The translations under genes were made by a program, and so were the position numbers. This document shows positions 1-64,000 of a stretch of DNA of 64,000 bases, piece by piece; positions within the stretch are counted from its first letter, which is position 1, and every line of letters begins with the position of its first letter. The stretch spans positions 1-64,000 of the forward strand of contig JALGYY010000025.1 of assembly GCA_025782575.1 (NCBI GenBank). Direction: 5' to 3'. The notes beneath the pieces were generated by a model. That model searched no databases. It had not been told where the DNA came from and saw only the letters and a list, made by a program, of their open reading frames with translations. The stretch comes from a bacterium (lineage in GTDB: Bacteria > Orphanbacterota > Orphanbacteria > Orphanbacterales > Orphanbacteraceae).

Positions 1-2097
1 ATGGCACTGATTACACGACAACCCGCCATGTCCCTGGGTCAGTGAAAAGACATTGTGATCGAAAGTGCCGTCACCCCAACCGCCGATGTCATGACACTCG
101 GCGCAGTCGGTCGGGAAGCCGGCGTCTACATGATCGGGGTCGGCAGTCGACTGGAAGTCGGTCAGGTGACAGTCTTCGCAATTCGATGGAGTCCCCTGGA
201 ATACGCCGTTCAAATGACACTCATTGCACGACAACCCGCCATGACCTTGGGTCAGTGAAAAGAATGAATGCTCCACTTCCGCGCCTTCCCAGCCGGCGAT
301 CGAATGGCACGATCCGCAGTCTATCGGGAAGCCGGAAGCCTCATGATCCGGATCCACTGTCCCCTGGAAGTCGCCGAGATGACATGCTTCACAATCGGCC
401 TGCGTTTCGTCGTAGGGTCCGCTCACATGACACTGGGCACACTCCAGTCCGCCATGCCCCTGAGAGAGAGCGAAAAAGTCGTGAGGCACCGCAGCGCTTT
501 CCCAGCCTCCTATGTCGTGGCATGCTTGGCAATCTGTCGCGAAAGCAGCTTCGGCATGATTCGGACTCCGGGTAGTTTCATAATCTGCGAGATGACACGC
601 TTCGCAATCGCTCGCCGTGCTCTCGAACAGGCCGTCTGTGTGACACTGGACGCAGTTCAGACCGCCATGGCTCTGCTCCAGCGCGAAGAACGAATGTTCC
701 GCTCGGGCACCTTCCCAGCCGGCGATCGAGTGGCACACTGTACAATCGAGTGGGTATCCGAGAACTCCATGATTCGGATCGAGCGTCTCCTGATACTCGC
801 TTAGGTGGCACGATTCACAATCGGACTGCGTCTCGCTGTAGGGTCCGCTCACATGACACTGGGCACACTCCAACCCCCCATGTCCCTGAGAGAGAGCGAA
901 AAAGTCATGAGGCACCGTAGCGCTTTCCCAGCCCGCGATGTCATGACACGCGCTGCAGTCTGTCGCGAACGCGGCTTCCCTATGATCCGGGCTCTCGGTT
1001 GCTTCATAATCCGCGAGGTGACACGCTTCGCAGTCGCTTATCGTGTTCTCGAACACGCCGTCCGTATGACACTGGACGCAGTTCAATTCGCCATGGCCCT
1101 GCTCCAGCGCGAAGAATGAATGCTCCACTTCCGCGCCTTCCCAGCCGGAGATTAAGTGGCATGATCCGCAGTCGAGCGGGTACCCGGAAGTCTCATGATT
1201 CGGATCAACCGTCGTTTGATAGTCGATGAGATGACATGCTTCACAATCGGCCTGCGTTTCGTCGTAGAGTCCGCCCACATGACACTGAGAACACTCCAGT
1301 CCGCCATGCCCCTGCGAAAGAGCGAAAAAGTCGTGAGGCACCGTAGCGCTTTCCCAGCCCGTTATGTCATGGCACTCGGCGCAGTCTGTTACGAACGCAG
1401 CTTCAGAATGATCCGGACTCTCGGTCGCTTCATACTCGGCGAGGTGACACGCTTCGCAATCGCTCGCCGTGTTCTCGAACACGCCGTCACCATGACACTG
1501 GCTGCACTCCAGACCGTCATGGCCGTCTGAGAGAGCGAATGATTCGTGTTCGAAATCGGCATCCTCCCAATCGGAAGCGCTATGACACATTGCACAATCC
1601 ATAGGGAACCCGGAGGACTCGTGGGCGGGCTCCTCCGCTTCCTGATAGTCGCTGAGATGACATGCTTCGCAATCGGCCGATGTCTCCTCGTATGGACCGC
1701 TTACATGACAGTCTACGCACTCCAGACCGCCATGCCCCTCAGTCAAGGCGAAGTCATCGTGATCAATGGTCGCGCGTCCCCAATCTTCGATATCATGGCA
1801 CTCTGCGCATTCGGTAACGAAACCCGCCTCTTCGTGGTTCGGGCTTTCGGCTGCTTCGTAATCCGCCAGGTGACACGCTTCGCAATCGTTTGCCGTGTTC
1901 TCGAACAGGCCGTTCACATGACACTGTCCGCACAAAAGGCTTTCATGCCCGGCACTTAATGAGAAGAAACTGTGATCGAAGTCAGCGCCTGCCCATCCTC
2001 TGGTTTCGTGGCAGGACGAGCAGTCTGTGGGGAATCCGGATTCCTCGTGATGAGGCTCTCTTGCCTCATCATAATCGCTCATGTGACATGCTTCACA
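1..2097 (-). repeat. 213/426-bp tandem coding repeats in the cytochrome
   Basis: Direct DNA repeats inside the cytochrome gene. The same sequence block recurs at 483, 909 and 1335, exactly 426 bp apart, and each 426-bp unit holds two diverged 213-bp halves. About ten halves are visible. The near-identity of neighbouring units suggests expansion by unequal recombination, so copy number may vary between strains and may be mis-assembled in short-read genomes. Confidence 0.9.
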
Positions 2098-2583
2098 ATC
2101 AACAGGCGTGTTCAGATAGTCCATGGAACCGGAGAGATCGACCTGATGGCAGGCGTCGCAGTCGGTTGTGATATGAGCACCTGTCAGCGGAAACTGTCCG
2201 AGTTGATGGCCACGCCTAAAAAACGCGCGATCCTGAAAACGGCTTGTCGTGTGGCATGTGGAACAGTCGAGGCCGAACTCTCCCTGATGAACATCCTGGT
2301 GGCAATCGACACAGTTCGTGCCCGGTACATTGAATCGAAGTGTGGGATGGCAGCTCGAACAGGGTGTATTGGCGTGACCCTGGTCGAGCGCGAAACCGAA
2401 CCGTCCATGGTCCCATTTATCATCGTATCGAGCCGGTGACCAGGCATCGGGACCGTGACACTGACCGCAGTCCTCCCGGTACTTGCCGTGGGGATACTTG
2501 CCGGGCTCTTCGGGAATCGACCAGGCGCTCCCCGCGAATAGAACCAGCATGAGAATCTGGACGGCCGTTCGTTTCCCGGTCAT
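1..2583 (-). CDS. giant tandem-repeat multihaem cytochrome c, 3' end beyond window
   Basis: The frame stays open on the minus strand from ATG 2583 to the window edge (861 codons, no stop). A signal peptide (residues 1 to about 22, ending in AGSAWS) is followed by five CXXCH motifs. From residue 163 a 71-residue unit repeats to the edge, about 9.8 copies. Each unit carries three CXXCH (types CEACH, CSACH, CAQCH) and three further conserved His (in PDH, PH and GH contexts), which suits bis-His ligation of three haems. I count 35 CXXCH; the last ends on base 1. Units alternate in type, giving a 142-residue (426-bp) super-repeat. The start overlaps the stop of the upstream 20-haem cytochrome by 4 nt (ATGA), suggesting translational coupling. 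Likely a periplasmic or surface electron conduit (inference). Plus-strand ORFs here are shadows. Confidence 0.93.
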   Translation of the reverse strand, partial: MTGKRTAVQILMLVLFAGSAWSIPEEPGKYPHGKYREDCGQCHGPDAWSPARYDDKWDHGRFGFALDQGHANTPCSSCHPTLRFNVPGTNCVDCHQDVHQGEFGLDCSTCHTTSRFQDRAFFRRGHQLGQFPLTGAHITTDCDACHQVDLSGSMDYLNTPVDCEACHMSDYDEAREPHHEESGFPTDCSSCHETRGWAGADFDHSFFSLSAGHESLLCGQCHVNGLFENTANDCEACHLADYEAAESPNHEEAGFVTECAECHDIEDWGRATIDHDDFALTEGHGGLECVDCHVSGPYEETSADCEACHLSDYQEAEEPAHESSGFPMDCAMCHSASDWEDADFEHESFALSDGHDGLECSQCHGDGVFENTASDCEACHLAEYEATESPDHSEAAFVTDCAECHDITGWESATVPHDFFALSQGHGGLECSQCHVGGLYDETQADCEACHLIDYQTTVDPNHETSGYPLDCGSCHLISGWEGAEVEHSFFALEQGHGELNCVQCHTDGVFENTISDCEACHLADYEATESPDHREAAFATDCSACHDIAGWESATVPHDFFALSQGHGGLECAQCHVSGPYSETQSDCESCHLSEYQETLDPNHGVLGYPLDCTVCHSIAGWEGARAEHSFFALEQSHGGLNCVQCHTDGLFESTASDCEACHLADYETTRSPNHAEAAFATDCQACHDIGGWESAAVPHDFFALSQGHGGLECAQCHVSGPYDETQADCEACHLGDFQGTVDPDHEASGFPIDCGSCHSIAGWEGAEVEHSFFSLTQGHGGLSCNECHLNGVFQGTPSNCEDCHLTDFQSTADPDHVDAGFPTDCAECHDIGGWGDGTFDHNVFSLTQGHGGLSCNQCH

Positions 2584-4415
2584 GACCTGCCTCCACTGGA
2601 CCCATCCTCCTTGAGCTCGCCCGTTGTGTGACAGCTTTCGCACCTTCCATCCAGCGGTTTGTATCGTACTGCCGCACTTGCGAGTTTCGGATCCGCCAGG
2701 TGACACTCCCGGCAAGCCACGTCTGCATGAGCTCCCTGGAGGGGAAATATCGAATCTGTTTCGTGGTTAAACCGCCCGGCAGGACGGAACGCGACGCTAT
2801 CGTGACATGACTCGCAGCTCTTCTCGAACTGCCCCCCGTGTTGATCGGCGTGACAGGATCCACAGGTGCTGTGTTCAACTTCAAATCGAATCGGTACGCG
2901 TTCCGATACCGCAAGCAGGAGTGATGAACCTGCCTGTATATCTTTCAAATCCGCATGACACTCCATGCAGGGCACGGCCCGGTGGGCCCCTTCAAGTTTG
3001 TACTCGAATCGATTGTGAAAGGCCGCGTCTACGAGGGCCGGCCGAAACAGCTCCGTGTCGTGGCATTGCTCGCATTTCTTTTCGGGATGGTCGCCCGGAT
3101 ACCTGGCGTCGTGAGCATCTCGATGGCACTCACCGCACGTCTCGCTTGCGGGATAGAAGGCGACACCGGCGCGGCCGAGCAGTTCCCTGTCAGGGAGAGG
3201 TGGTAGAAATTCGCGCTCCGGGCCGTGGCAGGAAGCACAATTCGCACGCGCGTGCCCTCCGGTCAGATCGAACGATGTGCTGCCATGGTCCTTTATGTCG
3301 AACGTACTGGGACGCCATCCGTCCGGCGTGTGACAGGCTTCACATGCGCCCTTGTCATTTCGGGCGGCGAGCTGGCCTTCATGTGCATCCTTGTGACATT
3401 CGGAACATTGTTTGAACAGCGGCCGGAGAAGCACCCCGGCATCTCCTCGCTCGACCCTGGCGGGTCCGGAATCTTCTTTCGCATGGCACTTCTCGCATGA
3501 AGCATCGCGATGATTTCCACGCAGGGGAAAGCGGGAGGCGTCGTGCATGGCAACTGTGAATGTAGAGGGGCGGAATGACTCCTCGTTGTGGCACCCGGCG
3601 CAATCCGCATACGCCCCGGCAAGAGTAGCCTTCCCGGCGTGGGGATCGGTATGGCAATCCCCGCACTTCTCGAACCGGGGGAACCGGCCCCATGCCTTGT
3701 CGCTGTCGTGACACACCGCGCATGTCAGCTGTGTGTGAGCGCCCCGTAATCCGTAACGAGTTTTCGAGTGGTCAAACCGATCTCCTACCACTTCATGGAA
3801 GGATCGGGCCGTGTGACAATCGGCGCAATTCGTCCCCAACCTCCCCTTGTGCACATCTTCGTGACAGGAAGCGCAGTCACCATCGAGGCCGATCCAGGCC
3901 CGTCCGGAATTTCCTGATTGGAGCAATTCCAGAACCTTCGAGAGCCGGAAGTTCTGGTTGTGGCATTTCTCGCACCCCGCTTCCTTGTGCTTCCCTTGGA
4001 GCGGCCACCCGGCTCGTTCATGGTCAAACGCCTCCGGTTTCAGAGTCGCTTCATCAATCAACTGGAAATCCCGGCCTCCGTGCTCGGGGTGACAGGCGGC
4101 GCAATCCGAGCGCCCCTCCCTCCCGTGAAGCCCCCGATCCCGATCGACGAGCCACGCGATCCCCTCGTGACACTCCAGGCACTTATCATTGAGTGCCATG
4201 TCCTTCCCCAGCGCGTGGCATTGGAGACAGTTGAGCGCCCCTTCCCATTCTTCATGAACCTCCGCCAGAGGGCCCGGGGAGAACTGGGACCAAGCCGATT
4301 TCGGGAAGATCATGAGAACGGCTACGAGCACGAATAGCGCGCTCAGATCAGCTGCGCTCCCCCACCCCATGCTGGCGCTATACGGTTGCAAGGCTGCTCT
4401 CCGGAAGAGGGACAT
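2580..4415 (-). CDS. 20-haem periplasmic cytochrome c
   Basis: A 611-residue protein with an N-terminal hydrophobic segment (about residues 22-42, ending SAWSQ) and 20 CXXCH motifs, beginning with CLQCH and ending with CESCH. Many extra His occur as GxH, FDH and DAH, as expected for bis-His haems. Unlike the downstream cytochrome, its units are diverged rather than near-identical; recurring features are GxHxxxxCxxCH and FRP. The start at 4415 overlaps the oxidoreductase gene by 38 nt and gives a positively charged n-region; ATG 4370 would avoid the overlap but leaves no charge. The stop overlaps the next gene by 4 nt. Probably a soluble or anchored electron carrier between the membrane oxidoreductase and the giant cytochrome (inference from order). 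Confidence 0.92.
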   Translation of the reverse strand: MSLFRRAALQPYSASMGWGSAADLSALFVLVAVLMIFPKSAWSQFSPGPLAEVHEEWEGALNCLQCHALGKDMALNDKCLECHEGIAWLVDRDRGLHGREGRSDCAACHPEHGGRDFQLIDEATLKPEAFDHERAGWPLQGKHKEAGCEKCHNQNFRLSKVLELLQSGNSGRAWIGLDGDCASCHEDVHKGRLGTNCADCHTARSFHEVVGDRFDHSKTRYGLRGAHTQLTCAVCHDSDKAWGRFPRFEKCGDCHTDPHAGKATLAGAYADCAGCHNEESFRPSTFTVAMHDASRFPLRGNHRDASCEKCHAKEDSGPARVERGDAGVLLRPLFKQCSECHKDAHEGQLAARNDKGACEACHTPDGWRPSTFDIKDHGSTSFDLTGGHARANCASCHGPEREFLPPLPDRELLGRAGVAFYPASETCGECHRDAHDARYPGDHPEKKCEQCHDTELFRPALVDAAFHNRFEYKLEGAHRAVPCMECHADLKDIQAGSSLLLAVSERVPIRFEVEHSTCGSCHADQHGGQFEKSCESCHDSVAFRPAGRFNHETDSIFPLQGAHADVACRECHLADPKLASAAVRYKPLDGRCESCHTTGELKEDGSSGGRS

Positions 4416-5832
4416 CCTTCTTGATCATGCGAACGCCGATGCGTTCCAGAAATGGAAACGGCGGCTCGCCGCCGATTCGAATGATGACGTTGTCGTTCGG
4501 CATGGTTCGCTCTTCACCATCTACCTGAATCCGGACGGATTCCGATTCAATGGCAGCGAGCTCACTGTTCAACAGAATTTCGATCTTGCCGTCACTTACG
4601 GCCCGGTCGAGTTTCTCCCTGTTCCGATCTTTGACACGCTTGAATTCACTGCCACGGTAGCTGAGATGTACAGCCGTCCCCTCCTGATTGGCAATTCCGA
4701 GCGCTGACTCGATCGCGCTGTCACCACCTCCCACGACGAGAACTTTACGATCGCGGAACGCTTCCATCTCGACGACGTCGTAGAATACTTTTTCGAGATC
4801 CTCTCCTGCGACTCCGAGTCGCCGGGGTGTCCCGCGGCGACCGAGAGCAAGGACTACTTTATGGCTTGAGTAAGTTTCGTCCCCCGCCCTTACCAGAATC
4901 TCCGACCCCTCTCGCTTGATATTCTCCACCCGGCGCTGGGTTAGAACCTTCAGGCCCGTGTTGGCGATAATGGTTTCCCAGATCTCGATCAGCGTTTCTT
5001 TCGAAGAGTCCGCTACCCAGAGATCGCCATAGAGCGGAATCTTGATCGGTTCGGCAAAGAGAACCTTGTGCCGCGGATAGCGGCGGATTGTATCGGCGAG
5101 GTCGCCCTGCTCCAGAACGATATACTTCATGCCTCGGCGATGGGCTTCGAGCCCGGCGCTCAGGCCGGCCGGCCCCGAGCCGACAATGACGACATCCAGC
5201 GTTTCACCTGATGAATTCTCCGGACCGGACTCTTCCTCTTTGAAAAGTTCCTCCGCAATGCTCTCTACGGCGAGCTTTCCTTCATTGATGGCGTTCTTAA
5301 TCAGCCCCCGCCCACCAAGCTCACCCACGAGATAGATGCCGTCCACATTGGTTGCGAACCGGGCATCCACCTCGGGAACCTCCACCTGGTGAACGGCGTC
5401 GCCGGTGGTCATCAGGATTCCACCGACCGGACACGCTTCGGCGCATTTCCCATGCCCCAGACAAAGCTGCTTGTCAACTACCGCCAGTTTCCCTTCCAGT
5501 CGTATGGCTCCCGCTTCGGGGCATACCGGAACACAAGTCGCGCATCCGACGCAGATATCGGCGCGAATGACGGCGTGGTGCTGCAGACCTGCGTCTTCTC
5601 CTTCAGCTGCTACCCTGGAAATGGGAGCGGCGACAACTTCGTAGATCTGGCGGGGCACACCGCAACCCGGGCAGAATGTCGCCTCCGCCGGTGCCGGCAC
5701 GCCACAACGGGGACAAGGTGGTCCTGATGGTTTCGGAGCGGCGGATTGTACGCTTCCGCTTGCCTTCAGGTGGGAGCGGACGCACACCACCGTAATCAGC
5801 ATGAGCAATACTGTCACAATCATCATTGCCAC
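4378..5832 (-). CDS. membrane-anchored FeS/FAD pyridine nucleotide oxidoreductase
   Basis: A 484-residue modular protein. Order: one N-terminal membrane segment (residues 1-20); a zinc ribbon (C40, C43, C54, C57); a ferredoxin-like pair with C94, C97, C100, C104 and C124, H127, C130, C134; a short GIYLVGELGG stretch near 165; then a thioredoxin-reductase-like FAD domain (GSGPAG near 218) and an NAD(P) domain (VVGGGDSAIES). In the second cluster His127 stands where the second Cys of CxxCxxC is expected. It lies 12 nt after the membrane cytochrome b gene and before two multihaem cytochromes. A role moving electrons between pyridine nucleotide or ferredoxin and the haem chain is inferred; direction is not determinable from sequence. 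Confidence 0.88.
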   Translation of the reverse strand: MAMMIVTVLLMLITVVCVRSHLKASGSVQSAAPKPSGPPCPRCGVPAPAEATFCPGCGVPRQIYEVVAAPISRVAAEGEDAGLQHHAVIRADICVGCATCVPVCPEAGAIRLEGKLAVVDKQLCLGHGKCAEACPVGGILMTTGDAVHQVEVPEVDARFATNVDGIYLVGELGGRGLIKNAINEGKLAVESIAEELFKEEESGPENSSGETLDVVIVGSGPAGLSAGLEAHRRGMKYIVLEQGDLADTIRRYPRHKVLFAEPIKIPLYGDLWVADSSKETLIEIWETIIANTGLKVLTQRRVENIKREGSEILVRAGDETYSSHKVVLALGRRGTPRRLGVAGEDLEKVFYDVVEMEAFRDRKVLVVGGGDSAIESALGIANQEGTAVHLSYRGSEFKRVKDRNREKLDRAVSDGKIEILLNSELAAIESESVRIQVDGEERTMPNDNVIIRIGGEPPFPFLERIGVRMIKKDVPLPESSLATV

Positions 5833-5844
5833 TTTGCGTCGCTC

Positions 5845-6873
5845 CTACCAGAACCAGGTTGCGCGCATCAGGACCACAACCGCCACATGAAGGGTGACCG
5901 CAATGAGAGCCGTGACCGCAATCGGTCGATGGGCTACGTGCCAGAATGCGAAGACGCGATGAGTGGATTCGAGAGCGCGCGTCTGCTGGGCATGCGCGAT
6001 TTGCAGATTGGCCAGATAAAGCACTCTTTTTACCGACTTTGGGCCGATCACCCTGCCCCCTTCCACGGACGCCCGCCACTCCTTCATGAAGGAGCGAACC
6101 GCCCGGCGGCGCTCCCAGTCATCCCGGAGAAGCTGTTTCATTGTGGTGATCAATCCCAGATTCTCATACTCGGGCACCTTCGGCGATAGCCGGTCCATCA
6201 TCTTCCTGATGTCTGTTCCGGTCTCTGCCGCGATCTGGCTGAGAAGCATGTCCCGCTCCCGGGCAATCTCATCCATTGTCAGTTCGATGCCGCCGAGGGT
6301 TCGTGGGATTTTGCAATACAGATACCGCCCGACTACGCCGCTGCAGCAGACGAGAAACATGGCTCCATACCCGAGTCCGATTATCCCTGTGAAACGCCAG
6401 CCGGCATGAGTGGCCCCCAGCAATGGAATCAAAAATCCGGCAGCGATATGGACATCGAGCCAGCGTGGTACCGGACCTGTAAACGATAGAAACCGAAAAC
6501 GCTTACGAAGGGGGTAGAGCCAGAGAAACAGGAACAGGGCGAACGCCAGAATGCCCGCACTCTGTCCCACATACCCGGATGGTCCGAGCCACGCGTGCAT
6601 TGGTTCCCGTATGCGCTCGTTCAGAGGGAGCATGTAGTAACGAATCCCGAATATGTTCAAGACCAGGATGAAGATTGCAGGCGCAAGTGAGAGTCTCAGC
6701 GTAAGTCTCGGCCTCTTGCCGGTCGATTGAGGCACCTTCACTTTGGTGGGGGCAGTGGGTTTCAACTGAGAACCCGCTATTGCTGCAGGGCACACGATCC
6801 CGTCCTCCTCCACACATCCACCGACATGTGACAGATATTGGCTCCCATCCTCGGGGCGTGACCGGCGATCCAT
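5845..6873 (-). CDS. membrane b-type cytochrome-like protein
   Basis: A 342-residue membrane protein with about five hydrophobic segments: residues 57-80, 100-120, 135-160, a segment containing VCCSGVVGRYLY, and one at the C-terminus. Histidines fall in or beside the membrane segments (DVHIAAGF, GATHAGW, WHVAHRP, TLHVAVV), the pattern of a dihaem cytochrome b. A charged soluble stretch (about residues 200-285) separates the fourth and fifth segments. The first 50 residues are not membrane-like, and the start at 6873 has no clear ribosome site, so the true start may lie downstream. First gene of the operon; likely links the oxidoreductase and the quinone pool to the periplasmic haems (inference). 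Confidence 0.72.
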   Translation of the reverse strand: MDRRSRPEDGSQYLSHVGGCVEEDGIVCPAAIAGSQLKPTAPTKVKVPQSTGKRPRLTLRLSLAPAIFILVLNIFGIRYYMLPLNERIREPMHAWLGPSGYVGQSAGILAFALFLFLWLYPLRKRFRFLSFTGPVPRWLDVHIAAGFLIPLLGATHAGWRFTGIIGLGYGAMFLVCCSGVVGRYLYCKIPRTLGGIELTMDEIARERDMLLSQIAAETGTDIRKMMDRLSPKVPEYENLGLITTMKQLLRDDWERRRAVRSFMKEWRASVEGGRVIGPKSVKRVLYLANLQIAHAQQTRALESTHRVFAFWHVAHRPIAVTALIAVTLHVAVVVLMRATWFW

Positions 6874-6974
6874 TTTGAAATGGCTTTGCCGGGCGAGGCA
6901 GGACGAGATTGAGCGCGATTCTTCTTCTATACCGTTCTCTCATAGGATCGGCAAGGGGAAGGGCGAATTGAATC

Positions 6975-7031
6975 TTGACCCGGATATCTCACCATTCACC
7001 GCGAGGAATCCTGGTGAGATATCCGGGTTAA
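6975..7031. repeat. inverted repeat, 17-bp perfect arms
   Basis: Arms 6978-6994 and 7012-7028 are exact reverse complements, and pairing continues outward past one mismatch to 6975 and 7031. The loop is 17 nt and no T-run follows, so this is not a classical terminator. A partly similar single arm (17 of 21 bases) occurs at 39025-39045. Confidence 0.75.
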
Positions 7032-7347
7032 GGCCGGCAAAAGGCGCCCCAGCCACGTCGGATTCCCCCACAACATGCTCTGTCGTTATGATTCCGATGA
7101 TTATGCTGTCGGCGCCTCTGCCAGACTCATTTCACAGAACCCAAAGGAGGTAGATCTCTTACGATATACACTGCAAGGGGGAGTCCACACAGCGAGGCTG
7201 GTACAAGAAACGCATAAGTTTATATTTTTTAATTACTTATAGCCAAATACAGGCAATAATCCGTCCAACAGCCCTCATGACCGGTCCCAGATCGATCCAG
7301 TGACGGTTCAAGACCACGGGAATCCGGGCCGATTCGCCCCGGCGACC

Positions 7348-7376
7348 TTGTGAAGGCATAGTAGAAATGCTATACT
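7348..7376 (+). promoter_or_regulatory. sigma-70-type promoter for the sigma-54 activator gene
   Basis: TTGTGA at 7348-7353, a 17-nt spacer, then TATACT at 7371-7376. This predicts transcription from about 7383, giving a leader of roughly 97 nt before the TTG start at 7480. Confidence 0.55.
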
Positions 7377-7479
7377 GGTCCATCCCGGACCAAGTGATCC
7401 AAATTGAACCGCCCTGGCGTAACAAACCGTCAGATGGCTGGACTGCAACTCCCCCGATTGCAACAGGATACCCCGTTTC

Positions 7480-8847
7480 TTGAATCGGGAACGATTCGTG
7501 CAGGAGTTCGGATTGAGCAAGGTCTATATCGGCTTACTCGAGTTGAGCGGTGAGGCCAACCCCCACTGGGACGCGATCGCTGATGATATTGGTCTGGCGG
7601 TGCGCCCGATGGAACAGGACGGGCCGATACGATCCGGCAACGGCGCGGCTGCTCTCGTTGTCTCTGCGGCGGGAGCCGAACAGGCCGCCATCGACTGGCT
7701 CGACAATACCGATATGCCGGCCGGCATTCCGCTCTTCGTCGTCGGGTCTGACACCGGCCACAGGATTGCCGCGCGATTGATCGGACACGGCGCGACCGAC
7801 TACATGGCGCTGCCCGACGACGGCGAGCTCCTTCGGAACGCGCTCGCCTCCGCTGCCCAAAGGCGAATCGAAACTTCGCGCCGCTCGGGTATCGGAAGCG
7901 AAACCGATGCCGACGATCCCTTTGTTGAGCTGATCGGGCGAAGCGGCGCGATCCGCCGGGTTCTCGATCAGGCGAGGCGGATCCTGCCTCATCGTCACGC
8001 GACGGCACTGATCGTCGGCGAGACCGGTACGGGCAAAGAACTGCTCGCACGGGCCATCCATCGGGGGGGCCAGAGAAGAGTAGCGCCGTTTGTGGCGCTC
8101 AATTGCTCGGCGTTACCGGCAAACCTCTTCGAGTCCGAACTGTTCGGCTACGAAAGAGGCGCGTTCACCGACGCCAGGCAAGCCAAGCCCGGTCTGTTCG
8201 AAGTCGCGGACGGAGGCACGCTCTTCCTGGATGAGATCGGCCTGCTGCCACTGGAACTGCAGGCGAAACTCCTCCGCGTTCTGGAGGATCATGAGGTCCG
8301 TCGAGTGGGCGGTACGAAGTCGAGAAAAGTAGATCTTCGTATTCTGGCAGCAACGAACGAAAACCTGACCACTGCGGTGGAGGAGAAGAGGTTTCGCGAA
8401 GATCTCTTCTATAGAGTGGGCGTTATCAACCTGACACTCCCTCCTCTCCGAAGCCGGGGAGAAGATGTGATCCTCATCGCGGAAGCTCTACTGAAACAGA
8501 TGGCCGGACGCCACGACCTCGCTTTGCCGCCCATGGGGCCCGAGATCCGTAGCGCCCTCTGCAGCCATCGTTGGAAAGGAAATGTGCGAGAGTTGAAGAA
8601 CTCCCTGGAAAGATGCCTCCTGCTTTCGCCGCCGGGAGAACTGGTACCCGAAGAACTCGGCATCCTTCCGGCAACCGATATCGAAAAAGACAATAGAATT
8701 CCATTCCCCGCAAAGCTGAGCGAGATCACATCGTCAGCCGTTCGATCCATGCTCGAGATCTGTGGTGGAAATCGAAGTGAGGCGGCGAGACGCCTCGATA
8801 TATCCCGCAAGCGACTCCGTCGGATTCTGGAGAGCAGCGGAGGATGA
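7480..8847 (+). CDS. sigma-54-dependent transcriptional activator, variant GAFTDA
   Basis: 455 residues. The N-terminus (to about residue 130) resembles a response-regulator receiver fold, but I see no convincing phospho-acceptor Asp (ALVVSAAG, then LFVVGSD, then GATDYMALP). The AAA+ domain has Walker A GETGTGKE (190-197) and the sigma-54 contact loop at 227-232, which reads GAFTDA instead of GAFTGA. Walker B follows as GGTLFLDEIG. A Fis-type helix-turn-helix ends the protein (NRSEAARRLDISRKRLRRIL). The start is TTG 7480 with a weak AGGA upstream; GTG 7498 is an alternative. The next two genes follow in the same direction and may be its partners. Without a phosphorylation site, control may come from protein binding or expression level (inference). 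Confidence 0.88.
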   Translation: MNRERFVQEFGLSKVYIGLLELSGEANPHWDAIADDIGLAVRPMEQDGPIRSGNGAAALVVSAAGAEQAAIDWLDNTDMPAGIPLFVVGSDTGHRIAARLIGHGATDYMALPDDGELLRNALASAAQRRIETSRRSGIGSETDADDPFVELIGRSGAIRRVLDQARRILPHRHATALIVGETGTGKELLARAIHRGGQRRVAPFVALNCSALPANLFESELFGYERGAFTDARQAKPGLFEVADGGTLFLDEIGLLPLELQAKLLRVLEDHEVRRVGGTKSRKVDLRILAATNENLTTAVEEKRFREDLFYRVGVINLTLPPLRSRGEDVILIAEALLKQMAGRHDLALPPMGPEIRSALCSHRWKGNVRELKNSLERCLLLSPPGELVPEELGILPATDIEKDNRIPFPAKLSEITSSAVRSMLEICGGNRSEAARRLDISRKRLRRILESSGG

Positions 8848-8900
8848 GCGACATAAATTGAATCAGCAACTTTGACCGACAAAACGATTGAGGTGGACCA

Positions 8901-9560
8901 ATGCGAAGACTCTTAAAAGCCCCGCTTCCCATGCTCCTCCTGTTGTTAATCACGGGCCTTCCAACGGTTTCCTGCGTGGAACTGGGGGCGGCGCCGGATG
9001 ACAGCGGGTCGAATGTAGATCGAGCACTTCCGTTTGCTTTAGTGTCAAAAGAGCCCACAGCCGTTCTTCAGGCGGAAAGCGCACCACCACTCGAAACGAC
9101 GGTGCAATCATTCTGGATCGTGAAAGGCGAATCCTCTGAAATCGAGATCAAGTATGCCCCTCCGGGGGAGAGCCTCGAGGACTTCCTCGATGTCGAATTC
9201 GGTGAAGAAGCTCTACTCGCTCATCCGGATGGGACCCCGATTGCCGAAGGTGAAAGTGTTCTTATTACGTTGACCGTCCATCCCTCGAAATTCCAGGTGA
9301 GTTTCGAGCCGTCCGGTCTTCAAATCGATCCCGACCATCCTGTGGTTATCGAGTTCAAGTATGAGCATGCCGACCACGACTTCGATCGGGATGGGGACAT
9401 GGACGAGGCAGATGAACAGATTCGGGTCGAAGAGCTCGGCATCTGGAAACGTGCCGCTCCCGGCCAGGTCTGGACTGAGACCGAATCCGATCACGACACG
9501 CTTGATCAGAAGATCAAGACAGAGGTCTGGTCTCTGGAGAACATCGCAGTCTCCTGGTAG
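8901..9560 (+). CDS. predicted lipoprotein with acidic calcium-like loop
   Basis: 219 residues, family not recognised. A hydrophobic signal (about residues 6-22) ends in TVSC, an imperfect lipobox, so export and possibly lipidation are likely. The body is acidic and probably beta-rich. Near residue 157 the stretch DHDFDRDGDMDEADEQ resembles a calcium-binding DxDxDG loop of EF-hand or dockerin type. A GAGGTGG ribosome site precedes ATG 8901. It lies 53 nt after the sigma-54 activator and 33 nt before a TPR gene, so co-transcription is likely. Function unknown. Confidence 0.7.
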   Translation: MRRLLKAPLPMLLLLLITGLPTVSCVELGAAPDDSGSNVDRALPFALVSKEPTAVLQAESAPPLETTVQSFWIVKGESSEIEIKYAPPGESLEDFLDVEFGEEALLAHPDGTPIAEGESVLITLTVHPSKFQVSFEPSGLQIDPDHPVVIEFKYEHADHDFDRDGDMDEADEQIRVEELGIWKRAAPGQVWTETESDHDTLDQKIKTEVWSLENIAVSW

Positions 9561-9593
9561 ACCGGCCGTCCGGCTGAAACAAGAAAGGGATTC

Positions 9594-10592
9594 ATGAGTC
9601 CTCTCGCCACATCGCTTCGAGAGATCGCGACTGCTCACGAATTGGCTGATAACGGACGATTTCGGGAGTTACGCGAATTGATCTCGGCTCTCCCGTCCGA
9701 ATCGGTCGTTTCGTCTCCCAGCCTCTCTCTCTACCATGCCATCGCTGTAGCACGGCTCGGGTCCCATAGCGAGGGAGCGGAATGGGCGGATCGGGCGATT
9801 GAGGGCGCGCGACTCAGTGGAGATTCGGTCGTGGAGGTTCGCGCTTACAATGTACGGGGAGCGATCGCCTTCGAGAGCGGACAGATCGAAGACAGCGAAG
9901 ACTTTTTTCAACTCGGCCTCGCCGGGGCTGATCGTGTGGGCGACAAAGCGACCGTCGGCCGATGTTCCAACAACCTCGCCAACATCGCCTACATGCGGGG
10001 CGACTTCGGCCGGGCTCTTGGCTCCTATATTATGGCCATGGCCGCATTCCAGCATGCCGGTCTCGATCAGGGTGTCGCTGAAGCCTGGCATAATGTCGCC
10101 GCCGTCCACCGGGACAGGGGAGATCTGACCAGCGCCAGGGAGGCTGCGGAGCGAGGAGTCGAGGCAGCTTACGATTCCGGAGACCTTGCACTTGTGGGCC
10201 AGACACTCGCCGGACGAGCCGAGATTCGCATGTTGAGTGGTGACGCTCGCTTTGCGGCGAGAGAAATCTCTCGGGCGATTGCGATTCACAAGAGGATCGG
10301 CGATGTGGTGAGAGAGGCGGAAGACAGTCGGATCGAAGCCCTCATCATGCTTTCACTGGGCGAAACAAACCGCGGAGTCGCCCAGCTGCAGAAGGTCCAG
10401 GCGCAGGCCGAGGAGCATGGCCGCCCCTATCTCGGCGCACTTGCCTCTCGCGATCTCGCGCTCGCCCTCCAGGGAGCCGGCAACCTGGAACGGGCCAGGA
10501 GATGGGCCCACAGTGCTCGGGTCGCGTTCGAGCGGCTTGGCGCACGTTACGAAACAGGCCAAATTGATGCTCTTCTCTCCGACTTGTACTGA
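9594..10592 (+). CDS. tetratricopeptide-repeat protein
   Basis: 332 residues of continuous helical repeats, no signal peptide. About eight TPR-like helix pairs are visible, including YNVRGAIAFESGQIEDSEDF, CSNNLANIAYMRGDFGRALG and WHNVAAVHRDRGDLTSAREA, with the A/G-small-residue pattern of Tetratrico_1. Probably a cytoplasmic protein-interaction scaffold. It is the last gene of the regulator-lipoprotein-TPR set and could act as an adaptor for the non-phosphorylated activator (speculative). Confidence 0.82.
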   Translation: MSPLATSLREIATAHELADNGRFRELRELISALPSESVVSSPSLSLYHAIAVARLGSHSEGAEWADRAIEGARLSGDSVVEVRAYNVRGAIAFESGQIEDSEDFFQLGLAGADRVGDKATVGRCSNNLANIAYMRGDFGRALGSYIMAMAAFQHAGLDQGVAEAWHNVAAVHRDRGDLTSAREAAERGVEAAYDSGDLALVGQTLAGRAEIRMLSGDARFAAREISRAIAIHKRIGDVVREAEDSRIEALIMLSLGETNRGVAQLQKVQAQAEEHGRPYLGALASRDLALALQGAGNLERARRWAHSARVAFERLGARYETGQIDALLSDLY

Positions 10593-10638
10593 TTTTCCCA
10601 CTCCGCCCCCCCTCTCCCACCCATTGTCATCAATTGAG

Positions 10639-10667
10639 TTGACAGTCTCCTGATAGACTTCTATATT
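10639..10667 (+). promoter_or_regulatory. strong promoter upstream of feoAB
   Basis: Perfect TTGACA at 10639-10644, a 17-nt spacer, and TATATT at 10662-10667. Transcription from about 10675 would leave an 80-nt leader before feoA that contains the DtxR-like box. Confidence 0.65.
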
Positions 10668-10717
10668 ATAGGAGATCGGGAGGGTCGGGTTCTCACAGAT
10701 TTTTTTTGGCCCTTGTG

Positions 10718-10736
10718 TTAGGCTCGACTAACTTTA
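10718..10736 (+). promoter_or_regulatory. DtxR/IdeR-like iron box before feoA
   Basis: The 19 bases TTAGGCTCGACTAACTTTA match 15 of 19 positions of the DtxR/IdeR consensus TWAGGTTAGSCTAACCTWA. A second dyad overlaps it (GACTAA-CT-TTAGTC, 10727-10740). It ends 20 nt before the feoA start and lies about 43 nt past the predicted transcription start, so repression by road-block or through an unseen second promoter is possible. Confidence 0.5.
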
Positions 10737-10756
10737 GTCTACTGGGGTAAATCAAA

Positions 10757-11041
10757 ATGACATTGATCGAACTGGCTCAGGGAGAATGGGGGAGAATCGA
10801 CTATCTGGAGGGTGACGAGAAGCTCTGTCGCCGCCTTCTGGAATGTGGATTCACACCGGGAGAGCCGGTTCGCTGTGTCGCGACCTCCCTATTTCACGAT
10901 CCGTTAGCCGTCAATGTGCGGGGAGCCCTGTTCGCCCTTCGGTCAGATGAGGCGGCCTGCATCAAAATCTGCCCCCGCGGCCGTCGCCGCCGCCGGCGGG
11001 AGTGCCGGAAACGAAAATGTCGGCAGACGACCCCGGAGTAG
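10757..11041 (+). CDS. feoA: ferrous iron transport protein A
   Basis: 94 residues. The first 72 form an SH3-like FeoA domain (LAQGEWGRIDYLEG, LLECGFTPGEPVRCV, DPLAVNVRG, FALRSDEAACIKI). FeoA binds the cytosolic part of FeoB and supports Fe(II) uptake. The last 20 residues are unusual: a run of Arg with Cys and Lys (RGRRRRRRECRKRK). This tail is encoded where the gene runs into feoB, so it may have grown by stop-codon loss. The gene overlaps the FeoB frame by up to 40 nt. Confidence 0.9.
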   Translation: MTLIELAQGEWGRIDYLEGDEKLCRRLLECGFTPGEPVRCVATSLFHDPLAVNVRGALFALRSDEAACIKICPRGRRRRRRECRKRKCRQTTPE

Positions 11042-13050
11042 AAGGGGGCGTCCGGGATGACGCCGCCTCCGATGATGCCTATTGCCCTCCCCCCTCCCGG
11101 CGCGCGCAGCCGCTTGTCGCACTTACCGGCATGCCCAACTCTGGCAAGACCACTCTGTTCAACGCGCTCACCGGATCGCGCATTCAAACGGCCAATTATC
11201 CGGGCTCCACGGTAGAACACTCCGAAGGAAAACTGAACACGGGCGCCGGCGAGCTCCGCCTCCTCGATGTACCCGGGATCACGAGCCTCTCACCCAGCTC
11301 TCAGGATGAGATGATTGCGGTGCAGGCGCTTTCCGGTCACTCCCCTCCGGGAATTCCGGAGGCATACATCGCGGTCGTAGATGCAACGCAGTTGGAAAGG
11401 CACCTCTATCTTGCCCGGCAGCTTCAGGGTATCGGCCGTCCTGTTCTGGTGGCGATCACCATGGTGGACATTCTCGAGAAGGGGAAGGGGTATCGGCTCG
11501 ATTCGTCCGCCCTCGAGAGAGAACTCGGTTGCCCGGTCGTTCCCGTGAACGGCGTAAGCGGTTTGGGAATCGAACGGCTCCGCCAATTGATTGGAGAGCT
11601 GATCGCCGATAGAGACCGCCAGGCCGGAACTCCGGCACACCCCAATCAACCGATCGAGTTTCCCCGGCCCACGTTCGACGAAATCTCGGAGAGCTATCGA
11701 GAGCTGAAGATACTCTCGGCCAAAGTTCTTATCTCGATCGGAAAGGAGCGGGCGCCCGCCGGCAGCGATCAAGGACGACCCGGAATTGACTTTCCCGATT
11801 CGAGAACCGAGAAGTTCGACAAAATCTTTCTTCATCCCATTTTCGGAATCGTCGTGTTCGCGGCGATCATGGCGATTATTTTCACGTCGATTTTTACTCT
11901 CGCGCAACCTCTTATGGACCTTGTTGATAATCTCTTCGCGGGGATGGCGACGATCTTGACGGGGGCACTTCCTCCATCCTGGTTCACGAGCCTCCTTGCA
12001 GACGGCATAATTACGGGGGTCGGCGCTCTCTCCATATTCCTGCCGCAGATCTTTATTCTGTTTCTCTTCCTCGGATTTCTGGAAGACAGCGGGTATCTCG
12101 CCCGCGGTGCGATGCTGGTCGACCGCTTTCTGGCATCGGTCGGGCTGAGCGGACGAGCGTTCGTCCCCATGCTTTCCGGCTTTGCCTGCGCCGTACCTGC
12201 CATGATGGCCGCACGCACCATGGGGAGCAGACGGGAGCGATTGCTCACCATCGTGATTCTGCCACTCATGCTTTGCAGCGCGCGACTGCCGGTCTACGGA
12301 TTGCTGCTCGCATTTCTCACTCCGCCCGACAAGCCGTGGATCGGCGGCCTCAGCCTCACCGCCCTTTATCTCTTCAGCGCATCGGCCGGGCTCGTGGTCG
12401 CCGCACTGCTCGGGCGACTACTCGGATTCAAAAAGAGAGATCGCGCCCCCCTGCTTCTTGAACTCCCGGCCATTCGAAGACCGATGGCTCGTGTGGTCTT
12501 TCGAACTACTCTTCATCGCACCCTTTCCTACGTTCAGAAGGCAGGGCCGACGATTCTTGTGGTCGCTGTGATCCTCTGGGTTCTCACGCATTTTCCATCC
12601 CAGACCGGGATGTCCGAAGCGGAGCAGCTTGCAGGCTCATGGGCGGCATCACTCGGTCATTTTCTGGAGCCCGTCATGCGGCCGCTCGGCCTTGACTGGC
12701 GTGTCGGCGTGGCGCTGATCTGCGCGTTTTCCGCGCGGGAAGTATTTGTCAGCGCCCTCGCACTTACCCTGATGGTAGCCGCTACCGGGGACGCCGTTCA
12801 GTCCTCGCTCCTTCTGGCCATGCGAAACGCCACACTTCCGGACGGTTCGCCGTTATTCACACTCGCTTCCTGTATCGGACTTATTGTATTCTTTATATTC
12901 GCCCTCCAGTGCATGGCAACACTGGCAGTCAGCCGACAGGAGTCGGGTGGGTGGCGCGTCCCCGGCCTTCAACTTATCTTGTACAATGCCGTCGCCTATA
13001 TGGCAGCGGTGATCACGGTACAAGGCCTGCGATTGATCGGAGTCTCTTGA
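11002..13050 (+). CDS. feoB: ferrous iron transporter B, GTPase-permease
   Basis: 682 residues. The N-terminal G domain shows G1 GMPNSGKT (43-50), the G2 region NYPGST (65-70) and G3 DVPG (89-92). The G4 position reads TMVD where NxxD is usual, so guanine specificity may be altered. A helical domain follows, then a polytopic membrane part with two Gate-type blocks (including GFLEDSGYLARGAM and the mirror-related RTTLHRTLSYVQKAGPTIL) and AFSAREVFVSALAL. It imports Fe(II) across the inner membrane. GTG 11002 is the longest start; ATG 11017 is equally possible, and both lie inside feoA. Confidence 0.95.
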   Translation: MPETKMSADDPGVEGGVRDDAASDDAYCPPPSRRAQPLVALTGMPNSGKTTLFNALTGSRIQTANYPGSTVEHSEGKLNTGAGELRLLDVPGITSLSPSSQDEMIAVQALSGHSPPGIPEAYIAVVDATQLERHLYLARQLQGIGRPVLVAITMVDILEKGKGYRLDSSALERELGCPVVPVNGVSGLGIERLRQLIGELIADRDRQAGTPAHPNQPIEFPRPTFDEISESYRELKILSAKVLISIGKERAPAGSDQGRPGIDFPDSRTEKFDKIFLHPIFGIVVFAAIMAIIFTSIFTLAQPLMDLVDNLFAGMATILTGALPPSWFTSLLADGIITGVGALSIFLPQIFILFLFLGFLEDSGYLARGAMLVDRFLASVGLSGRAFVPMLSGFACAVPAMMAARTMGSRRERLLTIVILPLMLCSARLPVYGLLLAFLTPPDKPWIGGLSLTALYLFSASAGLVVAALLGRLLGFKKRDRAPLLLELPAIRRPMARVVFRTTLHRTLSYVQKAGPTILVVAVILWVLTHFPSQTGMSEAEQLAGSWAASLGHFLEPVMRPLGLDWRVGVALICAFSAREVFVSALALTLMVAATGDAVQSSLLLAMRNATLPDGSPLFTLASCIGLIVFFIFALQCMATLAVSRQESGGWRVPGLQLILYNAVAYMAAVITVQGLRLIGVS

Positions 13051-13059
13051 GACGGGGGT

Positions 13060-14265
13060 ATGCACATGTTGGGCAAAAAGAAAACCGATGTCGTCGTGGT
13101 CGGCGCCGGCCCGGTCGGACTCTTTTCGGCACTCCTGCTTGCTGAAGCAGGTCTCAAAGTCGAGATATACGACAAAGACTGGCGCGGTTCGATCCATAGC
13201 TACGCTCTCACCCTCCATTCCGGATCACTCCGGCTCCTGAACCAGGTCGGCCTTTCCAGTGAATTGATCAAGCGAGGCCGCAGGATCGGACGGCTCGCCT
13301 TTTACGAAAAGGGCGAACGGATGGCTGAAATCGATCTCACCAAACTCGATGAGCTGTTTCCCTATGCACTTGTTCTTCCCCAATGCCATCTCGAAAACCT
13401 GATCGAGGATAAGCTAAAGGAAAAGAAGATTCGCGTGCACTGGAACCACAGGGTTCAGGATCTCGACCTTCAGAACAAGGATCGGGTGATCGCAAAAATA
13501 GAGCGGCTCGAAAAAGTAAGCCTGGGGTATCCGATCGCCCATCAGGAGCAATTGGTAAACAAGACTCTCGAGGTAGAGGCGAAGTACATACTCGGGGCTG
13601 ACGGCTGTCTCTCCCGAATGAGAAGGGTCGCCGGCATAGAATTCCCGGATGTGCTCGAAAAGATGATTCTCTGCGCCTTTGAGTTCCAGATGGAGGAGCC
13701 CGGGAAAGAGGAGGCGCGCATCACCCTTGCACCCGGTGAGGCGAATGTGTTCTGGCCGATGGCGGACGGGCGATGCCGCATGGGATTCCAGGTTCCGAAA
13801 GAACCGGCCGACTGGCCGGATGTAGGCACCTTGAACAGGTTCATTCAGGAGCGGACGCCCTGGTGTCGTGAAGCGCCCGAAGAGGTCTACTGGTCGACAA
13901 TCGTTCACTTCGACAGGCGCCTCGCGGAGCGGTTCGGCGAGGGCCGTGTCTGGTTGGCGGGCGATGCAGCACACGTGACGAGCCCGGCCGGATCGCAGAG
14001 TATGAACGTAGGCTTGCGGGAAGCACGCGATCTCACCCAGACGATGGCTGATGCGCTCGCCGACGGTGACTCGGAAACCGGGTTCCAGAAATACAATTCC
14101 AAACGTGTCGCCGAATGGCGCCAGCTGCTCGGCCTCGATGAGGGCCTGGTAACGGCAGGCGGGAATGATGACTGGATCGGAAAGATCGGACCGGGATTCG
14201 TACCATGCATTCCGGCATCGGGGCCGGACCTGGAAACCTATCTGGCCCAGCTAGGCCTCAGGTAG
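13060..14265 (+). CDS. FAD-dependent aromatic-ring-type monooxygenase
   Basis: 401 residues of the PHBH-like flavoprotein hydroxylase family (FAD_binding_3). The N-terminal Rossmann motif is VVVGAGPVGLFSALLLAEAG with a following acidic residue (EIYDKD). The second FAD motif is WLAGDAAHVTSPAGSQSMN near residue 300. Such enzymes insert one oxygen atom into substrates such as phenols or polyprenyl quinone precursors using NAD(P)H. The substrate cannot be read from sequence. It starts 9 nt after the feoB stop; ATG 13066 is an alternative start. No Fe-transport role is evident, so its place may reflect shared transcription only. Confidence 0.85.
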   Translation: MHMLGKKKTDVVVVGAGPVGLFSALLLAEAGLKVEIYDKDWRGSIHSYALTLHSGSLRLLNQVGLSSELIKRGRRIGRLAFYEKGERMAEIDLTKLDELFPYALVLPQCHLENLIEDKLKEKKIRVHWNHRVQDLDLQNKDRVIAKIERLEKVSLGYPIAHQEQLVNKTLEVEAKYILGADGCLSRMRRVAGIEFPDVLEKMILCAFEFQMEEPGKEEARITLAPGEANVFWPMADGRCRMGFQVPKEPADWPDVGTLNRFIQERTPWCREAPEEVYWSTIVHFDRRLAERFGEGRVWLAGDAAHVTSPAGSQSMNVGLREARDLTQTMADALADGDSETGFQKYNSKRVAEWRQLLGLDEGLVTAGGNDDWIGKIGPGFVPCIPASGPDLETYLAQLGLR

Positions 14266-14359
14266 TCCCGGCTCGACCGGTCCGGAGCCGTAAGGTGAGC
14301 GCTCACTCGCACTTTCGGAAATTTTTTGGCCGAAATCTCAGAAATCTGCCTTCAAGACG
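14266..14359. other. short intergenic stretch with two dyads
   Basis: Holds a 12-bp perfect palindrome GTGAGCGCTCAC (near 14295) and a hairpin with arms TTTCGG and CCGAAA around a T-rich loop (near 14313-14336). Either could end feo-monooxygenase transcription or bind a regulator. Confidence 0.35.
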
Positions 14360-14388
14360 TTGACAAAGGAAGCCGATATAGTTAGTAT
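14360..14388 (+). promoter_or_regulatory. promoter of candidate small RNA
   Basis: Perfect TTGACA (14360-14365), a 17-nt spacer, and TAGTAT (14383-14388). No ORF with a ribosome site follows; a structured stretch ending in a T-run does. Confidence 0.6.
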
Positions 14389-14394
14389 GCTCAG

Positions 14395-14547
14395 TAGAAG
14401 AGCACGAGACCAACTAGCCAAGCATTTAGAAGGTTGGTCCCGAAGGAGCCCCAGATGCGCCTCTACTGCCGGGGGTCGAGGTCGCTGGGTTAAGGGAGCC
14501 GCCGGCGCGGTTCCCAGCGCCTTCGGGCCGCCTTCTAAATTTTTTTT
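14395..14547 (+). ncRNA. candidate structured small RNA with intrinsic terminator
   Basis: A transcript from the promoter at 14360-14388 would be about 150 nt. Bases 14424-14433 pair perfectly with 14531-14540, and 14439-14446 pair perfectly with 14520-14527, with two further G-C pairs possible in the loop between. Eight T residues (14540-14547) follow directly, so the closing stem also acts as a rho-independent terminator. Inside, 14483-14489 can pair with 14513-14519. I could not match it to 6S, SRP, RNase P or tmRNA. No coding frame is supported. Promoter, stem and terminator together make a real RNA gene plausible, but this is prediction only. Confidence 0.5.
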
Positions 14548-14572
14548 GCCCCTGATTGCAGATCCTAATTCC

Positions 14573-14628
14573 GGGGACACAATACACAACTCATCAATGC
14601 ATTCTCGCGAATTCCGTATTGTGTCCCC
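14573..14628. repeat. palindromic REP-like element, copy 1
   Basis: Arms of 13 bp (14573-14585 and 14616-14628), GGGGACACAATAC and its complement, around a 30-nt centre. The shortest of four copies in the window; it sits between the candidate RNA terminator and the ada-alkA gene. Confidence 0.8.
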
Positions 14629-14727
14629 AGATCCAAATCGGAATAGAATCTCTCGCACATCAGAACCCGTTCCAGGAATTCTTTAGTTCAGGTCCGGAAA
14701 CCGCCAGCCTCCCAGGTTAGCGTGCGC

Positions 14728-14740
14728 TATAAATAGGGCA
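14728..14740 (+). promoter_or_regulatory. -10 element placing transcription start at the ATG
   Basis: TATAAAT at 14728-14734 lies 6 nt before the ATG at 14740, and no ribosome site is present between them. A start of transcription about 7 nt past the -10 would fall on the A of the start codon, suggesting a leaderless mRNA. Confidence 0.4.
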
Positions 14741-16227
14741 TGAACCTCGACGCCGCGAAATGTTATGAGGCGCTCCGAAGCCGGGATCGTCGTTTCGATG
14801 GCCGCTTCTTCACGGGCGTCCGTACGACGGGAATCTATTGCCGGCCGATCTGTCCCGCCCCTTCACCTAAGGCAGCGCACGTTGAGTTCTACCCATGCGC
14901 GGCGGCGGCAGAAGAAGCAGGATTTCGTCCCTGCAGACGGTGCCGTCCCGAAGCGGCTCCCGGATCACCCGCCTGGCTCGGCACATCGGCAACGGTCATC
15001 CGCGGCATGAAGCTGATTGCAGGCGGCGCACTGAACGAAATTTCTGTCGGCCAGTTGGCTCTACGACTGGGAGTGGGCGACCGGCACCTTCGCCGGCTTT
15101 TTCAAAAGCATCTTGGAGCCTCCCCTCTTGCAATCGCCAGGACAAGACGGACCCATTTCGCCCGCCGCCTGATCGATGATTGCGTACTTCCCATGACGGA
15201 CATCGCCTATGCGGCCGGCTTCTCGAGCATCCGGCAGTTCAATGCCACTGTGAAGAAGACGTTCGGTAGAACACCGACCGAACTTCGCCGCCTCGGTGCC
15301 GGCGCGCGGAAAAAGCAAATACCGGCGGGGAACAGTGAGGGGCTTACGTTTCGACTGCCATTCCGTGAACCATTCGACTGGAAACATCTTCTCGGTTTTC
15401 TGGCGATGCGCGCTACGCCCGGCGTTGAACTGGTGGACGATACCGCCTACCACCGGACCGTGCTGATCGACGGGAAGCCGGGTCTGATTCATGTGCGTCC
15501 GCTGAAAACAGGGGGCGCGCTCCTTCTAGCGGTGGACGGTCCGGTCTCGCGGCATCTCCCCGCACTGGTCGAACGGGTTCGGTCACTACTCGATCTCGCT
15601 GCCGATCCCGCCCACATCGCCGATCATCTCGAAAGTGATTCTCTTCTGGCCCGGTCTCTGGAGCTCCGACCGGGGCTTCGTCTGCCCGGCGCCTATGACG
15701 GTTTCGAAATTGCGGTCCGGGCGATCGTGGGCCAGCAGGTTTCCGTCAAGGGGGCGACCACAATCATGGGACGGCTCGCGGAGACCTACGGCAAGCCGGC
15801 CGGCGAAGAGGAACCGGGGGGGGCGTTGACGCGGCTTTTCCCGACGCCGGAGGCGCTTGCAGATGGTGATCCTGCCGCGGCGGGCATGCCACGCGCGCGG
15901 GGTGAGGCGATTCGAAACCTGGCGCGAATGGCAGCGAACGGGGACATCAAACTGGATGGTTGTATGAGCCCTGAACAAGTGAGAGATCGACTCCTCGGGA
16001 TCCGGGGCATCGGGGATTGGACGGCCGACTACATCGCCATGCGCGCTCTGCATGAACCGGACGCGTTCCCCATTGGCGACCTCGGGGTTCGACATGCATT
16101 CGAAGCGGCCGGACTTGACGGGTCTCCGGGCCGGATCCGCAAGCGAGCCGATCAATGGCGACCCTGGAGGGCCTACGCCGTCATGCACTTGTGGGCAAGC
16201 CTCTCTGATGGAGACAAATGCGAATGA
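14740..16227 (+). CDS. alkA: Ada-type regulator fused to AlkA 3-methyladenine glycosylase
   Basis: 495 residues, three parts. Residues 1-75 are the Ada zinc domain with Cys34, Cys38, Cys65 and Cys68; Cys34 (in GIYCRPIC) corresponds to the methyl-accepting Cys38 of E. coli Ada. Residues about 85-185 are an AraC-type double helix-turn-helix (LALRLGVGDRHLRRLFQKHL; DIAYAAGFSSIRQFN). Residues about 190-495 are AlkA N-terminal plus HhH-GPD glycosylase (GIRGIGDWTADYIAMRAL), with the catalytic Asp in GDLGVRH. It should sense methyl phosphotriesters, activate repair genes and excise alkylated bases. The downstream Ogt gene overlaps by 10 nt, making a compact alkylation-repair operon. Confidence 0.95.
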   Translation: MNLDAAKCYEALRSRDRRFDGRFFTGVRTTGIYCRPICPAPSPKAAHVEFYPCAAAAEEAGFRPCRRCRPEAAPGSPAWLGTSATVIRGMKLIAGGALNEISVGQLALRLGVGDRHLRRLFQKHLGASPLAIARTRRTHFARRLIDDCVLPMTDIAYAAGFSSIRQFNATVKKTFGRTPTELRRLGAGARKKQIPAGNSEGLTFRLPFREPFDWKHLLGFLAMRATPGVELVDDTAYHRTVLIDGKPGLIHVRPLKTGGALLLAVDGPVSRHLPALVERVRSLLDLAADPAHIADHLESDSLLARSLELRPGLRLPGAYDGFEIAVRAIVGQQVSVKGATTIMGRLAETYGKPAGEEEPGGALTRLFPTPEALADGDPAAAGMPRARGEAIRNLARMAANGDIKLDGCMSPEQVRDRLLGIRGIGDWTADYIAMRALHEPDAFPIGDLGVRHAFEAAGLDGSPGRIRKRADQWRPWRAYAVMHLWASLSDGDKCE

Positions 16228-16754
16228 AACTCCCCTACCAGGACATGAATACACCTGTCGGAAAGATCCGCTTGATCGGGAGCCCGGAGGGAACGGGCAG
16301 CAGTGAGGAGACGCTCGTTTCGCTCGAGTTTTCTGACTGCTGGGAGAGGGTGCGATCCTCGTTCGAGGCGAGATTCCCCGACGCGCGGCTTGTCCGATCA
16401 GATTCGATGCGAGCAGTGGTAGATCTAATGAATGCTTACTTCGAAGGAGACGCCCATGCGCTCGACCGGATCGCCGCCGATCCCAGTGGGACCCCATTCC
16501 AGGCCTCGGTCTGGCGGGCGCTTCGAGAGATTCCGGCGGGGACGACAACCTCGTACAAAGAGCTGGGCCGGCGGATCGGCTCCCCCCGAGCGACCCGTGC
16601 GGTAGGGACCGCGAACGGCTCCAACCCGATTGCCATTGTCATTCCGTGTCATCGTGTGATCCGAAGTGATGGCCTGCTCGGCGGCTACGGCGGCGGGTTG
16701 CATCGTAAAGAGTGGCTGCTCGGCCATGAGGGGGCCGAGTTGGGGCCTTGGTGA
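16218..16754 (+). CDS. ogt: methylated-DNA--protein-cysteine methyltransferase
   Basis: 178 residues. The C-terminal domain holds the active site IVIPCHRVIRSDG with methyl-accepting Cys144, preceded by the helix-turn-helix around TTSYKELGRRIGSPRATRAVG and the Asn hinge (ANGSNP). It removes alkyl groups from O6-alkylguanine in a suicide reaction. ATG 16218 has GGAG six bases upstream; ATG 16224 is in frame. The start lies inside the end of the Ada-AlkA gene, so the two are probably translated together. Confidence 0.95.
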   Translation: MRMKLPYQDMNTPVGKIRLIGSPEGTGSSEETLVSLEFSDCWERVRSSFEARFPDARLVRSDSMRAVVDLMNAYFEGDAHALDRIAADPSGTPFQASVWRALREIPAGTTTSYKELGRRIGSPRATRAVGTANGSNPIAIVIPCHRVIRSDGLLGGYGGGLHRKEWLLGHEGAELGPW

Positions 16755-16984
16755 CGATTCGGGGCGAAGTGTGCCAATCGACTCTATTCTCGTGAATCCC
16801 GGTACGATTCGGCTCAGATCCAATCGACTCCCTCGACTAAGATTGGCCTGCTTGCCTACCTAATCTACTGATTGCAAAAGTGTTACCGATTCTACTCAAT
16901 CCCCTGACCTTCTGGCCTCGTACTTGCCCTTTACAATGCTAAACTCCCCCTCTTTTTTCAGCTACATAAGCAAGGAGTATCCAA

Positions 16985-19900
16985 TTGGACAGGTTCGGGA
17001 ATAGAGATACAACCATTTGCTTCTTCCCCCCAGCCAGGCGATTGACACGGCTCGCCGCGACGCTGATCCTCATTCTTTCGGGAGTCAGTCTCGCCCCGGC
17101 AACCGGCGCGGAAGAATGGAATAGTCCCGATCCCAGGTGGAGTCTCACGTACCTGCTTGAAGGGAGCAGAGCGATAGAGCAGCCGACGGATGTCATTACC
17201 CATCACAGCACATTACGAGCTCCTGCGATCCCGCCGCAGGACTCTCCCGACGTGGCCGTGCAACCAGGCACCAACGTCACCCAGACCGAAAACTCCACTT
17301 TTGTCGATCCGAATGACAACGACATCGTTTTTGTATCGACGAACGCCACGGATTGGCCGGTCACACAGGTTTACGGAACCGGCGTCTATTGGTCGCTCGA
17401 CGGTGGCGCTACCTGGGCCGGAAATGACTTCGGCCCCGGGGGTATCGGGAACAAGGGGGACCCCGCCGCAGTGATCCGAGGGATCGACGGACGGTGGGTC
17501 GTGGGTTACATCAATCCCGGTTTCGGCCAGGGAGTGAGCTACACTGACAACCAGGGAGCCTCCTGGTCCCACGTGTCGATCTTTCCGGGAGGCACACTCG
17601 ACAAGAATCACCTCATGGCGGACAACGTTCCCACGAGCGCGCACTACGGTAACCTCTATTCCGCGTGGTCGAATCTCGGCGGCGGAACCAATAACAACGA
17701 TATCGAGTTCGTCCGTTCCACCGACGGGGGTGTCACGTGGAGCGCTACAGCCGCCAACATCTCCAACAATGTCTTCTCCGGTTCCCATGATCAGGGAATC
17801 AATATCCAGGTGGGGCCGAACGGTGAGGTCTATACCACATGGGCGATCTACGACTCATGGCCGTCCGACGAGACGGCGATCGGCTTCAATCGATCACTCG
17901 ACGGCGGCGTTACCTGGACCGGAGAGTTCCGCGCAATTACCGGCATCCGGGGCCATAGAAATACGAGTCTTCCGAACACTTCGATCCGACGAAGCTCATT
18001 CCCATCCATGACCGTTGATGTGAGCGGCGGTGCGAATGACGGGGCGATCTACATCGTCTGGACCAATATCGGCGTGCCGGGGGTCAACACCGGAGACCCG
18101 GACATCTATATGGCCAAGTCGACGGACGGCGGTGTGAGTTTCGGAACGCCGACCCGCGTGAACCAGGATGCCACAACGAACGCCCAGTGGTTTCCCTGGA
18201 TCGCATGCGATCCGATTACCGGCAATCTCACGGTGGTGTTCTATGACCGGCGTGATGATCTGACCGATACGATCGCCCGTACATACATGGCCGTCTCTTC
18301 CGATGGAGGGGCGACATGGGATGACTTCGCGGTGGGGGACGTGAGCTTTACACCCATACCGATTCCGGGACTCGCCGGCGGCTATATGGGTGACTATCTG
18401 GGAATGGCCGTTTCCAACGGCAAGGCCTATCCGACGTGGAGCGATAACCGGAGCGGTAACTTTCTCTGCTACATCTCCCCCATCCTGCTGTCGCCGCCCA
18501 ATCAACCGAACCCGCCGACAGACGTTACGGCGTTCAGTGACTATCTCACTCCGACATCCGCCTGGCTTGACTGGACCGATGCGACGACATTCGCCGACGG
18601 GTCGCCGCTCGTCGACTTTTCGGTCGATATTCTGCGTGATGGTCTGTTCGTGACGAACGTGGACCAGGGAATACAGACATACAGCGATCCGGGGCTGGCG
18701 GACGGCCAGCAATACACCTATACACTACATACGCATGACGACATCACAGACAGCCTGAGCACGGGAATCAATGTGAGTGTCTATGCCGGAGGATCACCGA
18801 TACCGGAAGCACCGACCACCCCCGGATGTGTCGGCGGAGTGACCACAGCCTCTATTTCATGGACCAATCCTTCGACGCAGAATGACGGCACCACGCTCGA
18901 TGACTTCGCCGGCGTTCGAATCTATCGTAACGGCACGTTTCTGATTGAACTCGCCCGTCTTTCAACCGACGGAGGGAATGCTGATTCCTACATCGACTCT
19001 CCACCACCCGACTTTGTTTACATGTACGAGATTGCAGCGATCGACGACGAAATTCCGGTAAACGAAAGCTCACGAACTCCCGCGGTCTCCTGCTTTGTCG
19101 GTGATACCCCGGCCCTATTGGTCTGGCAACCGGCCGATGCCCTGTCGATCAGCGGCGACTCTCTCTTTGCGGAGCTTACTACTCTCGGCGAGAGTGTCTT
19201 TCTGACGGATGATCTCTTCTTCTTCGGCCCTGACCTGAACGCCCACGAAATTGTCTTCAGCTGCGTCGGCGTTACACCGAACAATCACATCGTCAGTGCA
19301 ATCGAAGGAGCCGCCCTCGATACGTTCGTCGCGAACGGGGGCGGTCTCTATCTCGAGGGAGGAAACTGCTTCAACTATGACCCTGAGATCACCGGCGGTT
19401 ACAACTTCCGCCCGATGTTCGGACTGAGCGACGGGCCGACCGGCACCGCCGACCTGCTCGGCCTGGACGGTTTGAATGACTTCGCCCAGTTCCAGTTCAC
19501 CTACACCGGCCAGAACAATCAGATCGATGAGCTCCAGCCGGGAGCCACGACTTCGCCGATCTTTGAAAACAACGTGAACGGAGATGTCGTAACTGTGGTC
19601 AAACCGGACTACGGTCTCGGCCGATCGATCGGCGCCACTTACGAGTTCGGGGGACTGATCACACCCGGCATCCCCGTCGCGGATCAGGTAGGGAAGAGTG
19701 GGCCCACAGGAAAAATCGCCGCCAACACGAAAGCCGATCTTTTGTCGGCCTATCTGGCTCTTTTCCGGTCGAACGGCGACCCGGTCATGTCCGTGAGTAC
19801 GGGAGTGATGCAGGACACGCTCCTGCAGGACTTCACATCATTTCAGTTGCTGACGATTTCAAACCCGGGGAGCGTGAACGACTGGCTGAGTTTTACAATT

Positions 19901-21289
19901 ACGGAGAATCCCGCGGCAAGCTGGCTTACTGTGACGCCTACTTCGAGTTCGGTGCTTCCAAACGGAATACGAACGGTCCAGATCGATTTCGACGCGACCG
20001 GACTCCTGCCCGGGCTGTTCACGACTGAACTGGTGATTGCAGGGAACGATCCGGCCAACCCGTTTGATACTGTCGCCGTCACGCTGACGGTGCTCGGTAA
20101 ACCAGGCATCGCAGTCGATCCGGACACACTCGTCTTCTCGATGCTGCCCGATGAAACCGTCCTCAGCAGCCTGACGATCTCGAACACCGGTCTCGGCGAC
20201 CTTACATATGATCTGGTCATGATCGGTACCGGTGGTGTGGAGCGGGAGGCCTTCAATGATGTCGCACTCAGTCAGGGACTGAATTCAGCGTATCGTGGAA
20301 ATGTCTATGAGATTGATATCGGTGTTGCTCTTCGTCAGATCGACCAATACCTAAGCATACCTGTTCCATCTGACCTGGAATTCTTCATCTATGAAAACAG
20401 TCTCGCCACCGGAACGTTCACCAAGGTCCTCAGCAAGACCATTACGTCGGGAACAGGAGAAGGGTGGTACTCCACAGGGAGAATCGATTTTGTTCTCGAC
20501 CCGGCAAAATCGTACTTCATCGGTTGCGGTGTTAATGGTTCCGCCACGTTTTTCAGGGACGACGGGGAGAATCTCCCCCAGACGACGGCGTTCGGCACAT
20601 TGAAGCACCCGGGCGGGACGGCCGGTTACCCGCCGCCACCTACGACATTGATCAATAACAACGGTTCAGCAATATGGGCTCAGGCAATGGATTACGGCGT
20701 CCCCCTCGACGTGTCGATCCAGTCTGTCATGGCCGGAACGATTCTCCCCGGTCAGAGCACCGTGGTCGATATCGAGGTAACAAGCCAGCTCGACATCGAT
20801 CAAAGCACCGCTGTCCTGAACATCACTCACAACGACCCCCTCCTGGGTAAAATAATCGTTCCGATTCCGATCAACGTCGTTGATCCGACCGAAGTAGCGG
20901 CGGCGAACGATTTCCGTCCCCCGTCGATTGCATTGCACGCGCCGGCACCGAACCCGTTTCGCGGCGCCACGGTGATTCGATATGACCTGCCGATTCGTGC
21001 CGACGTCCGGATCACCGTGTTCGACGTGGCGGGACGGCTCGTTCGTACGACGGCTCGTTCGTACGCTCGTCGATCGTCCGGAGGACGCGGGCTTCCGATC
21101 GATTTCATGGGACGGCCGAAATGGGAGAGGCCGGAGCGCCGCGCCGGGAATCTACTTCTATTCATTGGAGACGGGCGGCGAAGTACATCGCAAGAAGATG
21201 GTGCTGCTCAGGTAGGGCTGTGCTTCAGTTGCCCAGGGGAGAATGAGGGACGTCGTAATCGATCAGCTTCGTCTCGTGGAAGAGGGTGA
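16985..21289 (+). CDS. large secreted BNR-repeat (sialidase-like) protein, C-terminus frameshifted
   Basis: TTG 16985 is chosen because AAGGAG lies 7 nt upstream and a signal peptide follows (ending ATGAEE). Residues about 60-510 carry BNR/Asp-box repeats (STDGGVTW, SLDGGVTW, SSDGGATW) of a sialidase-like beta-propeller. Two Fn3-like regions follow, then a domain with an open-ended glycine-rich strand (VANGGGLYLEGG), then HYDIN-like beta domains of about 100 residues (LTISNTGLGDLTYDLV). The end should be a FlgD-like domain (PNPFRGATVIRYDLP, VFDVAGRLVR), but a 16-bp duplication at 21033-21065 shifts the frame, and the protein reads into unrelated sequence to 21289. Substrate not predictable; the true product is probably exported and surface-attached. 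Confidence 0.85.
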   Translation: MDRFGNRDTTICFFPPARRLTRLAATLILILSGVSLAPATGAEEWNSPDPRWSLTYLLEGSRAIEQPTDVITHHSTLRAPAIPPQDSPDVAVQPGTNVTQTENSTFVDPNDNDIVFVSTNATDWPVTQVYGTGVYWSLDGGATWAGNDFGPGGIGNKGDPAAVIRGIDGRWVVGYINPGFGQGVSYTDNQGASWSHVSIFPGGTLDKNHLMADNVPTSAHYGNLYSAWSNLGGGTNNNDIEFVRSTDGGVTWSATAANISNNVFSGSHDQGINIQVGPNGEVYTTWAIYDSWPSDETAIGFNRSLDGGVTWTGEFRAITGIRGHRNTSLPNTSIRRSSFPSMTVDVSGGANDGAIYIVWTNIGVPGVNTGDPDIYMAKSTDGGVSFGTPTRVNQDATTNAQWFPWIACDPITGNLTVVFYDRRDDLTDTIARTYMAVSSDGGATWDDFAVGDVSFTPIPIPGLAGGYMGDYLGMAVSNGKAYPTWSDNRSGNFLCYISPILLSPPNQPNPPTDVTAFSDYLTPTSAWLDWTDATTFADGSPLVDFSVDILRDGLFVTNVDQGIQTYSDPGLADGQQYTYTLHTHDDITDSLSTGINVSVYAGGSPIPEAPTTPGCVGGVTTASISWTNPSTQNDGTTLDDFAGVRIYRNGTFLIELARLSTDGGNADSYIDSPPPDFVYMYEIAAIDDEIPVNESSRTPAVSCFVGDTPALLVWQPADALSISGDSLFAELTTLGESVFLTDDLFFFGPDLNAHEIVFSCVGVTPNNHIVSAIEGAALDTFVANGGGLYLEGGNCFNYDPEITGGYNFRPMFGLSDGPTGTADLLGLDGLNDFAQFQFTYTGQNNQIDELQPGATTSPIFENNVNGDVVTVVKPDYGLGRSIGATYEFGGLITPGIPVADQVGKSGPTGKIAANTKADLLSAYLALFRSNGDPVMSVSTGVMQDTLLQDFTSFQLLTISNPGSVNDWLSFTITENPAASWLTVTPTSSSVLPNGIRTVQIDFDATGLLPGLFTTELVIAGNDPANPFDTVAVTLTVLGKPGIAVDPDTLVFSMLPDETVLSSLTISNTGLGDLTYDLVMIGTGGVEREAFNDVALSQGLNSAYRGNVYEIDIGVALRQIDQYLSIPVPSDLEFFIYENSLATGTFTKVLSKTITSGTGEGWYSTGRIDFVLDPAKSYFIGCGVNGSATFFRDDGENLPQTTAFGTLKHPGGTAGYPPPPTTLINNNGSAIWAQAMDYGVPLDVSIQSVMAGTILPGQSTVVDIEVTSQLDIDQSTAVLNITHNDPLLGKIIVPIPINVVDPTEVAAANDFRPPSIALHAPAPNPFRGATVIRYDLPIRADVRITVFDVAGRLVRTTARSYARRSSGGRGLPIDFMGRPKWERPERRAGNLLLFIGDGRRSTSQEDGAAQVGLCFSCPGENEGRRNRSASSRGRG
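21033..21065 (+). repeat. 16-bp tandem duplication causing a frameshift
   Basis: Bases 21034-21049 and 21050-21065 are identical 16-mers (plus one shared base at 21033). Sixteen is not a multiple of three. Removing one copy makes GRLVR continue as TLVDRPEDAGFRSISWDG and restores the family-typical ending. Confidence 0.9.
21066..21215 (+). pseudogene. displaced FlgD-like C-terminus of the BNR protein
   Basis: The frame ending at 21215 encodes TLVDRPEDAGFRSISWDG, then GIYFYSLETG and a terminal KKMVLLR. This is the usual ending of FlgD-like C-terminal domains of secreted proteins in FCB-type bacteria. It is out of frame with the upstream gene because of the 16-bp duplication, so it is reached only after deletion of one copy or ribosomal slippage. 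Confidence 0.85.
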
Positions 21290-22280
21290 TGCCGCCGATA
21301 CCAAGCTCGGGAATCGGCGGAATCAGAAAATCGTAACCCCTCTGGTGCACCGGCCCGACACCGGGAGCAAAGTCGGCGATGGCAATACTGTAGCTATGAA
21401 AACTACCGATTGTCTCTCCATCCTGCCCAACGATGTCCGATTCGCCAAAATCGAAGAAGTAGGCCACGCGAATCACATCGAACCGGCCGGCCGGCGTATC
21501 CACTGAGCGCTCACCCACAATAGCCCCATACTCCCATATGTTGTCGGCCAACCCCCGTGCCAGTTGATGCCGGAATGATGTACCCTCCTCGGCCGGTCCT
21601 TTCACGATTGTGAACGATGAATCGGGATGAACATCGCCGTAATACCCGATCCAGCCTCCCTTCTTCTCGAAAGGGGCGGGACGAAAGGAGTTCTCGAAGA
21701 GCGGGCCGGTCAGGAGGTCTTTCCCAGCCGGATCATGAGACGACGGAACAAAGCCCCCCTCTTCCAGCCGAGAGCGAAGATCGGGCCGTGCGAGCCAGAT
21801 CCTGTTCAGGATCGATGGAGGTAGCCCTAAACTTTTCAGATTGACCTTCGGCAGATGAGGGTCAGTTGCCGATACGGTTTCGAGAGCCTGCTTCCTGCCG
21901 CCTGCTGAGTTTGTCATGCCGTTGAACCGCAGTTGGAAATCAGATTCAGTGTCAACGCTCGTCGCCCTGGGAAAATCGATCATCACCCGTCTCTCGATAT
22001 CCCTGAAATCCAGATCTTCGGGATCGATATCCGCGAGCCCGGCGAGAGCGTCCGGCATTCCTTCGGCCGAAAAGTACTGTGCAAACTCAAACGTCCATGA
22101 ATCTCCGTCCGCGTTAGGCCAGAGCTCATCGATATCATCATCGGTACGACCGAAAAACGGTGGCGGGAGGAGCCCCGTTGAATGTTCGGCGCTGCAGGAG
22201 AGAATCAGAATGCCGGTCAGAAAGAGAATGAGGACGCCGCCCCATCGACCGATCGAGCGCGCACTACATCTTTCATTCAT
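21225..22280 (-). CDS. predicted outer-surface lipoprotein, family unknown
   Basis: I set the start at ATG 22280 because GAGG lies 6-7 nt upstream; a longer frame to 22361 lacks support. The product is about 351 residues. A positively charged n-region and hydrophobic core end in ILILSC, a plausible lipobox, followed by SAEHSTG. The rest is a soluble domain of unknown family, with a mid-protein GxWIGYYGDVHPDSSF region and a later stretch, VDTPAGRFDVIRVAYFFDFG, that resembles the beta-structure of small secreted domains measuring or binding ligands. It converges on the BNR gene, with only 9 nt between the restored stop (21215) and this stop. Confidence 0.75.
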   Translation of the reverse strand: MNERCSARSIGRWGGVLILFLTGILILSCSAEHSTGLLPPPFFGRTDDDIDELWPNADGDSWTFEFAQYFSAEGMPDALAGLADIDPEDLDFRDIERRVMIDFPRATSVDTESDFQLRFNGMTNSAGGRKQALETVSATDPHLPKVNLKSLGLPPSILNRIWLARPDLRSRLEEGGFVPSSHDPAGKDLLTGPLFENSFRPAPFEKKGGWIGYYGDVHPDSSFTIVKGPAEEGTSFRHQLARGLADNIWEYGAIVGERSVDTPAGRFDVIRVAYFFDFGESDIVGQDGETIGSFHSYSIAIADFAPGVGPVHQRGYDFLIPPIPELGIGGITLFHETKLIDYDVPHSPLGN

Positions 22281-22442
22281 GAGAAACCTCGCTCCGGGGA
22301 TGGAGACAGGCATGGCCCGCGTTGGTATATATATTATCGATTGCGCGGGCGGGGCTGTCAAGCGAACGAACGGATATCGTCGGGAACAGCTGACTGGCGG
22401 TCACTGACGATTAAATAGTCGGTTCCAGTCAGTCTGGATTTC

Positions 22443-22459
22443 ACTCCCAGGCTGGGAGT
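22443..22459. terminator. small hairpin after the adenosyltransferase gene
   Basis: Perfect arms ACTCCCA and TGGGAGT with a 3-nt loop. No T-run on either strand, so terminator function is only possible. Confidence 0.3.
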
Positions 22460-22490
22460 TCGTTATCAAAGAAGATCCCGCGTTAATTCC

Positions 22491-22548
22491 GGGGACACAA
22501 TACGCAATTCCCCCGCTCCGTTTTGGCGGAGTTGCGTATTGTGTCCCC
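22491..22548. repeat. palindromic REP-like element, copy 2
   Basis: Perfect 17-bp arms (22491-22507 and 22532-22548) beginning GGGGACACAATACGC, with an inner CTCCG/CGGAG stem and a TTTTGG loop. It lies just past the 3' end of the adenosyltransferase gene and could also shape its transcript end. Confidence 0.88.
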
Positions 22549-22560
22549 ATAACTAGCGGG

Positions 22561-23109
22561 CTAAACTTCCCCGTCCCACTCGGTTTCCGCGACTCCGGAC
22601 GTCCGGTTCGCGGCACGGGCAAAAACAAAGAGGAAATCGGAAAGACGGTTCAGATAACGAATCGCCTCGGGGGGGACTTCTTCTTTCGATCGGGCAAGCT
22701 CAACGACAATCCGCTCGGCCCGCCGGCAGACTGACCGGGCTTGGTGCAGAGAGGCACCGGCAGGCGATCCGCCTGGAAGTATGAACTGCTTCAGTGGGGG
22801 GAGCTGTTCTTCCTGCTCGTCGATGGCCCGCTCGAGCGTCGCGATCTCTTCGTCTCCCACCGGCTTGTGTTTCGCTTTGCCGGTCGGATCAGCGAGAGTC
22901 GCGCCGAGACGGAAGAGATGGTGCTGAACCCGGACTAGGTCCGGGCGCAGCCCATTCTCTTTTTTCATGTGCGCCAGAACGAGCCCGAGCGCACTGTTCA
23001 ACTCATCGACATTGCCGTACGAGGCTACCCGCAGATCGTCCTTCCCCCTACGACTTCCTCCGTAAAGAGAAGTCTCTCCCTCATCCCCCGTCTTCGTGTA
23101 GATCTTCAC
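22561..23109 (-). CDS. pduO: PduO-type cob(I)alamin adenosyltransferase
   Basis: 182 residues. The N-terminal ATP-binding signature YTKTGDEGETSLYGG and the later RAERIVVEL and RYLNRLSDFLFVFARAAN are characteristic of the PduO/MMAB family. The enzyme transfers the adenosyl group of ATP to cob(I)alamin, making adenosylcobalamin. GTG 23109 is preceded by GGAG. It starts 18 nt after nrdJ, which needs exactly this cofactor, so the two form a functional pair. Confidence 0.95.
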   Translation of the reverse strand: MKIYTKTGDEGETSLYGGSRRGKDDLRVASYGNVDELNSALGLVLAHMKKENGLRPDLVRVQHHLFRLGATLADPTGKAKHKPVGDEEIATLERAIDEQEEQLPPLKQFILPGGSPAGASLHQARSVCRRAERIVVELARSKEEVPPEAIRYLNRLSDFLFVFARAANRTSGVAETEWDGEV

Positions 23110-23127
23110 CAGAGCTCCGCTTATCTG

Positions 23128-25917
23128 CTAAGAGCAGCCGGACGTTGTACCGCAATTGTTGCACTTGTAACAGGCACCATTTCGGACCATGATCGAACCG
23201 CAGGTGTAACAGGTCGGCGCGTCTGACTGCGCCTCGAACACCTGTTTCTCATACTGTCGGACTTCGTCCGCCGTATGGTCGAGCCGGCTGATCGGCGTTA
23301 TTTTTGTACCGAAGACGCCGTCAAAAAGCTCGGCCTGCGTATCTTCGGTCTCTGCAAACTCTTCGGGCGCAAGCTTCTCGGTCAGGAACTTGAGTGCCAG
23401 CCAGCGAAAGATGTAATCGGTTACCGACTTGGCGATCGGGATTTCCTTGTTGTTAGTAAACCCTGACGGCTCGAACCGCATGTGGCTGAATTTATTGCAG
23501 AGTACCTCGAGGGGCACGCCGTACTGAAGGGCCATCGAAATCGACGTGGCGAATCCGTCCATCAGTCCGGAGACAACCGATCCTTCTTTCGACATGGTAA
23601 TAAAAATCTCACCGGGAATCCCATCGACGTACAACCCGACCGTGATGTATCCCTCGTGCCCACCCACGCTGAATTTGTGAGTGATCGAGCGACGCTCGTC
23701 GGGGAGCCGCCGCCGGTACGCTTTGTAACGGTCTTCCTGCTTCGACCCTGATTCGCCCTCATCGACCGTCGTCAGCGGCTGGGTTCGTTTCGATCCGTCC
23801 CGATAGATCGCGATCGCCTTGACGCCCAGTTTCCATGCCTGGATATAGGTGTCCATGATGTTGTCCGGTGTCGAGTCGGTCGGCATGTTGACAGTTTTCG
23901 AAATCGCACCAGACAGAAACGGCTGCACCGCTCCCATCATACGCACGTGCCCCATAGGCTGGATCGAACGAACGCCGGCGTTAGGCCTGAACGCGCAGTC
24001 GAAGATCGGGAGATGGGCGTCCTTCAATCCGGGAGCGCCTTCAATCGTGTCCTGGCCGTCGATGTAATCCAGAATGCTCGCGATTTGATTTGTGTCATAA
24101 CCATTGGACTTGAGAGCCAAGGGAACGGTCCGGTTCACGATCTTCATGAGACCGCCGCCGACCAGTTTCTTGTATTTGACGAGAGCTATGTCCGGCTCAA
24201 TTCCGGTCGTGTCGCAATCCATCAGGAAGCCGATCGTTCCGGTCGGTGCAAGTACGGTGACCTGCGAGTTCCGGTAGCCGTATTTCGTGCCGAGCGCGAC
24301 CGCTTCATCCCAGACAATTTCCGACCGTGCCCAGAGTTCCGATGGGAGCGAGTCGGCGGGAATGCTGAGCGCCGCCGTCCTGTGCTTCTTCATGACCCGG
24401 AGCATGGGCTCACGGTTGTCCGCGAATCCCGTAAAGGGCCCGACCCTTTCGGCGATCATCGCCGACTGCCGGTACGCCCTGCCGGATAGAATCGACGTGA
24501 GGACTGCCGCGTAGTCACGGCCCGGGTCCGAGTCGTACGGGAGGCCGTTCGCCATCAGAAGCGCGCCCAGGTTGGCATATCCGAGTCCGAGCGGCCTGTA
24601 TGCGTGAGAGTTCTTCTCGATCGGCGGAGTCGGATAGCTCGCCCTGTCGACGAGAATCTCCTGCGCCGTAAGAATGATATCGACAGTATGGCAATATCGC
24701 TCACTGTCGAATGACCCATCATCACGACGATAGCGCATCAGATTGATCGATGCGAGATTGCACGCCGAATCATCGAGGAACATGTACTCCGAACAAGGGT
24801 TGGATGCGTTGATCTTCCCGTCGTTCGCGCACGTGTGCCAGTCGTTGACCGTCGTGTCGAACTGCATTCCGGGATCGCCGCACACATGGGTCGCATCGGC
24901 GATCTTTTTCATGAGATCGCGCGCACGATAGGTGTCGATGATCTTGCCGTCCCGGACAGCACGAGTGTGCCACTCCCCGTCCTCGATCACGGCTCTCATG
25001 AATTCGTCGTTTACCCGCACACTGTTATTCGAGTTCTGGAAGAAGATCGATCCGTATGCTTCACCGTCCATCGACCCGTCGTAACCATTCTCGATGAGTA
25101 CCCAGGCCTTCTTTTCTTCTTTCGCCTTGCATTCGATGAAGTCTTCGATGTCCGGATGATCGGCGTTCAGGATCACCATCTTCGCCGCGCGCCTGGTTTT
25201 CCCGCCCGATTTGATTACGCCGGCGAACGCATCGTACCCGCGCATGAACGAAACGGGTCCCGAGCATGTACCTCCGCTCGAAAGCAGTTCCCTTGAAGAT
25301 CGGATCGGCGACAGATTCGATCCTGTTCCGCTTCCCCACTTGAACAGCATCCCCTCCGTCTTGGCGAGCGAGAGAATCGACTCCATCTTGTCTTCCACGG
25401 AGTTGATGAAGCACGCGGAACATTGCGGCTTCGTTTCGATTCCCACGTTGAACCAGACCGGACTATTAAAGGAAGCGTTCTGGTGAAGGAGCAGGTAGAT
25501 GAGCTCATGATGGAAGACCTCGCGATCCTCCTCGGTAGCGAAGTATCCCCCCTCGGCGCCCCACCCGGCGATCGTGTCCGCCACACGGCTGATGACGAGC
25601 CGGAGGCTCCGCTCACCTTTACCGTCCGGTTTACGCCGGTGAAAATACTTCGATACCGCCACGTTCGTCGCCAGCTGCGACCAGAACGTGGGAAACTCGA
25701 TCTCTTTACTCTCGAAGACCACCCGGCCACCTTCGCCGGTGATCGAAGCGTCCCGCATTTCCCACTCCACCTCGTCGTAAGGATGGGATCCCTCGGTGGA
25801 GTAGATTCTTGAAAAGGTCAGCCCCTCGGCTGCCTTGCTCTTCTTCCTGGTTTCGTTCTGCTCGAGGACCGCTCCCCCCGCCACTTCACTCGCCAGCTTC
25901 TTCCCTTCCCCGGTCAC
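23128..25917 (-). CDS. nrdJ: B12-dependent (class II) ribonucleotide reductase
   Basis: 929 residues. The protein reduces ribonucleotides to deoxyribonucleotides using adenosylcobalamin, in air or without it. Visible are the substrate-radical site NPCSEYMFLDDSACNLASIN, the redox Cys in QCSACFINSVEDKM, the finger-loop stretch APTGTIGFLMDCDTTGIEPD, and a C-terminal Cys-rich tail (CYTCGS, CYKCNNCGTTSGCS) that shuttles reducing power. GTG 25917 is chosen because GGAGG lies about 6 nt upstream and the overlapping ATG is followed at once by a stop. It is first in an operon with the adenosyltransferase and is preceded by a long structured leader. Confidence 0.97.
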   Translation of the reverse strand: MTGEGKKLASEVAGGAVLEQNETRKKSKAAEGLTFSRIYSTEGSHPYDEVEWEMRDASITGEGGRVVFESKEIEFPTFWSQLATNVAVSKYFHRRKPDGKGERSLRLVISRVADTIAGWGAEGGYFATEEDREVFHHELIYLLLHQNASFNSPVWFNVGIETKPQCSACFINSVEDKMESILSLAKTEGMLFKWGSGTGSNLSPIRSSRELLSSGGTCSGPVSFMRGYDAFAGVIKSGGKTRRAAKMVILNADHPDIEDFIECKAKEEKKAWVLIENGYDGSMDGEAYGSIFFQNSNNSVRVNDEFMRAVIEDGEWHTRAVRDGKIIDTYRARDLMKKIADATHVCGDPGMQFDTTVNDWHTCANDGKINASNPCSEYMFLDDSACNLASINLMRYRRDDGSFDSERYCHTVDIILTAQEILVDRASYPTPPIEKNSHAYRPLGLGYANLGALLMANGLPYDSDPGRDYAAVLTSILSGRAYRQSAMIAERVGPFTGFADNREPMLRVMKKHRTAALSIPADSLPSELWARSEIVWDEAVALGTKYGYRNSQVTVLAPTGTIGFLMDCDTTGIEPDIALVKYKKLVGGGLMKIVNRTVPLALKSNGYDTNQIASILDYIDGQDTIEGAPGLKDAHLPIFDCAFRPNAGVRSIQPMGHVRMMGAVQPFLSGAISKTVNMPTDSTPDNIMDTYIQAWKLGVKAIAIYRDGSKRTQPLTTVDEGESGSKQEDRYKAYRRRLPDERRSITHKFSVGGHEGYITVGLYVDGIPGEIFITMSKEGSVVSGLMDGFATSISMALQYGVPLEVLCNKFSHMRFEPSGFTNNKEIPIAKSVTDYIFRWLALKFLTEKLAPEEFAETEDTQAELFDGVFGTKITPISRLDHTADEVRQYEKQVFEAQSDAPTCYTCGSIMVRNGACYKCNNCGTTSGCS

Positions 25918-25954
25918 ATCGCTCCTCCCCTTTGGTGAAAGACCTGTGATGCTC

Positions 25955-26065
25955 GCCCCATCGGTGGGGCGATTGACCGGTCCTCTGTGGCACCGACCCT
26001 GTAACGGTGCCGCAACGGACCAATCACCAATTCGGGTGAGAGGGATTCAAACTAAGCCTCTCACC
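25955..26065 (-). promoter_or_regulatory. structured leader of nrdJ
   Basis: On the transcript three hairpins follow each other. The first (26035-26065) has a perfect 9-bp stem. The second (25971-26025) has an outer GATTG/CAATC stem, GTCC/GGAC, a 5x5 internal loop, and a 7-bp GGCACCG/CGGTGCC stem with a 9-nt loop. The third (25955-25970) is GCCCCA/TGGGGC. The second and third touch without a gap, about 40 nt before the start codon. I did not find the conserved B12 box of cobalamin riboswitches. Regulatory function is inferred from structure and from the neighbouring B12 enzymes. Confidence 0.5.
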
Positions 26066-26667
26066 ACACTAAACAAATGTCAAGTATTCCGGGCCCGGAG
26101 CCACAAAGAGGGCAGAAAAAGGGCGTATTTCTCCGTGGTATCCTGCGCTATTTGCTCGCAACCGACGCGATATCAAGTAGTTATCTTGCGAGAGCTCCCA
26201 ATCATGGTGATGAACTCGGATGAAAGGGCCCCAATATATGGTGTTAGGCGGATCGTCAACACACCACATCTGCCGGTATTGGCAATATAAAGAGTGGCCC
26301 CGAAGCCTGTCAAAGGAAAAGTGACAAATAGATGAACCAATTCACACGAAAATCTATAACGAATTGAACGGAAATGAATTGGGGAGCAAAAAAAATTATC
26401 GGGGGTTGGCTGGGGCCCAACTGGACAATTCCATGCGGAACGGATTGACGGAAGATTGAGCAAGAGAGACAATGCCGAGGTTCCGGATCAGCTGTTTTCA
26501 GGTGTGACGATGAGATGCGCCGACGTTCCGATCGGCCGATGCGGGAGGACGCGCCGACTTACCGGTTGACTTGTTGTGCTTGCCTTGTTCCCAGCGGCGG
26601 CGATCAGGCTTGACGATGAGGACATTCGGGCGTCAGAGCCTCGAGAATGCAGGTCTGTACGGCCGGC
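26066..26667. other. intergenic region upstream of nrdJ
   Basis: About 600 bp without a supported gene, with a promoter at 26284-26313 (minus). A short minus-strand frame at 26069-26269 has no ribosome site or recognisable domain. Bases 26315-26400 are AT-rich. Confidence 0.6.
26284..26313 (-). promoter_or_regulatory. nrdJ: promoter for the nrdJ-pduO operon
   Basis: On the minus strand TTGACA (26313-26308), an 18-nt spacer, and TATATT (26289-26284). If it drives nrdJ the leader is about 360 nt and includes all three hairpins. Confidence 0.6.
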
Positions 26668-28467
26668 CTAGCTCTCGCCGAGGAGCTTATCCAGCCGGAG
26701 TCTCATGCGTTTCCCGAAAGCGTAGCCGTTGCCGTCGAAACCCTCTTCCTGGTAACGCACTCTGCCTGCCCGGTCGATTACGAACAGACTCGGAATCGAA
26801 CTGATCTTGTAGCTCGATTGAAGCGTCTCCCACGTCTCCCCTTCGGTCCCGAGAAAGAGGACTTCCAGATCGAGGCCGTAGGTTTCCAGAAACGGGCGGA
26901 CGAGCCAGGGATCACGATCGGCGTTCACGCCCAGAAATCGAACATCCCGACCGGCGTACTCTTCGACGAGTTTCTGGATCTCGGGCATCTCCTTCTTGCA
27001 CGGGCCGCACCAGCTCGCCCAGAAATCGAGAACCACCACTTCCCCCTCGAGGCTCGATAGACTCACTTCATCTCCGGCAAGCGAAACGAGAGTGAAGTCG
27101 GGCGCCTCCCAGTTTCGTTCGAGCAGGCGCTCTTCCCGCTCCAGGTTTCTGTCTGCTTTCTTGAGCTGCTCTTCGGCGTGGGGCTTGATCGACGGATTAT
27201 CCCTGATCAGTCGGTCGAGTGCCGGGCGTGCTTCCGGAACGCCCCCCGTGATCGCAGCCACGAGGGAGGAAACGGCGTCATAGGCACGCCCGACCGATGC
27301 GAGAGCGAGGCCATAGTGATACTTGACGCCAGGATAGCCGGAATCGACGGCGTCACGGAGCGTGGTGAGTGCATCGTCGTGCGAGCCCGCTCGATACTGC
27401 GCCCAACCGAGGGCATCTTTGACGAGGAGAAGTTGAGTATGCAGGCGGGGGAGATCGGAAGCGGGGGTCGCCGGATCTCTCACCCGGTCGCTCAGGATCG
27501 CAGCGGCTGACCGCCCATATGCCACTGCATCCTTCGGGGCGGCGTCCGCCTCGGCAAGCGTGAAAGCGAGTCCGCTCAGCACTTCAGGCTGATCGCTCTG
27601 GTCCCGTGCAATAGTGGCCGCCAGCCGCGTTCCTTCAGGAGCAGTGGTGCTGTTCTCCAGATAGGCCTTCACAAGCCTGAACTGCACCGACAACAAACTA
27701 CTTCCGTCGGGGAATTTCTGTACATAATTTTCGGCGGCTTTGATGCGGTCCACTGTCGTCTCAGCGCTCAGGACTTCCAGATAGGCGGCGCGCTCTGCTC
27801 TTTCAGGATCGATCGGCGGCAGTCCCGACTTTCCAGTCGCCGATAACAGCTCTCCGAAGTCCTTCCGAAAGCGAGAATCGTCGGCGAGCTGTTCGGCGGC
27901 TTTCAGATAGGCTTCGTCCGCCGCCGGCAGATTGCCTGCATGATGCTCGGCGAGAGCGAGCACGTACTGGGCACGAGCGATCCGCTGAGCTCTGTAGTCC
28001 GGCCACTCACTCAAACTGATTCCCGAGGGGCGACTCATCAGCTCCATGGATGCCAGACCTGTTTTCGCCTGCTCCAGAGCTGCTTCACCGAGCACGCCGA
28101 AACGGGAGTAGGCCTCACTGGTGAGCAGGAGTCTTTCTGAGTCAGCCGGATCGCCATGGACAAATTTCTGTCCCTCCCGACTGATCGCTTGACGGGCATT
28201 TTTACTTCGTTGAATCGAAGCACCTTCTCCCTCCCCGCTGACTCCGAGAGCAAGCAGGTGGGCCCGGACCTGATCACTCCGACCGGCGTCCGGATAGCGC
28301 TCCAGATAGGAGGCCAGAGCCCCGAAACGGTCAGCCGGATCGGCCTTGCTGAGAGCCATGTAGAAGTCGATCCTCTCGGGATCCCCCCCGGCGTGAAGCG
28401 TTTCCGTAAGGGCAAGCACGCCGGAAACTCCGGCCAGCACAATCATGATCGAAAAGATGGGACGCAT
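26668..28467 (-). CDS. TPR protein with C-terminal TlpA/ResA thioredoxin domain
   Basis: 599 residues. A signal peptide (ending TLHAGG) is followed by about 430 residues of helical repeats with TPR character (AAYLEVLSAE, LGWAQYRAGSHDDALTTLRD, GLALASVGRAYDAVSSL). A charged helix (LKKADRNLEREERLLERN) links to a TlpA-like thioredoxin domain (APDFTLVSLAGDEVSLSSLE) with active site WASWCGPC near residue 485. Such domains reduce disulfides in the periplasm, for example in apocytochromes c. With more than 55 haem sites encoded nearby, a role in cytochrome maturation is possible but not shown. Confidence 0.88.
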   Translation of the reverse strand: MRPIFSIMIVLAGVSGVLALTETLHAGGDPERIDFYMALSKADPADRFGALASYLERYPDAGRSDQVRAHLLALGVSGEGEGASIQRSKNARQAISREGQKFVHGDPADSERLLLTSEAYSRFGVLGEAALEQAKTGLASMELMSRPSGISLSEWPDYRAQRIARAQYVLALAEHHAGNLPAADEAYLKAAEQLADDSRFRKDFGELLSATGKSGLPPIDPERAERAAYLEVLSAETTVDRIKAAENYVQKFPDGSSLLSVQFRLVKAYLENSTTAPEGTRLAATIARDQSDQPEVLSGLAFTLAEADAAPKDAVAYGRSAAAILSDRVRDPATPASDLPRLHTQLLLVKDALGWAQYRAGSHDDALTTLRDAVDSGYPGVKYHYGLALASVGRAYDAVSSLVAAITGGVPEARPALDRLIRDNPSIKPHAEEQLKKADRNLEREERLLERNWEAPDFTLVSLAGDEVSLSSLEGEVVVLDFWASWCGPCKKEMPEIQKLVEEYAGRDVRFLGVNADRDPWLVRPFLETYGLDLEVLFLGTEGETWETLQSSYKISSIPSLFVIDRAGRVRYQEEGFDGNGYAFGKRMRLRLDKLLGES

Positions 28468-28676
28468 CGGTCAGCTCTCTTTCAGGGGGTCCTTGGGTAA
28501 CGGCAGCCCTCCCGGATCCACCCGGGCAGCGCCTCCGGCCTGCTCATACTATATATTGTAAACCACAAATGCGCGGAAAACGATCCAGGGAGCGGAGGAA
28601 AGCCGTACTCCCCAGGGACTGCCATTCGACCTGATGCTCTCCGAAATGGTGCTCCCCCCCCTGTGCCTCTCTCCAT

Positions 28677-28882
28677 GACAGCCGACCATTCCCCCGAGGA
28701 GAATTAGCGAGACGAGGCCGGCTGGGACCTATTTAGTTCTGGGGACAAGTTCTGGCAAGTTCTGGGGACACAATACTTAATTCCTCCGACCCGTTTTGGC
28801 GGAATTAAGTATTGTGTCCCCAGAACTAGAGGGACGATGGATGGAGTCGCGCAGCGGCTCCTCGGGAGGAGGGTCGGCCGTC
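28677..28882. repeat. composite palindromic element A (REP-like copy 3)
   Basis: The inner hairpin has perfect 27-bp arms (28758-28784 and 28801-28827) built on GGGGACACAATAC, with a 16-nt loop. Outside it, 28677-28701 and 28858-28882 form an imperfect terminal inverted repeat. A flanking GACGAGGCCGG...GGGACCT block is shared with element B in the same orientation. One extra half-unit (28737-28747) precedes the inner hairpin. Confidence 0.85.
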
Positions 28883-28987
28883 GTTCCAAGAAGGCGAAAT
28901 CTTCCCTCTGCCCAGAAATCTCTGGCTCCCATGTCGCCGTCGGTCGATAATCTAATTGCTTGCTGGTACATCGGGTAGCCTTCCGGA

Positions 28988-29002
28988 GTGTCACCTTGAC
29001 AC
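28988..29002 (+). promoter_or_regulatory. dyad upstream of the metal-efflux cassette
   Basis: GTGTCA-CCT-TGACAC, a perfect 6-bp inverted repeat overlapping a TTGACA. No -10 at a normal distance is seen (TTATGC is 23 nt away). A metal-sensor operator is possible; no regulator gene is present in the cassette. Confidence 0.3.
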
Positions 29003-29069
29003 CGGCCTGGATAGTGCCCCATCCTTATGCAGGAAGCTATCGGAGCATCAAACCGTTTTGCGAGGTCAT

Positions 29070-29432
29070 ATGCCACCCATCATCAGGCAGCTCTGCACTT
29101 TGCTCGGCATCGTGGCGATGCTTGTAGCATCGGTGCCCGTGGGCGCTGCTGGTCCGGTGGAGGACCAAACACCTAACGACACCTGCTGCACCGATGGGCC
29201 ACCGTGCGAACCGAGTGACGAGGCTGTCGGAACCAGCCTGCCCCTCGATGGGGACTGCTGTCCCTCCGGATGCAAGGACTGCTTTCTCCAGTGCTGCAAC
29301 GGGCTTCTTTCTCTGCATGCGTTCTCAGTTACCGTCGAAACTCACCTTCCCTCGCACCGCACCAAGCCCGAGGGTGACGACCAGGTTTTCCCCACTGACC
29401 CGAGAGCTGTCTACCACCCTCCGCGACACTAA
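29070..29432 (+). CDS. small secreted Cys-rich protein preceding czcC
   Basis: 120 residues from ATG 29070, which has GAGG four bases upstream; the longer frame from 28956 has none. A signal peptide (about residues 1-27, ending VGAAG) is followed by clustered cysteines: TCCTDGPPC, then DCCPSGCKDCFLQCC. The C-terminus is Pro/His/Arg rich and ends PPRH. Family not recognised. Position, export and Cys density suggest periplasmic metal binding linked to the efflux pump (inference). Confidence 0.7.
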   Translation: MPPIIRQLCTLLGIVAMLVASVPVGAAGPVEDQTPNDTCCTDGPPCEPSDEAVGTSLPLDGDCCPSGCKDCFLQCCNGLLSLHAFSVTVETHLPSHRTKPEGDDQVFPTDPRAVYHPPRH

Positions 29433-29524
29433 GCCTCCCGCACAACTTCCTTGGAGCCCGCACGCACTGTCGTGTAGGGCGCGTTGTGCGCGTCGTCTTG
29501 TCGCCAATCTGACGGAGGGTTTTC

Positions 29525-30805
29525 ATGTTCCGATGGATGCTTGGCGCCGGGCTTATTCTCGCGACCTCGACAGTCGTGAGCGCCACGGCGTTCCAGCAAG
29601 AAATCAATAGCATTCTTAATAAGCCACAAATTGTGCTGGCAGACCTGTTTCGTCTCGCCGAGCTTGGAAACCCAGCACTGGAGGCGGCACAGGCCACCGT
29701 GGCCGCGAACGCCGGGAGAGCCCGGCAGGCCGGGCTCTATCCGAATCCCACATTGGAATTCGAAGTCGAAGAGCTCGCGACAACCGACTTTGCTGTCCGC
29801 AAAGAAAAGGTAACGCTTGGGCAGCTACTCGTTCTCAGCGGGCGGCGCGGCGACGCAGTAGCGTCCGCCCGTGCTAGTGGGGAGGCCGCGGGCGATGACC
29901 TCGAGCAGGTGAGGCGAGAAGTCTATCGACGCATCCACGCTCTTTGGGCAGGCCAGCTCTACTTTCGCGAGGCGGATGGTGCACTTGCCGACCTTCACGG
30001 CCTCGCCGAGCGCACGCTTGAGATTGCTGAAGTTCGCTTCGAGGCGCGTGCTGCCCCCGAGTCACACGTTACGAAAGCCCTCTTGGAAGTTTACGAACTC
30101 GAGGTAGCCCGGCAACGTCTTACCCAACAGCAGGCTCGTGCGGAGGCGGAGCTCCTCGCACTGTTGGGCGGCGCGCACGTTCCCATGAACCGCGTAGGAG
30201 GCACGCTCGACCGAAGCGCTCCAACGGGAGAGGACAATGACCTGGGCAAGGTGGACATCGTGGCGCCACCTTCCGTAAACGCAGCTACGAGTCGCATTGA
30301 GGCTGCTCGGGCCGCTCTTCGTGAAGCCAGGGCGGAGCGCGTTCCTGACCTTGGTGTCTTTGTGTCCTACGGGCGCACTCGCCCGACTGGCGTGAGCTTT
30401 ATTGAAGCGGGGGTGTCGGTACCGATACCGCTCTTCAATCGTAACCAGGGCCGGGTTGCGGAGAGAACTGCGCTCGTTATAGAGGCCGAAGCTCAAGTGC
30501 GGGTAATTGAGGGCAGCTTTAACTCGAAACTAGCTGCCGGCCGCGCACGCCATCTAGCAATCCGCGCAGAGCTCCAGGCCCTGAACGAGCGGATGCTCCC
30601 CGCTGCGGAGCGAGGTCTCGCACAGGCACAGGAAGGGTATCGCGTCGGCAGGTTACCGATTCTCGAACTCATCGACGCCCAGAGAACGCACTCGAGCATC
30701 CGACTGCGAAACCTCCAGCTCAGACGGGACCTCGTCATCGCAAAGGCTGAACTGTCGAGCCTCGCCGGCACCGGACCCTATGCCCTCACAGGAGATAGAC
30801 CATGA
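29525..30805 (+). CDS. czcC: outer-membrane efflux protein, CzcC/TolC family
   Basis: 426 residues. Signal peptide to about residue 22, then two OEP-type halves (LAELGNPALEAAQATVAANA; VNAATSRIEAARAALREARA), each with the long alternating helices of TolC-family tunnels. A conserved SVPIPLFNRNQG stretch lies in the second half. It forms the outer-membrane exit of a tripartite metal pump. GGAGGG lies 5 nt before ATG 29525. The end overlaps the adaptor gene by 4 nt (ATGA). Confidence 0.92.
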   Translation: MFRWMLGAGLILATSTVVSATAFQQEINSILNKPQIVLADLFRLAELGNPALEAAQATVAANAGRARQAGLYPNPTLEFEVEELATTDFAVRKEKVTLGQLLVLSGRRGDAVASARASGEAAGDDLEQVRREVYRRIHALWAGQLYFREADGALADLHGLAERTLEIAEVRFEARAAPESHVTKALLEVYELEVARQRLTQQQARAEAELLALLGGAHVPMNRVGGTLDRSAPTGEDNDLGKVDIVAPPSVNAATSRIEAARAALREARAERVPDLGVFVSYGRTRPTGVSFIEAGVSVPIPLFNRNQGRVAERTALVIEAEAQVRVIEGSFNSKLAAGRARHLAIRAELQALNERMLPAAERGLAQAQEGYRVGRLPILELIDAQRTHSSIRLRNLQLRRDLVIAKAELSSLAGTGPYALTGDRP

Positions 30806-32346
30806 GCATCCGAACCTTCCTGTCGTTATTCGCCACGCTCTTCATCGCCAGTGTGCCGGGGTGCGGCGGACAAGAGACCGCTGAGAATGCCGAAGACACC
30901 AGCGTCGGATCGGCCTTCTGTGAAGAACATCAGATCGCCGAAGCCGAGTGCCCGTTTTGTGACCCAAGTCTCATCGAGTCCCTTGGCCATTGCAACGGAC
31001 ACGATGTTCCGGAGGCTTTCTGCTACCAGTGCAATCCAGCCCTGGTTCCCGCCTTTCAAGCTGTTGGTGATTGGTGCGCGGGGCACGACCGCCCTGAATC
31101 CCAATGCTACATCTGCAACCCCGAGCTCGACCCTGCCCGCAAGGTGAGCGCAGCATCAGAAACATCTGAGGTCGCAATACCCACCGCGCCGTTCATGGGC
31201 GCCACACGCCAGGGGTACGTTTCGCGCGCACAGCAACCGCCGTCCGTGTTCTGCTCGACACAGAGTCTGACCGTTCGCTTCGACAGTCCGGACATCACCG
31301 AGCAGGCCGGTCTCGAATTCGCTACCGTCACCACTCGCCCGATAACCAAGACCGTCGAGTGCAATGCCGAGGTAGCCTTTGACGGAAATCGGTACGCGCG
31401 AATCGCGGCGCAGGTCCCTGGCGTTGTCGCAAAGGTTCACCAGGACCTCGGCGATGCCGTTCAGCCCGGCGACCCACTAGTCACCATCACGTCTTCCCAT
31501 CTGGGAGCAGCCAAGGCCGCCTACCTCCAGGCAGGAGCGGCTGTCGCCCTTTGGGAACGGAACTACGCGCGGGAAAACGACCTCCTTTCCCGTGGGGTTT
31601 CGACGGAGAAGGACCTCCTGGAAGCAGAGACCCGCTTCGCCGAGAGTCGCATCGCGCAGTCGGAAGCGGAGCAGCGGCTCGTCAGCTTCGGCCTCTCCCC
31701 AAAGGCTATCGAGCGTGTCCGCGACACCGATGACACGAGCACGCAATATGTCCTCACGGCCCCATTCGCAGGAATTGTTGTCGACCGCCAAGTCACCATC
31801 GGAGAGGTCGTCGACCCCGCGCGCCCGCTTTTTGCGATTGCCGATGTGTCGCGCATGTGGGCACTCATCGACGTCTACGAATCGGACCTGCGCGACATTC
31901 GAGTGGGTCAAACCGTCATCCTCCGAGTGGAAGGCCTTCCGGGTGAGTCATTTGCCGGAGCGATTACCTGGGTGAGCTCGCAGCTCAACCCGCAGACCCG
32001 GACCCTTCAAGCCCGTACTGAGCTTGACAACCGACAGGGTCTCCTCCGTGCCAACATGTTCGCCCACGCAAGTGTCGCTGTACGGGACCATCTCCCGACC
32101 CTCGTCGTTCCTACATCGGCAGTACAGTGGGAGGGATGCTGCAACGTGGTCTTCGTCAAGATCTCCAACACGGAATACGAACCACGGAAGGTAAATCTGG
32201 GCATCACCACCGGCGCCGTCCACGAGGTCCTGAGCGGCGTTCGGGAGGGCGAAGAAATCGTGACGCAGGGGAGTTTTCTCCTCAAGACAGAGATTCTCAA
32301 AGGAAGCATAGGGGCCGGTTGTTGTGAAGTGGATCCGGGCGCCTAG
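30802..32346 (+). CDS. czcB: CzcB-type membrane fusion protein with three N-terminal metal-binding repeats
   Basis: 514 residues, longer than most RND adaptors. Lipobox SVPGC puts the lipidated Cys at 21. Residues 40-107 hold three copies of CxxHx6CxxC[D/N]P (40-55, 64-79, 92-107), each with four potential soft-metal ligands. From about residue 150 the adaptor core follows: barrel-sandwich halves (RIAAQVPGVVAKVHQDLGDA; VLTAPFAGIVVDRQVTIGEV), a coiled-coil hairpin and a beta-barrel. Further Cys pairs occur at EGCCNVV and GAGCCEV near the end. It couples CzcA to CzcC. The added Cys/His repeats suggest capture of thiophilic or divalent cations (Cu, Zn, Cd, Hg cannot be told apart). Confidence 0.92.
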   Translation: MSIRTFLSLFATLFIASVPGCGGQETAENAEDTSVGSAFCEEHQIAEAECPFCDPSLIESLGHCNGHDVPEAFCYQCNPALVPAFQAVGDWCAGHDRPESQCYICNPELDPARKVSAASETSEVAIPTAPFMGATRQGYVSRAQQPPSVFCSTQSLTVRFDSPDITEQAGLEFATVTTRPITKTVECNAEVAFDGNRYARIAAQVPGVVAKVHQDLGDAVQPGDPLVTITSSHLGAAKAAYLQAGAAVALWERNYARENDLLSRGVSTEKDLLEAETRFAESRIAQSEAEQRLVSFGLSPKAIERVRDTDDTSTQYVLTAPFAGIVVDRQVTIGEVVDPARPLFAIADVSRMWALIDVYESDLRDIRVGQTVILRVEGLPGESFAGAITWVSSQLNPQTRTLQARTELDNRQGLLRANMFAHASVAVRDHLPTLVVPTSAVQWEGCCNVVFVKISNTEYEPRKVNLGITTGAVHEVLSGVREGEEIVTQGSFLLKTEILKGSIGAGCCEVDPGA

Positions 32347-32358
32347 AAGGGGAATCAA

Positions 32359-35300
32359 ATGTTGAATGGAATTATCACGTGGTCCCTCAACCACCGCTTC
32401 CTGGTCATCGCACTCACCCTCATGTTGGTCGTGGCCGGGATAAACGCTCTTCTGCACCTTCCGATAGATGCGTTTCCCGACACAACGCCGGTTCAGGTTC
32501 AAATCAACGCAACCGCACCCGAACTATCACCGTTGGAAATCGAACAACAGATTACGTTCCCCGTCGAACAGTCAATCGCCGGGCTTCCTGGTCTCGACGA
32601 CGTTCGCTCCATTTCGAAGTTTGGTCTCTCTCAGGTCACCGTTACGTTCGAAGATGGGACCGACATCTACTTTGCACGCCAGCTCGTCATGGAGCGCCTT
32701 CAAACCGTCGAGCTGCCCGGAGGCATCTCGCGTCCCGAGATGGGGCCTGTCGCCACCGGGCTCGGCGAAATCTACCACTATATCGTGACGAGCCCCAACC
32801 ACACGCTCCAGGAACTCACGACTCTCCATGACTGGGTCATCAAGCCTCGGCTTCGGTCGGTTTCCGGTGTGGCCGAGGTCAACACGTGGGGCGGCAAGCG
32901 GAAGCAGTATCATGTATTAGCTGACCCCACACGACTTGTAAAATACGACTTCACCCTCGACGACGTGCTTCAGGCATTGGCCACGAACAACCTGAATGTG
33001 GGCGGCGGCTACATCGTTCAATCTGGAGAACTTCACCTTGTACAAGGAGTGAGCCTCACAACGAACCTGGAGCAAATCGGGAACATCGTCATCTCCGCCC
33101 ATGATGGCGTACCCGTTCGAATTCGTGATATTGGCGAAGTGCGCGAAGGACATGAAATTCGTCGTGGGGCAACGACTGCGAACGGCATGGGCGAGGTTGT
33201 GCTTGGCCTCGGGTTCATGCTGATGGGAGAAAACAGTCATGAGGTGACTACGCTGCTCCGGAAACGGATGGCAGAAATCCAGGAGACGCTCCCCGAAGGT
33301 GTGACCGTTACCCCCGTCTACGAACGGACCGAACTCGTCGACCAGGTGATTGAAACCGTGAAGGAGAACCTGCTTGAGGGAGCGCTTCTGGTTGTTGCCG
33401 TACTGTTTGCTTTCTTGGGGAACTTGCGCGCAGGCCTCATCGTTGCCGCGGCTATTCCGCTCTCGATGCTCTTTGCCGCACAGGGAATGACGCGTTTTGG
33501 GATTGCCGGAAGCCTCATGAGTCTCGGGGCGATAGACTTCGGACTCATTGTCGACAGCTCCGTTATCATGATTGAGAACAGCGTCCGACGACTCGCCGCG
33601 CCCGGGCGGCGCACTTCGGTCTTGGAGACCGTCCGCGATGCCGCTATCGAGGTGCGGAAGCCGACGATGTACGGCGAACTTATCATCGCCGTCGTGTTCC
33701 TTCCTGTTCTAACGCTGGAAGGGATCGAGGGAAAGCTCTTTCGACCAATGGCGCTCACCCTCTTGTTTGCTCTTGCCGGCTCTCTGCTTCTCTCGCTGAC
33801 GCTCATGCCGGTTCTCGCAAGCTTTTTCCTCCGGGGGCATGTCACCGAGAAGGAGAACTGGTTCGTGCGCGCAACAAAGCGCGCCTACGCACCGGTTGTG
33901 AGCTTTGCCATTCGACGGAGACGGACCGTCGTCACCGGGGCGATCGTCCTTCTTGTGTGCGGAGCAGCACTGGGCACATTCATCGGGTCAGAGTTCATCC
34001 CGCGACTCTCTGAGGGCGGGGTTGTCATCAACACGGTGCGCCTCTCCGGGGTGTCGCTCGACGAGTCTGTCCGATACGGCACACAGCTTGAGAAGGTCAT
34101 CCTCGCTAAGTATCCCGACGAAGTTCGCGATATCTGGACCAGGACCGGCACTGCAGAAATCGCAACCGACCCGATGGGCATCGAGTTGTCCGACGTATTC
34201 ATCACACTCAACCCGCGCAGTCGGTGGACTCGTGCGAAGACGCAGGATGAACTGGTTAGACTCATGAGTGAAGAACTCTCGGGGCTTCCCGGAATGCGAC
34301 TCGTCTTTACCCAACCCATTGAAATGCGTGTCAACGAGATGATTGCCGGCATACGCACGGACGTCGGCATAAAAATCTTCGGTGATGACCTCGATGAACT
34401 TGCCGGTATCGCCGCGCAAGTGGGTGCGGTTGTCGGCACGATTCCTGGTAACGCGGATGTCTATGTGGAGCAAATCACCGGGCAACCGGTCCTCCAGGTT
34501 CGAGTGGACCAGGACGCCGTTGCCCGCCACGGTGTGGCCGCGCAGCATGTACTCGAATTTGTTGAGGCAATCGGTGGGGTGTCAGTCGGGGAGATTCGCG
34601 AAGAGCAGCGGCGGTTCGACCTTGTTGTGCGACTTCCCGAGCAGTATCGAAGCGACCCCGACGCCGTAAGCAGGATACTCATTCCTACGGCAGCGGGCGG
34701 CCGAGTACCACTTCACCGCCTCGCCACCATCGTGCAGATGGAAGGGCCCTCGACGATTACACGCGAGTGGCAGCGCCGGCGCATTGTGGTCCAGTGTAAT
34801 GTCAGAGGGCGGGACGTTGGAGGCTTCGTCGAGGAGGCACGGGAACGCATTTCTGCCGAGGTCTCGCTGCCCCAGGGCTACTATGTGACTTTCGCCGGGC
34901 AATTCGAACACATGGAGCGCGCGCGCCTTCGACTCATGATTGTCGTGCCGGTAGCCCTGCTCCTCGTGTTCTTCTTGCTCTACACAAGCATGAATTCTGT
35001 CCGCGACGCTCTGATCATCTTCACCGGCGCCCCGTTTGCGGCGCTTGGCGGCCTCGTCGCCCTCTCGGTTCGCGGCATGCCTTTCACCGTGTCCGCCGGC
35101 GTTGGCTTCGTTGCCGTCTCCGGGGTTGCCATGCTCGCCGGCCTGGTTCTCGTTTCGTCCATCAGGCGCGCACTCTCGGACGGCTCGTCACTCGAGCAGG
35201 CAATCGAACTCAGCGCTATCATGAGACTGCGGCCCATTCTCATGACGACACTTGTTGCGGCGCTTGGTTTCGTCCCGATGGCCATCAATACGGGGGTCGG

Positions 35301-35436
35301 TGCGGAGGTTCAGCGACCTCTCGCCACGGTCGTTATCGGCGGAGTGCTATCCGCAAATGCACTGACGCTGATTGTCTTGCCGGCCATCTACAGGATGTTT
35401 GGGAGAGTCAAGCCAAGCCGCGTCGCGACCTCATAG
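32359..35436 (+). CDS. czcA: heavy-metal efflux RND pump, CzcA family
   Basis: 1025 residues, normal for HME-RND pumps. Transmembrane segment 1 is followed by PIDAFPDTTPVQVQINA and TFPVEQSIAGLPGL, both typical of CzcA/CusA. Segment 4 carries DFGLIVDSSVIMIEN with the proton-relay Asp. Twelve membrane segments and two large periplasmic loops are apparent. It exports metal ions by proton antiport. ATG 32359 follows AAGGGGAA, 12 nt after czcB. The Gly of the common DFGxIVDG motif is Ser here. Confidence 0.95.
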   Translation: MLNGIITWSLNHRFLVIALTLMLVVAGINALLHLPIDAFPDTTPVQVQINATAPELSPLEIEQQITFPVEQSIAGLPGLDDVRSISKFGLSQVTVTFEDGTDIYFARQLVMERLQTVELPGGISRPEMGPVATGLGEIYHYIVTSPNHTLQELTTLHDWVIKPRLRSVSGVAEVNTWGGKRKQYHVLADPTRLVKYDFTLDDVLQALATNNLNVGGGYIVQSGELHLVQGVSLTTNLEQIGNIVISAHDGVPVRIRDIGEVREGHEIRRGATTANGMGEVVLGLGFMLMGENSHEVTTLLRKRMAEIQETLPEGVTVTPVYERTELVDQVIETVKENLLEGALLVVAVLFAFLGNLRAGLIVAAAIPLSMLFAAQGMTRFGIAGSLMSLGAIDFGLIVDSSVIMIENSVRRLAAPGRRTSVLETVRDAAIEVRKPTMYGELIIAVVFLPVLTLEGIEGKLFRPMALTLLFALAGSLLLSLTLMPVLASFFLRGHVTEKENWFVRATKRAYAPVVSFAIRRRRTVVTGAIVLLVCGAALGTFIGSEFIPRLSEGGVVINTVRLSGVSLDESVRYGTQLEKVILAKYPDEVRDIWTRTGTAEIATDPMGIELSDVFITLNPRSRWTRAKTQDELVRLMSEELSGLPGMRLVFTQPIEMRVNEMIAGIRTDVGIKIFGDDLDELAGIAAQVGAVVGTIPGNADVYVEQITGQPVLQVRVDQDAVARHGVAAQHVLEFVEAIGGVSVGEIREEQRRFDLVVRLPEQYRSDPDAVSRILIPTAAGGRVPLHRLATIVQMEGPSTITREWQRRRIVVQCNVRGRDVGGFVEEARERISAEVSLPQGYYVTFAGQFEHMERARLRLMIVVPVALLLVFFLLYTSMNSVRDALIIFTGAPFAALGGLVALSVRGMPFTVSAGVGFVAVSGVAMLAGLVLVSSIRRALSDGSSLEQAIELSAIMRLRPILMTTLVAALGFVPMAINTGVGAEVQRPLATVVIGGVLSANALTLIVLPAIYRMFGRVKPSRVATS

Positions 35437-35648
35437 TGAATCCATGCGCCAAGGCACATCCCGGACCATGACACCCCAGCGAAGCGACCGGGTCGTAGTC
35501 GAACGGTTCAAAGAATTCATTCGAATCCCGAAGCCGAAGCTCCAGTCTGACGGCACTTGACTCGGTCGAGACGAGTTCTTCCAGCTCCCGGCAACGACCG
35601 ACGTGGGGAAGCACCATGAGTTGGGGGCGTTGCATTTTGTGAGGGTGG

Positions 35649-35685
35649 CTGGTTTCTGACCGCCATTTCGGCGGTCGGAAACTGG
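35649..35685. terminator. imperfect hairpin after czcA
   Basis: Sixteen-base arms pairing at 13 positions (35649-35664 and 35670-35685) around a 5-nt loop, about 210 nt past czcA. A short T-containing stretch follows but not a clean T-run. Confidence 0.35.
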
Positions 35686-35900
35686 TCGGTTTGATTTAGA
35701 TACAAAGAGGTCGTGTGGTCTGGTGGAACGCCTTGCAGGTTCAACCGTTCCGATGGGCTCTACATTCTCGTCGGCAATGACAATGGGTTGCCCCCTCCCG
35801 CACCATTCTCCAGATTATGTAAACCTGACTCTCATGTTGAGAGCGAATTCCAGGACCAGCGGAATCCACAATCGGGCCATCCCGGAGCCGCCGTCCGAGT

Positions 35901-36101
35901 CGGACGATCCTCCTCCCGGGAGGTTTAGGCGGGACGAGGCCGGGCGGGACCTGTTTAGTTCCGGGGACACAATACGTAATTCCTCCAGAACGGAGCGGCG
36001 AATTGCGTATTGTGTCCCCGGAACTAAATGGGCCCGCCGAGCAAGCAGGCGAGGAACGACGGAAGGAGTTCCGCAGCACCTTCCGGGAGGAGGATCGTCC
36101 G
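35901..36101. repeat. composite palindromic element B (REP-like copy 4)
   Basis: A 201-bp element closed by perfect 19-bp terminal inverted repeats (35901-35919 and 36083-36101). At its centre lie perfect 22-bp arms (35954-35975 and 36007-36028) built on GGGGACACAATAC. Same orientation as element A; no transposase inside. Confidence 0.9.
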
Positions 36102-36225
36102 TCTCGGGAAGGCGGACGGCCTGACTCCGGCAGGCGGCCACTCCGCTGCACCTTGACCGATTCCTCGCGCGGGATTAGCCTGTCAGACAGGTATCGCGAC
36201 CATCACCAGGGAGAGGAAGACGGAA

Positions 36226-38088
36226 ATGGCCAAGGGACGGACATGTCTCATTACTGCAATTATTCTCATCGCCGTTTTCTTCGGCATGATGGCACTCGGC
36301 GGAGTCATTCTGATGGCATTTTTCCAGGGAGGATCCCCTTCAATCGAAGAGGACTCGATACTGGTGTGTGATTTCCGCGGGGCGATCGGGGAGCGACCCT
36401 CCACCGATCTGCAGCACCTGATCTGGGACGAGCGGCCGGTCAACCTGACTGAAACCGTGCGATTGTTGCACGCGGCGGCGGATGACGACCGGATCAGCAG
36501 CGTAGTGGTTCGGCTCGGCGCCATGACCGGCTTCGGCTGGGGGACCGGCGCCGAAATCCGCGAAGGGCTGGCCGCCATTCGGGAAGCGCGGAAACCGGTG
36601 GAAGTCCACTTCGAAGCGGGAGGCGATCTCTCCTACTACGTGGCGAGTGCCGCGACCCGCATTCATCTGTCACCCGGCGGCGCCCTCTTCGTCGATGGAA
36701 TCTACGGCGAAGTGCAGTTCATGAAGAACCTCTACGGAAAAGTGAATATTTCGTGGGAAGCGGTAACAGCGGGCGAATACAAGTCCTACCCTGAAACGTA
36801 TATCAGCGAATCGATGTCGGCTCCGTTCCGAAAGCAGATTGACCGTCTTCTGGACGACCGTTTCGATTCTTATCTCGAAGCGATCGCCGGGGGGCGCGGA
36901 ATGTCCGCGCTGAGCGCCAGAAATCGAATCGACGAAGGGCCTTATCTCGTGCCGCAAGACGCGATCGACGCGGGGCTTGTCGACACGCTTTCGTTCTGGA
37001 GCGACTTCGCACGGTCAAGCGGGATCAATGAGGAGGGGGAAACGCCCCATCTCTCCATCGAAGAGTACAGGGATGGCGGCGGCGATCCCGGTCGGGATGC
37101 TTCTCATGAAGTGGGCATTGTCTATGTAGTCGGTGACATCATGCCGGGCGGAAGCCGGGATGGATTCGGACAGACAGTCGCGGGTTCCGAGACTCTGGTC
37201 GAGGAGATCGATCGCGCGGCGGAAGACGACGATATCGAGGCGATCATCCTACGCGTATCGAGTCCTGGCGGTTCGGTCACGGCTTCGGACGCCATCTGGA
37301 AGGCGCTGGAGCGAGCAAAGGAGCAGAAGCCGGTAATCGCCTCCATGGGTGACGTCGCCGCGTCAGGGGGTTACTGGATTTCGGCCGGAGCGGACGCGAT
37401 CGTCTGCGATCCGACCACCGTAACCGGATCGATCGGCGTGTTTGCTTTGCGGCCGAGCTGGGATCGTCTTCTCGATCGAGTCGGAATCGGCGTCGAAGAG
37501 TTCACGCGGGGTGAGAACGCCGCGATGTTCCAATCCGCCAAGCCGTGGACTGAAAGCCATCGCGCGCTCGTCGAAAAGGGAATCGTCCACAGTTACGATC
37601 AATTCCTGGAGCGCGTTTCAGTCGGCCGGGAGATGGACGTCGCCGAGGTTAAGAAGATTGCAGGCGGCCGGGTCTGGATGGGAGCAAGCGCCAAACGGAT
37701 CGGCCTTGTCGATGAACTGGGCGGCATTATGCGAGCGATCGAAATCGCCAAAGAACATGCCGGGATCGATGCAGATGAGATGGTCGCCCTTCGCTACTTC
37801 CCCGAAGAAAAGTCGCTCTGGGAGCAGATCCGAGACGGCGAGTTCAGCATTCGTTCGCTGGGTGAGGTCGTGCGCGGTGCGTTGCGCGGCGAAATCGATC
37901 GTGCTGTAGAACGTGGCGTTCGCGGAGCGGTCGACCATGCGCTCCGGCCGTACGGGCTGGGTGGGGCGAGCGTGGAAAACTTCGGCGGGGGGGGCGGCGA
38001 CCGGTTCGTGGCACCGGGCGCTATGAATGGTACGGGGAACGCCCCCGGCGCGATGCTCGCGCGGCTTCCATGGCGGCTTTCTGAGTAG
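36226..38088 (+). CDS. sppA: signal peptide peptidase SppA, long form
   Basis: 620 residues, the tandem-domain 67K type. One N-terminal membrane anchor (residues 9-33) is followed by two crotonase-like S49 domains. The Ser-Lys dyad matches E. coli: Lys186 in TAGEYKSYPE (first domain) and Ser380 in MGDVAASGGYW (second domain). It digests cleaved signal peptides in the membrane. A glycine-rich tail (NFGGGGGDRF) ends the protein. No clear operon partner upstream; the safE-like gene follows after 48 nt. Confidence 0.94.
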   Translation: MAKGRTCLITAIILIAVFFGMMALGGVILMAFFQGGSPSIEEDSILVCDFRGAIGERPSTDLQHLIWDERPVNLTETVRLLHAAADDDRISSVVVRLGAMTGFGWGTGAEIREGLAAIREARKPVEVHFEAGGDLSYYVASAATRIHLSPGGALFVDGIYGEVQFMKNLYGKVNISWEAVTAGEYKSYPETYISESMSAPFRKQIDRLLDDRFDSYLEAIAGGRGMSALSARNRIDEGPYLVPQDAIDAGLVDTLSFWSDFARSSGINEEGETPHLSIEEYRDGGGDPGRDASHEVGIVYVVGDIMPGGSRDGFGQTVAGSETLVEEIDRAAEDDDIEAIILRVSSPGGSVTASDAIWKALERAKEQKPVIASMGDVAASGGYWISAGADAIVCDPTTVTGSIGVFALRPSWDRLLDRVGIGVEEFTRGENAAMFQSAKPWTESHRALVEKGIVHSYDQFLERVSVGREMDVAEVKKIAGGRVWMGASAKRIGLVDELGGIMRAIEIAKEHAGIDADEMVALRYFPEEKSLWEQIRDGEFSIRSLGEVVRGALRGEIDRAVERGVRGAVDHALRPYGLGGASVENFGGGGGDRFVAPGAMNGTGNAPGAMLARLPWRLSE

Positions 38089-38136
38089 CACTCCCGCATT
38101 CTCGTACTTACGAACGAACCTTGACAGGAAACTCCG

Positions 38137-38883
38137 TTGGACGCTTGCTGCGCCACCACTGCTCCCCCTCCTCTCGAGTGGGCCCTGCTGTTCAGCACCG
38201 GCTTCTTTATCAGCCTGGGACATTGTACCGGCATGTGCGGCCCGATTATTCTGGCTGTGGCCGGCGCGGACCGGGAACGTCTGGGATCGACTCGGGCGAT
38301 GTTACCGTCGCTCTTTCTTTATCACACCGGCCGAATTTTGAGCTACGCGCTGATCGGCGGCGCCCTCGGCCTCGCCAGCTCAGCCGCCGCTGCGCTCGTT
38401 CCCGCCCGCTCGTTCCAGGCGTCTCTATCGATCGCGGCAGGTCTGCTCATGTTTCTGCTGGCACTCGGATTTCTGGGACTGCTCCCTACGCAGTCCTGGG
38501 TCGAATCTTCACGCATCGCCGGCGCCGTCACCAGGCGCATCGCCCCGCTCATCAAAGCCCCGAGTGTCCCCCGCCGGTTCGCACTCGGCATGTTGAACGG
38601 CTTTCTACCATGCGGCCCGGTCATTGCCGTCGCCATGAGCGCGATCGGCGCATCTCATCTCGGCCTCGGCATGCTCTCCATGCTCGTCTACGGCGCCGGC
38701 ACGATTCCGGCCCTCCTCCTGCTTGGCCTCGGCACCGGCGCCATCCCCCAGGGAATCCGCGCAAAACTCTTCCGCTTCGGAACCGTCCTGATCGTGATTG
38801 TGGGGCTTCAGCTTCTTCTGCGTGGGCTCAGTGGATTCGGTATTGTCGATCACATGGAACTAGGAGGCGTTGTCCTCTGGTAG
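38137..38883 (+). CDS. SafE/DsbD_2-type membrane protein of the cbb3 locus
   Basis: 248 residues with six or seven membrane segments. The motif GHCTGMCGP in the first segment and NGFLPCGPV in the fourth are typical of the sulfite exporter TauE/SafE-like (DsbD_2) proteins found beside ccoI/ccoS; these are thought to serve copper handling for cbb3 oxidase. TTG 38137 follows AGGAAA. The N-terminus has MDACC, two more possible copper ligands. It precedes ccoI by 261 bp. Confidence 0.85.
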   Translation: MDACCATTAPPPLEWALLFSTGFFISLGHCTGMCGPIILAVAGADRERLGSTRAMLPSLFLYHTGRILSYALIGGALGLASSAAAALVPARSFQASLSIAAGLLMFLLALGFLGLLPTQSWVESSRIAGAVTRRIAPLIKAPSVPRRFALGMLNGFLPCGPVIAVAMSAIGASHLGLGMLSMLVYGAGTIPALLLLGLGTGAIPQGIRAKLFRFGTVLIVIVGLQLLLRGLSGFGIVDHMELGGVVLW

Positions 38884-38942
38884 GAGGCTGCAAGCCATTC
38901 AGTTTACACCAATAAACCAGGTTCCTCGACTGGGGAAAGTAC

Positions 38943-38970
38943 TTGAATCTCCCCGCAGAATGCATAAATT
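38943..38970 (+). promoter_or_regulatory. candidate promoter for the cco operon
   Basis: TTGAAT (38943-38948), a 16-nt spacer, and TAAATT (38965-38970). It lies directly upstream of the 20-bp palindrome and is followed by a leader of about 165 nt. Confidence 0.4.
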
Positions 38971-38971
38971 T

Positions 38972-38991
38972 TAATACTGGATCCTGTATTA
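38972..38991. promoter_or_regulatory. 20-bp palindrome near the cco promoter
   Basis: TAATACTGGATCCTGTATTA is a palindrome with a single mismatched pair, placed at the predicted transcription start. A repressor operator is likely. It does not match the FNR consensus TTGATNNNNATCAA. Confidence 0.5.
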
Positions 38992-39144
38992 TCGTATTAG
39001 CTCTGATCTCTCCCCGGGAATCTGCTGGTGAGAAGTCCGGGCTTACTGCCTGACCCGGCGCCCGATCCTCCTGCATGACCTGAGTCCGATTGCAGACGGC
39101 CCGATCAGCCGGTCAGTCTGATAGCAGCTTGGAGAAAGTACCTG

Positions 39145-41652
39145 TTGTTTGCGACACCTGCTACGTCAACTGATCCTATGGTGCCGGAATCCCGTCCCCG
39201 GCTTACCGAGTGCGTGCACTGCGGTCTTCCGATTCCGAAGGGCCGGATGAAGAATCGCGATTCCTTCTGCTGCAACGGCTGCGCCGCCGTATATGCCATC
39301 ATCCACGATCAGGGTTTCGATCGCTATTACGATCTGAAGACGAAAACCACCGCTCCTCCTCCGGAGCTTCGTCCTGATACGTTTGCCTGGCTCGACCGGC
39401 TCGAGCAGAATCCTTCCGAGCCGGACACCGACAGGACGCACCATCTTTCCCTAGACGTCCAGGGGCTTCACTGCGCCGCCTGTGTCTGGCTGCTCCAGGA
39501 GCTCGCCAAGAAACAGCCGGGCAGCGTGGACGTATGCATCAATCCGTCGCTCGGCAAGGCGGAAGTCTTCTGGACCCCCTCCCGGACCGATCTCAGGCAG
39601 TACTTCTCCCAAGCGGAGAAATTCGGCTATCGATTCGGACCGGCAACCGAACGGACCGGTTCTCACTCCCGTAATCTGCTCCTCCGTCTTGGTCTTTGTG
39701 TCGCCGCGGCCATGAACGTAATGGTCCTCGCCACCGCATTTTATTTCGGACTCTCACCAACCGACGGGATTCTCTATGAACTGTTCGGCTGGGGCAGCCT
39801 GGCATTCGCGAGCGTCGCTTTCCTGGCGGGAGGAACGCTGTTTATTCAGGCGGCCTATCAGGGGCTTCGCCATGGAATCATCCATCTCGATCTTCCGATC
39901 GCACTCGGCGTGATTCTCGCCTACTCCGGATCGCTCTATGCACAGATTCGATTCGGCCCCGACGGGGCGTATTTCGATTCCGTGACCATCTTCATCACGC
40001 TGATGGTACTCGGCCGCTGGCTCCAGGAAAGAGTGCTCGAAAAGAACAGGCATGCCCTTCTGGGTGAAGGGGGATCGGACAATCTCTTTACGCGCCGTTG
40101 CCAGGCTGATCGTTTGCGGGCGATTCGAGTGACTGAAATCAACGAAGGTGACGAGATCTGGGTCGTCCCCGGCGACCTCGTGCCGGTAAACGGCGAGCTC
40201 CTGGGACACGGCGGCGAGATCTCACTCGACTGGATTACCGGCGAGTCAGACCCCCGATCAGCCGGGGCGGGGGAGGAGGTGCCGGCAGGGGCGTTCAATG
40301 CAGGCAGGGGTACGATCAGGCTTCGGGCGACGGAGGAGTTCGACGGCTCCCGTCTGGACTCCCTTCTCGGCGGCCGACGGACCGCTTCGATGACTGACGA
40401 AGACGCATCATCATCGACAGCGGACTCTTCGAGCGGACTTTTCACCACCCGTTTCTGGCGGAGGATCAGCCTGTTTTATGTAACGGCCGTTCTGGCGCTC
40501 GCTTCGTCCGGGTTTCTATTATGGGCGTTTCGCGACGCGACACGGGCGGTGGAAGTGACCATCGCCATCCTGGTTGTGACCTGTCCCTGCGCCATCGGCC
40601 TCGCCGTCCCACTGGCCCACGAGCTCATTCATCTCGCCCTTCGCAGAAGAGGCGTTTTTCTGAGGAGCGGCCGGTTCCTCGATCGGGCACTCTCGATCAA
40701 ACATGTGCTTTTCGATAAGACCGGAACCATCACCATAGGCGCGCTCGCACTTTCAGACCCCTCAATCAGAGAAATCGATCAGTTGAGTCAAGACGAGCGG
40801 GCCATTCTTCATCACATGACGATCCGGAGTAACCATCCGGTCAGCCGATGCCTCGCGGGAGCGCTGGAGATCCCGGAAGAGGGGAAGCGGCCCGACATGC
40901 TCCTGGACGGCAACGATGAAGTGCTCGAACTCCCCGGCAGGGGACTCCAGACTGTAGTGAATGGCCGGGACTATCGATTGGGGCGTGAGTCATTCGCCCA
41001 AAAGGGATCGGCTGAAAGCGACGCACCGGAGAACGGCGAAAGCCCCACACTCTTCTCGATCAACGGGCGGCCGCTCGCGACGTTTACATTCCGGGAGCAG
41101 TTCAAGCCCGATGCCACCGAGGAGACTGCCCGGCTCATCGCCGAGGGCTTCGATGTGAGGCTCTTAAGCGGCGACGGCGCGGGGCGGGTGCGAAGTGCCG
41201 CTGAACGGCTCGGGCTGGCAAGCCCCCATTGGGAGGCCGGCCTCTCCCCCGAAGAGAAAGCGGCGCGCGTGATTGCGATCGAAGCTGTGGACCCCCACTC
41301 CACGCTGATGGTAGGCGACGGCATCAATGACGCCCCCAGCTTCGATGCCGCCTGGTGCGCTGCTACACCCGCAGTCGATCGCCCTTCGCTCCCCGCGCGG
41401 GCCGATTTCTACTATCTGGGCGAGGGAATCGGCGCCGTTCGCCGGGCGCTCACTTCGGCTACCGTACTACGCCGCGTGATTCGTGATAATCTGCTCATTG
41501 CGATCGGGTACAACGCGATCGCCATTACACTCTGTTTTGCCGGGCTCGTAAGCCCTGTGGTCGCCGCGATCCTCATGCCGGTCAGCTCGATCGCGGTCGT
41601 TTCCCTTACTTTCTTCCGACTTTCGGGAGGGAGGCTCGCGTGGATGTCATAG
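39145..41652 (+). CDS. ccoI: copper P1B-type ATPase of cbb3 assembly
   Basis: 835 residues. The N-terminus has the Cys-rich CcoI/CopA2 signature CVHCGLPIPKG...FCCNGCAAVY, followed by an HMA domain (GLHCAACVWLL). The P-type core shows TGES-type ITGESDP, membrane CPC (TCPCAIGLAVP), phosphorylation site FDKTGTIT and hinge GDGINDAPSF. It exports Cu(I) to the periplasm for the binuclear centre of the oxidase. TTG 39145 is chosen because GGAGAAAG lies 7 nt upstream; ATG 39178 is possible. A Ser/Asp-rich insert (TDEDASSSTADSSSG) lies in the actuator-to-membrane linker. Confidence 0.94.
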   Translation: MFATPATSTDPMVPESRPRLTECVHCGLPIPKGRMKNRDSFCCNGCAAVYAIIHDQGFDRYYDLKTKTTAPPPELRPDTFAWLDRLEQNPSEPDTDRTHHLSLDVQGLHCAACVWLLQELAKKQPGSVDVCINPSLGKAEVFWTPSRTDLRQYFSQAEKFGYRFGPATERTGSHSRNLLLRLGLCVAAAMNVMVLATAFYFGLSPTDGILYELFGWGSLAFASVAFLAGGTLFIQAAYQGLRHGIIHLDLPIALGVILAYSGSLYAQIRFGPDGAYFDSVTIFITLMVLGRWLQERVLEKNRHALLGEGGSDNLFTRRCQADRLRAIRVTEINEGDEIWVVPGDLVPVNGELLGHGGEISLDWITGESDPRSAGAGEEVPAGAFNAGRGTIRLRATEEFDGSRLDSLLGGRRTASMTDEDASSSTADSSSGLFTTRFWRRISLFYVTAVLALASSGFLLWAFRDATRAVEVTIAILVVTCPCAIGLAVPLAHELIHLALRRRGVFLRSGRFLDRALSIKHVLFDKTGTITIGALALSDPSIREIDQLSQDERAILHHMTIRSNHPVSRCLAGALEIPEEGKRPDMLLDGNDEVLELPGRGLQTVVNGRDYRLGRESFAQKGSAESDAPENGESPTLFSINGRPLATFTFREQFKPDATEETARLIAEGFDVRLLSGDGAGRVRSAAERLGLASPHWEAGLSPEEKAARVIAIEAVDPHSTLMVGDGINDAPSFDAAWCAATPAVDRPSLPARADFYYLGEGIGAVRRALTSATVLRRVIRDNLLIAIGYNAIAITLCFAGLVSPVVAAILMPVSSIAVVSLTFFRLSGGRLAWMS

Positions 41653-41831
41653 TGCTTCTCATATTTGTCAGCGCTGTCCTCGTCGCCGGAGGGCTCGTTC
41701 TCTTTTTGAAGGGAATCGCCTCGGGGGATTTCGAACACGGAGACCGTCTGTCGTTATTACCACTGGAGGAGGATGACGAGCCGGACTCGACGGACGGCGA
41801 TGCATCTCCCCCGAAGCCACTTTCAACATAA
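41640..41831 (+). CDS. ccoS: cbb3 oxidase assembly protein CcoS
   Basis: 63 residues. One membrane segment (residues 3-23) followed by FLKGIASGDFEHGD and an acidic tail, as in CcoS, which is needed for cofactor insertion into CcoN. GTG 41640 lies inside the end of ccoI, a 13-nt overlap typical of this gene pair. Confidence 0.88.
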   Translation: MDVIVLLIFVSAVLVAGGLVLFLKGIASGDFEHGDRLSLLPLEEDDEPDSTDGDASPPKPLST

Positions 41832-41847
41832 AGGAGTATCTGGAAAC

Positions 41848-44229
41848 ATGGAGGCGCAATCCGTAGAAACACGGAAAATCGTCTACGATGATGCGATCGT
41901 TCGCGCGTTTATCGCCGCTTCGGTCATATTCGGCGTCGTAGCGCTGCTCGTGGGCGTGCTGATCGCTTCGCAGCTGGTCTTCTGGGAACTGAACTTCGGC
42001 CTTTCCTGGCTTTCGTTCGGCAGGCTCCGGCCGCTCCACACAAACGCCGCGATCTTCGCGTTCGTCGGGAACATGATGTTCGCCGGGATTTACTACTCGA
42101 CCCAACGGCTGGTCAAGGCCCGCATGGCGAGCAACTTCCTCAGCTGGTTCAACTTCTGGGGCTGGCAGCTCGTCATAGTGGGAGCCGCAATCACTCTCCC
42201 ACTCGGTCTGACTCAATCAAAAGAGTACGCCGAGCTCATATGGCCGCTCGACATTCTGGTTGTGGTCACCTGGGTCGTTTTTGCGGTGAACTTCTTCTGG
42301 ACCCTGGCTGTTCGAAACGAGCGGAACCTCTATGTGTCCCTCTGGTTCTACATCGCCACCATCGTTACGATTCCCATTCTCTACATCGTGAATAACCTGC
42401 AGCTTCCGACCAGCCTGCTCCACAGTTATCCGATTTATGCCGGCGTACAGGACGCGCTCGTTCAGTGGTGGTACGGGCATAACGCGGTAGGATTCTTCCT
42501 GACCACGCCCATTCTCGGGATCATGTACTACTTTATTCCAAAAGCGGCTGGTCGGCCGGTCTACTCCTACCGGCTGTCTGTGGTCCATTTCTGGTCGCTC
42601 GTCTTCCTCTATATCTGGGCCGGGCCGCACCATCTTCTCTATACCGCGCTTCCCGACTGGGCGCAGACCACGGGAATGGTCTTCAGTATCATCCTGCTCG
42701 CACCATCATGGGGGGGGATGCTGAACGGATTGCTTACCTTACGCGGCGCCTGGGATAAGCTTAGAACCGACCCGGTTCTGAAGTTCATGGTCGTCTCCGT
42801 CACGTTCTACGGCATGTCCACATTCGAAGGGCCGCTACTCTCGATCAAATCGGTCAACTCCCTCGCCCACTACACGGACTGGATCATCGGCCACGTACAC
42901 GGCGGCACGCTCGGCTGGAACGGATTCATGGCGGCGGCCATGTTCTACTGGCTCGTGCCACGACTCTACAAGACCAAACTCTGGTCCGTTCGATGGGCGG
43001 AAGCGCACTTCTGGATCGGCACGATGGGTATGCTGTTCTATGTGGTCGCCATGTGGATCAGCGGCATCAACCAAGGGCTTTACTGGCGCGCCCTCGACAC
43101 CGAAGGATTCCTGAAGTACCCCGATTTCGTCGAAACGCTACTCAGCCAGCGATTCCTTTATCACATGCGTCTTCTAGGCGGCACTGCTTACCTCACCGGC
43201 TTCCTCATGATGGGCGTCAACCTGCTGCTCACCGCACAGGCGGGGCAGAAAGTAAATGGCCAGGCAACGGTCAAGCGGCTCCCCCGTTACACCGGCCCCG
43301 GATTCTGGGAGCTTGTAAGAGGCGCTCCCGCCGTCCTCTCCGCACTCGTCGTAGTCGCTGCCATCCTGTTCGGTCTGGCGGATCCGACGCAAAGCCCGAT
43401 ACTCCTCGGAATCGGCACCGTGATCGTAATAGCCGCCATTCTCTATGGTGGCGCCGCGAAAAAGGGATGGCACCATCTACTGGAGGCGCGGCCGCTCGCG
43501 TTTACTATTCTGACTCTGTTCGCGATTCTGATCGGCGGCCTTGCGGAACTCATCCCGACAGTGGTCATCCGGAAAGAAGTGCCCATCGAACCGGTCGTTC
43601 AGACCGCGGGAACGGACAGTCTCGGGGCGCAGGCCGCGGAAGCCGTCACGGCGGAAGCTACGCCGGAGTCGAAGTGGAGGCAGAAACCATACAGCCCGCT
43701 CGAACTCGAAGGTCGAGACATTTATGTCCGTGAGGGGTGCTACTCATGCCACTCGCAGATGATCCGGCCCTTCCGCCATGAAACGCTTCGGTACGGCGAT
43801 TACTCCCGCGCCGAAGAATACATCTATGACAGGCCGTTCCAGTGGGGTTCGAAACGGACCGGTCCGGACCTTCATCGTGTCGGAGGTAAGTACCCCAATC
43901 TCTGGCACTATCTCCACATGAGGGATCCACGGAACACTTCCGAGGGGTCGATCATGCCGAGTTATAAGTTCATGACAGATGCGGTGGCCAAGATCGATAA
44001 CCTGCCGGCCAAGATGGAGGCGCTTCGTAGACTGGGCGTACCGTACGACGAAAGCGACATTCGAAACTCCGTGCAGACCGCTCGGAGCCAGGCGGCGTTG
44101 ATCGTTACCGATCTCGCTTCGCAGGACATCACGTTGTCCGCTGACAGCGAATTGACAGCGCTGATCGCCTATCTGCAACGACTCGGACGGGGCCCGCAAC
44201 CGACGGCACTCGAGAAAGTGGAGAGGTAG
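41848..44229 (+). CDS. ccoNO: cbb3-type cytochrome oxidase, fused CcoN-CcoO
   Basis: 793 residues from ATG 41848, preceded by AAAGGAG; the longer frame from 41773 reads through ccoS. Residues 1 to about 470 are CcoN with twelve membrane segments and metal-ligand motifs (RPLHTNAAIFAFVG; VQWWYGHNAVGFFLT; AGPHHLLYTALP; HVHGGTLGWNGF). Two more membrane segments form a linker (about 510-590). Residues about 600-793 are CcoO with one haem c site, CYSCH near residue 631, followed by SQMIRPFRHE. The enzyme reduces oxygen with high affinity and pumps protons. Fusion is known in several phyla. Confidence 0.96.
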   Translation: MEAQSVETRKIVYDDAIVRAFIAASVIFGVVALLVGVLIASQLVFWELNFGLSWLSFGRLRPLHTNAAIFAFVGNMMFAGIYYSTQRLVKARMASNFLSWFNFWGWQLVIVGAAITLPLGLTQSKEYAELIWPLDILVVVTWVVFAVNFFWTLAVRNERNLYVSLWFYIATIVTIPILYIVNNLQLPTSLLHSYPIYAGVQDALVQWWYGHNAVGFFLTTPILGIMYYFIPKAAGRPVYSYRLSVVHFWSLVFLYIWAGPHHLLYTALPDWAQTTGMVFSIILLAPSWGGMLNGLLTLRGAWDKLRTDPVLKFMVVSVTFYGMSTFEGPLLSIKSVNSLAHYTDWIIGHVHGGTLGWNGFMAAAMFYWLVPRLYKTKLWSVRWAEAHFWIGTMGMLFYVVAMWISGINQGLYWRALDTEGFLKYPDFVETLLSQRFLYHMRLLGGTAYLTGFLMMGVNLLLTAQAGQKVNGQATVKRLPRYTGPGFWELVRGAPAVLSALVVVAAILFGLADPTQSPILLGIGTVIVIAAILYGGAAKKGWHHLLEARPLAFTILTLFAILIGGLAELIPTVVIRKEVPIEPVVQTAGTDSLGAQAAEAVTAEATPESKWRQKPYSPLELEGRDIYVREGCYSCHSQMIRPFRHETLRYGDYSRAEEYIYDRPFQWGSKRTGPDLHRVGGKYPNLWHYLHMRDPRNTSEGSIMPSYKFMTDAVAKIDNLPAKMEALRRLGVPYDESDIRNSVQTARSQAALIVTDLASQDITLSADSELTALIAYLQRLGRGPQPTALEKVER

Positions 44230-44231
44230 CC

Positions 44232-44444
44232 ATGTTTCTGAAAGAGTTTCTGTCGAATACGCCTGAGTCATTGGTCAAATGGCCGTTATTGGGCTTTACC
44301 ATTTTTGTTGTCGCATTTCTGATCGTTCTCGTGCGCGTCTTCTTTGGAATGCGCCGAGGAGAGAAGCTCGACAATATCGCCTCTCTCCCACTCGCCGATG
44401 ATGACGCCGCGGTGCCGGTCGATTATCCGAAGGAGGTCGCCTGA
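44232..44444 (+). CDS. ccoQ: small cbb3 oxidase subunit CcoQ-like
   Basis: 70 residues with one membrane segment (about 18-40) and the polar tail GMRRGEKLDNIASLPLADDD, a pattern seen in CcoQ/FixQ. It lies 2 nt after ccoNO and 2 nt before ccoP. Sequence is poorly conserved in this family, so the call leans on position. Confidence 0.75.
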   Translation: MFLKEFLSNTPESLVKWPLLGFTIFVVAFLIVLVRVFFGMRRGEKLDNIASLPLADDDAAVPVDYPKEVA

Positions 44445-44446
44445 TC

Positions 44447-45013
44447 ATGAGCGATCCGCAGAAAGACCAGGTCCTCGGCCATGATTATGACGGCATCCAG
44501 GAATATGATAATCGCCTGCCGAACTGGTGGCTCTGGTTGCTTTATGGCTCGATCGTGTTTGCAATCGGGTACTGGCTCTGGTTCCAGACGTACAGCATCG
44601 GGAGACTCCCGCTGGAGCTGTACGAAGCGGAAGTTGCCGCGGCGGCGGAAGCGGCGCTGGAGAGAATGGCCGGCCAGGAAGTGACCGACGAAACCATTAT
44701 TCTCATCTCACAGATTCCAGCCAGTATTGAAGCAGCGAAGGGGCTCTGGGACACCCATTGCTCCGAGTGTCACGTTCAGGGTGAGGGGAAGATCGGCCCG
44801 AATCTCACCGACAACTACTGGATCCACGGCAGCAAGCCTCTCGACATCCTGAAGACCATCACGGATGGCGTGCCCGACAAGGGTATGGTGGCGTGGGGGG
44901 AGCAGCTCCCACCCGGCAAGATTCAGAAGCTCGCGGCCTATGTGCTGACCTTGAAGGGAAAGAACCTGCCGGGCAGGGCGCCCGAGGGAGATCTGGTGGA
45001 GCCGGAGGGCTAG
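44447..45013 (+). CDS. ccoP: cbb3 oxidase subunit CcoP with a single haem c
   Basis: 188 residues. The N-terminal HDYDGIQEYDNRLPNWWLWLLYG and membrane segment (about 27-46) are typical of CcoP. Only one haem site is present, CSECH at residues 105-109, with a later Met (KGMVAWGE) as probable axial ligand. Most CcoP carry two haems and are near 300 residues, so this is the short form. It passes electrons from soluble carriers to CcoO. Confidence 0.92.
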   Translation: MSDPQKDQVLGHDYDGIQEYDNRLPNWWLWLLYGSIVFAIGYWLWFQTYSIGRLPLELYEAEVAAAAEAALERMAGQEVTDETIILISQIPASIEAAKGLWDTHCSECHVQGEGKIGPNLTDNYWIHGSKPLDILKTITDGVPDKGMVAWGEQLPPGKIQKLAAYVLTLKGKNLPGRAPEGDLVEPEG

Positions 45014-45014
45014 C

Positions 45015-46433
45015 ATGACAGAGAGCGATAAGACGGGGAAACGCCGGGCCACTACCCGGCGCCCCGATCTCGATACCGTCTACACAATCAAGTCTGACGG
45101 CTCCCGCAACATGATTCACCCGGCCGACGTCAAAGGGCGCTGGCAGCTCCGCAAAGAGATCATCTGGGCGATTCTTGTAGTGATCTACATCGGGATTCCC
45201 TGGGTCCGGATCGGCGGCCGGCCGGCCATGCTGATCGACCTCCCGGCGCGGCACGCATTTCTCTTCGGCAATACATTTACGAACCAGGATTTCTATCTCG
45301 TCTTCTTTATCATTTCGGGAATCGGCTTTTCCCTGTTCGTCGCTACCGCTCTCTGGGGGAGGGTCTGGTGTGGCTATGCCTGCCCGCAGACTGTTTTCCT
45401 GGAGGGCTGGTTCCGAAAAATCGAACGCCTGATCGAAGGGAGAGGGGAAGCAAGAATCCGGCGGAACCAGGGGCCGATGACGTTCGACAAGTTCTGGCGA
45501 AAGACACTGAAACATCTGATCTTTCTGTGCTTCTCGTTCTGGATCGCCCATACGTTTCTTTCCTACTTCATTCCGGTTCAAAAAATTCTGACCGTGATCA
45601 TGAGCAGTCCGGCCGCTCATCCGACTGCTTTTTTCTGGTCCATGTTCTGGACTGCCGCGCTCTATTTCGACTACGCCTGGTTTCGTGAGCAACTCTGTCT
45701 CATCATCTGCCCTTACGGAAGACTACAGTCCACGCTCATCGATCAAGACACGGTCGTCATCGGTTACGATGAGAACAGAGGTGAGCCACGGACCAAACAA
45801 GCGGCTGAGGGGGGCGACTGTATTGACTGTTTTCGATGTGTGGCGGTCTGCCCGACAGGTATCGACATCCGGAACGGGCAGCAGATGGAGTGCATCGGGT
45901 GCGCCAACTGTATCGACGCCTGTGATGACATCATGGCTAAAGTAGGGAAACCGGGGGGGCTCGTTCGTTACGATACCCAGCGGAGTTTCTCCGGTGAAGC
46001 CCGGCGAAGGCTCTTCCGGCCCAAGGTGATCGCTTATCTTGTTCTTTTTGTGATAGGCGGCATCGTGTTCAGCGCCGCCGCAGGCAGGAGAACTCCTGTG
46101 GAGGTGCAGCTTCTCCGACAGAAGGGGATGCCATTCGTACTCGAGGAAGATAAGATCCGCAATCTCTACAATCTCCACATTCAGAACAAGACGGGTGAGG
46201 ATCGCGTGTACTTCATCGAGCCCCGCCCGGGAAAAGAGGCAGAGCCGTTCGATCCCGAATACGTCACCCCCATCAAACGCCTGGAGATCGATTCATTCGA
46301 CGATAAGAGCATTCCTGTGTTCGTCTTTGTGGAGAGGAAGAAATACAGCGACTACTTCCCCCTCGGGATTGCTGTAACCGACTCCGCCACGGGATACGAG
46401 AAGCTCATGAAGCTGAAATTCCGCGGTCCGTAG
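45015..46433 (+). CDS. ccoG: cbb3 oxidase accessory ferredoxin-like protein CcoG
   Basis: 472 residues, the FixG/RdxA family. Membrane segments near residues 55, 95, 165 and 195 precede two 4Fe-4S motifs (CIDCFRCVAVCPTG and CIGCANCIDACDDIM). A further membrane segment and a C-terminal Ig-like domain follow (NLYNLHIQNKTGEDRVYF). CcoG is linked to copper reduction during cbb3 assembly. It begins 1 nt after the ccoP stop and ends the operon; no ccoH was found. Confidence 0.94.
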   Translation: MTESDKTGKRRATTRRPDLDTVYTIKSDGSRNMIHPADVKGRWQLRKEIIWAILVVIYIGIPWVRIGGRPAMLIDLPARHAFLFGNTFTNQDFYLVFFIISGIGFSLFVATALWGRVWCGYACPQTVFLEGWFRKIERLIEGRGEARIRRNQGPMTFDKFWRKTLKHLIFLCFSFWIAHTFLSYFIPVQKILTVIMSSPAAHPTAFFWSMFWTAALYFDYAWFREQLCLIICPYGRLQSTLIDQDTVVIGYDENRGEPRTKQAAEGGDCIDCFRCVAVCPTGIDIRNGQQMECIGCANCIDACDDIMAKVGKPGGLVRYDTQRSFSGEARRRLFRPKVIAYLVLFVIGGIVFSAAAGRRTPVEVQLLRQKGMPFVLEEDKIRNLYNLHIQNKTGEDRVYFIEPRPGKEAEPFDPEYVTPIKRLEIDSFDDKSIPVFVFVERKKYSDYFPLGIAVTDSATGYEKLMKLKFRGP

Positions 46434-46460
46434 CAGTATCTTCGCCCCACACCCCTCATG

Positions 46461-46490
46461 AAAAAAGACCCGCGGATTCCCGCGGGTCTT
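46461..46490 (-). terminator. rho-independent terminator of rpsD
   Basis: Perfect 10-bp arms (46466-46475 and 46480-46489), extendable by one pair, with a 4-nt loop. On the minus strand the stem is followed by a U-run (46466-46461). It lies between the convergent ccoG and rpsD genes and may serve both. Confidence 0.85.
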
Positions 46491-46536
46491 CTGCATTCGT
46501 ATAAGAGCCGGCCCACACCGGCACGCGTTTCGTCGA

Positions 46537-47148
46537 CTACTTCGAATAGAACTCGACGACGAGCGGCACTTCACAAACAACGGGAACTTCGTCCCGCTCC
46601 GGTGTACGGATGAACTTCACCGAGAGCGAGGCTTTGTCAAACGAGATGTATTCCGGATGGTTGGAACCATAAGGGACCGCCTGGAACCCGACCATCTTTC
46701 GGCTCTTCTCCCTCACGCTGATCACATCGCCCTCTTTGACCGCACAGGAAGGGATATCGACGCGCTTGCCGTTCACATCGATATGGCCGTGATTCACATA
46801 CTGCCGGGCAGCATAGATACTCGGCGCAAGACCACCCCGGAGAACCAGGGCATCCAACCGCGTTTCGAGAAGGGCGATCAGGTTATCACCGGTGTTGCCC
46901 ACACGACGCGCCGCCTTCTTGTAGTAGTTCACCATCTGTCGCTCATGGATATTGTACTGTGAGCGGAGGCGCTGCTTTTCCAGAAGCTGCTGCTTGTACG
47001 GCGACATCTTGGTGCGACGTGAAAGATGAGGCGGGCCGTGCTCGCCTGGACCGTATGGCCGTTTTTCCATGTACTTGGCGGCCTTCGGAGTGAGCGGAAT
47101 CCCGAGGGATCGGGAAAGCTTCACTTTTGAGCCGGTGAACTTCGACAT
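46537..47148 (-). CDS. rpsD: 30S ribosomal protein S4
   Basis: 203 residues, full length. The start MSKFTGSKVKLSRSLGIPLT lacks the zinc-binding cysteines, so this is the C-minus form. The S4 RNA-binding domain is clear (RLDALVLRGGLAPSIYAARQ; HIDVNGKRVDIPS). It nucleates assembly of the small subunit by binding 16S rRNA. Here it stands alone, away from the alpha operon, with its own promoter and terminator, as in many bacteria where S4 represses its own leader. Confidence 0.98.
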   Translation of the reverse strand: MSKFTGSKVKLSRSLGIPLTPKAAKYMEKRPYGPGEHGPPHLSRRTKMSPYKQQLLEKQRLRSQYNIHERQMVNYYKKAARRVGNTGDNLIALLETRLDALVLRGGLAPSIYAARQYVNHGHIDVNGKRVDIPSCAVKEGDVISVREKSRKMVGFQAVPYGSNHPEYISFDKASLSVKFIRTPERDEVPVVCEVPLVVEFYSK

Positions 47149-47539
47149 CGACGTCTCCTAACCGAGTAATTCCGTTCTTGACGGAATCGGATGATCCCGC
47201 TCTTCGATTCACATTCGAATGGATGGGAGAACTCTCAACCGAGCCCTTCTACCACGAACTAAGCAAGATAGCACCCGGTCGAACAATTCGTCAAGAGGAT
47301 TCCCCTACTGGCCCATCCGCAAACCGCCACCGCAAGACAGGCAAAGGATCAGCTCAATCCTATTATTTTCAACATCTTGAACGATTCTATCCTGGACGGG
47401 CGGGGCTCAAGAATTATACGGGTATTCCCGACAATTAGTAGAGAAGTCGGATCATTCGGAAATGAGTGGCCGTGCCGGGCCTGGAGTATGCAGATAACCG
47501 CTGCTCCCCCACCGTAGATCGCGGAAGAAGGAGCCGCCA
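47149..47539. other. 391-bp divergent region between rpsD and the kinase gene
   Basis: Contains the rpsD promoter (47265-47294, minus) and a leader of about 110 nt for rpsD. On the plus side no convincing promoter or operator was recognised before the kinase. Confidence 0.6.
47265..47294 (-). promoter_or_regulatory. rpsD promoter
   Basis: On the minus strand TTGACG (47294-47289), an 18-nt spacer, and TATCTT (47270-47265), giving a predicted leader near 110 nt. Confidence 0.55.
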
Positions 47540-50461
47540 TTGCTCTACGATCGCTTGATAACCGTTCGACTTTCGCTCAAGGGAAAGTTCCTGATCGTAG
47601 CCGGGGTTATGTCGGCCTGCCTGATCACGATTGTCACACTCGCCGCGGTGATGAGTTCTTCAGTGGATCGCAATCTCGATCGACTCCAGTCGAGTGTGTT
47701 TCCATGCTATCGGGAGGCCGTCTCCCTTCAGGATCACTTCGAGACGATGCACTCTCTCCTCACCCAGGCGATGGAGACGGGACAGATCTTCTCGCTCGAG
47801 CGCTGCGAAAATCTTCGCATTGATTTCCTCGATCACCTGGAGAAAATTCTCACATACGTACCTGAGGAAGACCGCGACACATACAAGGGGATCAGCAAAA
47901 CTTTCGACTCCTACTATGCCGAAGCGATTCTGATTGCCCAACTCACCCTCGGGGCGCGGATCGAGAATATCTATATTGCGGAAGAGACGGACCAGGAGAT
48001 AAGGCGACGGAGAGAGGCGGCGGATGGACTCGCCAAGACTGTCAGCGAGAAGATTGAAATGACAGTGAGGTCCCACCGCCTGGCTGTGGAGACTTCACTT
48101 TCCTCGACATCCCGGCAGGTCACATTCGAATCGATTCGGGCCGGCGCAATCGGAATCTTCGCCATACTGATACTCGCATCGTTCCTCATCCTCTTCACGA
48201 GAAGCATAGTCGCGCCGATCGGCATGCTCTCCCGCTTTACAGGGCGCGTGGCACGAGGCAACCTGGATTCCAACATAGACCTGAGCCTGTTTCCCAACGA
48301 CGAAGTGGGCGATCTTGCCCGATCCTTCCAGGCGATGACCCGGGGGCTCCGCGAAACGACGGTCAACAAGGACTATGTAGACAAGATCATCGGATCGATG
48401 GCTGACACGCTGATCGTCATCGACTCAAAGTGGAACATTCGATCCATGAACAATGCGGCGAAACGACTTCTCGGATATGAACCGGATGAGCTCGCAGGAC
48501 GGCCGTTCGGCACGATCATTCTGGGCACTACGCCGGATCGAACCGATCAACTGATCGGCAAATCGGAAATGTGGTACCGCACCCGGGACGGTGAGGCGAT
48601 TCCCGTTTCCTATTCGGGTTCTACAATGATCGATGACGACGGCAAGCCAATCGGCGTGGTCTGTGTGGCAAGGGATATTCGCGAGAATAAGCGAACCGCC
48701 TGGGAACGGGAGTCGCTGAATACAGTGTCCGACTTCCTGCTCACCGCATCGAGTGTGAGTGAAATCTGCGACAGGGTACCCCGGATCCTGGCTGAGTCGA
48801 CAGGGAGTGGTATCGTCTGCATTCATCGCCATGACCCTAAAGAAAAGCAGCTCGTCAGGGAGGGCTCTTTCGGCACCACCGATCTTGTCCCCATCCCGGC
48901 GGCGCTCCCCGAAGACGATGCCATCCTCGGCAATGTAGCGCGAACCGGTCGCCCCTGGCTTCACGAATCCGGTGATCAAGCGGCTCCGCTCGGCGCTACG
49001 GCTCTCACCGGACTCGAACTCGGCCGATTCCTGTGTGTACCGCTCAAAACGGGCGACAAGTTGTGGGGGACTCTTCTTCTGGCGCTGTTCCGATCCCCCT
49101 ATTTCGGACCTCAGGTGGTCGGATCCGTCCAGGTAATCGCGGACTATATCGCCCAGGCGATCGCCCGCCTGACGGCTGCGGATGAGCTCAGACGATACAT
49201 GGTGGCACTGGAGGGGAAGAACAAGGAACTCGGTGTAGCGCGGGATGCGGCGCTCGAAGCTTCGAGACACAAGTCCGAATTCCTTGCCAACATGAGCCAT
49301 GAAATCAGGACGCCCATGAACGGAATTGTCGGCATGGCTGATATACTGCTCGACTCCAGGCTCGACCCTGACCAGACGGATCAGGTGGTAATCGTTCAGA
49401 AGTGCGCGGACTCCCTCCTGTCGCTCATCAACGACATTCTCGATTTTTCCAAGATAGAAGCGGGGCATCTCAAGGTCGAGAATGTGGCGTTCGACCTGAA
49501 GTCACTCGTAGGGGACGTGGACACCTTGGTCGGAGCCGGCGCCCGGGACAAAATGCTCGAATTCACTACGGCTTTCTCTTCACAGCTTCGTGAGACTTAT
49601 GTCGGCGATCCGGGTCGTATCAGGCAGGTCATTGTCAACCTGGTCTCTAACGCCATCAAGTTCACGCCGAAGGGATACATCCGGCTCAACGTCTCCCCGG
49701 AGACGGAGAGTGATGGAAGAAGGGGCGTCCGCTTCGAAGTAGAGGATTCGGGAATCGGTATTCCGGACGACCGCCAGGTGCTGATTTTCGAGCAGTTCCG
49801 CCAGGCAGACGGATCAACAACCAGAAAACATGGGGGGACCGGACTCGGTCTCTCGATTTCGAAGCAGCTCGTCCAATTGATGGGCGGCTCGATCGGCGTA
49901 CGGAGCCGTGTGGGGGAGGGATCTGTTTTCTGGTTCACCCTGCCGTTCGCGCCTGCCCAGGCGATTGCAAAACCACTTCCAAAAGGGCCGGCAGATATCG
50001 GTGCGGCGCTGGTTCAGGCGGCATTCTCGGACCAGAGTGCAGGCTTGACCTCGCTCGAGATCGATGTGGCGGGAGCGAAGGTCCTGGTGGCCGAGGACAA
50101 TCTGGTGAATCAGAAGGTGGCGATGAGAATGCTCCGGAAGCTTGGTTGCGAGGTCGGAATTGCTGCCAACGGGCGAATCGCGATCGAAATGCTGAAGAGC
50201 TCCTCGTACGATGTCGTCCTCATGGATTGTCAGATGCCCGAGATGGATGGTTACGTCGCCACCACCGCTATTCGCGAATCGGACAGCGATTGGAGCCGCA
50301 TTCCCGTCGTCGCGATGACCGCCCACGCCATGGCGGGTGATCGCGAACGATGTATCAGAGCCGGTATGAATGACTACTTGAGCAAGCCGGTCAAATTGGA
50401 TCACCTGCGGGAGGTTCTTGGCCGATGGTTCAGAAAACAGGCGAAGACTATCCCCTCCTGA
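47540..50461 (+). CDS. hybrid sensor histidine kinase with PAS, GAF and receiver domains
   Basis: 973 residues. Order: membrane segment (about 16-40), a helical periplasmic sensor (to about 205), a second membrane segment (about 208-230), HAMP ([18 protein letters not shown]), PAS (about 285-385), GAF (about 395-540), a short coiled coil, HisKA with phospho-acceptor His near 586 ([12 protein letters not shown]), HATPase_c ([28 protein letters not shown]) and a receiver with Asp near 896 ([13 protein letters not shown]). The start is TTG 47540, preceded by GAAGGAG. No output regulator is adjacent; the next gene is metabolic. Ligand unknown. Confidence 0.93.
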
Positions 50462-50508
50462 CCTGATTTTCGCAGACGGGATTGATTTTCCCGAGGCCCT
50501 GCGCGAAG

Positions 50509-53040
50509 ATGAACCACATGTCCCGCTCACCCACATCCGGAAAGAAGCCGGCTCGCCGGAGTCGTTCCGACGGGAACCGCCCCCCTCTCGAGCGCCGCTT
50601 CGCCGCATTCGCCGCCGAGAAGCACCCTCTTCTTCTCGATCGTGTTCTCCACGCTTTCCATGATGCCCAGTCCCGTACAAGAAGTGCCGGATCGTCTCGC
50701 ACTACCTGGATCGAAGCGCTCCGGAAACCGTTTCGTGACGCCCTCCGAATCGGGCTCTCCGTCGAATCGCCACCCTGGCTCGATGAGACGACTCCCGGCG
50801 TCGCCACCTCAGACCGGATCGACCGGTCGATCGAAGAGCTGGTCCTCGACCTTGACGGCTTCCTGCATCGGGAATCGATCGTCGCCTCTTTCACTAACAA
50901 AGAGAAACGAGAACTGTTGCGCGGCATGATGCTCACCAGGGCCGTGGACAACCAGCTCAAGTTATTCTTCGCCGGGGGTGAGGTTCGTTACGGGAAGAAG
51001 GCTTTTCAGGGAAAGGGATTCCGGTCACTCGGCCAGGAAGCGATTTACGGCGCTACCCTTCGATTGAAACGGGGGGAAACGTTTGCAGGCGATTCGGGTT
51101 GGACAGGCGATGTGGTCGCTCCCCTGATTCGAGATTTGGGAGCTGCGCTCGGCATGCGGGCGACAGCGGAAACTGTGCGCATGGTCCTTAACGCTCAAAT
51201 GGGTAAAGCGGGGCCGCCTATGAATGGCCGTGATCTCCATGTGGGCGACTGGGAATGGGGTGTTCTGCCGGCTACCGCACCGCTCTCAATTTCGACAATG
51301 ACCGTAGCGGGAATCGCCATGGGCTTCGCACTGGAAAAATCGGAGCGTGTGGCGGTTTCCTTTATCGGTGAGGGAGGGACCTCCCTCGGCGAGTGGCATG
51401 AGGCGATCAATCTATGCGCCGCCCGGCACCTGCCCGCCATCTTCTGCATTCAGAATAACCAGACCGCGCTGTCGACCCCGGTTGAGGAACAGTCGTCCGT
51501 TCGTGTATTCGCGGAGAAAGCGGCCGGTTACGGCGTGCCCGGCATCACGATCGACGGCACCGATCCGGAAGCGATCGCGGCGGCGTTCGCATGGGCGGCC
51601 GAAAGAGGGCGTGACGGAAAGGGCCCCACATTGATCGAACTCATATCGATGAGAATGTGCGGCCACGCTCACCATGATGACATGCTCTATCTTGGCAAGG
51701 ACTCGAAACCGTCGTGGGAATATGCGGAACTATCGAACGGAGGCTACGCCGATCCGGAAGCCTATCGATTCTGGTCAGCCAAAGACCCTCTCGATACATA
51801 TGCCGCGAAGCTTCGCCGTGAACGGGTGATCCGGAACGCCGACATTGTAAAGTTCAGGGGCGAAGCCGAGAAAATGGTGAAGCAGGAAGCGCGGAGCATT
51901 GTCGAAGGAGACTGGCCGGACAGCGAGGATGCGGGTAGAGGCGTTTTTGCTGCCAGCGGCATCGCCGTCCGAGTCGATCCGCTCGATGGAGCCACGTCAT
52001 CTGAAAGCCGCCACACGCCCCCTCTCCCTCCGGTCGATCCGGGGGCCCCTTTCGATAGCGACGGCCAGACGTTCCTGGAGGCGATCATGCTCGGCGTCGG
52101 TGACGCTCTCGCCGATGACGACAGAGTCTTTGTTTACGGCCAGGATGTTGGTGGAGTGTACGGAAATGCTTTCATGCTCCTCCGCCCCCTTCTGGAGCGT
52201 TATGGCGATCGAATTCTGAACTCTACTCTTGCCGAAGGGGGCATTCTCGGAGTTTGTGTCGGTGCGGCGCTCACCGGCCGGCGACCGATCGGCGAAATCC
52301 AGTTCAACGACTTCGTCGCTACAGGCTTCAACCAACTAGTAAACAACGCGGCGAAAATCCATTATCGATGGGGACAACCGGTTCCGATGACAGTGCGCCT
52401 GCCGTGGGGCGGGCTCCGGCACGCCGGTCCCTATCACAGCCAGAATACCGAGCCCTGGTTCTACCGCGTGCCCGGCCTCAAGATCGTCGTCCCCTCGACG
52501 CCCCGGGACGCGCGCGCGTTGTTCGCATCGGCAGTGGCCGACCCGAATCCCGTTCTTTTCTACGAGCACATCGCCCTTTACCGGGATCCCCATATCAAGC
52601 AGGTGATGGGCGAGGAGCCGCCGGACCCGATTCCTCTCGGCCTGGCTGCTCTTAGAAGAGCCGGTTCCGATATGGCGTTCGTGTCGTACGGCGCGTATGT
52701 TCACGTTGTAATGGAAGTGGCGGAAAAGCTGGCCGCGGAAGGGGTGGAAGCGGCAGTACTCGACCTTCGCTCCCTCGCACCGCTCGATCGTGAATCGCTG
52801 CTGGCGGTCGCCCGCCACACATCCAAAGTGATGATTGTCCACGAGGACTCCCGGACCGGCGGGATCGGGGAAAGCCTGGCCGCCATTATTCAGGAAGAAG
52901 CTTTTGAAGATCTTGATGCCCCGGTGCGCGTAATCGGCGCGCTGGACACACCGGTTCCCTATTCGCCTCCTCTCGAAGATGCGTTTCTCCCCGGCGCGGA
53001 AATGATCGAGAAGGCGGCGCGAAACCTATTGGAATACTGA
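50509..53040 (+). CDS. fused alpha/beta E1 subunit of a 2-oxoacid dehydrogenase
   Basis: 843 residues from ATG 50509; TTG 50482 and ATG 50518 are alternatives and none has a strong ribosome site. An unusual basic N-terminal extension of about 140 residues precedes the E1 alpha part (thiamine diphosphate site GEGGTSLGEWHEAINLC with NN; the phosphorylation-loop-like HAHHDDMLY). A Pro-rich linker leads to the E1 beta part (GQDVGGVYG; FNDFVATGFNQLVNNAAK; HEDSRTGGIGES). It decarboxylates branched-chain 2-oxoacids or pyruvate and passes the acyl group to a lipoyl E2. E2 and E3 are not in the window. Confidence 0.9.
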   Translation: MNHMSRSPTSGKKPARRSRSDGNRPPLERRFAAFAAEKHPLLLDRVLHAFHDAQSRTRSAGSSRTTWIEALRKPFRDALRIGLSVESPPWLDETTPGVATSDRIDRSIEELVLDLDGFLHRESIVASFTNKEKRELLRGMMLTRAVDNQLKLFFAGGEVRYGKKAFQGKGFRSLGQEAIYGATLRLKRGETFAGDSGWTGDVVAPLIRDLGAALGMRATAETVRMVLNAQMGKAGPPMNGRDLHVGDWEWGVLPATAPLSISTMTVAGIAMGFALEKSERVAVSFIGEGGTSLGEWHEAINLCAARHLPAIFCIQNNQTALSTPVEEQSSVRVFAEKAAGYGVPGITIDGTDPEAIAAAFAWAAERGRDGKGPTLIELISMRMCGHAHHDDMLYLGKDSKPSWEYAELSNGGYADPEAYRFWSAKDPLDTYAAKLRRERVIRNADIVKFRGEAEKMVKQEARSIVEGDWPDSEDAGRGVFAASGIAVRVDPLDGATSSESRHTPPLPPVDPGAPFDSDGQTFLEAIMLGVGDALADDDRVFVYGQDVGGVYGNAFMLLRPLLERYGDRILNSTLAEGGILGVCVGAALTGRRPIGEIQFNDFVATGFNQLVNNAAKIHYRWGQPVPMTVRLPWGGLRHAGPYHSQNTEPWFYRVPGLKIVVPSTPRDARALFASAVADPNPVLFYEHIALYRDPHIKQVMGEEPPDPIPLGLAALRRAGSDMAFVSYGAYVHVVMEVAEKLAAEGVEAAVLDLRSLAPLDRESLLAVARHTSKVMIVHEDSRTGGIGESLAAIIQEEAFEDLDAPVRVIGALDTPVPYSPPLEDAFLPGAEMIEKAARNLLEY

Positions 53041-53726
53041 TGAAAGTTCTCGTTTTCGACATCGATGCGACGCTCCTTCTCTCAGGCGGGGCGGGTGCGC
53101 GTGCGCTTGACCGCGCCTTCCAGAAAGTGACCGGCAAACCGAACGGTATGGAAGGAGTCCCCTTCTTCGGCATGACGGACTACGCCATCATTCGCCGGAT
53201 GGCGGACAACAAGCTTGACCGGCCGCTCCAGAATGAAGAGCGTGAAGAGGTCCGCCGGCTTTATGCCGAATATCTCGTTCCGGAACTGGAAACTTCGCCC
53301 GGCTTCAAAGTACTGGACGGCGTTGTATCACTTCTCGATCGTGTCACGGAAGACGAAAACATGGTGGTCGGCCTGGCAACCGGCAACTTCGAAGAGACCG
53401 GCAATCTGAAGCTCGCCCGCGGAGGTCTCGAAAGCTATTTCGATTTCGGCGGCTTTGGGAGCGATTTCGAGTCCCGCCCGGAGCTGACCAAACTGGCCGT
53501 CAAGATAGGCCGGGAACGGGCGGGAAACAACACGCCTGATTCTTCGATCTATGTAATCGGCGACACCGTTTTCGATGTGCGCTGCGGCAAAGAAGCCGGA
53601 GTGAGGACTATCGCTGTGGCTACAGGAAACTGCAGCAAAGAAGAACTGACCGCCGAGGATCCGTACGCCGTTATTGACGATCTGTCAGATGGGGATCGTT
53701 TCTACGCGCTCATCAACGGCAAATAA
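53040..53726 (+). CDS. HAD-superfamily phosphatase, PGP-like
   Basis: 228 residues. Motif I is VFDIDATLL (nucleophile Asp7, general acid Asp9) with Ala where DxDGT has Gly. The helical cap follows, then motif II (GLATGNFEET), a Lys region (PELTKLAVKIG) and motif IV (VIGDTVFDVRCGKEAG). Related enzymes hydrolyse phosphoglycolate or similar small phosphates. The ATG shares one base with the E1 stop (TGATG), so translation is coupled; whether the two functions are linked is unclear. Confidence 0.9.
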   Translation: MKVLVFDIDATLLLSGGAGARALDRAFQKVTGKPNGMEGVPFFGMTDYAIIRRMADNKLDRPLQNEEREEVRRLYAEYLVPELETSPGFKVLDGVVSLLDRVTEDENMVVGLATGNFEETGNLKLARGGLESYFDFGGFGSDFESRPELTKLAVKIGRERAGNNTPDSSIYVIGDTVFDVRCGKEAGVRTIAVATGNCSKEELTAEDPYAVIDDLSDGDRFYALINGK

Positions 53727-53749
53727 TTGATACGAACAGTAGATTCCGC

Positions 53750-54622
53750 CTACTTACTGCCGTTCAGCATCCCCTTGATGATGTAGCCGGCGAGTTTGGG
53801 ATTCTCACGCAGCCGCCGCGTCGAATACTCGTACCAATGGCTACCGAACGGCACGTAAACACGCAAGCGGTGACCGGCGGCGAGAATCACGCGACGCAAA
53901 TCCTCTTCTACACCGAGCAACATCTGAAACTCATATTTTGACTTGTCGAGATTAAGCTCTTCGATGATCCGCTCGGTCTCCCAGACCAGACTTTCGTCGT
54001 GGGTCGCGATTCCGACATAACATCCCCGCTCGAGCAACCGGCGTACGGCGCGTGCAAAATTCCGGTTAACCGCCCCGTCGTCCTTCCACGCCACGGAACG
54101 AGGTTCGACATAAATGCCCTTGCAGACGCGCACGTTGGCCCCCTGTTGGATGAGGGCGGAAACGTCGTTCTGGGTTCGCCGCATGTAGCTTTGAATGGCC
54201 ACGCCGACGTTCTCGAATTCTTCGAGTAGCTTTCGATGGATATCGAGCGTCACTTCCGTCACCTCCGAATCTTCCATATCGATCCGGATGAAGTTGTTAC
54301 GCTCTTTCGCCTGTTGGCAGAGATCCCTCATTCTCTGGAAGCAATATTCCGAGTCGATGAGCAGGCCGAGAGAAGAGAGCTTGACCGATACGTTGGCGTC
54401 CAGGTTGTTTCTTTCGATGGACTCGAGCGCGTGATTGTATTCATGGACGCTCGTCTCGGCCTGGGAGAGCTGCGTCACATACTCGCCGAGAACATCGAGT
54501 GTCGCCATTGCGCCGTCGTCGTTCAGAACCCGCACGGTGGCGATCGCCTCGTCCAGCGTCGCGCCGGCGATATAGCGGCTCGAAGCCCGTCTGATTATGG
54601 CTCGCGGCACCATCGGCATCAA
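53750..54622 (-). CDS. proline dehydrogenase, monofunctional
   Basis: About 290 residues. The FAD-binding TIM barrel shows the expected strands and motifs: SVKLSSLG, IRIDMEDSEVT, VAIQSYMRRTQND, VRVCKGIYVEP, YVGIATHDE, EFQMLLGV and RLRVYVPFGSHWYEYSTRRL. It oxidises proline to pyrroline-5-carboxylate and feeds electrons to quinone. The start is uncertain: TTG 54622 or ATG 54619. The in-frame residues upstream (VIGFLDRAVIS) look like genuine family sequence, so the real start may be a non-standard codon near a GGGGGGAG run. Confidence 0.92.
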   Translation of the reverse strand: MMPMVPRAIIRRASSRYIAGATLDEAIATVRVLNDDGAMATLDVLGEYVTQLSQAETSVHEYNHALESIERNNLDANVSVKLSSLGLLIDSEYCFQRMRDLCQQAKERNNFIRIDMEDSEVTEVTLDIHRKLLEEFENVGVAIQSYMRRTQNDVSALIQQGANVRVCKGIYVEPRSVAWKDDGAVNRNFARAVRRLLERGCYVGIATHDESLVWETERIIEELNLDKSKYEFQMLLGVEEDLRRVILAAGHRLRVYVPFGSHWYEYSTRRLRENPKLAGYIIKGMLNGSK

Positions 54623-54799
54623 GCTGATGACCGCCCGATCGAGAAAACCGATGACTCTCCCCCCTGCTTGTTGTGGCAGCTACCGGCACCAGGCCGGCCC
54701 GTGAAAGATTCAGCCAAAGTATAGATGCCATGGGGGAGGCGGGCAACCCCGGTTGATTTCGGGATGATCCCCGGCTAGAGTTCTTTTGAGGGGAACATC

Positions 54800-55897
54800 A
54801 TGTCGATCGATTCACCGATTCTAGGCAATCTGCAGGCAGCGGGCGCTATGCCGGGAGAGCGTTTCGGCTTCGTGACCGCCGCTCATTTTGGCGACCCGGC
54901 CAGGGAGCATCGCGAGGTCAGGCGAAATGCCGCCCTCTTCGATCGCCCCCACATGAGGGTGATCCGCCTCACCGGGGGGGATCGGGTCCCATTTCTGCAT
55001 CGCATGGTAACGAGTGACATCGCTTCTCTCAGAGCGGGAAACGGATGCCCCTCCGCCCTGCTCACCCCGAAAGGAAAGTTCATCGCCACCTTTCATACGC
55101 TCGCTCTGCCCGATTCGCTCATTTTGCTCGTAGCCGATTGTTTCGCCGAAGATCTTGTCACGACGCTCGGGCGGTTTCTGATCATCGATGATGCCGAGAT
55201 CGTCGACGAAGCGGCGTATGGGGGGATAGTCCATCTGGCCGGACCGGCCGGACGGGATGTGCTCGAGCGAATCGGCGGGACGATCGACGAGAAGACGACG
55301 GAGGGACTCAGTCGATGGATCACCGTTCCCGGCCTGTCGAAACGGGTACTCGCCATGTCCCACGCACCGACGGGAGAAGATGGCTATGACCTGATCGCGC
55401 CGCGGGCCGAGCTCACCACGCTCTGGACGGCAATCACCTCTTCAGACGATAGCGACGCTGCGCTCGCTCTCCCGGCCGGCTTCGATGCATACGATTCTCT
55501 ACGTGTCGAGGCAGGTAACGGCGAGCCGGGGATCGACATTACCGCCGATCTCGGCCCGATCGAGGCGGGACTCATACGATCCGTCTCGTTCGAGAAAGGA
55601 TGCTACATGGGCCAGGAGGTAGTAGCGAAGATGCACTATCGCGGCGGCCCGCCGAGGCGGCTCACCAGCCTGGAGATCTCCGGCGAGGAGCTGCCGGCCC
55701 CGGGCGCGCCGATTCTCGATGGGGACCGTACCGTGGGGCAGATCACGACCTCCGCCCATGCGCATTCCCTCGGAGGCCGGGCCGTCGCACTCGGGATCGT
55801 GAGATCCAGGGCGATCGACCGGAACCGGGAGCTCACGACACCGCTCGGCAGTGGCGGGACCGCAACCGTCCGCCCGGTGGAGACACCCTTCCGGTAG
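54800..55897 (+). CDS. ygfZ: YgfZ/GcvT-like folate-binding protein
   Basis: 365 residues. The YgfZ signature is present, KGCYMGQEVVAKMHYRG, with its Cys at residue 268. A GcvT-type fold precedes it (LFDRPHMRVIRLTGGDRVPF; MVTSDIASL; GIDITADLGPIEAG). YgfZ proteins bind tetrahydrofolate and support Fe-S protein maturation and tRNA modification. GAGGGGAAC precedes ATG 54800. Divergent from proline dehydrogenase, with about 175 bp between them. Confidence 0.92.
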   Translation: MSIDSPILGNLQAAGAMPGERFGFVTAAHFGDPAREHREVRRNAALFDRPHMRVIRLTGGDRVPFLHRMVTSDIASLRAGNGCPSALLTPKGKFIATFHTLALPDSLILLVADCFAEDLVTTLGRFLIIDDAEIVDEAAYGGIVHLAGPAGRDVLERIGGTIDEKTTEGLSRWITVPGLSKRVLAMSHAPTGEDGYDLIAPRAELTTLWTAITSSDDSDAALALPAGFDAYDSLRVEAGNGEPGIDITADLGPIEAGLIRSVSFEKGCYMGQEVVAKMHYRGGPPRRLTSLEISGEELPAPGAPILDGDRTVGQITTSAHAHSLGGRAVALGIVRSRAIDRNRELTTPLGSGGTATVRPVETPFR

Positions 55898-56006
55898 CAC
55901 GGGCGGCACAATCCCATCTCAGCCTTGCCGCCGGGAGGGCCGATTGCTATTCTTTGTGGGCAATGCCACCTGCAATGTCCAAGCGCAGGAAACAAGGAAA
56001 GAACAA

Positions 56007-56330
56007 ATGAAGAACCGATTTCACTGGGAATTCGAGCTCCTCATCGCGAGGATTTACAACTCGACAAACGATTTTCTTCGGGGCGTCAACCCGTCACGAG
56101 AGCGGCGCGTTCTGGTCTTGAGACTGGAAGAGGCGATCGAATATGCCCGCCTGAAGCAGCAGGAGTTTCCCGGCCACGAACAGTATTCCCTCTTCCTCGA
56201 TGACTATCAGAAGTTGGTCGGCTCCTTTCTTACCGAAACCAAAGGCGCGGACGATATCGAGCAGGAGATCAGCGACCTGAAAGAGCAGGTCACCGAACTT
56301 CAGGATCATGTTCGCCTTATTCAGGACTAG
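56007..56330 (+). CDS. small helical protein of unknown function
   Basis: 107 residues from ATG 56007 (AAGGAAAG upstream); the longer frame from 55851 lacks a ribosome site. Mostly charged and alpha-helical, with a coiled-coil tail (IEQEISDLKEQVTELQDHVR). No signal peptide or domain recognised. It overlaps the convergent membrane-protein gene by 14 nt at the 3' end. Confidence 0.65.
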   Translation: MKNRFHWEFELLIARIYNSTNDFLRGVNPSRERRVLVLRLEEAIEYARLKQQEFPGHEQYSLFLDDYQKLVGSFLTETKGADDIEQEISDLKEQVTELQDHVRLIQD

Positions 56331-56736
56331 TTCCGGCCTCGCTTTTCTTCCCCTCGAAGACCCGCACGATGACGTAGGCGATCAAGGCCACCAGAAAGAA
56401 GACCAGAAGCATCCAGGCTACGCCCTGTAACGTGCCGATAACCGTGCGATACACTTCGAGCACCCATCGTTCCCCATTCAATACGAGAATCCGAGGCTCG
56501 GTGTTCGGGCCGATTGCCCTGGGAAGCAGGTAGTCTTCGATCCGGTGAACGCGCACACCGGACGAAATCCCGACGACATAGACGGCGAACTGCAGATAAC
56601 GAAGCCAGGCTTTGCTGATTTCGTCCTTGATTATGCGTGCGAGAATGCCCTCAATCGGCTTCTGAAAGATTCGGGCGACGATCCACGAAACGATGAATGA
56701 AATCACGAATGTAACGGCGAGAAGTGTGAGAACCAT
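56317..56736 (-). CDS. small membrane protein of unknown function
   Basis: 139 residues with membrane segments at about 2-24, 44-62 and 105-130. The polar stretch PNTEPRILVLNGERWVLEVY lies between the last two. No family recognised. The stop overlaps the convergent upstream gene; about 155 bp separates its start from the next plus-strand gene. Confidence 0.65.
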   Translation of the reverse strand: MVLTLLAVTFVISFIVSWIVARIFQKPIEGILARIIKDEISKAWLRYLQFAVYVVGISSGVRVHRIEDYLLPRAIGPNTEPRILVLNGERWVLEVYRTVIGTLQGVAWMLLVFFLVALIAYVIVRVFEGKKSEAGTSPE

Positions 56737-56891
56737 GACAGCCTCCTGAAACGTGCTTGAGAATCAGGCTCGACCAGGCCGGGAAACCGCTTGAATCGAA
56801 TGGAGCGAGCGGACAGGATCAGTCTACACGACGGGGCGGTCCCCCGGCCTGAAATCAACGCAAGTCGGACGTTCCGGAAGCAGGGGTAAAT

Positions 56892-57719
56892 ATGGCAAAG
56901 GTATTGATCGCGGGATGCGGCTATGTGGGGAGCGAGCTGGCGAAGCAACTCCTCGCCGACGGAGACGAAGTGTGGGGACTGAAGAGGAACCCGGCCGGGC
57001 TTCCTCCGGGCGTGCGTCCTGTCGCTGCGGACCTGACGAATCTATCGAGTCTCGCCGCCCTCCCCGCACCGATCGACTTTCTCATATATTCCGCTGCTGC
57101 CGATCGATCGGACGAAGGCGCCTATCGGGCTGCCTACGTCAGAGGGCCGGAGACTCTTGTCAGCGCCTACCCCACCCCCCCGACTCGCACCATTTATATT
57201 TCAAGTACATCCGTCTACGGAGAGTGCAAGGGCGAAGAGATCGATGAGAAGACGGCCGCCATCCCCGCTCGATTCAATGGCCGAATCCTTCTCGAGGGCG
57301 AAAAAGTGTTTGAATCGCAAGGCTGGGAAACAGTGGTTCTCAGACTCGGCGGGATTTACGGCCCGGGAAGGGACCGGCTCATACGCGAGGTGCGGGATGG
57401 AAGAGCGGAGATGCCGGCCGGGCGGGCTTTTACCAACCGGATCCACAGGGATGACGCCGCCGGAGCCATACGACATCTGATGAAAGTCGAGCGGCCTCTG
57501 CCGCTCTACCTGGGAGTCGACACCGATCCCGCCGACCTGGGAGATGTGTACTGCTGGATCGCCGGTCGCCTCGGCTCCGGCGAGCCGCCCCCCTCCCCCT
57601 CCCGAACCGCAAATCGGAACCCCGGAAAGCGCTGTCGAAGTACTCGTCTCGTGGAATCCGGCTTCCGCTTCCGTTATCCTACGTTCCGGGAGGGTTATGA
57701 ATCGCTTCTGCATGGCTAG
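56892..57719 (+). CDS. NAD(P)-dependent sugar epimerase-like (YeeZ type)
   Basis: 275 residues. Nucleotide-binding motif at the N-terminus reads LIAGCGYVGSELAKQL, with the short-chain reductase family's YISSTSVYGE around the expected Ser and Tyr (Tyr in SVYG; no YxxxK is obvious). Later GGIYGPGRDRLIREV and NRIHRDDAA match extended SDR proteins of YeeZ type. Substrate unknown; these proteins lack a clear epimerase partner. The C-terminal region is Pro/Ser rich (GEPPPSPSRTANRNPGKRC). Confidence 0.82.
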   Translation: MAKVLIAGCGYVGSELAKQLLADGDEVWGLKRNPAGLPPGVRPVAADLTNLSSLAALPAPIDFLIYSAAADRSDEGAYRAAYVRGPETLVSAYPTPPTRTIYISSTSVYGECKGEEIDEKTAAIPARFNGRILLEGEKVFESQGWETVVLRLGGIYGPGRDRLIREVRDGRAEMPAGRAFTNRIHRDDAAGAIRHLMKVERPLPLYLGVDTDPADLGDVYCWIAGRLGSGEPPPSPSRTANRNPGKRCRSTRLVESGFRFRYPTFREGYESLLHG

Positions 57720-57732
57720 AAAGGCTACCTGA

Positions 57733-58164
57733 ATGATCAGCGGCTATTCCGGTACACCATTGGCCCGAAAGCTCGGGATCAAAGACGGAACCCGTATGGC
57801 GATCGTGAACGCCCCCGCCCGGTTCGAGAGCGAGCTGTCGCCGCTCCCCGAAAATGTGATTATCAAGAAACAGGTTCGTGCGCCACTCGATGTGATCCTC
57901 TTTTTTGCGAAGGGTGTGAAAGATCTCGAGAGTCGCCTGGGGGATTTCGCAGGGCGTCTCGACCGGGCGGGCGGACTCTGGATCGCCTGGCCAAAGAAAT
58001 CATCAGGTGTTCTGACCGACCTCGACTTCAACGCTGTTCAAAGTGCCGGGCTCGCCGCAGGGCTGGTGGACAACAAGATCTGCGCTGTGAATGAAATCTG
58101 GTCGGGACTTCGATTTGTTTATCGCAAGAAAGACCGGCCGGCCCGAAAGAAGGGAAAAAATTGA
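57733..58164 (+). CDS. DUF3052-like protein
   Basis: 143 residues. The opening GYSGTPLARKLGIKDG and the mid-region LDVILFFAKGVKDLE, then GGLWIAWPKKSSGVLTD, fit the DUF3052 family of small soluble proteins of unknown function. The C-terminus is Lys/Arg rich (KDRPARKKGKN). It lies 13 nt after the epimerase-like gene and its stop overlaps the ddl start by 4 nt. Confidence 0.8.
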   Translation: MISGYSGTPLARKLGIKDGTRMAIVNAPARFESELSPLPENVIIKKQVRAPLDVILFFAKGVKDLESRLGDFAGRLDRAGGLWIAWPKKSSGVLTDLDFNAVQSAGLAAGLVDNKICAVNEIWSGLRFVYRKKDRPARKKGKN

Positions 58165-59315
58165 GTCGTAAACTGCGAGTTGGTGTTTTGTTCGGCGGGC
58201 AATCGGGCGAGCACGATGTGTCGCTCGTATCCGCAGGGGCCATCATGAAGGCGCTCGAGACATCGGACAGGTTCGAGGTCGTTCCGATCGGAATCGCACG
58301 GGACGGTCGATGGATCATGCATCCGGACGCTCATACCATGCTGGCCGCCGAGTCTCGCCTTCGTCTCGGCGGGAAGTCGAGTCGGCCGGTCGACACGAAA
58401 GCGATCTCCGAAGCGCAGGCCGCCCTTGTTCCGGGCGGCAAAGTCGGCTCTCTGATCGAGGTCGGGAAGCGGCCAGCATCTCCAGGCCGGATCGACGTGA
58501 TTTTTCCCGTGCTTCACGGCCCCAAGGGTGAAGACGGTACGGTCCAGGGTTTTCTCGAGCTCGCCGGCATTCCCTATGTCGGGGCGGGCGTTGCCGGTTC
58601 CGCCATCGGCATGGACAAAGACATCATGAAACGTCTGTTCCGGGATGGCGGTATCAAAGTGGCTGACTGGGAGCTCGTTCACCGGTCGGAATGGCGGCGT
58701 GATCCGAAAGCCGTCGTTACCGGAACCGAGCGGATCGGGTATCCCTGTTTCGTGAAGCCGGCCAATATGGGGTCGAGCGTGGGGATTTCAAGAGTGGGCG
58801 GTGCCGATGAGCTTCGAGCTGCAATCGATGAAGCGGCACGGTACGACACCAAAATCATCGTGGAAGAAGCGATCGATGCGAGGGAAATCGAGTGCAGCGT
58901 ACTCGGTAACGAAAACCCGCGAGCCTCCGTGCCGGGTGAGATCATCCCGGCAGGCGACTTTTATGACTACGCGAGCAAGTATGTCGACGCTCAGTCAGAA
59001 CTCCTGATACCCGCCGATCTCCCTGCTGACTTGACCGCTGAGATTCAGAAGCTTGCGCTGCTCGCTTTTCAGACAGTGGATGGGGCGGGTATGGCGCGCG
59101 TTGATTTTCTGGTCGATCGTAAGAGCGGCCGAGTATATCTGAACGAGCTCAACACGATTCCCGGTTTCACTCCTATTTCGATGTACACCAAATTATGGGA
59201 GGCGAGCGGGCTTTCCTATGGCCGGCTTATCGAAGAGCTGATCGAGCTCGCCCTCGAACGTCACGCCGACCGGGCTGACATCGAAACGGAGTTCGACATT
59301 CCTTCGGCGGATTGA
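58161..59315 (+). CDS. ddl: D-alanine--D-alanine ligase
   Basis: 384 residues, the ATP-grasp family. Motifs: LFGGQSGEHDVSLVSA, VLHGPKGEDGTVQGFLEL, AGVAGSAIGMDKDIMK, FVKPANMGSSVGISRV and VYLNELNTIPGFT. It joins two D-Ala for peptidoglycan precursors. TTG 58161 overlaps the previous stop and gives the normal N-terminus MSRKLRVGVLFGG. Length is slightly above the common 310-370 residues. Confidence 0.97.
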   Translation: MSRKLRVGVLFGGQSGEHDVSLVSAGAIMKALETSDRFEVVPIGIARDGRWIMHPDAHTMLAAESRLRLGGKSSRPVDTKAISEAQAALVPGGKVGSLIEVGKRPASPGRIDVIFPVLHGPKGEDGTVQGFLELAGIPYVGAGVAGSAIGMDKDIMKRLFRDGGIKVADWELVHRSEWRRDPKAVVTGTERIGYPCFVKPANMGSSVGISRVGGADELRAAIDEAARYDTKIIVEEAIDAREIECSVLGNENPRASVPGEIIPAGDFYDYASKYVDAQSELLIPADLPADLTAEIQKLALLAFQTVDGAGMARVDFLVDRKSGRVYLNELNTIPGFTPISMYTKLWEASGLSYGRLIEELIELALERHADRADIETEFDIPSAD

Positions 59316-59328
59316 CTCAGGATATTTT

Positions 59329-60057
59329 ATGGCACAGATCGAGCTGACCGGTGTAAGCAAGAGTTACGAAACGGAAACTGCCGTAGCCGGGATCGATCTT
59401 ACGTTCAAGGACCGAGTTACGACCGCCCTTGTGGGGGCGAGTGGATCCGGAAAGTCAACGCTGCTCCAGATGGTCAACGGGCTCGTCCGCCCGGACACCG
59501 GTTCGGTTCGACTCTTCGGCCGCCCACTGGACTATGAGAATCTGGCGCCGCTCCGACGGCGTATCGGTTATGCCGTGCAGGAAACCGGTCTTTTCCCCCA
59601 TCTCACTGTAGAGAAGAACATCACACTGCTCGCCAGACTCGAGAACTGGGACAACGACCGAATGCGGGATCGCATGGTCGAACTCATGCGCCTTGTCGAG
59701 CTACCCAAAGAGTACGCGCTTCGTTATCCATACGAGCTATCGGGCGGACAGAAGCAGCGCGTCGGTCTTTGCCGTGCGATGATGCTGAATCCGCCCGTTT
59801 TTCTGCTCGACGAGCCGTTCGGGGCGCTTGATCCCATCACGAGACGAGAAGTTCATCGCGAATTCCTCCGCCTCCAGGCATCGGAACCGCGCACGATGGT
59901 GCTCGTTACCCACGACGTGATCGAAGCGATCGCGCTTGCCGAGGAAATCGTCGTCCTCCGGGAGGGGCGGGTAGAGCAACACGGCACGAGCGAACAAGTG
60001 GTCCGGGAGCCGGCCAGCGACTTTGTAGCAGAGCTATTCCGTACGGAGTCGCCATGA
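59329..60057 (+). CDS. osmolyte-type ABC transporter ATP-binding protein
   Basis: 242 residues. Walker A GASGSGKST, Q-loop in YAVQETGLFPHLTV, signature LSGGQKQR and Walker B VFLLDEPF are intact. The closest families are glycine betaine/choline (OpuCA, ProV) ATPases. No CBS domains at the C-terminus. It starts 13 nt after ddl and overlaps the next gene by 4 nt, so it is cotranscribed with the permease fusion. Confidence 0.93.
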   Translation: MAQIELTGVSKSYETETAVAGIDLTFKDRVTTALVGASGSGKSTLLQMVNGLVRPDTGSVRLFGRPLDYENLAPLRRRIGYAVQETGLFPHLTVEKNITLLARLENWDNDRMRDRMVELMRLVELPKEYALRYPYELSGGQKQRVGLCRAMMLNPPVFLLDEPFGALDPITRREVHREFLRLQASEPRTMVLVTHDVIEAIALAEEIVVLREGRVEQHGTSEQVVREPASDFVAELFRTESP

Positions 60058-61556
60058 TCGTGCGACCATTTCTTATCGCCGCTTTTCTTATCGTCTTCGG
60101 GGGAGCGGCCGTTCTCCCTGCGACCGCCGATCCGATTATCGTGGCATCGAAGAACTTCAATGAGAGTTATGTTCTGGCTGAAATCCTGGCCCAGCTTCTC
60201 GAGAGCCGGGGATGTGAGGTGGAGCGCCGGTTCGGACTCGGCGGTACGCTCGTCTGTTTCGAAGCGCTCCGTGCCGGCGAGATCGACGTCTACCCGGAGT
60301 ACTCGGGAACAATCGAGCAGGCGATTCTGAAACTTCCGGGGCGATCCCGTTTTGATATTTTAGGCGAGAAGATTCGCTCTGTCCACGGCATGACCCTGCT
60401 CCCTTCGTTCGGCTTCAACAACACCTATGCGATCGCCCTCTCCCGTGGGCGTGCCATCGAACTCGGCCTCGAAACGATCGGCGACCTCGCCGACCATCCG
60501 GAACTCGCGATCGCTTTCAGTCATGAGTTTCTGGAACGACAAGACGGTTGGCCCGGCCTGGCGGAGAGGTATGGTCTTGCCGCGATACCGACGGGGATCG
60601 AACACGGCCTCGCCTATCAGGCGATTCGGACCGGAGGTATCGATGTAACCGATGTCTACTCCACCGACGGGGACATCCGGAAGTACGATTTGTTCCTGCT
60701 CGAGGACGATCGGAACTATTTTCCGCGTTATCTGGCAGCGCCCCTCGCCGCGGCGGATGCCGATCCGCGACTCCTCGAGATTCTCCCCGACCTGGCGGGC
60801 AGGTTGGACGAGAATGCCATGCAGGAGCTTAACGCCGCGGTAGTCGTCGAAGGGCTCACGTTTGCAGAGGTGGCGTCGGGGTTTCTGGCCGATCAGGGGC
60901 TTCTCCGGACCGACCGTGCCCCGGACATTGAAGGGAGGTGGCACGCGCTCTTCCGGCGAACGCTCGTTCATATGCGTCTGACGCTTACCTCCCTCCTGCT
61001 CGGAATCGCCGTTGCCCTTCCGACCGGGGTCGCCGTCTATCGGAATCGAAAATACGCGCGGCCCGTGATTTACATGGCCGGCCTCCTACAGACCATTCCT
61101 TCGATCGCCCTGCTCGCATTCATGATTCCGCTCTTCGGTATCGGCTGGCTCCCTGCCGTCATCGCTCTCTTCTTATATGCCCTTCTCCCGATTCTCCGAA
61201 ATACCGTAACGGCTCTCTACGCCATTGACCCTGTGCTGAAGCGAGTCTCCACCGGCATGGGACTGAACGCGTGGGAGAGGCTTCGCCATATCGAGATCCC
61301 CCTCGCAGCGCCGCTCATTCTGGCCGGCATCAAAACCGCTGCCGTTATCAATATAGGCACCGCTACATTGGCGGCGTTCATCGGCGCCGGGGGGCTCGGG
61401 GAGCCGATCGTCACAGGTCTCGCCCTGAATGACACAGGCCTCATACTGGAAGGGGCGATTCCAGCAGCGGCTCTCGCCATTCTCACCGAGTTTCTGTTCG
61501 ATGGCCTGGAGCGATTTCTGATTCCGAGACATCTGCTGCAGAAAGAAGCCGTGTAG
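60054..61556 (+). CDS. fused substrate-binding protein and permease, glycine betaine/choline type
   Basis: 500 residues. Signal peptide (to about residue 25), then a QAT-type binding domain (IIVASKNFNESYVLAEILAQ; AGEIDVYPEYSGTIEQAI; GIDVTDVYSTDG) up to about 290, then a BPD permease domain with six membrane segments (LRTIPSIALLAF-type LLQTIPSIALLAFMIPLFG; GMGLNAWERLRHIEIPLA; NIGTATLAAFIGAGGLGEPI). Fusion of binding and permease domains is known in the OpuB/EgtU class. Expected to import a quaternary ammonium compound for osmotic balance; ergothioneine and similar solutes are alternatives. Confidence 0.92.
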   Translation: MIVRPFLIAAFLIVFGGAAVLPATADPIIVASKNFNESYVLAEILAQLLESRGCEVERRFGLGGTLVCFEALRAGEIDVYPEYSGTIEQAILKLPGRSRFDILGEKIRSVHGMTLLPSFGFNNTYAIALSRGRAIELGLETIGDLADHPELAIAFSHEFLERQDGWPGLAERYGLAAIPTGIEHGLAYQAIRTGGIDVTDVYSTDGDIRKYDLFLLEDDRNYFPRYLAAPLAAADADPRLLEILPDLAGRLDENAMQELNAAVVVEGLTFAEVASGFLADQGLLRTDRAPDIEGRWHALFRRTLVHMRLTLTSLLLGIAVALPTGVAVYRNRKYARPVIYMAGLLQTIPSIALLAFMIPLFGIGWLPAVIALFLYALLPILRNTVTALYAIDPVLKRVSTGMGLNAWERLRHIEIPLAAPLILAGIKTAAVINIGTATLAAFIGAGGLGEPIVTGLALNDTGLILEGAIPAAALAILTEFLFDGLERFLIPRHLLQKEAV

Positions 61557-61885
61557 CTCGCGGAGCCGGAGAACACCCCCTCACTATCGCAAACCCGAGT
61601 CCCCTTCCGAGTCGGGCAATTCCCCTCTCGAATCGGGCGGTCCTCCTCCCGATAAGGTGCTGCGGGACTCCTCTCGTCGTCCCTCGCCTGCTTGCTCGGG
61701 AGGAGGACCGCCCGATTCGAGAGGGGAAGCGCCAATTGAGCAGTTTTCAGGCTTTCCCTCCTGGTCCTCTCCTCCAGCGCGTGGTCAGGCAGACAAAAAA
61801 CCGCTAAAGATTCCGGGAATCCGTCCGAATCAATGAAAGAACCGGGGAGATGACCCAACCGCCCATCCGGGAGGAGCGTACGAAA
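61557..61885. other. intergenic region with element C
   Basis: 329 bp without a gene. It holds the inverted-repeat element at 61622-61726; the remainder (61727-61885) shows the ribosome site of the next gene and nothing else recognised. Confidence 0.6.
61622..61726. repeat. element C: 31-bp perfect inverted repeat
   Basis: Arms 61622-61652 and 61696-61726 are exact reverse complements around a 43-nt centre. The centre, read on the minus strand, matches the right part of element B (CAGGCGAGG...ACGAC...CCGCAGCACCTT). So this is a member of the same family lacking the GGGGACACAATAC core. Strong hairpin potential; may also stop transcription from either side. Confidence 0.88.
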
Positions 61886-62941
61886 ATGAAATCGAACTGG
61901 TTGACCTGGATCGGACTTGCCGCGTTTGTGCTGCTCACCGTTGCGACCTCGGCTGTTGCGGACGGCGAGCCCGGCTCAACCCGGTATGTATACGGTTATC
62001 GCGTTCAGATTCACACGTCAAATGACATCGAAAAGGCGCATGCCTATGTCGAGGCGATTGAGCCGATCATCAACGAGGAAGTTTACGTCGTCAGCCAGAC
62101 CGGTATTCATAGAGTTCGGGTGGGCAACTTCGTCGACAAGGCCCGCGCACAGGAATTAGCAGATCAGATGGTGGAATACGGCTTCGAGAACGTGTTCATC
62201 ATTTCGAGCCTCGTGCCGGAACCACGCAAATTGACGCTCGGGCGATCGACTGACGCCGTCGAGACTACGGAAACGGAAGCCTCCGAAGATACCGAGCCTG
62301 ACATGATCGACGAGAGTCCGAGCGAGCTCGAATTCCCGGCCGAGAATCCTGTGTCTGAGGAGCCTGCGGCCGAATCTGACCCGATCAACGAGCCGGCCCC
62401 GGTGAAATTGATCCAGGAACCGCAATTCGAATTGATGGCGGAACTACCGGCCGAAACGCACAAGGATGTGAAGACTTTGACAGCAGTTGCTCCAACACGA
62501 GACGCTTCGTCCGCGGAGCCTGTCAGTGAGCCTGTTGTACTGGCTACGATTCCGATTGCCGAGATCCCCATAGCTCCGGAAGCGGAGCCCGCCGCCGCGC
62601 CCCCTGCTATTAAAAAGCAGGCAGACCTCGCTCCGCCGTCACCCGTGACCGGGACGGCAACTTCGCCGCCGCCGGAATGGATAACCACTTCCGGTTTCCG
62701 TCTGCAGCTGTACGCCACGGCCGACCCTGAGAAAGCACGAGGTTTCGCAGAGAAGATCAGCTCACTTTTCGGTGCCCAGATCTATGTCGAATTCATCGAT
62801 CCCTACTACCGTGTTCGTGTGGGTGATTGCCGGGACCGTGCTGAAGCCCGTCTGCTCCGGGATATTGCGCAGAAGAACGGCTATGAAAAGACCTGGATAG
62901 CGGAGAGCGACATCCGCGTTCCTGCAGGATCGGAGAACTGA
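61886..62941 (+). CDS. SPOR-domain protein with two SPOR modules
   Basis: 351 residues from ATG 61886 (GAGGAG nine bases upstream); the frame from 61850 adds an unlikely extension. Signal peptide ends VADGEP. First SPOR module (about 35-105: YRVQIHTSNDIEKAHAYVE; IHRVRVGNFVDKA), an acidic Pro/Glu-rich linker of about 150 residues, then a second SPOR module (about 270-345: FRLQLYATADPEKARGFAE; YYRVRVGDCRDRAEA). SPOR domains bind denuded peptidoglycan at division sites. The two flanking modules suggest a periplasmic tether. Confidence 0.87.
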   Translation: MKSNWLTWIGLAAFVLLTVATSAVADGEPGSTRYVYGYRVQIHTSNDIEKAHAYVEAIEPIINEEVYVVSQTGIHRVRVGNFVDKARAQELADQMVEYGFENVFIISSLVPEPRKLTLGRSTDAVETTETEASEDTEPDMIDESPSELEFPAENPVSEEPAAESDPINEPAPVKLIQEPQFELMAELPAETHKDVKTLTAVAPTRDASSAEPVSEPVVLATIPIAEIPIAPEAEPAAAPPAIKKQADLAPPSPVTGTATSPPPEWITTSGFRLQLYATADPEKARGFAEKISSLFGAQIYVEFIDPYYRVRVGDCRDRAEARLLRDIAQKNGYEKTWIAESDIRVPAGSEN

Positions 62942-63064
62942 GGAGGCACAGGCTCCCTTTTTACTCCCGATCCCATTCCGGCGGAGGGCGGTGCTGCGGC
63001 ATCGCCCTTTCGCTGTTCCCATCACGTTCCAGTTTGTGTAGGTTATTGGGGGAGGGGATGCGAC

Positions 63065-63763
63065 TTGCGAGCTTTCATCAATCACTATTCGAGGTCCGGC
63101 GCCGGTTACGCCCTGACTGTGGTAATCCTCGTTCTCGCTCTGCTTCCCTCGACACCTTCGAACATCCGCGCAGAACCAGATGAGAACCTGGCCCGGGAAA
63201 CTCTCGATGAAGTGGCTACGTGTCCCGTTTGCGGGCGGGACCACACGGCAGCGCTGTTCACCGTGGACTACAAAGGCCGCACGTTTCATCTCTGTTCGGG
63301 GGACTGCCTCGATGCTTATCATCGGCTGAGCTCACTCGGCCGCCTCGATTCGATCACTCAGAATTTCGAGCCACGCGCGGCACTCTTCCAGGCCGACTCC
63401 GCCCCCAGACCCACCCCGCAAAAGCTCCATTTTCTGCTCGGCATCTATGTACTCGCCGGCGTCCTCTTCGGCGGCGCATGCGCTTACAGTGCAATACAGA
63501 AGGGGCGCTCGGGGGCTCGCGCTTTCACACTCGGCATGCTGTTGAATGTGATCGGATATGTGATCGTTCTCACCTGGCGAAGCCGTTCTCTGAATTTCAA
63601 ATCCAAAGGCCTCAGAAAAGTTCCTACTACCCACGATGAAGCGATCTGCCCGATGTGTCGCGGCGGGAACCATCCGTCCGCTCTGGCGTGCACCGCATGT
63701 GGCGGCACGCTCATACCGAGTGTGCAATCCGAAGTCGACATCATCCGGCCCGACATTTCGTAA
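63065..63763 (+). CDS. membrane protein with TRASH/YHS-like metal site and zinc ribbon
   Basis: 232 residues from TTG 63065, with GGAGGGG eight bases upstream. A hydrophobic segment (about 14-34) is followed by CPVCGRDHTAALFTVDYKGR and HLCSGDCLDAYH, the Cys pattern of YHS/TRASH metal-binding modules. Two membrane segments (about 120-140, 155-175) lead to a C-terminal zinc ribbon (CPMCRGG...CTACGG). Family not recognised by name. Metal sensing or delivery is likely. It lies 9 nt before the right-edge oxidoreductase gene. Confidence 0.7.
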   Translation: MRAFINHYSRSGAGYALTVVILVLALLPSTPSNIRAEPDENLARETLDEVATCPVCGRDHTAALFTVDYKGRTFHLCSGDCLDAYHRLSSLGRLDSITQNFEPRAALFQADSAPRPTPQKLHFLLGIYVLAGVLFGGACAYSAIQKGRSGARAFTLGMLLNVIGYVIVLTWRSRSLNFKSKGLRKVPTTHDEAICPMCRGGNHPSALACTACGGTLIPSVQSEVDIIRPDIS

Positions 63764-63772
63764 GGAGACGTT

Positions 63773-64000
63773 TTGAACATCCCCTCTTTCGGGTGGATAA
63801 AGAGCAGGCTGGACGCGCTGCTCGCCTCCGCCGACATGCCGAATCGAAGACCCCAACTTCGAGCCAACAACGAATCAAACAGAGACGGCATTTTTCTGAT
63901 AGGTGATCTGGCCGGCGCACCCGTAATCAAGCTGGCCATGGCCCAGGGTTTCGAGGTAATCGACCACATCGCCTCTCTTCCCGGGGCCTCTGTCTCAGAG
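63773..64000 (+). CDS. start of a pyridine nucleotide oxidoreductase-like gene, cut at edge
   Basis: 76 codons, open to the window end. TTG 63773 follows AAGGAG five bases upstream. After a charged N-terminus the sequence GIFLIGDLAGAPVIKLAMAQ appears near residue 43. This closely mirrors GIYLVGELGGRGLIKNAINE in the FeS/FAD oxidoreductase at 4378-5832, a stretch seen in thioredoxin-reductase-like flavoproteins. The rest lies outside, so the assignment is provisional. Coupled to the preceding metal-site membrane protein by spacing. Confidence 0.6.
   Translation, partial: MNIPSFGWIKSRLDALLASADMPNRRPQLRANNESNRDGIFLIGDLAGAPVIKLAMAQGFEVIDHIASLPGASVSE

Follow-up and report, generated by a model that had tools for sequence, protein, structure and literature searches.

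A putative five-gene variant of the PCC3 electron conduit with a conserved flavin/iron-sulfur subunit

RESULTS AND DISCUSSION

The first 6,873 bases of the window (by which we mean the whole 64,000-nucleotide stretch analyzed here, G000:C7:1-64000) encode four adjacent genes that, together with a fifth on another contig of the same genome, appear to constitute a widespread and little-studied variant of the PCC3 system, a likeness drawn from composition and motifs and not from measured homology to proteobacterial PCC3. The full set consists, in order, of a b-type membrane cytochrome, an FeS/FAD oxidoreductase, a 20-haem c-type cytochrome, a giant c-type cytochrome, and an outer-membrane barrel, and the whole system carries at least 69 c-type haems (20 plus at least 49). 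The set is not a new kind of machine and is very likely an outer-surface electron conduit; two things are surprising, that a flavin/iron-sulfur subunit is conserved in it and that it occurs in so broad a range of phyla.

Organization of the cluster and its continuation on a second contig

All four genes of the window lie on the minus strand, and open reading frames (ORFs), motifs, and Pfam matches bear out the product types named in the initial annotation. The b-type cytochrome, a PCC3-type IMP, is encoded at 5845..6873 (ORF call, motifs, and structure model), the FeS/FAD oxidoreductase at 4378..5832 (ORF call, Pfam, and motifs), and a 611-aa c-type cytochrome with 20 CXXCH motifs at 2580..4415 (ORF call), while the first part of the giant cytochrome occupies 1..2585. 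The ORF of the giant is open from 2715 and runs for 905 aa to the contig edge (1-2715) with 35 CXXCH motifs, so that the counts of 20 and 35 agree with the earlier claim of at least 55 c-type haems in the window. Its likely start is the ATG at 2585-2583, which overlaps the stop codon of the 20-haem gene and has a GGAGG upstream. Successive genes are separated by a 12-bp gap, a 38-bp overlap, and this ATG/stop overlap, and such tight spacing suggests that the four form one operon. The window also encodes a cbb3-type oxidase with a fused COX1/FixO.

Base 1 of the window is a contig end, so that the assembly truncates the giant gene. When the genome was searched at the DNA level with the first 3 kb of the window, a match came up at the end of contig C6 (13,526 bp). 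C6 ends in 45 bases that recur exactly at the start of the window (contig C7). On its minus strand C6 carries the remainder of the giant gene (L004:12462-13526), with a stop codon and 15 CXXCH motifs, one of them shared with the window, and then an overlapping 553-aa ORF (L004:10834-12495) that ends in an aromatic residue. The join preserves both the reading frame and the repeat phase, and the giant gene continues past the window edge, as had been anticipated, and does not end abruptly in unrelated sequence. Because the overlap falls inside the repeat array, from which further repeat units may be missing, the 49 haems of the joined protein are a minimum. A parallel break affects this gene in another genome of the phylum, G004, where contig C40 stops inside the array and overlaps the end of contig C53 by exactly 141 bp, and beyond this overlap C53 holds the 3′ end of the giant together with the barrel gene. 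The putative linkage of C6 to C7 rests on the 45-bp overlap in a repeat and on this parallel case. A chance joining of two unrelated genes was rejected on the 45-bp overlap, the pattern given by the barrel profile, and the parallel break in G004.

The ORF that follows the giant on the minus strand of C6 overturns the initial statement that no beta-barrel porin was to be seen. A profile built from 33 barrel relatives, with the window genome's own copy left out, found one copy in this genome, on C6, with an E value of 3.9e-129. The AlphaFold model of the relative in locus L017 (mean pLDDT, 84.5) comprises a small N-terminal beta domain and ∼22 long strands, and its fold matches in the PDB are outer-membrane barrels (ushers, Occ/OprD porins, AlgE, and PfeA), with low TM-scores. 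The C6 protein is a predicted outer-membrane barrel, with generic porins and ushers closest in fold. Of seven genomes of the phylum, only that of the window (G000), G002, and G004 have the barrel, in 1, 1, and 2 copies, and the b-type cytochrome has an identical pattern.

The membrane cytochrome and the FeS/FAD oxidoreductase

The b-type cytochrome (∼342 aa) has five transmembrane helices, counted by eye from the sequence and from a helical model (pLDDT, 84.7), and carries the signatures of the PCC3/PCC4 IMP, namely five transmembrane segments, two WX3HX13H motifs (W132/H136/H150 and W305/H309/H323), and an SGXXG motif (SGVVG at 172-176; numbering refers to the protein from base 6855). The PCC3 IMP motifs are present in nearly all full-length relatives. 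Its Pfam matches (Ferric_reduct, DUF4405, and b561) are weak, and comparisons of its profile with PDB sequences and of its model with PDB folds gave no meaningful match.

The FeS/FAD protein, a membrane-anchored pyridine-nucleotide oxidoreductase, combines an N-terminal hydrophobic segment (judged by eye), two [4Fe-4S] motifs, and an FAD/NAD(P) domain of the YpdA/TrxR type, with Pfam matches to Pyr_redox_3 and Fer4; it also has zinc-ribbon-like CxxC pairs, for which the Pfam match falls below the cut-off. Among proteins of solved structure, it is closest to YpdA/Bdr, thioredoxin reductases, and TrxR-like ferredoxin-NADP reductases. A search of viral contigs with this protein found no relative. 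In a tblastn search of plasmids, the matches in Pseudoalteromonas, Sphingobium, and Persicobacter were only partial and mostly confined to the flavin domain, and the one neighborhood inspected, that of the Pseudoalteromonas match, had no adjoining cytochrome genes.

The multihaem cytochromes

The 20-haem cytochrome has a signal peptide and 30.6 aa per haem, and it probably spans the periplasm. From the ATG at 2585-2583, the joined giant is 1200 aa long, with at least 49 CXXCH motifs (24.5 aa per haem) arranged in 71-aa triheme repeats with a haem spacing of 30/16/25. The 142-aa super-repeat proposed earlier is therefore real as a repeat, but the basic unit is the 71-aa triheme segment, two of which make up the 142 residues. 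The joined protein contains 100 histidines for 49 CXXCH motifs, and the 51 histidines outside the motifs, about one extra (distal-ligand) residue per haem, fit bis-His ligation. CX3CH and CX4CH motifs are absent from the window's cytochromes, and every CXXC in them is followed by H, which argues that the CXXCH motifs are not due to chance; an origin of spurious CXXCH motifs in low-complexity sequence was rejected by motif spacing and histidine counts. Pfam matches in the cytochromes are to Cytochrome_C7, Cytochrom_CIII, and Cytochrom_c3_2.

The two cytochromes differ in how their lengths vary among relatives. The haem number of the first large cytochrome is nearly constant (23 or 20 in 40 of 47 related cases), and that of the second ranges from 10 to 88 (median, 27.5); the second has a C-terminal cap (a CH-rich tail and a CY.CHP-like end) that recurs in most complete copies. 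A subunit of fixed length beside one of variable length is the pattern expected if the first were a rod across the periplasm and the second extended freely outside. The label “nanowire-like” applies to the giant by analogy only.

Conservation of the set across phyla

A scan with the b-type cytochrome alignment yielded 209 relatives, of which 80 were retained as related loci. These loci come from “Ca. Eisenbacteria,” Gemmatimonadota, Acidobacteriota, Neomarinimicrobiota, Calditrichota, Zixibacteria, Bacteroidota, Ignavibacteriae, KSB1, and one genome labeled Deltaproteobacteria. The FeS/FAD gene is found in 71 of the 80, at least two multihaem cytochromes are found in 60, and a detectable barrel is found in 44, many of the contigs being incomplete; among the 31 well-flanked loci the corresponding numbers are 30, 31, and 22. 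The set co-occurs in other genomes, often in the same order, and in 54 loci the FeS/FAD gene lies on the same strand within 150 bp of the b-type cytochrome gene. Gene order does vary, with the FeS/FAD gene following the barrel in L012, L018, and L085 and the cytochromes and barrel preceding the b-type cytochrome in several Acidobacteriota. Pairwise distances of the b-type cytochrome, the FeS/FAD protein, and the barrel are correlated (r = 0.78, 0.86, and 0.66; reached in 0 of 1,000 permutations), with a contribution from shared species history included in these values.

The set also occurs in a cultured organism. Plasmid pEMTOL02 of Emticicia oligotrophica DSM 17448 (NC_018749.1, EMTOL_RS21090-RS21110) carries five genes in the exact order of the present set, encoding a b-type cytochrome, an FeS/FAD protein, a 23-haem cytochrome, a 40-haem cytochrome, and a barrel-like protein, which are annotated only as hypothetical, NAD(P)-binding, or cytochrome c3 family proteins. 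Identity to the window proteins is 28% for the b-type cytochrome and 35% for the FeS/FAD protein; the Emticicia cluster differs in that its FeS/FAD protein is without the zinc-ribbon region and in that ccsA precedes the cluster. A tblastn search of plasmids for proteobacterial PCC3 returned only Emticicia, plus weak matches in Acetobacter and Spirosoma.

Relationship to PCC3 and other known systems

PCC3 as defined by He et al. (2017; PMC5566968) comprises a porin, a repeat-rich extracellular cytochrome with a median of 34 and up to 85 haems, a periplasmic cytochrome with a median of 21 haems, and an IMP of ∼300 aa that is modeled as quinone-linked and has five transmembrane segments, with SGXXG on TM4 and WX3HX13H on TM3 and TM5. 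The set of the window resembles this system in its IMP (five transmembrane helices, SGVVG, and both WX3HX13H motifs), in its 20-haem cytochrome with a signal peptide (20 or 23 haems in relatives), in its putatively extracellular giant of at least 49 haems in 71-aa repeats (10 to 88 haems in relatives), and in the barrel gene directly after the giant on C6. It differs in its occurrence in at least nine nonproteobacterial phyla, in its barrel of ∼22 strands (from the model of a relative), where many PCC3 porins are larger, with up to 42 transmembrane segments, and above all in the fifth, FeS/FAD gene, kept in 71 of 80 loci. The words FAD and ferredoxin do not appear in the main text of He et al. 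(PMC5566968), the four-gene definition is kept in later accounts of Gallionellaceae (PMC10734462) and Sideroxydans sp. CL21 (PMC12442390), the latter of which states that PCC3 function is unverified, and we found no description of an FeS/FAD-containing set in the open-license literature. Because the flavoprotein departs from the published composition, we file the set as a variant of PCC3 and not as PCC3 itself. The proposal of a membrane-to-surface haem conduit in the initial annotation gains from the conserved gene set and the terminal barrel, but the view that the set lies outside known arrangements is not supported: the comparison there was with Mtr, Omc, and Cbc only, and PCC3 fits in parts, haem numbers, and IMP motifs, with the FeS/FAD gene in addition.

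Other systems share less with the set. PCC4 (He et al. 2017) has an IMP with the same motifs, and its clusters contain other redox proteins (in one subgroup there is an Fe-S gene), but it has three small periplasmic cytochromes (4, 5, and 10 haems) and no extracellular one. MtrCAB and MtoAB pass a cytochrome through a barrel to an outer cytochrome, as the present set is proposed to do, but with 10 and 10 haems in place of 20 and at least 49, and membership in Mtr/Omc was rejected by the NCBIfam scores (38.1 bits against a cut-off of 192.2 for DmsE/MtrA, and 17.9 against 209.3 for OmcA/MtrC). NADPH oxidases (NOX) and ferric reductases (FRE) would be similar, if the path proposed below is right, in that a membrane protein with two haem pairs of the HX13H type is joined by a flavin-NAD(P)H module; the window set differs in its separate subunits, its YpdA/TrxR-like FAD fold, and its iron-sulfur clusters. 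The match of the window cytochrome to Ferric_reduct (PF01794) scores 10.6 bits against a cut-off of 28 (E value of 4e-4 for the best member), and the flavin domain, of the YpdA/TrxR and not the FNR type, lies on a separate protein.

A proposed electron path and its alternatives

We consider it probable that the set is a PCC3-type conduit for extracellular electron transfer across the cell envelope, with a cytoplasmic redox module of its own. The gene set and its order, the motifs, the predicted barrel fold, and the conservation among genomes are observed, and from these we infer the localization, redox partner, and electron path as follows. At the cytoplasmic face, NAD(P)H, ferredoxin, or both would exchange electrons with the FAD of the FeS/FAD protein, and the FAD, through the two [4Fe-4S] clusters, with the two b-type haems of the five-helix cytochrome. 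These haems would connect to the 20-haem cytochrome across the periplasm, which in turn would reach through the ∼22-strand barrel to the giant, with its at least 49 haems, outside, where the giant could meet a mineral, another cell, or a diffusible partner. The FeS/FAD protein and the b-type cytochrome might then act as a split NOX, passing electrons from NAD(P)H to FAD, the clusters, the two b-type haems, and out. The conserved FeS/FAD subunit suggests entry at NAD(P)H or ferredoxin, beyond the quinone pool alone. We put forward more tentatively, as possible but short of probable, that the set is a distinct lineage of conduits, spread over at least nine nonproteobacterial phyla, whose split NOX-like pair links the NAD(P)H or ferredoxin pool directly to the surface, bypassing quinone.

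It is also conceivable, if on the unlikely side, that the set is PCC3 proper with a quinone-linked IMP and that the FeS/FAD protein is an accessory, serving for example in thiol/disulfide repair of CXXCH cysteines during haem attachment. The four-gene PCC3 of Proteobacteria works, if at all, without an FeS/FAD gene, the well-flanked locus L024 holds a b-type cytochrome, two cytochromes, and a barrel with no FeS/FAD gene within 10 kb, and YpdA and thioredoxin reductases are the best-scoring solved relatives of the protein. However, a thiol reductase does not need the two [4Fe-4S] motifs that a relay to haem would need, and the FeS/FAD gene adjoins the b-type cytochrome gene in most loci, with correlated divergence.

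The proposed path could run in either direction, as outward respiration or as inward electron uptake. A conduit dedicated to uptake by Fe(II) oxidation, with electrons going to the cbb3 oxidase and in part uphill to NAD(P)+ or ferredoxin, seems to us a little less likely still. PCC3 has been found in, and discussed for, Fe(II) oxidizers (PMC5566968 and PMC10734462), and the window does hold a cbb3-type oxidase with a fused COX1/FixO; against this, reduction of NAD(P)+ from haem directly with Fe(II) is strongly uphill, some of the carrier groups are generally regarded as heterotrophs, and direction is not readable from sequence. We think it very improbable that the giant stays in the periplasm as an electron store (capacitor) beside a barrel unrelated to electron transfer, charge storage being a possible role of PCC3 haems named by Hoover et al., since the barrel gene comes after the giant gene and the two are found together across phyla, barrel distances track those of the b-type cytochrome, and a periplasm could hardly be wide enough for variants with up to 88 haems.

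Implications

Accounts of PCC3 so far present it as a quinone-linked system of four genes, found mainly in Proteobacteria, and the five-gene version spans mostly uncultured phyla together with a cultured strain of Bacteroidota, Emticicia oligotrophica DSM 17448. The pairing of an almost constant 20/23-haem subunit with one of 10 to 88 haems makes a testable geometric claim as to which cytochrome spans the periplasm. The FeS/FAD gene allows a specific hypothesis about the partner with which such conduits exchange electrons in the cytoplasm, and Emticicia offers a cultured organism in which to test it.

Relatives of the giant multihaem cytochrome of the conduit carry 82 and 88 haem motifs at two loci from Saprospiraceae/Bacteroidetes MAGs (L082 and L093, respectively), the latter exceeding the 85 haems described as the largest known number by He et al. 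(2017, PMC5566968). Within the phylum, genome G004 carries the five-part set twice; the additional copy, at locus L012 (G004:C35), is rearranged, with the gene order cytochrome b, two successive 19-haem cytochromes, barrel and FeS/FAD protein.

The G000 genome encodes additional multihaem cytochromes of the Cytochrome_C7 type on contigs C2, C7, C11, C13, C17 and C40, including one cluster on C2 (about 671-677 kb) and genes at about 74 and 184 kb on C7. The window also encodes a cbb3-type oxidase (41773-44229, forward strand) in which ccoN and ccoO are fused, with COX1 and FixO domains within a single ORF.

A few kilobases from the conduit and on the opposite strand lie the ferrous iron transport genes feoA and feoB (10757-13050, forward strand; Pfam FeoA, E = 6.5e-17; FeoB_N, E = 2e-44), and neither gene was found next to the conduit at the loci examined in G004 and G002.

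Divergent from the conduit and adjoining it are genes for a sigma-54 activator and a small unassigned protein, probably a lipoprotein, with the C-terminus LENIAVSW (7480-9560, forward strand). Because the same pair occupies the equivalent position in G004 (L009:3314-5372; identities of 57% and 39%), we suggest that it may regulate the conduit operon.
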